NCBI RefSeq assembly: GCF_041146795.1
Contig: NC_135187.1
Location: 20,485,556 to 20,549,555, forward strand
DNA length: 64,000 nt
Source of the DNA: Maylandia zebra
Taxonomy: Eukaryota; Chordata; Actinopteri; Cichliformes; Cichlidae
Direction of reading: 5' to 3'
Position numbers and translations under genes: made by a program. The notes under the pieces are model-generated. The model did no database searches, was not told the DNA's origin, and saw only the letters and a list, made by a program, of their open reading frames with translations. Position 1 is the first letter of the stretch, and the number at the start of each line of letters is the position of its first letter. Shown here piece by piece: positions 1 through 64,000 of the stretch.

Positions 1-76
1 GAAACAGAAAAATGTTCACAGATGCACTGCCAAACAGAGCAGAACAAAATTGCTTCCGCACCCAACTACTGCCCCT

Positions 77-209
<133 letters not shown>

Positions 210-2715
210 AAAATAAATGTACACAAGCACATGCATGTCATCTTTCAGTTGTCCCTCTTTCTTTGGTGATTGAATTCATTCGACTGTTTGGATATTTGCA
301 GGGAGAGCTGTTTGGGGACCAAAAGGAAAGGAGTGTATTACTGTGCAGGGTGAACAGATGGATCTTACTGAGAAACAGAATGGAAGAATAACACACCTTA
401 GTCGACGCCAAGCTCTGTGCGTGCATGTTGCGTTCGCTCCACGTTGCTTTTTCCATCCTGTTCCTGGGCTGAACAGTGAGGGGTGAACAGGATGTCCAAA
501 ACACCCTCCAAGTGCATATTCTGCGTGTCACTGTAGATGCTGCAACAACCAGTCTACACAGGGCGAAGACAAGACTGCTTTTTGAATTGCATCCACACCC
601 ATAAAGCCTTGGGCTTGGTAAGTAACAGTGTGTGGTCCTTTCAGTGAAGCAGTGTTTTTGTCCTATAGAAACTCATCTATTCAAAAAAACTGGGACCTTC
701 ATTATATTACCAACACCTTTGTCATCCATGTTATGATCTGGCTCAAAGAAGTTTCACAAAGAAGAGGTTTTATTTTAAATTACATAATAAATTTGCTAAA
801 ACTGTTGGTACCGACAAGAGCATAATGAAAAAATCTGGTGTGCCTCTCCAAAGTCAGCCTCAGACATGCATTTATCTACGCCACACCAGGTGTGGTCAGT
901 TTAGCCCAGTAACACCTGCAGACTCTTGCACTGCCACTGCAAAGAGAATAGGGGTTTCAGAGGGTTGTAACATCCATAATCCATTAAATTGTATCACAAA
1001 AAGAAGAAAGCTCTAACTTTTACCACATTTCCAATGTTTATTGACCTTGACACGGATAGCCAGCTAAGTCATTCAATGCGAAATCAGTAAAATCTGACAG
1101 TTCCCACCTGAACTTTGCACACGTTGTGCATTTGTATAAGGCTCACTTGTTTTATTGTACAAAAATCAGCTGACTCTGCAGGGGCTAGGAAGGAGGCACT
1201 CATTTGTTTTGCTTGGAACATCCCAGCTCTGTAACCTGAATGCACTAATAACAATGCAGAGATACAGAAACGTGTCTCATGAATACCACCGAACGGGCAG
1301 TGAAGGCTGCCCAGCGACATCCTTTAATTGGGTGGCTTTCTTGCTAAGCTGGAGTCCTGGACTTTACATTTTGGCTTGCTTTTCATTTTTTATTTCTCCT
1401 ACCTTGAGAAACAGCTTATGCCAAATCAAATCACGTCGCATACCCAGGAACTCATTAGCGCCCCTCCTTTTGCTCCAACAAATTGTTCTTCTGATGCATC
1501 GTGCTGAGCGTAAGGGGAATAGGAACATGAGGTGAACAAGCTACACATTTTACAGCTCAGTATGCAAAGCTTATAATTTGTGGCCCAGCATAACCGTCAC
1601 AGTGTGATGAATATTGTTTGAAGGGATAAGAGATAATAAAGGGTAACAACAGGCGTAGTAAATAAAAAAGCACTCACTGACCTGGTTTCTGTGCATAATG
1701 ATTGGCTTTAAACGACTTCTTAAACAATGTTGTCAAGAATTTATTAGAGATGAGTTTGAATAATATTGGAAAAATGATTTCTATCATGGCATAAACAGTG
1801 TACAACCGCTATAACCTTATAGATTTATCAAGATCTATAAAAATATACATACAAACCACTTCTGATGCTCATACTTAGTAACACAGGCCTCTTTCCCGCT
1901 GATGCAGTGCAGGTGCCAGTTCTGCCCGGTTGTCCTTTTAGAAGCGGCCCTGATTTCAGGAGGCCAAACATCACACAGCTTTATGTCGGGGAAGCTGGAG
2001 TAATGTCAGTAGTAAAAGAATTCATGCAGACAGATTCTGAGAGCATCTGTGAGTCATTGGTGAAATTCTTGTAGTACTGTACCTCCGCTCTTCAAGATTT
2101 CCAGCCTTTGGCCCAGCACTTTGAATACACAGCATTTTTTTTTTTGAATTAACTCTTTTTATGCTTTCAAATGCCATGAATTTATACAGGAAAGGAGAAA
2201 ATGTTAACTCAAACATCACAGAGATTTGAACCATATCCCTAGAAGGAGAAAAAAAACAGAGATTTGCAGGATGCCTGGGGCTGTGTCACCATGTATGTGG
2301 TCTACCTGATATTTTTAAACATTGTGTATGTTGGTTGGATTATTAACAGATGACGTTTTTTTAGGAAGCTTTCATGCTGTGGCAAAAATTCATAAAAGAC
2401 CCAATAGGTGCATGCATGACACACAGCCGCCTTGCCATTTTGAACTGGATGGATGATTGGACATCATTTTAGTCAGCATCTTTTTGTTTATGAAACTATT
2501 TGATACTGTTACGGAATGAATATATATTCTTAGTGCTTATTTTCTGATTATATTGTTTTATGTATTTTAATAATAAAGGCCTGTATAAAGCAAGGCCAGC
2601 TGTGACTCACAAACCAAGTGCTCAGCCAGACTGAGAAACAGGAAGTTTAGTGCAGAGATGCAGAGGCATATTCATAAAATACAGGAAACCAGTACAGGGA
2701 GAAAAAGCGGAACTA

Positions 2716-2719
<4 letters not shown>
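210..2719. other. Intergenic stretch, no gene recognised
   Basis: Open frames here are short, lack recognisable domains and overlap one another on both strands. I see no convincing splice-linked coding exons, RNA gene or clear transposon end. It may contain old diverged repeats that cannot be named by eye. Confidence 0.6.

Positions 2720-2783
<64 letters not shown>
2720..2783. repeat. (CA)n microsatellite
   Basis: An uninterrupted CA dinucleotide tract of about 64 bases lies just upstream of the truncated end of the LINE. The closeness may be chance or may mark the original insertion site. Confidence 0.97.
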
Positions 2784-2784
<1 letters not shown>

Positions 2785-2839
2785 AATTATAAATATTTTC
2801 ACTAACTGAGTGGTGTTCTCTCGATTTAGTAAAAGAATT

Positions 2840-4417
2840 CAAAGAACAAAATTTAATACGCTGAGGTAACTCCTCTGTTAAAAAAACAGAATCTCGATCC
2901 TAGCTCTGCTAGTAATTACCGACCTATTTCAAAATTGCCATTTGTCAGTAAATTACTTGAAAAAATTGTTGAAAATCAGTTCAGGTCTCTATTATGTAAA
3001 TTACAGATTCTTGACCCTTTTCAGTCTGGCTTTCAAAAGCAGCACTCTACAGAGACCGCTCTCTTAAGAGTCTATAATGATCTGTTAATGGCATCTGACG
3101 CAGGGAACTGTTCTGTGATCATTTTGCTTGATCTTAGTGCAGCCTTTGACACCATCGACCACAAAATCCTACTTAACAGGCTCAAGGTTTTGGCTGCTAT
3201 ATCTGGCTCTGCCCTAGACTGGTTTTCTTCCTACTTATCAGACAGGACCTTCTCTTTTAGGACTGATAGGTTCTCCTCTAACACTGCTGCCCTGACCTGT
3301 GGTGTCCCACAGGGCTCAGTTTTAGGTCCATTACTATTTTCTTTTTATATGCTTCCTTTAGCTAGTATCATTCAATCTTTTAGCAACCTGTCTTATCATT
3401 TTTATGCTGATGACATTCAGCTCCATATGTCCTTTAAGCCTCATCAGCTGGATAGGCTGTCCACCCTAGTCCAGTGCTTAACCCAGGTTTCTGATTGGCT
3501 TTCAAGCAACTACCTTGTTCTAAATACTAACAAGACCGAGACCATGATCATAGCTCCTCCTGAGCTACATTCTAAAATCAGTCAGGTTCTTGCCTCTTTC
3601 TGTCCATCTGTCAAGTCAAATATTCGAAATCTTGGAGTAATATTTGACTCTTCTCTAGGCCTTGACTCTCATGTAAAATCTTTGTCTCGTTCCTGTTTCT
3701 ATCATTTAAGAAACATATCTAAACTGCGACATATGGTTTCCTCAGCTGAACTGGAAAAACTCATTCATTCATTTGTGTCATCACGCTTAGATTACTGTAA
3801 TTCCCTGTTTACTAGCTTGGATAAATCATCTCTCTCTCGCCTCCAGACAATACAAAACGCAGCAGCCAGATTACTAACTCGCTCTACCAAGCGTGTTCAC
3901 ATCACTCCCATCTTATATTCTTTACATTGGCTCCCAATAGAGTTTAGAATTCGCTTTAAAATTCTTGTTTTAACATACAGAGCACTAAATGGCCAGGCTC
4001 CAGATTACTTATCCAAGCTTCTTTTAAAATACACTGCTGCTCGTCATCTCCGCTCACAGACTCAGAGTCTCTTAGTTGTTCCCCGTACACGATTGAAGAC
4101 AAAAGGGGACAGAGCCTTTCAGTCTGTTGCACCAAGGCTGTGGAACAGTTTACCACTACAATTACGTTTGCTTGACTCTGTGGATTCTTTTAAAAAACAG
4201 TTAAAAACTCTTCTGTTCAAACAAGCCTTTTGTTGATCTACATATTTTATTTTATTTTTTTTACATTATTTACATTTGATTTTTTACATTGTATATAATG
4301 TCTATTGATTTTATTGTTTATTTTAATATTTTAATATTTGTGTACAGCGCTTTGTGATTGCCTGTCTGCGAAAAGCGCTTAATAAATAAAGTTTACTTAC
4401 TTACTTACTTACTTACT
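2840..4417 (+). mobile_element. 5'-truncated L2/CR1-type non-LTR retrotransposon (LINE)
   Basis: The element carries the reverse transcriptase half of a LINE ORF2, a short 3' UTR with the phrase AAAAGCGCTTAATAAATAAA, and a terminal run of about six TTAC repeats (4394-4417). A GCGCTT-type hairpin followed by a short tandem repeat instead of a long poly(A) is typical of the L2 branch. The endonuclease half is missing, as expected from incomplete reverse transcription. Upstream of 2857 the reading frame seems to continue as a phenylalanine-lysine-tyrosine-alanine phrase but is broken by a one-base deletion near 2855. The exact 5' end and the target-site duplication could not be fixed by eye. Confidence 0.9.
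2857..4236 (+). CDS. LINE ORF2 fragment: reverse transcriptase domain, open to its stop
   Basis: The frame is open for about 459 codons and ends with TGA at 4234-4236. It opens with a SNYRPIS-like phrase, then shows the fingers motif QSGFQKQHSTETAL, the aspartate block LLDLSAAFDTIDH, the GVPQGSVLGPLLF motif and the catalytic YADD box. The C-terminal part has the NxAARLLT and LHWLPI phrases usual in L2/CR1 elements. The protein would normally copy element RNA at the target site. It lacks the apurinic endonuclease domain and a credible start codon, so this copy should not be independently mobile. The absence of any stop or frameshift in 1.38 kb suggests a young insertion. Confidence 0.9.
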   Translation, partial: YAEVTPLLKKQNLDPSSASNYRPISKLPFVSKLLEKIVENQFRSLLCKLQILDPFQSGFQKQHSTETALLRVYNDLLMASDAGNCSVIILLDLSAAFDTIDHKILLNRLKVLAAISGSALDWFSSYLSDRTFSFRTDRFSSNTAALTCGVPQGSVLGPLLFSFYMLPLASIIQSFSNLSYHFYADDIQLHMSFKPHQLDRLSTLVQCLTQVSDWLSSNYLVLNTNKTETMIIAPPELHSKISQVLASFCPSVKSNIRNLGVIFDSSLGLDSHVKSLSRSCFYHLRNISKLRHMVSSAELEKLIHSFVSSRLDYCNSLFTSLDKSSLSRLQTIQNAAARLLTRSTKRVHITPILYSLHWLPIEFRIRFKILVLTYRALNGQAPDYLSKLLLKYTAARHLRSQTQSLLVVPRTRLKTKGDRAFQSVAPRLWNSLPLQLRLLDSVDSFKKQLKTLLFKQAFC

Positions 4418-6190
4418 AATAATACATAAAGTATTTGTTCGCTTTAGTGTAAATGTTTATGATTTTGAAAGTATGTGGTTCTATGCATTATATGGGTTAC
4501 ATATGAAACTGATGTACAAGGTCATCCTGAGGCTTTTAATTAGGAAGATTCGGTTATACAACATTGCAGTGTTGTTGCTCATCTTGATTTTAGTAGCTTG
4601 CCATTTGTGTTGATGTGGCCTGTTTGGGTTCATTGGTGGAGTTCACTTGTTCCCTATTATTGGAATTTTTGTCCTGTATAAAATATTCAAATGAAATTTT
4701 ATTTTAAAAAAAAAAAGGCATGAGAAAGATTTGAAAGGTTTTTGTTAACACGATCTTTTTGAAACTTTGCTCTCGGTTTCTAGTTTAAAGGGATAACACA
4801 GGTGTAGCCTAAAATGAAATTAGGACACCTGATATGTCATATGTTTACAGACTAATAAGCAGTAAGCAAACTACAACTGTCACTAGTTCATGACCAAAGC
4901 TATCTACCAAGCAGCTGAAACATTTCTCAGAATAATGCAGTCAATTCAGCTGAGAGTTCAGTCACTTACGTCACTATTGTTACTGACATGAAGCTATTCT
5001 GTGTGTGGATAATAGCCTGCTGCCACAGTCTTAAATCTTTAAATGTTTTGTTTTTACTGCCTTGTGGGATTGCAAGTCTGAATTTATTATTATCTTTTGG
5101 TTGTTTTTTATGTTGTCATTTTTGGACAGTTATAGCTCTTACTTTTGGAGGCATGACTGTGGAAGTAGCATGTGAGACAGTTCCAACGTTTGAAGCTGTG
5201 GCCGTAACAGCAATAACCTCCCTGGTCTTCCTTGGTTACTGCGAGGTGACTGAAGGCATGAAGAGTGAGTCTACATCTGTACACATTTTTAACCATTTAG
5301 TTTAGTTTTTGTTTTTTCTCATTGACCCTCGTATGGGGTCAAAGGGCAGCCTCCCTCTGCCAATACCTTGCTGATCAGTTGTTATTTTCTTATTTTATAG
5401 AGTGATGACCTGATGCAGGTGTTAAACTGTAGTTTTCTTTCCCGTCTGCCTGAAAGGCCCTGTGATTTGCTTGTTATAAAATCTCCCCATGTAATCATTT
5501 TATCTTATTAGACATTTGAGTGAACATTTATTTAATTCACATAATCCCTCACTGGTGACTTTAGTATGTAGACCTCTTCAACTAATCGCCCAATGGCAGC
5601 AGCTCAGTGCATTTAGGCATGCAGACATGGTCAAGATGATCTCCTGAAGTTCAAACTGAGCATCAAAATGAGAAAGAAACTGAACTGAGTATTTCAGAAA
5701 CTGCTGATCTGCTGGGATTGGGCTGATACGAAGACTATGGTCGCTCAAATAACCACTTGTTGCATACCATGCTATACAGAAGAGCAACTCTGAATGTGCA
5801 ACATGTTGCACCTTGAAGCAGATGAGCTACAGCAGTAGAAAACCACACTGGGTGCTGCTGCTGTCAGCTAAAAACAGGAAACTGAGGCTATTTAATGTGG
5901 TTTATAATGCATTATAAAAACACAGAAAATAGAATTTAAAATTAATTCACTTTTTTTTAAAAATTGTCATGAAATTGTTAATAAAAATCTATGACAAGAA
6001 AATCTAAAGCATTAAATTCACCACTGATCTGAGCCTCTGACTCACATTTTTTTACTGGGTCATGACTCAATCAGTTAACTTGAAATGATGAACGTACTCT
6101 TTGCCACAGGACAACAATCGTGTCAGTTAACATTAAGAATATTGCTTAAAGAAAAAGGAGAAAATGAGAATATAGAATTTCTTTCTCTTG
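4418..6190. other. Intergenic stretch, no gene recognised
   Basis: The longest open frame (4988-5305, plus) is hydrophobic and cysteine-rich but has no family signature, no neighbouring exon and no orthologue that I recognise. I do not call a gene here. Confidence 0.55.
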
Positions 6191-6204
6191 CTACTTTGTA
6201 AAAA

Positions 6205-6350
6205 AAAAGATTTAGTCTGTGTGGGTTCTCTCCAGGTACTCCAGCTTCCTCCCACATTGCAAAGACCTACAGTTAGTGGGGTTAAGTTAAGGTCTGGTAT
6301 AGGCTCCAGACCCACCGCGACCCTGAATAGGATAAGTGGAAGAGGATGGA
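6205..6350 (+). repeat. Dispersed fish repeat fragment
   Basis: The segment contains the phrases GTGGGTTCTCTCCAGGTACTCC and CCGCGACCCTGAATAGGATAAG, which I recognise as parts of a very common short interspersed repeat of teleost genomes. The two parts are closer together than in a full copy, so this looks like an internally deleted relic. The class was not resolved. Confidence 0.55.
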
Positions 6351-7439
6351 TATATCCTTTATTTAACCAGATAGAAGCCTCACTGAGATTACAAAATTCA
6401 TTTTTCCAAGAGAGACCTGGCAGCAGAAATTACAAGTATACCACATAACAATATAAAAAGTAAACGAACAAATACACCTGACATATATTACAAATTACAA
6501 GGCAAGTGAATGCAAACATCCGACTCCTACGCACTAACAAAACATCGCAAGAGAAACAGCAAAAGCAGTTTCACTGATCGAGAGAATTATTTTCTCTAAA
6601 TGCAAAGAGAGAAAAAAGGTCGCAGCCACTGCAGTGTTGTTAGAGAACTCCTATAGGCTGCATCATTTCTACCATGCAGATGCCTTTAATTGGAAGAGGA
6701 CGTGTGCACTTTCTTTATGATACACATGAACACAGAACAGCCATCACTGACTCTCAAAGCTCTGCCAGGATTACGGGACTGTAGAATTCAGGTGATCAGG
6801 TTTAATTAATACACACATAATTTGATCCAGCTTTTTCATAATTATCAATCATATAAAAACATGTAACATATTTACCTAAGGGTTCCTGAAAAGGGTATGC
6901 ATTCACTGGACACTTTAATAGGCACACCTTGCTAATGCCTGGGTTGGACCCGCTTTCACCTTCAGAACTGCTTAAATTCTTCATGGCAGATTCAACAAGG
7001 GGCTGGAAACATTCCTCAGGGATTTTGGTTCATGTTTATATGACAACATCACACAGTTGCTGCAGATTTGTTTGCTGCACATCCATAATGTGAGTCTCCT
7101 GTTCCACCACATCCACAAGGTGCTCTGTTAAACTGAAATCTGGTGCCTGTGGGGGCCGGTTGAGTGAACTGAACTGATTCTAGAAACCAGCTGAATTAAA
7201 CTTTGTGATCTATCATATGTACAGTGGGGCAAAAAAGTATTTAGTCAGCCACCGATTGTGCAAGTTCCCCCACCTAAAATGATGACAGAGGTCAGTAATT
7301 TGCACCAGAGGTACACTTCAACTGTGAGAGACAGAATGTGAAAAAAAAAAATCCATGAATCCACATGGTAGGATTTGTAAAGAATTTATTCGTAAATCAG
7401 GGTGGAAAATAAGTATTTAGTCAATAACAAAAATACAAC

Positions 7440-8462
7440 TCAATACTTTGTAACATAACCTTTGTTGGCAATAACAGAGGTCAAACGTTTACTATAGGTC
7501 TTTACCAGGTTTGCACACACAGTAGCTGGTATTTTGGCCCATTCCTCCATGCAGATCTTCTCGAGAGCAGTGATGTTTTGGGGCTGTCGCCGAGCAACAC
7601 GGACTTTCAACTCCCGCCACAGATTTTCTATGGGGTTGAGGTCTGGAGACTGGCTAGGCCACTCCAGGACTTTCAAATGCTTCTTACGGAGCCACTCCTT
7701 TGTTGCCCGGGTGGTGTGTTTTGGATCATTGTCATGTTGGAAGACCCAGCCTCGTTTCATCTTCAAAGTTCTCACTGATGGAAGGAGGTTTTGGCTCAAA
7801 ATCTCACGATACATGGCCCCATTCATTCTGTCCTTAACACGGATCAGTCGTCCTGTCCCCTTGGCAGAAAAACAGCCCCATAGCATGATGTTTCCACCCC
7901 CATGCTTCACAGTAGGTATGGTGTTCTTGGGATGCAACTCAGTATTCTTCTTCCTCCAAACGCGACGAGTTGAGTTTATACCAAAAAGTTCTACTTTGGT
8001 TTCATCTGACCACATGACATTCTCCCAATCCTCTGCTGTATCATCCATGTGCTCTCTGGCAAACTTCAGACGGGCCTGGACATGCACTGGCTTCAGCAGC
8101 GGAACACGTCTGGCACTGCGGGATTTGATTCCCTGCCGTTGTAGTGTGTTACTGATGGTGACCTTTGTTACTTTGGTCCCAGCTCTCTGCAGGTCATTCA
8201 CCAGGTCCCCCCATGTGGTTCTGGGATCTTTGCTCACCGTTCTCATGATCATTTTGACCCCACGGGATGAGATCTTGCGTGGAGCCCCAGATCGAGGGAG
8301 ATTATCAGTGGTCTTGTATGTCTTCCATTTTCTGATGATTGCGCCCACAGTTGATTTTTTCACACCAAGCTGCTTGCCTATTGTAGATTCACTCTTCCCA
8401 GTCTGGTGCAGGTCTACAATACTTTTCCTGGTGTCCTTCGAAAGCTCTTTGGTCTTGGCCAT
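7440..8462 (-). CDS. Tc1-family transposase, full length, DD34E triad intact
   Basis: This 340-residue protein cuts and pastes its own element at TA sites. Residues 1-110 form the paired-like DNA-binding region with two helix-turn-helix parts and a GRPR-like linker (PRSGAPRK, about 56-63). The RNase H-like catalytic domain follows: WSDET gives D153, QHDNDPKH gives D244, and DLNPIENLW gives E279. That is a DD34E spacing, with the same numbers as Sleeping Beauty. A glycine-rich strip ([13 protein letters not shown]) lies between the first two acids. The start ATG at 8460-8462 gives the expected MAKTKELS beginning, and no stop or frameshift is present. Length and every catalytic position match active family members. 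Whether this copy still moves is inference, because its right terminal repeat is disrupted. Confidence 0.97.
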
Positions 8463-8808
8463 GGCGGAGTTTGGAGTCTTGACTGTTTGAGGCTGTGGAC
8501 AGGTGTCTTTTATATAGATGATGAGTTCAAACAGGTGCCATTCATACAGGTAACGAGTGGGGGACAGAAAAGCTTCTTACAGAAGACGTTACAGGTCTGT
8601 GAGAGCCAGAGATTTTCCTTGTTTGAGGTGACCAAATACTTATTTTCCACCCTAATTTACGAATAAATTCTTTACAAATCCTACCATGTGGATTCATGGA
8701 TTTTGTTTTCACATTCTGTCTCTCACAGTTGAAGTGTACCTCTGGTGCAAATTACTGACCTCTGTCATCATTTTAAGTGGGGGAACTTGCACAATCGGTG
8801 GCTGACTA

Positions 8809-9019
8809 CATCCAGAAATGCATATACTATTATATATTGTACATATATTTATTAGTTTCAGATGTAGCCATTCTTGTATCTTGCTTGTTTACATTATTGT
8901 ATTTTGCACAACTCTGTTGCTTGTGAAGCTCGCACACAAGAATTTCACTCACATGTGCTGTACCAATGTACCTGCACATGTGATGTGACAATAAAAGTGA
9001 TTTGATTTTGATTTGACTA
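8809..9019 (+). mobile_element. Short LINE/SINE 3'-end insertion inside the Tc1 right terminal repeat
   Basis: The Tc1 repeat reads GGTGGCTGACTA at 8797-8808 and resumes after a second TGACTA at 9014-9019 with AATAC. The 205 bases between are foreign and end in GTGACAATAAAAGTGATTTGATTTTGATT, a retroposon-type 3' tail of short repeats. TGACTA is therefore a target-site duplication of at least six bases. The body includes a TTTGCACAA...AGAATTTCACTCACATGTG phrase common in 3' ends of fish LINEs. No coding capacity remains. It was most likely inserted by LINE machinery in trans or as a heavily 5'-truncated copy. Confidence 0.8.
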
Positions 9020-9430
9020 AATACTTTTTTGCCACACTGTAGCTTCAGTTTCCTGTTCTTGTCTGGCAGGAGTGGAACCTGGTGTGGTCTTCTGCTGCTG
9101 TAGCCCCTCTGCCTCAAGATTCAACATGTGTATTCAGTGACGCTCTTCTGTATAACTTTGTTGTAGTGAGTAATTTGAGCTGCATCCTTCATGTAAGCTT
9201 GAATCAGTCTGGCCATTTTCTTCATTATTACCTCATTATTCAAAGCAGATGAGGCGTTTCCACCCAGAGAACTGCCACTCAATGGAATTTTTTTTTTTTT
9301 AACCATTTTTTGTTAACTCTAGAGACGGCTGTGTGGGAAGACTACCGCCCCCCCCCCCCCAAAATTCACTTTAAACTTCAGCAGATCCTCTTGACGATTA
9401 GGTGTTTGCGTTAACAAGCCATACACATAA

Positions 9431-9863
9431 TGATAATGATTTCAAAGCTCAAATCACAGGCTGTAATTTAATTTGAAATGATATTCTGGCACATGTGTAC
9501 CACCAACATGCCAATGGATTGGAAGGTGGACCCCTGCAAATAGCACAAAGTCACAAAGAAACCAGCTGAACGAGGATAAAAGCTCAAAACTGTTTCATAA
9601 AAAAGAACCTTTAATGAGCAGAGTTCAGTCTACAGATTTCTCAACTCTGACATCAGAGCACAAACAGTTTACAAAGAGTGGATGAGCTGCACTGTTGAAC
9701 AAATACACATCAACTGTGTCTACCTGTTTGCGAATCCTTCAGTGTTGAAATGAAACTACTGAAGCGTTGCAGAGTTTAATTGTGAGCAGCTGTTCCAGAT
9801 GCTTGGTTTAGATTGAAAGACGAGTGATGTATTCACACCTGCACGTGCTGTTTTCTGATTAGT
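9431..9863 (-). other. smarcc1: Probable 3' UTR of smarcc1
   Basis: This lies downstream of the smarcc1 stop on the minus strand. A candidate poly(A) signal, ATTAAA on the minus strand, is at 9610-9615. The real cleavage site is unknown. No other gene is visible here. Confidence 0.45.
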
Positions 9864-17818
<7,955 letters not shown>

Positions 17819-18463
17819 TGTGGTCGTAATAAAACGTAATTATTTTTCAAACGTGAGAACAAAACTGGCTAGCGCCCTCGCTAGCGTTTGCGTTCTCGTG
17901 TTCCCTCGCGAGAACGCAAACGCAATTTAGCGTAAGGCTTTTCAAATTAATTAAAATTTAACTGTCATTATTCAGTGTTGTGGCTTTATTTGCGCGTGTT
18001 CTTTGCTGATTTTTTATATAGAGGAAAATTAGATATTATCGTGTTTACAGAGGAATACACACGTTTGTTACTAGCCGGGAACTTTATTTTGAAGTACAAG
18101 GACGGAACTGCGCAAGACAGAAAAACACTCGAGCAAGTAAAGAGAAGAAAGTGTCATTGGTTAGTAAAACTCGTAAACATTTACTGCTCTACTAAATACG
18201 GCTGATTCTGGATGTCATTTGTCGTCAGTTACTCATAGTTTTATGTTGCAATAACTTCCGATGAGTCTTAATTTTCCAGCCGACAGTCTCTGTGTCTCTT
18301 ACTTCACATTGGAGCGAACTGTGACTCCTGTCATTTTCTGGCAGTTACCTTCCGTTTATTGCATGATTGCACAGAAACTGTCTTTCGTGCATTTTAACCA
18401 TCGTGAGTACCATTATCTTATACATCATCTCACTCTAGGAACTCGTCCACGCCCTGAGATGTA
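17819..18463. promoter_or_regulatory. Divergent promoter region between smarcc1 and aste1
   Basis: The two start codons are 645 bp apart and point away from each other. The region holds a perfect 15-bp inverted repeat with 10-base loop (17884-17898 and 17909-17923) and, at its right arm, CTCGCGAGA, nine of ten bases of the TCTCGCGAGA element known from CpG-rich promoters and bound by BANP. There is no obvious TATA box. Transcription start sites are not visible from sequence alone. Confidence 0.7.
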
Positions 18464-21400
18464 ATGGGTGTCCATGGTCTGACGACCTTTGTAGAGGGGA
18501 ACAGACACTTCCTACAAGATGTGAAGTTTAGGGACAGTCGGCTCGTTATCGATGGCTGCAGTCTTTATTTCCGCCTGTACTTTAGCCACGGATTGGATCA
18601 GCTGCACGGAGGGGACTACGATGCCTTTGCTTCCCTGCTCGCCCAGTTCCTCACTGCACTGGCAACCTGTAACATCCAGCCATATGTGGTTCTGGATGGA
18701 GGTAAAGATGCTTTATACAAGGCCGTCAAGTTAGGATGTTTCAAGTATGTACTTTTCTAGACATTTAAAAAAGGGGACAGCTTACATTATTTCTTTTTCT
18801 TTTTATTCTTTTTCTTTTTTTTTTAAAGTTCTCTGTATTTGGGTACAACATCATCTAATATCTTCAATTTAAGTACTCACCTCATTTAGTAAACATTCCC
18901 CTTAATTTCAATAGGACATCTTAACTTCAGTCATCTTTATATTGCTTTTCATTGTAATAACAAATAGGTCTGCTTATTAAATCATTATATCATTGAACTA
19001 TATTAGATTTTTTTATCCTTTACCTTTTCATGAATGCTTTTGTTGCTTATATCTTTAATCTGCACAAACCTAAAGCAAAAACCACTTTTCACATTAAATA
19101 ATGCTATAACACCTGCAAACATCTGTTTTCCTATCTTTTTATTATTATTAGGGATGGACCCCAGTAACAAGAAGTTTGATACTCTACGCCAGCGCCTGCA
19201 GTCCAAGATAAAAGAGGCAGACAACCTCTCTCACGGCCGCAATGGCTCTGTTCTCCCCATTCTTACAAGAGACGTCTTCATTCAGGTCCTCATCCAGAGT
19301 GGAGTCCCGCTCATCCAGTGTCCAGCTGAGGCTGACTGGGAGATTGCGTGCTTGGCACAAGAGTGGAAATGCCCAGTGCTGACAAATGACAGTGACTTTT
19401 ATATCTTTGACCTTCCAGGTGTGGATAGTCTCTGGACTTTAACATAGATGCAAAATAGCTCTTTGGTGGTAACAGTATTTTGCAGTATGTATTTTCTCAT
19501 GTGGTATCTATCTCAATTGTTTTCTGATCTTAGGAGGTTATCTGCCATTCCGTTTTTTCCAGTGGACCAACCTTAACGGTAAAGCCTCGCAACGCTACAT
19601 CTTAGCTCGCTGCTACACCACTGCAGGCCTGTGTCGCATGTTCGGGGGCATGAACCCCGAGTTGCTCCCTTTATGTGCTGTTCTGACTGGAAATGACTAC
19701 GGAACTCCAAAAGATACTGAAACCCTTCTTTCTCTGTTAGATGCAAGTCTGTTAAGGAGAGGTGGCGGCAGGGGTAAAGGTAGATCACCCCCTTCTCGTA
19801 TTGAAGGCCTCCTTCTTTGGCTGTCCTCTTTTAAAACTGTGACTGAGGCCTTAGAAGAAGTGAGCAGCCTAATGGGGGAGGAAGCTTGTAAGGGCAAAAG
19901 AGGGCAGAAGGGTGGTCTCGCATCCAAGCTGCTGGCATGTATGCAGGAGTACCATATCAAGGCTCCGAGCTCTGTGGCCCGCTGGTTTTCTGGAGGTAAG
20001 GCATTTCAGGGAGGGCAGACCCCTGGGCCGGCACAGCTGCCGGAGTGCCTGTCGACAGCAGCACTTCAGGGTCGGCTTCCTCCCTTGGTGCTTGATGCTT
20101 TGGTGATGCGCAGGGTCCTTCTCATCCCGCAGGTGGAGAACAGTAAACTAGCTAGCAGCCACTGTAGTTCTAGAGCCATTCGGCAGGCTGTATATGGGAT
20201 ATTACTGCACAGATCTCAAGATAATGTAACTGAAGGAAGAGTTGGTGGTACACAGTCAATGAAGGGGCCAGGAGGTGAAATACAAGATATGAGGATGCAA
20301 GAAAACAGACAGGGAATGAGAGGTGGGAGAGGACGAGGAGGAAGGGGGTGTGGAGGTAGGGGTCAGAGCATAAATGCAGCATTCAGCAAGGAACAAGCAG
20401 CTGGGTCATCAACAGTCCAGGCTCAGGGCGCTCCCATTTCTGTGGAAGAGTATGATCGCTTGGACCTGAACTTGAAGAAGATGGAAGTGGAGGCAGTCCC
20501 ACTCAGAAACCATGTACACCTGGCTGGACTTGGTCAGGTAAACATTTTTCAGAATCAGTATTTGTTTTGCATTTGTCTGGAGTTAGAAGTTTTCCACATG
20601 ATCTGATTGTATTTTTCAATATTTTTGTTCCAGGCTCCTGCAGCAGTCCGACTTGGTGCCCTGTTACAAGTTTTGGGCGTGAACCAGTCAGCCTTAGTTT
20701 CCGTTCCTTTCCACCTGCAGCTGCCTGTAGCTGTGACAGGATTCTGGTTTCGAGAGGCCACACCGACACCCTCACAGCCCCAGGTGCAAGCTTTGGTCCT
20801 AGGCATGGTTTATGGAGAGGTCTTCTTGAACACACAGCTTGGAGCTATCCACTATCAACACACTGGTTAGTTGGATTGTATCCCTCCTGGTTTCTTCGAC
20901 ATGGTTAAAAAGACTAATATGCCTTAGTAACATGCCAACCTTTCATTTTTCTTGCCATTACCTAAAAGCTTGTATTTGCTTTCAACACTGCAGTCCCGCA
21001 GCCAAACTGGGCTCTGGAACATAAAGTGTGTGCAGGGCTGGATCGACAACGTGTGAGACCAGGTGAGAGACGGGGAGTAGATATTGGAATGGCTCACAGT
21101 TTCAGCCAATGGCAGGCCTGCCTTTGGAGTGCACTTTGTCTAAATCAGCTACTGCTGCTGCCGCTGCCAGAACCTCATCTCTCATGGTAAGTACTGTATG
21201 TCAGGGACATACAGTAAAAGAAAATGGTACTCTGTATGCATTAGAACTAGAGGTGCAACCAACAAACAGGAGCTGGCAAGGAAAAAGAGAATTATCTCTA
21301 GATTTACATGTAGAAAGCTTTAATTACATTTGAAGTGAGTTTGGGGTTTTTCTGCTAAGCTTACACAAATGGGATGATAATAATTATATTATATGTGTCC

Positions 21401-21830
21401 ACAGTTATACCACGATGGTAAAGAGTATTTTTTTAGAGTACATTTTTGCATCTTTGTTGCCTTGTTCTCACTCCCTCTGTCTCTCAGGTTGTTCAGTGGT
21501 ACGCTGGTGCACGGCCTCGTCAGGTATCTGAAAGGAGGCCGAAATGCTGAGTCTCTGCTGCCTGGGGGATCTTTGTCTGCGCAGCTCTACTCCTCCCTGC
21601 TGAATGCTATGAGGAACTGCAGTTCCAAAGCCACTCACTCATCCTCAGAATCAGGAAGGAGGGGGAGAGGCAGAGGGCAGGGAGGGAGAGGAAGAGGAAG
21701 AGGAAGAAGAGGGAGAGGTGGAAGAGGAAGAGGAGCTCAGGGAGGGGGGAGAGATGCTAATGAGATAAACAACCGGTTTGCTCTCCTTATGAGCGAGGAA
21801 GAGTCTGATGATGACGATGAGGATTATTGA
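18464..21830 (+). CDS. aste1: Asteroid homolog 1 (ASTE1), XPG/FEN1-family nuclease, 6 exons
   Basis: ASTE1 belongs to the structure-specific FEN1/XPG nucleases. The human protein is reported to act with the shieldin pathway at DNA breaks. Exons: 18464-18701, 19152-19418, 19534-20537, 20634-20865, 20994-21186, 21488-21830, total 2277 nt, 758 residues; all introns are GT-AG. The XPG-N part begins MGVHGLTTFVE and supplies D30 (LVIDGCS) and D78 (VVLDGG). The XPG-I part supplies E139 and D141 (PAEADWE) and D159 and D161 (TNDSDF), matching FEN1 metal-ligand positions with Asp for the second Glu. Human ASTE1 is about 679 residues; the excess here is glycine/arginine-rich sequence: a short stretch near 220, an RGG-like stretch in the second half of exon 3, and a long RG tract before an acidic tail (EEESDDDDEDY). 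These look lineage-specific. A poly(A) signal AATAAA lies at 22413-22418. Confidence 0.93.
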
Positions 21831-22418
21831 TAGGGAGACAGAAAAATTAACAGATGGATAAAAAACACTTGCTCGGGGGCCAAATTAAGGAAGGCCAGTC
21901 AGTGGTTTACAACAGTTGCTCAGGGAAAAATGACAGCTCTTAATGTTTACCACTGTGTATGTTGCACTAATTTAACTTCCTCTAGTCATAATGTTTAATT
22001 GTGCATTGCCATCTTGAGTAATGTCTGTAAAGACATACGTTCATATCAGAACATCAGTTTTTCCACAAATTACACAATTTTAGCATCATTATGCATCATG
22101 AGCTTTTATCAAAGTAATCTTACTCTAATGAATGCACTTGTTTTCAGCTTCCCAGTTTTATTTACATATTCGAGCACAACATTTAAACAGTTGTCAGTAA
22201 CATGAGCAGAAAGTTGTATGGCAGCTAATGAAAAAGTCTGGAGCATTTTATAAAATCTTACATTTTCTTCATTTCATTGCAGCTGCCTTATGTTTCACTA
22301 ACTTGGTGCTCTTATATTTTTAATCATATTTGTATTTGAAAAGGAATGGAAACGTGTTTTGTAAACCATCACATTGAGCTATGTGTTTTAATTGTAACTG
22401 CTTATAGCTAAGAATAAA
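21831..22418 (+). other. aste1: Probable 3' UTR of aste1
   Basis: The AT-rich sequence after the stop contains a canonical AATAAA at 22413-22418. No coding signal is seen. The klhl7 3' UTR must end somewhere between here and 24284 on the other strand and could overlap. Confidence 0.6.
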
Positions 22419-23016
22419 ATGTTAACGCTTTCTCTTTAAAGGCACAACACAAAGCTACTGAACAGTAAGATGCTACACTAGTGTTAAATCAGCACACAGC
22501 CAAGAGTTAAGTACTTACAGATGCTGTATCTACACTTTGACACAGAATATTTTACAGCCTATAAAAAAATCTAATTTTACAGTGTTTTGTATAAGGACCA
22601 AACCAAATAAAATAAAATATAAACCCAGCCAATATTTGACTGGTTTTTCTTTCACAAACTGATTTACACACATTAAATTCAAACAGCAAAAAAGTTACAT
22701 CGTAACAAGAAAATGACATGTGAATATACAATATGAAATGCTCACACAGCAGTTCAATGGCTAGCACTGTCCCCTCACAGCAAGAAGGTCCTGGGTTTGA
22801 ATTGACAGGACCTTCCTGTAAGCAGACAAACTACAGAAGTGATAAAAAGATAAGCGAACAGAGTAAACCACATAAACTAAGAAAAACATTAAAAAGCATA
22901 AGAACTTTTTTTTTCGATGAATTTGGGAAAACTTCCCGCTGGCCCTTGAAAATTTGCACATGTCCCTCAAATGCTATTTTCTGAGCACTGAAAAAGAAAG
23001 AAAAGTGTTTAAAATT

Positions 23017-23700
23017 ACAGTTAGGTCCATAATTTGTTGGATAAAGAAACAATTTATGTACTTTTGCTCCTGCACACCACTACCACCACATAAATCAAAT
23101 AATCAAGATGTGACTGAGGCTCAAGCCTTCAGGTTTAATTCAGGGGGTTTAACAAAAAGTTTGCATTAACTGTTTTGGTATTGCATTTTTTTTTTTTTTT
23201 GCGCAGTCCCCCATTTTTTTAGAGGTTCAAAAAGTAATTGGACAATTGGCGATCATCTAGTTTCATCACTAGATGAGCCCTGTTCCATTTCAATTTCATG
23301 ACATGTGACACAGTCATTATATCTAAAGTTGATTCAAAGTCTCAACATTTGTATTTTATAACTCTTCACTGTTTTTACATAATGAGGCCCAAAGAGATGT
23401 TCATACTAGTGAAGTATCCAGAAACACCAAAATACACCTATCAGAGAGATGGCAGAAACTTTAGGAGTAAAGTTTCTGCCATCTGCCATTTACGGTAACT
23501 AGCATTTGTTGCTGCTGTCACACCTGAAAAAGCATCACTAAAAGACGTTAATTACTTAGGCTGCCATTTTCAGAGGCTCCAATGTATGAAAATGTAAACC
23601 CCTCTGAATTATAGCTGCCAGTCTGATCATCTTGATTGTCTAATTCAAAAAATACTGGAGTTATGTACGGAGGCACGGTTACAGTTTGTCCAATGAATTA
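23017..23700 (+). mobile_element. Decayed non-autonomous Tc1/mariner-like element
   Basis: The left end reads CAGTTAGGTCCATAATTTGTTGGA and is followed by phrases such as GTAATTGGACAATTGGCGA and a right end near GGTTACAGTTTGTCCAATGAAT. I recognise these as a diverged copy of a common fish Tc1-type family whose ends begin CAGTTAGGTCCATA. There is no transposase frame. It lies in the aste1-klhl7 convergent gap, probably in or just past the klhl7 3' UTR. Confidence 0.6.
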
Positions 23701-24284
23701 CTGGATCCAACTGGATCCATCCATCCATACAACATCAAACAAAAATGACCTTACATAAACCCACGTATTTCAGCTACGTTTATATGTCAATTAAAACATT
23801 CAAAGACCAAAGTTAGAAGCAACATTTCTCTCATCCAGAACACAGAGCCTGTCTGGGCAACAAGATGCAAACAAAAACTACCCACAGCTCATCACCGAGT
23901 CCTGCTGCTCTCTCACTGTTGCTGCCATTCACTGAGCAGTAGGTAGAGACAGGTCAACAGTGTGACAGCAGTAGAGTTGTTGGCAGGCTTTTTAACAGGC
24001 CTTCAGATGAATATCTAAATCCCAAATTTTAAATCCTACTACCTATCCAGAGAATGGATAGATGAAACTAGTGTCCAGCCCAAAGAATTAGGACATAAAA
24101 TTTTGGAGTAGCCAAAAGGAAACTGCCTACTTCACTGGTTAAAGAACATAACCACTTTACAGCCTAACCCTTACTATGAGCTCCTTTCTGAAAAACAAGC
24201 CCACAGAAATCAGTTGACTGGCTGTCAGAACTGTCGACAAGCATCACAACTCAATATACGAGTACGCTTAAACTACCTCTACTG

Positions 24285-27200
24285 CTATGAGGATGATGAG
24301 GCTGAGGAAGATGATGCGGCAGTGGCTGCAGCATGTGGCTGAGAGTCTATGAGGTCCATGTCTTCGTCTTCGTTGACTCCGCAGGTGTCGACCACACAAA
24401 TCAGGCAGCTTGTGACGGGAAACGCTCGCACCTTGTTGCAAGTCACCCACCTGAGCGAAGAAGAAAATCAGAATATTTCGATTCAGCGTTTAAACAAGTT
24501 ACTACTTAACTGTATAGATTTACAGCCTGCGTTGCCCAGGTGACTGAATTGAACAATGTTTTGTGAAGAAATGCAACTCAAATGGTTTGACAGCATGTTT
24601 ATGAGTATTTTTTTACTAGTATGATTATTAGCTAATACGCTATTACGCCTATTAGCAATATATACCCAGCTACAGTAACCACCAAAAACAACTAAGGAAT
24701 TAATGAATGAAATAGCCAGACCTGAAAATTTAATGAAAATGTCAATGAAGAAGGTGGTCATGCGGTGTTCACATACTACTGATAAAGACTCTTCAGCAGT
24801 ATCAATCAAATTGTATTATTTGGGTAGTATTCAGTTAATAACCCAACCTGTCAGTATCAGTGTGGTATTCCAGGGTGTGTCCAAGGCGTCCCACTCCTTG
24901 GAATCCTGCCAGCACATAGATGATATCACCAACTGCCGCACACTTCACAGTTACACCTCGCCACGGCATAGGTGAAGCGCCACGCCACTCGTTAGTTGCA
25001 ATATCATAGTATTCAACCGAGTCCAGTCCACCTAGAAACACACACACAGACAGTTGTGCATATGATTGCATATTAGGGCCACTGAAGGTAGGAAAAAAAT
25101 GACGGGGAGTGGATGGGCGGTATAAAAATCTGGGGGGACGATGAATTACCTATTGCTCCCTGCCCTCCAACAGCATATATCCTGTTGTTTACAACCACCA
25201 GTCCGTGGTTCTTCCTGGCCTCTCTCATCCCACATAACTCCCTCCATCTGTGAAAGGCAAAAATTGAGTGGAACAGGCCAATGGCACTTTAAATGGGCAC
25301 ATTAAGAAGCGTTGTATGTTAAATGTTTGTTGACTCACTGTTGCGTGTTGGGGTCGTAGACCTCACAGTTGTTGAGCACTCTGCCAGAGACATTGTTCCC
25401 CACCGTTCCTCCACAAACATAAATGAGCCCGTTGGCCTCCACGGATCCATGGCTGCAGCGCGCCATCAGCATACTTGTTTTAATCTGCCATGACTCTGTC
25501 CTGGTGTCGTAGCATTCGAAAAGGTCCAGGGCTGAGCTGCCTGTAGGCACATGTTGGTGGTCGGTCAACCGTGAAGAAATCATTATCTATGCTTTAACAA
25601 GACATCTTTACTATTTAAATGTTCCTACTTTTTTAGAGAATGTAATAATAGTAGCACAAACCAGCTTACTTTCCCCATCACATGTCTGCATCTCTTTGGG
25701 TAGTTGCACAAGATCCCAGAGTCTCTCATTTTTAAATCTTTTCTCCCCTCACTTCATGCTTACCTACTTCTGATCCCCCAGATGTATAGATCTTTCCCTG
25801 GGCAGCGCAGGCAGCCAGACTGTCGCGAGGTGTGGGTGGACCCAGCTTGGAGTACCAGCTGTCCTTCAGGACGTTGTAGCAGTCCATACGCTTGATGGGA
25901 AAGAGCTGTGAGCCACCCAAAATGTAAACCACATTGTCCCAGAAGATAGCTGTGGCGTCACGGCGCTTTTCAAAGGGGCAGCGGATGTCAGTCCAGCTAG
26001 AGTCCTGTATGGAAAACCATTGTAAACATTCCCAAATATGATTTCAACAGACCTGACTAAACTCAAGTCTCATAGAGTGTTTTGTGAACCAAAGAACAGA
26101 TTAGGTGCCTGTAAAATTAAAACCTTAAAAAAAACAAAAACAAACAATCTTATCTTTAGCTTATTAATTATACTGTAATACTCAAGAGCACATATCTGCA
26201 CTCCCTTTAATTGTTCTTTGGTGTGATTGCCCCTGTGACTATAACTCATTAGCATTTGCAGCCCGGTACCTTCGGGTTAAAGTAGCGGCAGGACTGAGGC
26301 TGTGAGCCGCCAAACAGAGCAATGCGGTAGTCGTGCTTCTTGCGTCGTGGCCGACTGCTCTCTCCCAGGTCTTCACGGTCTTCCAGGGAGAGCAAGTGGT
26401 AACGCATCCCACCTTGGAGAAAAGCACTGGTTATTTTGTTTTGTGTGCGTGCTCAAGTAAAGCGAGCAGCCCTTTGAGGTAATGAAATACCCAATATATG
26501 TTATACATCTATCTTTTGCTATCATAATAATGTCGAATGTAGATCATTTAGATTAAGATTCAGCACTTCTACGACTCCAGGGCAAGTCTTTCAAGTATTT
26601 CACATTTTGTTTTAGAGGGTGTTAGACTTGGATAAAATTGGAGTGAATTTATTTTCCACAATTAATCAAAATGCAATAATCCACAATGACAAAGTAAAAG
26701 GAAAGAGTTACGAAATTTCCCATTTACCGAAGTATTCAGATCCCGTATTATGAGCTCTGGTGCAATCTACCTGTTAGTGGTTTATACAGTTTAACTCGTC
26801 CCTCTACAACCAATATAATAATTGGACTGGACACAATTACTAAAGACTCACACCCGTCTGAAAACAAAGAGGTGAAGTTGAGTTGAACTTTCCGCAGACC
26901 TGTGAGACAGGACTGTGCCAAAGTATAGATCTGGGGATGGATTACAAATATTTTTAAAGCACTAAAAGCAGCCTCAGCCATGCTTAAATTGAAGAAATTT
27001 GGAATAACTAACAGGCTTCCTGAGTAATGTGAAACAGAGCGTCTTAGTTAAACAGGTGGCTAAGACCTCAAGAGTAGGCCTGCAGGGAGTTCACCAAAAA
27101 GCACCAGATACAGTAAGTGCAGTGTTTTGGGGAAAGAAGTCACTGAGCAACTAACCTTCTGAACAATTCTGCTGAAAAAAATTAGAGAAACTTCCAAAAG

Positions 27201-29193
27201 CAAGGGCTCTAGGATAATTCCAAGTAGACTGGACCCAAGGGTGCCGCACGAGAAGTCTAAATACTTACATATAAATGAGATATTACTCCTTTAATGCATT
27301 TATAAAACATCCTTAAAACCTTTTTTTTGCCAGTGTGAACTGCTTGTGCTTTTTTTGTCCATCGACATGAACGAGACAGTTACCGGTAACTTTGTCTGCT
27401 CATTTTGTTCACTTGAAATGTAGAATTTGTACATGCGTGCACGTGTTTTTGACTCTTCCTGCTCACCGATGACCATCTTGAGGCACTGTGGATTGTCCTG
27501 GATGAGGGGCTCGGCCTGGACAGTCTTGGAAAGGAATGTTTTGGAAACCAGTGGAAAGCGAACACACCCCAACACCTCCACCATGTACTGCTTTCTGTTA
27601 CACACATCATACTTCAGCCAGCGCACTGCAGCATCATAAATCTGAGCACAACGCAACAGAAGAACATGTTAACAAATTTTTGGTGACAGACGTCTTCTTT
27701 GGCACAAATATATTTAAAGGATGTATACACGCGTACCTGGGCCTCAGCACGGACGGTGAGTTTGTCCTGGTGCAGCAGATGTGTGAGCTGCGCAACATCC
27801 AGTTGCAGAAATTCATCCAATTTATAGACTTCAGTGAAGTGAATCTGAAAAAAATCATCTGCAGCCACCTTCAGCTCTGGACAGTCCATGCAGTCTGCAA
27901 GGGCTGAAATGCCTACAGGAGAACAGAACAAGAGTAAGTAAATATCATGTGTAACACAAATGGAAGGTCTGTATTTGTATTTGTGCAATCACCTAGGCAG
28001 TTTGTTGCATCAATCTGTCCTTTAAGGAATTCCACACACATCCTCTTCACAGGTTCAATCTGATACTGATTGGCTGCATCCAGCAGTGACTGGACATTAC
28101 TGCTGTTCACGGAGATTCTGACACACACACAAACAAAAAACAAACATGCCTCTCTCAATAAAAATGCTTCTGTTTTTTTTATCTGTAATAATTAATTTGA
28201 TACACAATTCTTACCTTGCAGTGTAGATAAATTCAATCAGCAGCTCAATAATCTCAGGCTCAGCACTCCTGAGCTCCACCTCGTGGGACATTGACTCCAT
28301 CATTCTGGCTAGAAGTGAAGAAAATATAACAAACACAAATATAACAAGTGTACTAGCACTATATGACAACATCACTGTCGGTGTGTCAAGATGGGAAGCA
28401 GTAATAAATAGATTATGCATAAAAATACATAGTAATCGTTATAGGGGTGGTTATAAACTTTCAGCTTTTGTGCCATCTTTATTGAGAAACACACAATCAA
28501 TGTAATTACTTAAATAGACTAATTCCTATGTTTGCCTTTATTAGATTAGGAGTGGGCAGATGACACTAAGTAAAATATTCAGTTTTTCTGCAGTGAGGAC
28601 ACAGCCTTTGGGGTGTGGAGATGCAGTACATGCTCGCCTGGCATATACTTTTACATTTAAATTTCTTTCCTTTTGCTCATTCAACTTTTAAAAGCCAAAA
28701 ACAGGAATCCACAATTCTCATTATTTATGCAACATACATCTGCATCTACTACCTTCTAAAATATAATAAGAAATCACACTCTTGCTCCCCCAATATGCCG
28801 CCATTGGTCTTGATTTGTGTTTGTCAGACTTACTGGTGAACATGAGGCTAAAGAAGTGGCTGGCAGCAGCAAGCACCACTCGGTGGGCTGGGAAGTGCTT
28901 TCCCTGAACCACCAGGGTCACATCACAGAGAGTACCCTGCAAATCACACGCAGTAATCAGGTGTCAGAACAGAGGAAATGCCTAATGTAAAGCCCTCTTA
29001 AAGATATTCAGCCTGGTACTTTTGGTTCGTGTTCCCTCTCTCTCTCCCGCACACACACTCACACCTGTTTTCTCAAATTGTTCATGACTCCCATGATGCT
29101 GGACAGTTGCCTGTACTCCTCTTTGGTGGCACACTTTCTCTCGCCCTTCTTTTTTGAGCTTGACGCCTTCTCTGGAGAAGCCATCCCCGTCAT
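24285..29193 (-). CDS. klhl7: Kelch-like protein 7 (KLHL7), CUL3 substrate adaptor, 12 exons
   Basis: KLHL7 links CUL3 E3 ligase to substrates; human variants cause retinal degeneration and a Crisponi-like syndrome. Exons: 29193-29065, 28936-28834, 28308-28215, 28117-27993, 27912-27737, 27641-27467, 26412-26270, 26004-25764, 25540-25339, 25247-25150, 25031-24848, 24450-24285, total 1836 nt, 611 residues. A lysine/serine-rich N-tail ([12 protein letters not shown]) precedes the BTB domain ([32 protein letters not shown]), then BACK (about 150-280), a basic [10 protein letters not shown] linker, and six Kelch repeats ([48 protein letters not shown]). The start is the first ATG in frame with the human-like N-tail; a second ATG lies three codons in. 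The C-terminus carries an alanine/serine tail ([14 protein letters not shown]) not found in human KLHL7 (586 residues). Confidence 0.96.
26555..27290. mobile_element. Decayed Tc1-like element in a klhl7 intron
   Basis: The intron between exons 6 and 7 is about 1 kb and contains CACATTTTGTTTTAGAGG, ATCCACAATGACAAAGTAAAAG, GAAGTATTCAGATCCCG and GAGCTCTGGTGCAATCTACC. These phrases follow, in order, the terminal and internal pieces of a widespread salmonid/cyprinid-type Tc1 family. Downstream pieces are scrambled and no transposase frame remains, so the match rests on my recall of family phrases. Confidence 0.5.
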
Positions 29194-30247
29194 GTCAGTC
29201 TGACTACTTGACGGAAAACGAAGGAAAAAATGAAGGATTTTGGCACCAACGCTAACAGTATGACTACAGCGTACAGCTGTAGTCTCTTTGTTGTCGCTTA
29301 GCTACAGGCAGTTTGCCTGCAAACCCCGACAGCAGCTTGTTGTGAATGTATGAATTTAAAGGCCGACAACTTCACGGCGGCTTCTACATATGGATAAATT
29401 AATTTGTCTGCCAGGGGTTAAAAAACAAAACAAATAAGCACAACGTGTTAGCTTAATTGTTCATTCGTGTAGCTAGAACTCAATTTTTTTCTGGTTGTTG
29501 TGATGCTCTTCTTCTGCTTCTTCTTTTTCCGTCTTTTTCGCCTTCTTCTGTGGTCTGCACAGAATGTCGTAATGCTGCCCCCTGTAGCCTGGACATAAAT
29601 TGTATTACAACTCTGAGACCAAGAAGAGTTGTGAAATAAGCCCAGCAGTTCCCTTTGGTTTTCATAAACAGCAGGTGTGAATAAAACATAAAAGTTTCTC
29701 TATAGCTCTATAGTACAGTTGGGATACAGCTAATTTCACCTGGATGAATAATATGTCAGTGTCTCCGAGTGACTGTAGAAAAGGCTGTTTCTTACAGTCA
29801 TCGGTGTCTCCAGAATAGGTGGGACGATATATATAGGTTATAATAGGTTGTGGACTAATTATAATATAGGGGGTTTTTTTTAGTCAGGGTGTTTGTTTAC
29901 TGCACTAGTTATTGCTCTGGTTGGACTTTAGCTGTATATTAACTGTATATTTCTGCGAACTCTGTTATTCAGAAAAAAACTGTAGTTTTATATCCTATCG
30001 GACAGGCATATCAAAGCTGCTTCAGCTTTGCGGCATGCAAAGCACCGCAAAGCGCATGCGCTGTAGTAGCTCACCTGTCGTTGCACCTGTTGAATTCTTA
30101 TCTGTACAACAATGTAAAATACAAAACCAGGAAGCTTTTCTTTCCTCGACTCTCATGACGCTGACGTCACGGAGAATGCGGACTACAATTGCCTTGTTAG
30201 AAATAAGTGACCTGAAAACAAACTGAGAGGCCACAGAGCCGCAGAAA
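29194..30247. promoter_or_regulatory. Divergent promoter between klhl7 and an unnamed gene, with NRF1 and CRE sites
   Basis: The two start codons are about 1.05 kb apart. A perfect palindromic NRF1 site GCGCATGCGC is at 30052-30061 and a perfect CRE TGACGTCA at 30162-30169, 79 bp before the downstream ATG. Both motifs are typical of constitutive promoters. The middle part (29400-30000) is AT-rich and shows no further gene. Confidence 0.65.
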
Positions 30248-31546
30248 ATGTTCCGTTTATGCTGTTGCTGCTTCTCTGGCGATAACTCCAACAACAATGA
30301 GGTATGTGTTTATGCGCTGCACTGGGTTTTATGGTGTCTTTATAAGAGCGTAAAGTGGCTTCCTTAGAGTTTAGCAAGGAAACTATACAGCTTCGCTTCG
30401 CTCGATTTTTCCATTGCAAGTAAAATGATGGGATCCTCTTAACTGCTGTAATGTAGCATTACTGGGTCTTCACCTAATAATCTACTTTTGTTGGGGATTT
30501 GAAACATAATTATTATAATATTGAAGCTGAGTTTATGATCACATCGTTGCACTGGTACACGTGATCAAATATGCCTAATATTTGTGGCACAAGAAGAAGA
30601 AAAGAAAAACACTATGTAAATAAAACCAACTTTCGCTGTTTCAGAGACGGCCTCTCCTGGATTCCCGACGCTCTGAAGTCAATAGTGCTGAATCCGCCAG
30701 GCTGAGCCGTTCATCAGCGGACAGCGGCAAGTCATCTCAGACTTTTTTTTAATACTTATAAAAATGACAGATGAATTTGATCCACCTGTTTTTCTTGCTG
30801 TGTTACTCGTGCTTTCTTTTTTCTTTTTTTCTACTCAGATGCACAGACTGTGAGACGGATTGGACGGCTGGTGATGAGGCGAGTGTGCGTGCCTGAGCTG
30901 GATCAGAGGTTTTTGGAGATGGCTGAGACCTTCAACAAGCAGCAGGAAGGCTACGAGGCCATGGTGCAGCATATAAGAAACCTCCAGCAGAGCTGTGACT
31001 GTTCCCATGATGACACCCTTGCTTTTGTTCAGTGTTTGGGGAAGATTAGAGAGGAGCAGGGTGAGTGACACATACTTTTTAACACACGCTTCATGGTAGC
31101 TGATGCCTCACTCCCTCCCCCATTTTTTAAAAACTCATGTACTTCCAGAACCAACATACCAGGTCTCTCTTAAGATGAAGGGCTACGACTTCTTCCTCAG
31201 TGCGGTTCCTGTGTGGTCTGAGGGCGCAGGTGAGGGGAAACCGCTTCCTCCACGTCTGCAGAGGGCTCAGAACGAACTGAAGGGTGCTTCTGACAGCACC
31301 AGGATGACCATTTCAAAGGGGACCACCCTTCAAGAGCTTATCGGCTGGTTGCTCCGTAGCCATGATAAAATGGCTGAGCAAGTGAAGAAGGCAGCAGAAA
31401 CTTACCAAGAACAAGGGAGACTTAGTGAGAACCTGGAGGAGAACATGAGGGAAGTGAGGAGGGCCAAAGAGTTGTCTCAAGGATACAGACAACAGGCCAC
31501 GGCAGTTCTCACTGAGGCTGCACAGATAGCAGGGGCTCAACTGTAG
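30248..31546 (+). CDS. Unrecognised 251-residue protein, N-terminal cysteine cluster, 4 exons
   Basis: I do not recognise this gene. Exons 30248-30301, 30645-30726, 30839-31060 and 31149-31546 total 756 nt and close in frame. The first and third introns are GT-AG. The second fits only with a GC donor (GCAAGT at 30727) and an AG acceptor at 30837-30838, because the nearby GT would break the frame. The protein begins MFRLCCCC (C5-C8, likely palmitoylated; no Gly2, so no myristoylation), followed by ERRPLLD (18-24), an acidic/arginine dileucine-type sorting phrase. Residues 25-48 are serine-rich; 49-120 are helical with heptad-like spacing (RRIGRLVMRR, ELDQRFLEMAETF). 121-175 contain a proline-rich loop. 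178-250 are strongly helical and charged, probably a coiled coil. The N-terminus resembles LAMTOR1 (cysteine pair plus dileucine) in layout only. Membrane or lysosomal attachment is inference. Confidence 0.85.
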
Positions 31547-31954
31547 TGCACATATCTTTCTAAAAGTTTTGTTTTAACCGACAGCAATGCGGAAGTACAG
31601 CATTTCCATGGGTTATCTCCATAAATATCCCCACCAATCGTATCAAGACTGTCATATCTCCTTTTATTATTTGATTATAATAGAAACGTATTCTAACACT
31701 TTAAATAGGTTTAAAGTGGTTTTTTTTATTTTGCGTCATTACATTCTGTCATATGTATTGTTAGAGTGGTAGATGCTCATACTTAACCTGGTTTAAGGTT
31801 CTAATAATGAACTCTCGATGTGTGTAACTGTGTAAAAGCCAAAAGCTCAAGCTTCAAACTGTGTTAAATATTCCATTTTAGAATTTTTTTTCTTTTAGAT
31901 TTAGCTTTGATGATGTTCTTCAATGTAAATTGTGAAGACTTTGAATATATCTGT

Positions 31955-32400
31955 GTATCTACAGTGCATAATGCCATCAAAGGTTTCAGAGAATCTGGAC
32001 AAATCTCTGTGCACAAGAGACAAGGCTGAAAATCTGAATGCACGGGATTAAACGCACAGTCCTGTCATGGAAATCACTACATGGGCTCATGAAACACTTC
32101 TAGAAATTATTGTCTGTAAACATGCGTTGCCATGTCATTCACAAATTTAAGTTAAAGGCGTATCATGCAAAGAAGAAGCCATATGTGAACATGATCAAAA
32201 AACCCTGCTGTCTTCCCTGAGGCACTTAACCTGGACTGAGGCAATGTGGTCAGACAAATCAAATCAAAAACAGGAAAGCTCCATCCTCTGGACTAAAGAG
32301 ACAATTGTTACCAGTGCTCAGTTCAAAAGTCTGCATCTCTGGTGGTATGAGGATGTATGAGTGCTGTGGAATTGGCAACTTGTGCAGTTGAAAATGAGCA
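31955..32400 (+). pseudogene. Relic of a Tc1-type transposase gene
   Basis: The segment from CAGTGCATAATGCCATCAAAGG through CATGGAAATCACTACATGGGC and GTGGTCAGACAAATCA reads like the first half of a Tc1 transposase (helix-turn-helix to the first catalytic Asp block, WSD) with many stops and deletions. After about 32340 the similarity fades. The family differs from the intact Tc1 at 7222-9039. It is inert. Confidence 0.6.
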
Positions 32401-33480
32401 CTGCAGGTCCCCTTTTCTCGAATACATGTAATTTCCCTAGCCAACATTAGGGGGCAATGCCGCTTCACTTTTATCTAACAACCGCTCATCGTTTCATCCT
32501 CATCAGACTTTTAGAAATAGCACCGCAATGACAAAGCTTGTCTGAACTCCAGAATTAAATTTATAAACGTGCCACTACTTTGTGTGTGTGTGTGACTTTT
32601 ACCAGAATAGGTTCACTGATTTCTGCGAAGCTTTCCCACAACTCTGCCTGGACTCTGCTTTAACAGATTGCGAACTTCATGGCTGGTATGTTTCCCAGAC
32701 ATGACAGAGCTGACATGATATGACATGAAAGCTCACTGCAACAGCAGCTGAAAACTAAACTGGAGGTTTGTCGTGATTGTGCGTGGGATGTTTTACTGTT
32801 TCAATATACAGACTTCTATTAACTGATTAAAAACCGCAACTTTCCCACTGTTATTAACCTAAAAGCCCACCAACACATGGTCATATGCCATGTTGATAAT
32901 TAATTTCCAAAAATCCATTGTTCTAAAGGCTATTGTCACATGGTCATTTATTGTTTACCAGAGAGGGACAGTTTTGGAGCAGTGTTTCTGTCTTTGGCTT
33001 TGGATTAATTAGGTGTAAAGTGTGATGTAAAAGAGAAGCAACAGCAACACTTCCTTTTTTATGAAAATACTCGGCAAATAAAAAGAACGAGGATCAAATA
33101 GAGCAAAATCTTGAATATAGGCCGTGGACCCAATTTTAGTGAAATATAATGGTTAAAAATGGTAACTGGATATTTTTATAGTTTACTCATTAACATTCAT
33201 ATATTTAGTAAATAATCAAAATCGATAATTAATATCCTGCAAACTGTATGTTTTCTTATACATACAAATCTTCATTAATAGCAGATTTGACAAATCACTT
33301 GGCTGTCAGAGAGCGGCGACTGACTGGGACAACCTACCGTGATCGTGGAAATTATTAACTTGCGGTCCTCGTGTCTAATTTGATTGGATGGTTTAGTTGG
33401 GCGTGCGGCAATTGGATTATATACTTCTCTCTTATTGGCTGAGAAGCCTGGCATTCAGTGTAGAGCGCGTCCTCTTCTCT
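32401..33480. other. Intergenic, no gene recognised
   Basis: AT-rich sequence between the unnamed gene and fam126a. It has no substantial open frame, no clear transposon end and no RNA gene by eye. It may hold fam126a regulatory DNA. Confidence 0.5.
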
Positions 33481-33637
33481 AAAAGGTAGTCTGAGTGGAG
33501 AAAGTAATGAAGATGGAAGGAGGTGATGTTGTTGAATTATTGAGGAGATTTATGGAGTAGCGAAGTGATAGCCGTTTACTCGTCCTAGCGGAACGACGGA
33601 GGACGGTGATAGCAGGAAGCTGACAGATAGCATGCCA
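33481..33637 (+). promoter_or_regulatory. fam126a: Probable fam126a non-coding first exon and core promoter
   Basis: A purine-rich stretch ends in a strong donor (CCA|GTAAGT at 33638). It contains a short upstream open frame (ATG near 33508, ending TAG near 33560). The fam126a coding start is on a separate exon 11 kb downstream that has an acceptor in front of 5' UTR sequence, so a non-coding first exon must exist; this is the best candidate. The 5' boundary is unknown. Confidence 0.4.
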
Positions 33638-34541
33638 GTAAGTAAACAGCAACTTCCTCAGTTTGCCTAGAGTCGCCCCTTAGCTGAGCCAGCTAACTAG
33701 CTAATCTGTAAGCAACCGTAGTGACAGCTCGAAGTCATTCAGCAAGGCGATATAGAGAGAGTGTGACGGCTCGGGATTAATTTTAGGTCTCTGGCTCATA
33801 CGGGCTAAAAAATGCTCTGAAGTGAACGGCGGGAGAAAGCTAATGTAATTTTTCCATTGCGCTAACAGTTCACCGGGACAGAAATTCTCGGGGTTTTTTT
33901 TGTTTTGTTTTTAAAAAAAAAGAAGGTGTATAACCAGTATTGAGGGTGTGAGACTAGCTGGTTAGCAGCGCCCAGGAACAGGTAGGATCCTACTTAAATC
34001 AACTAAATAATATGATATGACACAGCAGGCGGGGGGGCTTTCCAACTTATCATAGTAACGACATATTCTTTGCTACCATTTTGCTTCTGTCCCATCAGTC
34101 GTGGAGGCAGACTTTGTACCTGTCTTTATCCTGTTTGGTAGCAGGTGTGTGCACTTGTTATTCCTCAGGTGATTTGTGTTCGTGACAGGGGAAGAGAAAC
34201 CACCACAGACGGGCATATTGGATAATGCGTTGTTGGGATTTTTCTAATAGCTGTCATGTGATGCAGCTTTTCTCCACACCACTCGTCCTGTTCTGGGGCT
34301 TCCTGTATAGGGGGGGCTGGTGTGAAGCCACAGAGCCTTGCGAGTACGTGCTCGAAGTACTCGAAGTTTAAAGCTGCTCGTTTTACTTCTCTGTGACCTT
34401 CGCAAAAAAAGGCTTCTGCTGTTGTGGCAGTTTTTTGTTTTAGCGTTTAATTCGTTGTTGTCCTTTGCTTACCATATGTGTGTGTGTGTGTTTACCTTTG
34501 ACCTTAGGCGGAGGCTGTGCCTAGGGTTTGTTGGTTGGGTG

Positions 34542-34542
<1 letters not shown>

Positions 34543-34600
<58 letters not shown>
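34543..34600. repeat. (GT)n microsatellite
   Basis: About 58 bases of pure GT repeat in fam126a intron 1. A shorter GT run precedes it near 34476-34492. Confidence 0.95.
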
Positions 34601-34603
<3 letters not shown>

Positions 34604-36165
34604 AGGCTTGTTGATGTGTGGCACCCATGGCTGCAAGTGTCTTAGGGCTCTTAATGCTTTTTGACAATGAAGCACAGCAGGTCATGGAGCAGAAAGATCG
34701 TGCAGGCTCTGCTGTCATCTGGCATCATGGACAGTCGTTTGTGCCAGAGGGCTCATGAAATTTCCTGGCAATTTGAGTGGTGAAAACTGTTGCAGTCTCT
34801 TCCATTTTTTTTATTCTGTATCTTTTGCACACACAGGCATGGCATGGGTTAAGCTGTATTTTGTACTTATAAATGCCATTATATGTAGCACTTTAACTCC
34901 ACAAGAAACCTTGAAAATCAAGCTAATTGTATGCAGGAGGCTACAAGTGAGTTGCCTAACTGTAACAGGATGAGCTGAAACAAAGCATGTGGTGGGGAAA
35001 GAAAAGGAAGTGTTAAAAATGGAAGGAAAAACAAAACCCTTATTTTAATCACTTGCTGCGGGAGGATGGAGAATTGGAGGGGCAAGATGAGGGATACATC
35101 ACTAGCTTGGAGGCAAGAGAGGAGAGCGTAGGCTGCTATAAGAGGATTCCTCGCTGTTGGGTCTCTCTCTCTCTCCCTCAGCAGTGAAAACCACACACAA
35201 ACCACACACTCTGTTGTCATTTCTACTTAGCTATATGTTTGCATGGATGAAAGAAAATAGAAGCAGAAAAACAGACCTCCGCCTATCCCCTTTCCCCCAA
35301 AGCTACACGAAACCTCCTATTGAAGAAGACTTTAGGGGGAGAGCAAGGTGGGAGTCAGTGATGCAACAGAGTTAAGGTAGTCCAAATAAAGAAGATGCCA
35401 ACAGACAGTGTAAAAGAGAAGTGATATAAACTGAAGAGAGATGTCAAAATAAAATGTTAAAGTCTTCTGAATGGTGTAAATTACTCTTAGCGGGAGGTGG
35501 GGTCAAACTGTGAGCTCTGGGCATGATGGAGGCTCTTTCCTGTCTTCCCCTTTTTTGACCACAGTTGCACAACCCTGCCTTTAACTTTGCTTTTACAAAC
35601 CACAGTGTAGATTAAAGTAGTTCCTTAATAACTTCTGTTTCTGTTCTTGTTTTTTAGTTCCTCTTTTTGATACTAGTTGCTTAGTATAACAGTTAAAGTG
35701 TATCTGAAGTCAGGTGTGGGTAATTTGCTACTGTAGGTTTTATTTTACTTTATTACATTCATTTTTATAGTTGTCTTTCATTCCTTTAGCTTTTCTTCCT
35801 TGGTGTAGCAGTGTAAGTAGGATTCTCATTGTTTTGCTAAGCAGCAGTTTCTGTAACTAAACCCTGTACCACAGGAAAAAGCAGCTGGGGCAGCTCAGTC
35901 ACTCTTAAAACCACCCGCTTCGTCATTCTCTTTTCTTCTCCCTTCCATTTAAACGTCCACTCCCATTGGCCTAAACAACTTCCGCCAAAAAAAAAGAAGA
36001 AAAAAAAAAAAGGAGGTTCCGATTCCGAAGTATGTGTGTAATGGGAAATGATGTAATCAACAGGCAGATATGTATACACGTGTGTGGGTGTCAGCCTAAT
36101 TCATTCTCACACTTGGACATGCTTCATCTCTCTCACTCTCTCTGCTCCAGCTCTCCCAGACAGGT

Positions 36166-36168
<3 letters not shown>

Positions 36169-36220
<52 letters not shown>
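36169..36220. repeat. (GT)n microsatellite
   Basis: About 52 bases of pure GT repeat within fam126a intron 1. Confidence 0.95.
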
Positions 36221-36221
<1 letters not shown>

Positions 36222-36366
36222 CCTTTTCTTTTAAATGTGGCTTTTGTATGAAACCATGTGAAGGAAATACTGGGCTATTGTATGTCTGCCTCAGGTGTTG
36301 TGCATCAACGCTGTAAGATCATCAAGCTCACAGCAAGGATTAGAAATGTAAACTCAAAGCCTTTGT

Positions 36367-36780
36367 TTTATTTATTTATTTATTTATTGTCATTGTCAAG
36401 AACAATGAAATTGCGTTTGGGGCTTCCATACAACCCAAAAAAAAGAAGAAAATAATAAATACCCCTTAAAACCCAAGTGTACATATTTAACCCAGTGTGA
36501 CTCCAATGCAATAAGACAATCCTTAGCAATAATGTTCGTAGAAATTCAGACAAAGACCTGAGAAACATGACAAAATACAACAATGCAACCCATTCAATAT
36601 TATTGTACTGTGAGATATGATATCAGATATGATAGTTATCTATTTAAGAAAGAGGGGGGGGGGGCAGGAGGGGGAAGAGAATAAAGATATGATGCACCAA
36701 TGCAGACCAGTTCATTGCTATTAAGAAGTTTTGAAAGAAGTCCTTGGAAGGAGGAGTCACAAATAAGCTCATTTAGACTG
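36367..36780 (-). mobile_element. Retroposon 3' end (minus strand), LINE-tail type
   Basis: Read on the minus strand the segment ends with CATTGTTCTTGACAATGACA and a run of AATA units, a tandem-repeat tail typical of fish LINE 3' ends, preceded by TTGTATGGAAGCCCCAAACG. No coding part is present. A G-rich patch (36652-36664) lies inside. The 5' limit is arbitrary. Confidence 0.5.
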
Positions 36781-38732
36781 GCAGCCCAGTGTGTCCGTGT
36801 GTGTGTTTGTTAGTTCAAGACAGTAGTGTAGGTGTAAAAATCACAGGGAATGAGCTGTCAACTTCTGCTAGCTCACAGGAACAGGTTTTGTCAAACCAGA
36901 CTTTGAATAAACACACTTGCACAGGCACACTTGTACAATCCATGACACATCCTCTGCTGCTTTCTGCCATGTAGCTGGCTCTGTCAGCTTTTTGCATTTC
37001 TATGGTTAAACTACTTAACATGTAGGATATTCCTTGAGCTCGTCTAGGTCACAGGGACATAGCTGTGTATGTACCGTATGTGTGACAGTATCCTTCCTTA
37101 TCTCATGTGTTTCTCAGAGGCTGAGAGGTTGCCAGGGGCAACAAACATCGACCCCTGATGAAATCTCTGCTTTTATAACCCCCACCAAGGAAGTTTGGCA
37201 GTTGGCATGACTGAGTAAAATCTAGCTGTTTCTTATGAAGCTTAGTGAGAAAACTTTCACTGGGTATATTATTTTTAGTTAGTCAGTTTGCAAATAATCC
37301 ATTGCTGTGCCTCCACATTTCCATGTGAGAAAGTATTGTAATGTTGTAATGAGCATTGTTGTCACAGAGTAATATTTTAAATTACTAATGTTAGATCAGA
37401 GGTGTCTGCTCTCTGAATGTGCTTCTAGTGCACCCTGGTGTCACACTTGTCTTGAGTTATTCACCCCTTGAGATTTCTTTCATACCAAATCACAGATGTC
37501 ACTATCCCGCTTTTAATTTAGTCATTGATTTCTGCTCTATTTATCTTCCTGGACTGCCCATCTGCAACTCTTCTCCCTTTATCTCACATCTACTTCTTTA
37601 GCACATCATCGATTTGTTGCTGTTGCTTGTCAAGCCTGCTCTGCCGCCTTATCTTTGACGCTGGTTTATTCATGTGTTTACTGGTCAGCGTGATTGAGTT
37701 GCACAGAGAAAACTCATCAGCTACTGCATCATTTTTGTTCAAGGGTGCTCCCTCCAGTTTGTATTGATTTCTGTCTTGATTAGGGAGCCTGTAATGACAC
37801 AGAGACCACTAACAAGTTAGCCAGACCTAGATGGAAGGTAAACACCTGCTTAATGACATAATTATGCTCAATAGTGTACTCCCAAGACAATTGCATTTCT
37901 ATTTTCCTCCACCAGATGATTGAGTCTGCCTGCAGTTTGTCAATAGAGGCTAGAAGTCTTTGAAACAGGTTATTATTTGCTGTGTGCATCTCTGTCTCTT
38001 GTGGTTTTAACGTAGTTTCAGATTGAGTTATCATTATATCTGTGTGTGTGCGTCGCTATAGCATAATATTATATGTTGCTTTGCAATATTATATCAATAA
38101 AGGGACATCAAATATCAATATTTTATAAAATAAATAAAATTACTCTAAAAATACCCATCTCATGCCAACCATCCTGAGATAACATTAGCCAAGCAAAGTT
38201 GCATTAAGTCAGCTCAGCTGAAAAGCCAACACACTTAACTTGACAAAGCTACCTCCTAATTCAGAGCAAGGTAATAGCTGAGTCACATGAGCAAAAGATA
38301 AGATGGCAACCTCTTTGCATCTAGAAAAACAATCTTGTCTTTGTTTTTGTTTTTCCCTATATTCTCCGACCTGTTGCAGTTTGTGTTAAGTAAACGGTTA
38401 CCCAGAGCTTATGAGCGTTTCACATCCACTACCACTTATGATCGCAACTAGGGCAGGGCAATATGGCCAAAAATATTTATCACTATATATATTTGAAAAT
38501 TTGCGATAATGATATAATTGATGCAAGACAAAATACTTTACAACTCCACAACTTTATTAGTGCAAAAAAAACCCCCATTAATTTATTTTCACTTAAACAA
38601 GCAGCTGTTTTTATGTGCATTAAAGCTGTATAAAAATGTAATGGTACAAATACAAATTCCTTGCTGACAGTTTAACCAAAAGGCATTTCCAGTGGAAATG
38701 GGCTGACATATCCTGAGCCTAACCATGTATAA

Positions 38733-39040
38733 CAGGGGTGTCAAACTCAAATACACAGTGGGCCAAAATTCAAAACTAGAACAAGGTCACGGGCTAACAT
38801 TAATATTTATTGAAAAATATCTTCCTCCAGATTTAAGAATGAATCTCTTCTTATGGACTCAAACAAGTTTTGCTGAAAAACTGAATGTGGAACAAGCAAA
38901 GCTTAATACTAAACAATGTATATATTAGCTGTATAATACCAGTAGGCCAGCTCTAATAGTAATTTGGTATGGCTTCGCGGGCCAAATGTAATTAGGCTGC
39001 GGGCCAAATTTGGCCCGCGGGCCAGAGTTTGACACCTATG
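38733..39040. mobile_element. hAT-type MITE, 308 bp, with 8-bp target duplication
   Basis: The left end CAGGGGTGTCAAACTC mirrors the right end (minus strand CATAGGTGTCAAACTC) with two mismatches. ATGTATAA is repeated directly on both sides (38725-38732 and 39041-39048), the 8-bp duplication expected for hAT. Inner sequence has the GGGCCAAA...TTTGGCCCGCGGGCC palindromic phrases common in hAT MITEs. No transposase. It is inserted in the larger element at 38450-40422. Confidence 0.92.
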
Positions 39041-39116
39041 ATGTATAATATCCACAAAAGTTAAAAAGAGGTGCTTTGCAACATGAAACTCCACAGTGCC
39101 AAATAAATAAGTCAAA

Positions 39117-39668
39117 TACATATCTTTCGGACCATAAGGTGCACGGGATTATAAGGCGCATTAAGCAAAATAAAGCAGTCAGATAAGTCTACCTTTACTC
39201 AACTCATTCTTCTTGCTTCCTCCACTTCTGTACCATTGACTCATTAATGCTGAATTCTCTCACAGCTGCTCTCTTCCCATGTTCTACTGCGTGACTGACT
39301 GATAGCCTTGTGTTTAAAATCGGCTTCATACGCATGTCTCTTAACAGGTGCCATTTTGGAGTCCTTATACACATACAATACGGTTATATTATGTTGAAGC
39401 GCAGTACGTATTACTCTGTGAGGCTCTTGACTATGGTAGCCGTAATGCTCCGACAATCCATCAAGCGGTGCAGCATTGTAGCTTACCAAAGTTGTACTAA
39501 AACATTTTTTGACAGATTTCTGAGCGCTGTGTACCACATAAAATCGGTTTGAGGTCAGTAAGCAAAACAGAATTCATACATAAAGCCCACCAGATTATAA
39601 GGTGCACTGTCAATTTTTGAGAAAATTAAAGGTTTTTAAGAGTGCCGTATAGTCCGGAAAATACGGTA
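39117..39668 (-). mobile_element. Pogo/Tigger-like transposon fragment
   Basis: Ends pair as inverted repeats: left ATCTTTCGGACCATAAGGTGCA and right (minus) CCGTATTTTCCGGACTATACGG, bounded by TA on both sides. The minus strand 39244-39537 includes MAPVKRHAYEADFKHKAISQ, which looks like the start of a pogo/CENP-B-type helix-turn-helix transposase. Only the N-terminal coding part remains, so this is an internally deleted copy. It also sits inside the element at 38450-40422. Confidence 0.65.
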
Positions 39669-42600
39669 ATAGCGACGGTCCACTTGCATGTTCTACAAAA
39701 AAAATGTGCTTTGGTGGCTATCTGACGGACAAAAACCAAACCAGTTCCACGTATCTGAAGTTGCACGTTTTTACAAACCAATTCTGGTTCATCCGTTTCA
39801 TTCACTGATCCGCTTTTTCACTTCTCATTCTCCGTAGCCGCTATGCTTTTTCCACCATGTGCGTACCAAAACAAAAGCACTGCGCATGTGCATTTTACCC
39901 ATATTCTATCGTGATATTTAATTTTCTTGTCATTGTAGCTTGGCTGATAGGAGGCAACCTTTCTGCAAACAGTTGCTGTCTGACTTGGATTGACTAAAAT
40001 CACTCTCAGAGAGATTGTTTAAGGTTTGAAAATAATTGCTGTCTAATGTATAAATGCAGATGGATATCCAACATGTTGTCATTAGTCTGAATGAGTCTTT
40101 GTTAGTGAGCACAACTTGAAGGGACTTGACGCAACAGGCTGTCAGCTGGTTGCATTCTGATTGTATTCCTATAGAACATTAAGGTTGTTGAGCACAAATG
40201 TAATCGTTAAATATCAATGTCTGCCTACGCAGACAGCAACATATGTCTGATTTCTGATGATTTATCATAATTAATTGTTACATTATCAGAGAAATTGCAT
40301 GTAATTGCCATCTTGACGCCATTTATTTGCATGATGATATCAGATTGATTTAGTGAAATGTTGGTATTCCTGGCAATCTCATTATATCGTGATAAATATT
40401 TTTGGTCATATCGCCCTGCTCTACTGATAGGTCAGTACTGTAGATTTCTGGATCACTGTTATAAAATGGCAAGAAATAATAAGCCATGTTGTGAACATGA
40501 CCCATGTTCACGTTTGTGCATGAAGATGAGAGAAGCACAGGGAGGATTTTAAAGCACAGGGTTTTAATAAAAAAAAAAAAAAAAAACAGACAAAGGGAGC
40601 TTGAAAAGGTCTTTCATATACAGTTTATGAAATAACTGAATTAAAAGCCTGTCACGTCTTCATCACACTGGTTAAATGACACAGACGCAACAGAAAAATG
40701 GTGATCAACAAGGCCGATATCGGCTGATGCCAATGTTCACCTGGCGCGTCCATGAGTCCTTGGTATGCTGATCCCATCTTGAACTACGTGAGTCATAAAG
40801 TTGAAAAGATTAACAATGTATGACTGATGCGTCATTTGACTGGAAAAAAAATTGACCTGAGTGTTGATTTGAACATGTTATTCATTCATGTTTTGTTTTG
40901 TTTTTTTCCAGCCTCCTGTTTTGTAACAGTTTCTGTCACATGTTTCTGCGAAGGCTACTTGTAAGTTGAGCTGGCTACTTCCTTATTTGGCTCTTTGGAA
41001 ATTATAAATGGCCTCTGTTCTCCATTTCTAACTGGTTATTAGACATATTTATTGATGTGGTTTCAATAACAAGAATAATCTGCATATTAAGGGTGGTCGG
41101 ACTTCTTCCTCTTAGTATTACTTAATTGCGTGTATCCTTCAATGTTGAGCTGATTTGACTCTTAACCCTTTTCCATTGTCTCTACATTATTATTCTTTCT
41201 GTGTATCTTGTTACTGACCATGCATCAAACTTTGTCACTGCAGTTTCTTCCTGCTGCTGGGATTGAAGGCAAATATATCACATAGATAGGCGGCAAGGCT
41301 GGCAGCTGGTGATTGTAGCTACGTGTCTTTTTCTGGAGCCATATGATGCAGATGACATGCCCCAGACGCCAGTGTGGACACAGTAGTTGGGTTAAAAGTG
41401 ATTCTGTAGGAGGAGGAAGAAGTCCTCTGACAAGTCTGACTCATCCTCAGTGTAATCACACTCTTTATTTTGTTACTCAAGTTAGTCTGCCATTAAACAG
41501 CATATGCTGGCTGTCCTCGTTGTCCTCATCAGTGTTAAAGAGCAGAACAACAGGCTACCACAAAGGACTAATTTCTGTAAATGGAGGCTATTCTGCGTTA
41601 TAATCCTTCCACATTTTATGAGTCACTGGCTCCCCTCCCCCCTCGTCATTCCTGTCATTGGTGGAGTCCATAAATAGACACCTGGCTGCCATGAAGGGAC
41701 CAAGCACTGAAGTAATACAAAAAGAAGCATTTGAATGGATGAAAAAGGCATCTGGAGGCAGAGAGCATGAGGAAAGAGAAATGATGTGTGGGAGGATAAG
41801 TGGATGGGTAAAAGAGGGACAGGGAAAGGAAGGCACAAAAATCAAATAACTATTTTTTTTAATTACCATTTTATGCTATTTGTGCTTGTTGGGAGATTTT
41901 CTGATTAATATCTGTCCAATAATCTATAGAATGTGGGTTTTGTATTTATTTTAAAGAGTATTTTCTTTAACAGAATATGTTGCGTAATGTTACCTTTCAA
42001 AGCCAGCCTTCTACCTGAGGTGAAAGTAAAGACATTTTTAATAACCGCTTGTGTATCTTTTAATCTAAGAAGTGAAACATTGGAGTAGTGTTAAATTGAA
42101 AATATGCCATCTTCCCTGCACCAAATTTTAGCACATTTTTCTGTGTGACGGGTATGAGCATAAAAGGACTCTTTCCTTCCCTGTTTTTCTTTTTCCTCAG
42201 CCTCTTTCACCAGACATACCAAACATGGAATTTGAGTCTGCATTCAACAGTCAATTTAGCCTTGTACTTGCAGTCTCAGAGTGCGCACACAACACAGGCA
42301 CCATTCACTGAAAACACAGGATTCATCAGAGAGGCACAGAGGTGGTATCTGGCCTGCCATGGTCTTACAGTGATAGTCACACTGTAGATTTGGTTAAGGG
42401 GTCGTCAACATGTACATATGTGTTGCTCCAGTGATACAAAAAAAATGTGACATTTAAGAAGTAAATATTTAAATGTGATTTATGCAGATGCCTCTAAAGA
42501 GGATGGTGTTAGGCAGACTCTCACTATTGGTTCATTAGAAAACTGCTGCAGGGATTTCCATCACATTAATGGTCATTGTTAAAATTGAGTTTTTCCTTCC

Positions 42601-43594
42601 CACTGTCACCAAGTGCTTGCTCAATGAGGCTATCTCATTGTTGGGGTTTCCTCTATTATTGGAGGGTCTTGAAGCAACTGACTGTTGAATTGAAGTCCAT
42701 GATTTTCACTTACAATGCCCTACAGATATATCAGCGAATATTTTGTATTTGTTGATAATAGGGCATCAGCATTTAGAACAGCCAATAAATGAAAATTCAA
42801 AGTAAAGAAGACGCATGTAATTAACAATGTTTTGAGTGCTTATGTTGAATAGTTTGTCCACCAAAGGGCATTCGGTGACTTCCCTGTTTGGCAGCACACG
42901 TTTGGAATGCCACAAACCTGCTGATCTGAACAGAGTTGGGCAGAGGCTAGACAAATTTGTGACACTAAAAGAAGTTTATTTTTTAAACTTCATTCTCATG
43001 TTTTTTTTTTTTTTTTCACACAGACTCTTAAATAGCAGCACATAACAAATGTTTTTATGGTTCATGTGTAAAGAGGAAAAAATATCTGCTGATTTATCAA
43101 ATTTTTAATTGGCAGATATTGATTTTAGTCTTCTATTAGTCAGGGTCTACTTGCATAGATTGTGTGTTTGTTTGTGTGAACAACGATGCCAGTGATTTTA
43201 AAAAACAAACAAACAAAAAAAATCTAATTTATAGTAAAACTAACAATTAACCAGTTCCTACTGTATAAGCATGCACATGTGACTTTATTTATATAAAAAG
43301 TGAATTAAAACTGGTAATAGGATGTAGTTAGTTTGTGACAGTTCTCATTACTCTGACCTAAATTTACTTCTCTTGTATTGAAGCTTGTGTCTTTTGCATA
43401 TGATTAGGTAGAGTGAAGATTTAAGATTGGATGGGCCCCATGGGATTTTCTGGTCTTTAAGTGGGCTGCAGTACTCTTGATTTTGGGGGTGGTTGTACTA
43501 AACTATTAATAGAACAACACAATCGGACTCACATGTACCTATGGAAGCATTAACATCTAGCATTCATAGTTAAATAGAGGTGTTTCTCCATAGA

Positions 43595-43622
43595 GGTGTG
43601 TGTGTGTGTGTGTGTGTGTGTG
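43595..43622. repeat. Short (GT)n tract
   Basis: About 28 bases of GT repeat in fam126a intron 1. The rest of the intron from 40423 to 44595 shows no exon, no recognisable transposon and no RNA gene; it is AT-rich with several poly(T) runs. Confidence 0.9.
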
Positions 43623-44627
43623 TTAGACACACACACTGATGTAGATATGATCCTTGAGGAGTCTTATACACTTTTACTTTTCTTTTTCTTTTTTTTTAAA
43701 TTAAACTTAATTAAAATTTGTGAAATTGAGTGAACAAATACTACTGCGTTTTAATTACACCCAAACTGCAGTAGATTTAGAATTGTGGTTAAACTGTCTT
43801 TTTAATTTTTCTACAAGTGACTGCAGGTCTTATAGGATGAAAAGGCCATAAATAGGAGTGTGCAGTAGGAGCCATCTGCTACTGTTTCTCAACAAAGTGA
43901 GAATTAAAATGACAACAAAGGAGGCAATAAGTGAAGAAAGAAAAGGTGCCATTGGAGTTTCAATAGAAAAGAAGCCACATGCATGGCGTACAGGGTGCTC
44001 AGAGTGTGAATACTGTGATGGACTGGAACCGATATCAAAAATAACAAACAGGAATGGAGGAAGCGGAGATTTCATTGCATCATGAAAATGTCAGCTGAAG
44101 TAGGAGAGGAACCTGTCTGTCTGTTTATGGACATATAAACTGTAGCGCCTGTTCAGCAAGTATCTGCATTCAGCCATGCCATATTTCTTATTCTCGTCAG
44201 TGCTTGAAAAGAGAAGCCAGCCAGGTTTCTCTGTGTGGGTGATTTATGATTTTTATTTATTTATTTTTTTCGATTTGTAAGCCTAAGTTGAGAAGGCGGC
44301 GCCTGCAGAGGTGTGCGTCTGGAGAGCAGTGAGCGGGAAGGAGAGACTTACTGTTTGATGTGTAACAGAATTTTTCTTTTTTTTTTTTTTTCTTTTTTTT
44401 TCTGAAAGTTACCAAAAATAAAAAAGAAGGCTGATAGATTTAGTGGAGCTTTGTTCAAGTGTGGACTGTTTGTATGTGTTCTGTATATTTGCGGTCATAA
44501 ATGTTAACATTTATTATGCAGAGTGTGTGTTTTTGTTTTTTGTTTTAATCAGGGTTTCTTTTTCCTTTTTATTTTATTTTCTTTTATTTTTTTTAGGTAG
44601 AGGTAACTCCACTGCAGATGAAGGAAC

Positions 44628-54649
<10,022 letters not shown>

Positions 54650-54799
54650 ACTCAAGTGTGACTCTTGACTCGTCTCTGATCCTGTGACCCCATACCTGTG
54701 ACCTGGAACTCCAAGCCATGCTAACTGCAGTTGACTGCAAAAGAAACACTCCAGCTGTTTCCCCCTTGTCACTCCATTTTTTTTTTTTTTTTTTTTTAA

Positions 54800-54847
<48 letters not shown>

Positions 54848-56301
54848 TCTTTAACTCTGTGCTGTGAAATGCCGAGCGCAGTCAGAGGCACGAGGACGCC
54901 GCTTACAGCTTTGTCTGACTTTTAGCAGTGCGCTCATGACCTGGACATAACTGTGGTCGTAAACGAGCGTGCTTAAAATTCAAAATCACTAAGAAACTAT
55001 GTGGAAAAGTACTTCAAAAGTGATCTAATCTGTATTTGTTGCCCTCTGCATGGCTTTTCCATACATCCATCCTTACCGCCCAGGTTTGTTAAAGGGCACA
55101 TGTTGAGTGCGCGAGCATGTTTGTGAGTGAGTGTGTGTGCGTTGACTTTATCTGTACGTACAACTGTTTTTAGATAAAAAGGCTGCTGATTGATGAAGTG
55201 AAATAGTTGATTCTCCTAGTTGGAACACTGTTTCTACTACTTTTATAAAAAAAATAATGATTATAATAATGGATTCCTTCCCATAGCAATACAAAACTGT
55301 TCTATTCAGTGGGGTTTTTTTTTTTTTTGGTTTTTTTTTTTTTTAATATTTTGGGCTGTTTACTGAATCTTCCTTCTGTTGGCACTTATCAGAAGTTATG
55401 CCTGTGCTTTATTCGTCCTAAAGAGAAACAAAAAACCTACAACTAAAACATTAAAAATCAACCAGTATGATAAGAATCTGGTCTTTATGTTTACAATCAC
55501 ACAGTATTCTCATTAAAGATGGAGAAGCAATATTACCCCTGCCCCACCAACCCCCCCACCCCCCTCGCTCCTTCCTGAACTGCTGTGTATTTGATGGCAA
55601 AAATTTAAAACGAAGACAAAGAGGATTTGGGTTTTTAATGGATGATGGCTGTGTGTGCGTGCGTGTGTGATTTAAGTATTAAATTTTGCACATGGAAGAA
55701 CAAATGAGTTGTGTTTTTTCAGCGCTGGTATTTTCTTATTCATGAGAAAGTTTTGACTCTCAAACATCGTCTTTCCCTGTAAGAGAAAAATGCTTTGGAA
55801 CCTTTAAAAAAAGAGCAACAAAGTGATTAAAGAATTTGGTACTTCACAGTGAAGTTCCACTGACTCTACCTTAAATGTGGAAGATCGTCTGAAGCAACAG
55901 GGCATCTTTCCCGTCCTGTGATCCACTCACCATTCCAGCTGTTTGTAGTGCTTTAGTGACGTGTTTCCTGTGTCTCCTCTTGTCGTTCATCACTGCACAA
56001 GACATGGTGATATTCTCTTGTACCAGCAAACAAATAAAAACTCCAACCATCAGCTAATTTTGATGTCTTAAATCAAGCGTTCATGCTGCTCGACCCCCAA
56101 GCAAACTTGTAGTCTGTTGTCTGTATACTAGAGCTATGTGTCTGTAGCGTGGTGGGACAATAATCATGTTTTTCTGTGTGTGGTTTAACAGAATGTGAAC
56201 GGGTAAGCTGTTGTTGTACATCATACTGTTGTACTCAAGACCGGTTATATTTGCCTTTCTACGTCTGAAAATAACTCACTGCTACAACTTCTGGGAATAA
56301 A
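54650..56301 (+). other. fam126a: fam126a 3' UTR
   Basis: This follows the TGA at 54647-54649 and runs to the poly(A) signal AATAAA at 56296-56301; another AATAAA sits near 56030. It contains T and C homopolymers near 54780-54843 and several T-rich runs (55314-55344). No other gene is seen. Confidence 0.7.
54778..54843. repeat. Poly(T) then 43-base poly(C) homopolymer
   Basis: About 20 T bases, AA, T, then 43 uninterrupted C bases at 54801-54843. It lies in the fam126a 3' UTR. The opposite strand would be poly(G), able to form G-quadruplexes; the C strand could form i-motifs. Length may be inaccurate in assemblies. Confidence 0.95.
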
Positions 56302-56400
56302 GTGTTTCTATATTTCACTTTTCTGCTCTTGTGTTTGTTTTTTCTGCTCATCACTAAAGTCACCTGAAACCCTTTCAAGTTTTTATATAAAGCATGCACA

Positions 56401-56780
56401 TACAGGACTGTGACAAGTCTGGAGTCACCCCTCACTTCTTATTTTTAAAGTGATCTTGAGCAGTAGCTCTCTAGCCATGCAGGGAGAAGGCATGCTGAGG
56501 TACACAAGAACTGGACTGAAAATCAGTAGATACTGATGACCCCAAACACACTGCCAGTGCAGTGGAAACATACCTGAATAGAAAAAGACACAACACAATG
56601 CTGCCAGTGATGGATTACTAAAGCAGTGTGGGATCATTTTGACAGCGAGCAGAACAAAATGTAGCCAACATCTGGAGAAGAGCTTTGAATGTTCTTCAAG
56701 AATCCTTAAGACTACTTCAAGAAAGGACAAGTAAGCTTGCCTCAGTGTCTAGGCTGTGTTAAAGAATAAAGGTCCTAGTA
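56401..56780 (-). mobile_element. Decayed non-autonomous DNA element related to the smarcc1 intron copy
   Basis: The left border reads TACAGGACTGTGACAAGTCTGGAGTCACCCC, which matches the terminus style of a fish Tc1 family (GTGCAAAAGTCTTGAGCC). On the minus strand it holds GTAGTCTTAAGGATTCTTGA and AAAGCTCTTCTCCAGATGTT, aligning with 12740-12840 on the plus strand. No coding frame is intact. Confidence 0.5.
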
Positions 56781-57315
56781 CAAGATATTGACTTTCAAGC
56801 TCTGTTTGCCTGTCTTACTGTATTTCAGTGTGTCTTTAGGATTTTGTGCATCTGTCAATAAATAACTGCTCCCATTTTTTTCTAGCAAAACTGCTCCATA
56901 GGTACAGTATATAAGTTTAAACCATGTGTGTGATGTGATTTGCTTTCTGCTGATCTTTATGGTTGTCTACATCCACAGTGGAGAAGAACATTGCTCCAAA
57001 CTATTGACTCTGGGAGGGCCTAATGTTAGTTAAACGGTCTTATTGACTTAATAAAGTTTTGGCTTTAATTAAAGCCAAATCCGCTTAAAGAAAACTGGCA
57101 TAATCAGTAAAATCATCTCATCGAGAACATGCTATCTGTTTCTAAACTTAAAGTGTGGCAGTTTAGCATGTAAACTCCAACCAGCCGCCGCCACACGCCC
57201 ATCCACAAGGAGGCGTCCTATGACAGCTGGAGAAGGTAAGTGTTTAGCTCTTCAACGTCACTTCCTTTTTCCTGCCCTTGGAAGCAGCACGAGACTGTCT
57301 GTTCGGGATCATAAC

Positions 57316-59010
57316 ATGGCTAAACTGAGCAAAGAGAGCAAACAGCGGCTGCAGCAGCTGTTCCAGTGCGGCCAGTTTGTCATCCGATGGGGTTTTATTC
57401 CAACCGTGCTGTACCTCGGTCAGTATCCGAATAGGAGTGAGGGGTATGCGGCGAGATGATGCTAATGCTAACCGGTTAGCGCAGCTTCTTAGCATTAAAC
57501 TGTATTTTCTTCTGTCCCGGTGAGGTTGACGTGTTGTATTGGGGCCCTCGTTAAAACAGCATATCAAACATAACATGATTAATAAAATGTTGCGAGCCCC
57601 AGTTTTATTTTTAAAAAACTGAAGTGTCTCTAGTCTATCAGCTATGGCTTTGCTGTACGTTGTAGAGGAACTCCTGTAGCATGAACTCATGCTATGGATT
57701 TGTATGGCTAATCAGTTTTGCCTCAGATAGACAGAAATATTATAATTCTGATCATTTATCAGTACTGATACATGTGAGACTTTATCAGAGGCGTGAGCAT
57801 TAAAGCAGATACCTTTGTGTCAAAGTAACTGAGAATAAAACAGAAAAACATGAAGGAGATTTTCCTGGCCTGGATTTTTATAGCAGATAACCTTTAAAAT
57901 ATTCTGCAATATTACATAATTATAAAAAAATATGTCTCTCTTCAGTATTGAACATCAGAAATTAGGCTTTCTGGTACGAGGTGGGTAATAAGCAAATGAA
58001 TAATGCCGAAAACAGAGATTTGAGATGGGAAGCTGTTCTTGAAGTACAGAGAGAGATTTTTATCGTGGTGGAAGCCAAATAGCAAAAGTCAGAGGGAATT
58101 AATGACGACATTTATCAAATTTGAAGCGTAGTTTAGTTTAATACTAAATTCCGATTTTTTTGATCAAATCCGATTTTTTTTTAGTCTGGTTGTTCACACT
58201 ACAAATAAAATGTGACAGAAAACGTGCTCTAGTGTGAACCCTCAAGCGGCCCGCATGCGCAAAAGAAGACGTCACACACAACACGCTCTGTTTAGACCCA
58301 GACCAAACAGTATTGTTTGACTGATGGCCCTAAATATAAAGACTTGTTTCGGACTTTATGTTTCCTAATTTTGCTTTAAATTATAAAGTTATTTACATAT
58401 GGCCTAATAATTATCCCTATTGCTGTTTTAGTGAGGAGCGGTGCTTCAAAGGATAGTTGCAGATTTCTGTCAGAATCTGCAGATTATACAGTACAAATAA
58501 AACAACGTTTCTCCAATGTTGTCTTCCCAACAGTTTCACTAACATCTACACTAGATGGTCAGGAAGTGTTCGGGCGCTTCTCCGGCGCCGATAATTGGCG
58601 TCTGTCTTGTGTCAGTGACGTAAAAGACGGATGTAATGTGACACGACCATTCAAGCAGCAGTCACTTTCTAAAACATCAGATATGTATCGGATTCAGTAC
58701 CACACACGAAAGTGACCTAGGTCGGATTTGAAAATATCAGATTTGTGCTGTTCAAACTATTATACCATGATCAGATATGGGTCCCATAGGGTCAAAAAGT
58801 CGAATTTGATGCGCTTTCGCCTGCAGTGTGAACGTAGCCTTTGGTGGTTTTTTTTGGGTTTTTTTAAAACCAGTGCTGATAAGGCAGGAAAAGTAGGTAT
58901 GGAGATGTAGAGCTGCTCTAAACACGTGTAACATATATTCACATAGGCCGTATATAAATATAAATGTCTCTTCTGAATTTTAAAGCAAAGCAGGCCAAGA
59001 AAATATGAGC

Positions 59011-59055
<45 letters not shown>

Positions 59056-62000
59056 AACAACCCAAAAGCCCTCAAGCAGTCAGCAACAAAACGGGGTCTG
59101 AATTTTAAAGGCGAAAGGTTATCTCTTTATCTTACAAGAAGACCCAAAACACATTGCTTGTCTGTATGTAAATCAATAAGATTTCAAAATTGCCCAAAAC
59201 GGCAAGTTTACTGATATTGATATATCTGGTATAGGCCAATATTGGCTCTTATTTGTTGCCCACTCGCAAACATAACGCCAGCGGTGGAACCCTCCTTGAG
59301 GTTTTTAGAAAAAGGGAAGGATGATGGTTTATCATGGCATTTACCACACATAGAGTTGATTGGGTGGCCTGCCCAAGTAAATTAACAGACCCCTGGTATA
59401 TTTTCTGACTCATATTTTTTTTTAATTTTTATTCTTTTAAATTTGTGGACAGTCCCTTCACTCTTATTTTGAAAGTTAAGTTTATGCTAACCTGCTAGGA
59501 TTCCCATGTTGTGCCCCCACCTCCGCCACAAATGCATATCATTCTGTTTGCAGCACTTTGCTGACTATGCGAGTTGAGTTCCCTTCTGCTTTAGTGATGT
59601 AAACTGTGACCTTGTGTGCCTTACGGGTAACACGTCCCTGTGGTAGTAGATTCAAAACAGTTTTTCTTCAGACATTTCTGTGATCCTGAAATAGCTGGCT
59701 GTGGTTTGAAGGAGTGTTGGGGAAGACCTGTGCATCACTGTATTTGGGAGCTTTGATGGGGAAGTTGAAACTTTTGCATGGCTGTGGTTTGGATTATGTG
59801 GGGGAAGTTGAGACTTGTGCATGTGTGACCATACGCCTTAAGAGATTCCTCTCAGTATATTGGAAACACCAACAGTGATGTCACACTTTCTCTCATTTCC
59901 CTCTTGCTGAGCCTTTTCTGCATGTGCAACTCATTTACTTGAGGAAGAATAGTTTTAAATTAAATACATGCTGCTGTTGGGTTACCACCATTTTCTATAT
60001 ATTTCAAGCAAGTTAAACAACTAGTATATTAAATGATGAATGTTTTCACGCTATGGCTATACCACATATATTGTGTCAGATAATATTACGCAAGAGCAAG
60101 AGTTGTGCGTCAGCCTCTGATGACAATTTGGTGCCTAAACATGGGGCTACTTCAACAGCCTCCAACATCTTTGCAAAAGATACAAGAAAACTGAAAGAGG
60201 CAAACGTGTTTCACCACTTGAGGCAAAAACATAGTCGATATGCACTACGAGGCTACAAAGGAGATACTAGCAGCTGGTGATGTACCACCCAAATGGAAAA
60301 CCATTTACAGCACTGCTGGAGCGATCACTAGTTAAGACAGGAAGAGCAAGTGGTGTTGTGAAACAAACTGAAGTAGTTACATGGTGGAAAAGCAGGACTT
60401 GACAGTGGGGGAGTCTGGCTAGGCCACTCCATGACCTTAATATGTGTCTTTAGCCCCTCCTTTGTTGCCTTGACAGAATGTTTTGGGTCATTGTCATGCT
60501 GGAAGACCCACCCACGACTCATCTTCAGTGTCCTGGCTGAGGGAAGGTGGTTCTTTTCCATGATTTTACAGTACATGGCCTTGTTCATTGGACCATCAAT
60601 GAAGTGAAGTTGTCCTGTACCCTTGGCAGAAAAACATCCCCAAGCATAATGTTTCCACCTCTGTGCCTGACTGTGGGGATGGTGTTCTTTGCTTCATACT
60701 CAACATTTTTCTTCCTCCAAACACAGCAGGTCGAGTTGACGACCACACCACTTTCTCCTAAACCTTCTCTGAATAATTTAGATGTTCACTGGCAAACCTT
60801 AGACTGACCTTTAGATGTGGCCTCTTGATGCCAGGAGCGTCTGTAATTGATTGGCTGTGTGGCATACAGAAGACATTCTGTGGGAGCCCGAATTCTGGAT
60901 GGGTTGTAGGGGATCAGCATCACGGGCTGCTTTTGTGCTTACATTTAACTTAGGCTGTGTCACTGGTGTTGCACCATAATACTGCTGCTGCTGCGGCACC
61001 ACCTTTTAATAAATTCACACTTCAGATTAGGAAGTGTGTCATCAATGACAGCTCAGTGGGAAATGTCTATCATTTGCTTCCACTTGTGATTGCTGCTGCC
61101 TGCAAGCTGCAAGTGGAGCAAAAAAATTTTTTTCTACATTTCAGAAATCTTGTTACGGAAAACTTTCTTGAAATATCGTGATGTAATTTGAAGGCTACGT
61201 GGCCCATCCCGGTTTCACACACGAATGAATACCTTCCTGCACTTAGCTCAAATCAGGACACTCTGGATCAGAAACATTGGTTAAGGCGAGGGTGCTGAAG
61301 GGGTCGAAGCATACAGGAGCTGTAAAGTTGGTGACGATTTCACCGGACACCTACGTGTTCTGTTATCACATGGAAACAATCACTCTGACTTTGCACTGGA
61401 TAAATGGCCTGTATTTGTATAGCGCTTTACTAGTCCCTAAGGACCCAAAAGCGCTTTACACATCCAGTCATCCACCCATTCACACACACACACACACTCA
61501 CACACTGGTGTTGGCAAGCTACGTTGTAGCCACAGCCACCTTGGGGCGCACTGACAGAGGCGAGGCTGCCGGACACTGGCGCCACCGGGCCCTCTGACCA
61601 CCACCGGGCAACGGGTGAAGTGTCTTGCCCAAGGACACAACGACCGAAACTGTCCAAGCCGGGGCTCGAACCGGCAACCTTCCGATTACAAGGCGAACTC
61701 CCAACTCTTGAGCCACGATCGCCCCACGATAGATTCTGATACACCCGTATGTAATTAAACTTAGACACAGTGATCACCTGACGGGTCTAAACAAAACAGC
61801 CAAAGAAATCAGGTTTTACCCTTGATATTAGGAGAGTGGTAACAGGAGGCTATTTTTCGCCTTCTGGGATCCTCTTATCTTTTTTTTTGGAGAATGTCTT
61901 GCGTCAGGCTCAACTACTTCCTTGACTTTAAATGAAGGCAGAAGTATTGATATCAGGGGATATGAATTTGTAGTCTTCTGCTGCTTGTGGAATGATCTGA

Positions 62001-62670
62001 TCTAAGCTAGTTTAATGAAAGCAGGATGTTTTGCTGGGTCTGTTTGCATTCTGCTGACGCACTGTAATCACTGAATTAGCAAATGATTTGCTTCATTAGT
62101 TCTCAACAGGACAGTATTTTTACTCACTGTGGCTCGAAACTAGTTATAAACCACAATATGAGTAAAACCGGTGCTCAAATTCATATCTCCAAATTTGAGG
62201 GACCACCCCCACCCCCAAAAAAATGCTTTCAATAAGGGGGATTTATGTTTAGATCTTGCCATCATCGTATTTCTTTTCTCATCTTTAAAGTTTCGGTATA
62301 TTCTCTTTTCCTCTGTCATGTGTGCACCAGCGCTTCAGCACTAATCGAGCCCCACTCATTTGAGCTTTAACATTCAAGTGAAAATAAACCTAAATGGTAT
62401 GGAGCTGAGCAGTAGAATAGTGCACTTTACATGAGTTATTTACACATTATAAAGTGTACAAAAGAAGTTATGTTCAAGGGGTACAATGTGGTTTTGTGTG
62501 GGGAAAAATATTGCACACGAGGACTGCACTGAAATTCAAAACTGTTAGTTGGTGTCTTGTACATTTGAGCGTGCCTTACAAGAATCACCTCGTAATTCTT
62601 ATTTATGGTTTTGACTTACAGGTTTCAAACGAGGAGCAGATCCAGGGATGCCTGAACCTACTTTCTTAAG
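57316..62670 (+). CDS. tomm7: TOMM7, small subunit of the mitochondrial outer-membrane translocase (3' partial)
   Basis: Tom7 is a roughly 55-residue single-pass outer-membrane protein that modulates TOM complex assembly and, in vertebrates, PINK1 retention. Exon 57316-57418 encodes [20 protein letters not shown] and the membrane segment [15 protein letters not shown]. Exon 62622-62670 encodes [15 protein letters not shown] and ends after two bases of the next codon at a good GTAAG donor. Fifty codons are visible, and about five residues (expected to end in LLWG) must lie on a last exon to the right of the window; I could not find it before 64000. The 5.2-kb intron is large for so small a gene and holds several transposon remnants. 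Confidence 0.95.
58134..58846. mobile_element. Candidate non-autonomous DNA transposon in the tomm7 intron
   Basis: The left part has CCGATTTTTTTTTAGTCTGG, GTTCACACTACA and CTAGTGTGAACC; the right part has GTCGGATTTGAAAATATCAG, GTGCTGTTCAAAC and CGCCTGCAGTGTGAACGTAG. Read from either end toward the centre, both arms show the TTCACACTGCAG/ATCCGATTTTT pattern that I associate with hAT-like fish elements. Ends and target duplication were not fixed. A CGCATGCG phrase near 58252 belongs to this repeat. Confidence 0.45.
59010..59050. repeat. Poly(T) tract
   Basis: About 40 T bases in the tomm7 intron, possibly the minus-strand poly(A) tail of an old retroposon. No clear body adjoins it. Confidence 0.9.
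60090..60330 (+). pseudogene. Possible BED-finger (hAT-type) transposase remnant
   Basis: The frame includes [15 protein letters not shown] and [11 protein letters not shown], resembling the [15 protein letters not shown]...KQKH pattern of BED zinc fingers in hAT transposases, with an internal duplication-like insertion. It breaks at 60280. Upstream cysteines of the finger are not clear. This could also be chance similarity. Confidence 0.4.
60330..60850 (-). pseudogene. Broken Tc1 transposase gene, second family
   Basis: On the minus strand 60588-60400 reads through [20 protein letters not shown] and WPSQTP, the second catalytic aspartate block. Upstream on that strand, 60830-60600 holds pieces matching the first-Asp block and the tryptophan-rich start, with several frameshifts. 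The DLNPIE glutamate motif is lost. Sequence differs throughout from the intact Tc1, so it is another family or a much older copy. Confidence 0.8.
61401..61726 (-). mobile_element. tRNA-derived SINE with L2-like tail
   Basis: On the minus strand it starts GGGGCGATCGTGGCTCAAGAG. A pol III A box lies at 61715-61701 (TGGCTCAAGAGTTGG) and a B box at 61672-61662 (GGTTCGAGCCC), correct order and spacing for a tRNA-like head. The body follows, then a CA/GT-rich patch, and the tail AAAGCGCTATACAAATACAGG, which resembles an L2-type LINE 3' end, so an L2 element may mobilise it in trans. I believe this is the AFC-type cichlid SINE, but the family name is from memory. Confidence 0.85.
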
Positions 62671-63660
62671 GTAAGACGAATCGGTCTGAGATATGTGTAA
62701 TAAAATAAAGCATCCTACTCCTAGATCCAAAGTCAAATAATACATCGGGGGGTTTTTTTTTGGGGGGGGGCGAACTCCTGACCAACAAGATTTATGTCCA
62801 GTCTCATGAAGTAGGGTCATTGTAGGGATTATTCATGTACACTTAGACCATGTACATAAGGATGAAAATACATTATATGTCAAAACAGTTCATTCTTTAA
62901 GTAAAACTGCCCATTTAACAAAGTTGAATGATAGCTTGAAGAGAAAAGGATGTGTGATGTCTTAATACCCGCCTTGGAATACTGATGTGAGGCTATTTTT
63001 AGTCCTGTAAGAATCTCTTATCTTTTTTATTTCTGTTTTTTTAATTTCTTTTTTTTTTTTTTTTAAGAACCTATTGCATCATCTGTTATCTCAGTATAGA
63101 TAAACAGGAAAAAAGGTAACCTATATTTACCAGAAACTGAGCTGCTTGTTGCGCCTCCTCCGCCTCCCCAGTCTCAACAGCCCGTTGCTAATAATATCAG
63201 TGTGTTTGTTTTTACTTTATATAGAGATTTGATTTTGTTTAAATATGAGAACAAGCAAATAATTCAATATGAAATTATGACTTTAGTTAAGCTGTGGTCA
63301 TTGTTTTCAATATTTTAGAAATTAACATGTACATTTAGTGTCTTTTTTAGCATGTATGACGATGCTGGTCAGGTACAGGGATGGCACTGAGAATAAGTGA
63401 AAAAAGCAACCTATGTCCAAGGAAGACTTTAAAAGACTTTCAAAAAACTTGGAGAACTGTTGCTCTACACCACTTAAAAAAGTTACAAGAAAGTCTGGCT
63501 GCTTGGAAGCAAAATATAAAGAAATGAGAGTCGGCACAAGACTTTTGCACCGTTCTGCAAAGCATTTAAACATGATGTACAAGTGGTATGATAGCAAAAT
63601 TCTCTATTTTGCATTTTAGTGGATTATCTTAAAATCATGAGATGTAAATTTTTTTTGTTT
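62671..63660 (+). other. tomm7: tomm7 last intron, no exon recognised
   Basis: AT-rich, with a T/G homopolymer pair near 62752-62769 and a T run near 63050-63064. The small open frames on both strands around 63322-63619 do not match any family and lack splice support. The expected final tomm7 exon (codons for about five residues) was searched for and not found. Confidence 0.5.
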
Positions 63661-63671
63661 GTTTTCCAGGA

Positions 63672-64000
63672 CTTTAAAGCCCCTTTTCCATTAGTACCTA
63701 CTCGGATCGACTCGGCACCGTTCGCCATGGTTTACAGGGTTTTCCATTAGGTCATAATACCTGGGTTTTTTTTAAGTACCTGCTTGGCCCAGGTTCCAAC
63801 GATCCAAACACATATTAAAATGTGACATCATCAGACTGTATACCACCGATTGGCTGGTCAGCAGCGTCACTCGATGGAGTCTGACAAAAAGCCACGGACC
63901 GAGCAGTAGGTTTATTCTTGCCTCGACATCCACCTTTTAAATAGCCTTTGTTTTGCATGTTAATTACATCGCGGGACGCTTTGATGCGTTGCTGTGATGA
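63672..64000. mobile_element. DNA transposon end, cut by the window edge
   Basis: It begins CCCCTTTTCCATTAGTACCTACTCGG with internal GACTCGGCACCG and TTTTCCATTAGGTCATAATACC. I recognise this as the terminal region of a common teleost hAT-like repeat (CCTTTTCCACTAGTACCTACTC type). The other end lies beyond 64000. Confidence 0.5.

Follow-up and report, generated by a model that had tools for sequence, protein, structure and literature searches.

Between positions 30248 and 31546 on the + strand, the window (the whole 64-kb stretch of DNA that was analyzed) harbors a four-exon protein-coding gene whose 251-residue product displays a run of four cysteines near its N-terminus, an acidic dileucine motif shortly thereafter, no transmembrane segment and no domain of a recognized Pfam family. 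Judged from its sequence, the gene would belong to a known functional kind, namely that of S-acylated peripheral proteins with an acidic dileucine, and not to a lineage. The features by which this kind can be recognized, i.e., a cysteine cluster, a nearby [DE]xxxL[LI] and the lack of a transmembrane segment, are all found in the protein.

The four exons (Table 1) join into 756 bases, corresponding to 251 codons and a stop, and this joining bears out the coordinates, the frame, the length of 251 residues and the number of exons that had been proposed in the initial annotation; the four-exon gene is thereby confirmed. Introns 1 and 3 are of the GT-AG type. GC-AG introns, to which intron 2 probably belongs, have an uncommon type of donor with a frequency of about 1%. 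When 19 GT or GC dinucleotides were tested as donors for exon 2, six preserved the frame to the end, namely the GC at 30670, 30706, 30724, and 30727 and the GT at 30685 and 30709, and only the one at 30727 was judged by eye to be a good fit to the consensus. An early stop is generated when the GT at 30731 is used instead and also when exon 2 is skipped. An exon 2 ending at 30726, with its GC donor at 30727, thus appears the most likely from the sequence, while the weak in-frame GT sites at 30685 and 30709 would give a protein of 237 or 245 residues, so that this end is not proven. The choice of donor leaves both the cysteine run and ERRPLL unaffected, since they lie outside the part of exon 2 that is concerned.

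Table 1. Features of the locus (positions are those of the window).
Feature	Positions	Strand	Remarks
CRE octamer, TGACGTCA	30162..30169		78 bases 5' of the ATG; single copy in the window; putative function
Exon 1, coding, MFRLCCCCFSGDNSNNNE	30248..30301	+	In-frame stop just upstream; donor GTATGT
C5-C8, putative S-acylation cluster	30260..30271	+	Read in the sequence; acylation inferred
Exon 2, coding, starts with RRPLLD	30645..30726	+	3' end is the likeliest of six frame-keeping ends
RRPLL, forming with E18 (30299-30301) the acidic dileucine ERRPLL	30645..30659	+	Read in the sequence; adaptor binding putative
Intron 2, probable GC-AG, donor GCAAGT	30727..30838	+	Sequence and frame test of donors
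Coding exon 3 (residues 46-119 and one further base)	30839..31060	+	All-helical in prediction, mean pLDDT 56.9
Exon 4, coding, including the stop	31149..31546	+	Predicted beta hairpin and two long helices, mean pLDDT 66.2
ATTAAA, first after the stop, candidate poly(A) signal	32047..32052	+	Sequence

Regarding the likelihood that such a frame arises by chance, a program joining up to four exons via donor and acceptor patterns found a longest spliced open reading frame in 30150-31650 of 251 codons on the + strand and of 92 codons on the - strand. In 200 dinucleotide shuffles, the longest frame found by the same program averaged 83 codons and never exceeded 194, and none of the shuffles reached 251 codons or more, a comparison that somewhat favors the gene, as the splice patterns were set with knowledge of its own sites. 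A stop-free run of at least 148 codons occurs in 46 of 1000 shuffles, so that single exons are not significant when taken alone. Codon usage, scored with 12 hand-picked stretches of neighboring genes as the training set, points in the same direction, the joined coding sequence having a log-odds score of 55.9 bits in frame vs. 20.1 to 36.1 bits in the five other frames. This score is carried by exon 3 (21.8 vs. at most 14.8) and exon 4 (25.9 vs. at most 22.1); in exon 1 a coding bias is absent, and exon 2 does not favor its own frame.

As indicated by Pfam domains, the gene is flanked on one side by - strand exons encoding BTB and kelch domains and on the other by + strand Hyccin exons, which we take to be klhl7 and hycc1/fam126a, respectively. 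The orientation of the BTB and kelch exons agrees with the head-to-head arrangement with klhl7 suggested earlier. A six-frame protein search of the fish's own 962-Mb genome (63 contigs) gave four matches among those listed, which are the four exons of the locus, and a DNA search of the same genome gave one among those listed, the locus itself; no paralog beyond the locus was found among the best-scored candidates. A second set of Hyccin matches is located on contig C16, and a copy of the gene is absent from four pieces of about 10 kb around it and from one piece beside the window. Relatives were also searched for in prokaryote genomes and viral contigs and none was found, as expected for a fish gene. 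Among the papers listed in the literature search, none dealt with a gene located in the interval from klhl7 to fam126a/hycc1, and fish genome annotations may well carry this one as an uncharacterized protein. The gene list given in a paper on the human locus comprises GPNMB, KLHL7, KLHL7-AS1, NUPL2, and a lncRNA, for an interval that begins at 23,145,089 (GRCh37) and need not span the gap between KLHL7 and FAM126A (PMC5522530).

Upstream of the gene, the palindromic CRE octamer, which is separated by about 1 kb from the first exon of the klhl7-like gene, might serve both divergent genes. No Rfam family matched the window at gathering scores. Several mobile elements are found elsewhere in the window. 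A Tc1/Sleeping Beauty-type element (7239-8811) exhibits an uninterrupted transposase frame of 378 amino acids on the - strand (7443-8576), with HTH_SB, HTH_Tnp_Tc3_2, and DDE_3 domains, together with inverted repeats of 111 nt that are 97% complementary; considering the intact frame and the similarity of the repeats, the element is probably young. A LINE-like reverse transcriptase frame of 459 amino acids is located at 2857-4233 on the + strand (RVT_1, E 9e-35), and a shorter frame on the - strand (60328-60693) resembles, from the list of open reading frames, a fragment of a second Tc1-type transposase.

The N-terminus of the protein, MFRLCCCCFSGDNSNNNERRPLLDSRR, has cysteines at positions 5 to 8 and a phenylalanine as residue 2, the latter being incompatible with N-myristoylation. 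The maximum hydropathy over 19 residues is 0.61, which indicates a protein without a transmembrane segment. [DE]xxxL[LI] occurs once in the whole protein, as ERRPLL at residues 18-23. The cysteine run and ERRPLLD are thus present as initially described, and the acidic dileucine matches the published consensus, which is reported to be recognized by AP-1, AP-2, and AP-3 (PMC5297682). Two probes reported for AP-1, ERQPLL and ERAPLI, are one and two letters away from ERRPLL, respectively (PMC11525306). From these motifs, which were read in this one genome, an acylation of C5-C8 and the binding of an adaptor by ERRPLL can be inferred.

Searches for a family were made with the whole protein and with pieces of it, and no Pfam family reached its cut-off. 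The best matches obtained, besides the Snapin_Pallidin one discussed below, are DUF725, with an E of 0.044 when the whole protein is used and of 0.0065 when exon 3 is used by itself (16.9 bits vs. a cut-off of 22), and ERM_helical, with an E of 0.02 for the last 75 residues (15.4 bits vs. a cut-off of 40). Among the 177,635 sequences of solved structures, no match was found below an E of 0.08. Both searches uphold the earlier statement that the protein cannot be assigned to a named family. A similarity to the mitoribosomal protein mL52 was considered and rejected. It was picked by searches of the 177,635 sequences at an E of only 0.08-0.22, and its pairwise alignment score of 75 was reached by none of 2000 shuffles (mean 31, sd 5.8), the matched part of mammalian mL52 alone also outscoring all but 5 of 2000 shuffles; however, exon pieces of mL52 from the same species score like shuffles, 609 and 264 of 2000 reaching their scores.

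Structure models were generated exon by exon from the single sequence and are of low to moderate confidence. In the model of exon 4, the two helices extend over residues 180-208 and 215-246, with a break near 209-214, and the C-terminus is probably helical. The last 70 residues, for which a coiled coil had been proposed, are better regarded as two predicted helices, and the coiled coil itself is only partly supported by a heptad test (p = 0.006 over residues 179-245 and 0.054 over the 70 C-terminal residues).

Taking these features together, we give an even chance to the proposal that this single-locus gene encodes a soluble peripheral scaffold, which would be S-acylated and sorted to endosomes and lysosomes by AP-1 or AP-3. 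A membrane-bound DHHC enzyme would acylate C5-C8, and the acylated cysteines would tether the N-terminus to Golgi or endosomal membranes on their cytosolic side. There, ERRPLL, ten residues beyond the cysteines, could be read by AP-1 or AP-3, and the protein would be transported to lysosomes, late endosomes or lysosome-related organelles. Two domains, the first helical (47-119) and the second with the two long helices at its end (121-251), would be presented by a linker rich in serine (residues 24-46) and may recruit a partner complex, in keeping with a scaffold role.

The lysosome would be one of two reasonable locations, because a similar cysteine cluster is found in EFR3, at the plasma membrane. 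EFR3B is reported to be palmitoylated at C5, C7, and C8 and located at the plasma membrane, which indicates that such cysteines do not specify lysosomes (PMC11941745). By analogy, acylated C5-C8 could serve as a plasma-membrane anchor, with helices binding a signaling or lipid-kinase complex and with ERRPLL either idle or acting as an endocytic signal for AP-2, an adaptor that also reads [DE]xxxL[LI] (PMC5297682). Such an anchor, which we regard as the main alternative, albeit a rather unlikely one, would also be in line with the neighboring gene encoding a Hyccin protein, given that EFR3A is reported to bind FAM126A as well as TTC7 (PMC11661448). However, ERRPLL is a strong match to the consensus and its spacing from the cysteines is like that in melanoregulin. 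Moreover, gene neighborhood is weak evidence for a shared function in vertebrates.

It is improbable that the protein is helical and soluble and resembles a lipid-anchored one only by accident, its cysteine run being used for metal or redox chemistry or having no role. While additional cysteines at positions 62, 98, 100, and 111 would fit with this reading, as would the fact that the run is known from a single genome, the combination of motifs is difficult to obtain by chance: in 500,000 random N-termini of 30 residues, CCCC within the first 15 residues occurs 7 times and [DE]xxxL[LI] 16,980 times (3.4%), and the two are never found together. The frequency of [DE]xxxL[LI] taken by itself, on the other hand, speaks against the lysosomal proposal. 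The two long helices of the model, together with a weak signal for Snapin_Pallidin (PF14712) over residues 177-251 (E 0.048), could also be read as belonging to a fast-evolving and so far unrecognized subunit of the BLOC-1/BORC type that carries a lipid anchor of its own, i.e., to a known helical family involved in lysosome positioning or biogenesis. This is more improbable still, as the 14.5 bits obtained, which fall to 8.9 bits with the whole protein, lie far under the cut-off of 29.6 and helical sequences readily score so. Finally, it can be speculated, with a very small probability, that the gene represents a vertebrate family of acyl-anchored scaffolds not described so far, which fish would have retained and which mammals would have lost or in which it would have escaped recognition. 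Such scaffolds would bring a lipid-kinase complex to endolysosomes, an example being hyccin/TTC7, with hyccin encoded next door, a complex that EFR3 otherwise takes to the plasma membrane.

Should the scaffold be lysosomal, it would add one more uncharacterized protein to those reaching lysosome-related organelles through cysteine acylation combined with an adaptor signal, and the klhl7-hycc1 interval would be a place where fish and mammals may differ. Should this reading be wrong, an ordinary unnamed gene would be left, mainly of use for annotation. The presence of a hyccin gene next door, considered with the binding between EFR3 and FAM126A, is a coincidence of note.

With regard to known systems, PI4K2A is an acylated peripheral protein and offers a precedent for the dileucine step. 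Its resemblance to the unnamed protein extends to a dileucine motif linked to AP-3, which is reported to be needed for AP-3 and PI4K2A localization to the lysosomal compartment, and loss of AP-3 leads to an accumulation of PI4K2A on lysosomes (PMC7617826). A dileucine therefore need not mean delivery to lysosomes and can serve retrieval. Unlike the unnamed protein, for which no kinase family appears among the Pfam hits, PI4K2A is a lipid kinase. In EFR3A and EFR3B, cysteines clustered at about residues 5-8 are palmitoylated, in a position similar to that of C5-C8 in the unnamed protein, but EFR3 is an armadillo-like superhelical protein (PMC11941745). It is also much larger than 251 residues, and no EFR3 family is present among the Pfam hits of the unnamed protein.

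LAMTOR1 (p18, PF15454) displays a lipid site, an acidic dileucine and helices in the same order as the unnamed protein. The parallel between their layouts, drawn in the initial annotation, is nevertheless a weaker one: the succession of a cysteine cluster and a dileucine holds, whereas the Gly2 on which LAMTOR1 is reported to be myristoylated (PMC10940682) is replaced by Phe2 in a protein starting with MF, and no LAMTOR match is found in Pfam at E<=10.

As far as can be read from the sequences, melanoregulin offers a better parallel for this layout than LAMTOR1, as it harbors an N-terminal run of cysteines followed, about ten residues on, by E[KR]xPL[VL]. Two MREG-type genes are present in the same genome, at C4:29665247-29665932 and C16:35200740-35201085. 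In that of contig C4, the stretch that shortly precedes the first exon with an MREG match reads MGSAFNRFCMQFCCCCCVADDEEEEDEKQPLV, followed by a GTAAGA donor; this stretch, assigned by eye as a putative first exon, contains FCCCCC...EKQPLV, with five cysteines and a Gly2, where the unnamed protein has Phe2. With Gly2, five cysteines and EKQPLV, this melanoregulin may bear two kinds of lipid. The unnamed protein has no MREG (PF15812) match among the Pfam hits at E<=10, either as a whole or in pieces, and the resemblance is one of layout, not of descent. According to a review, the clustered N-terminal cysteines of melanoregulin are required for its association with the melanosome membrane, and its lysosomal location is lowered by 2-bromopalmitate, an inhibitor of palmitoylation (PMC11854935).
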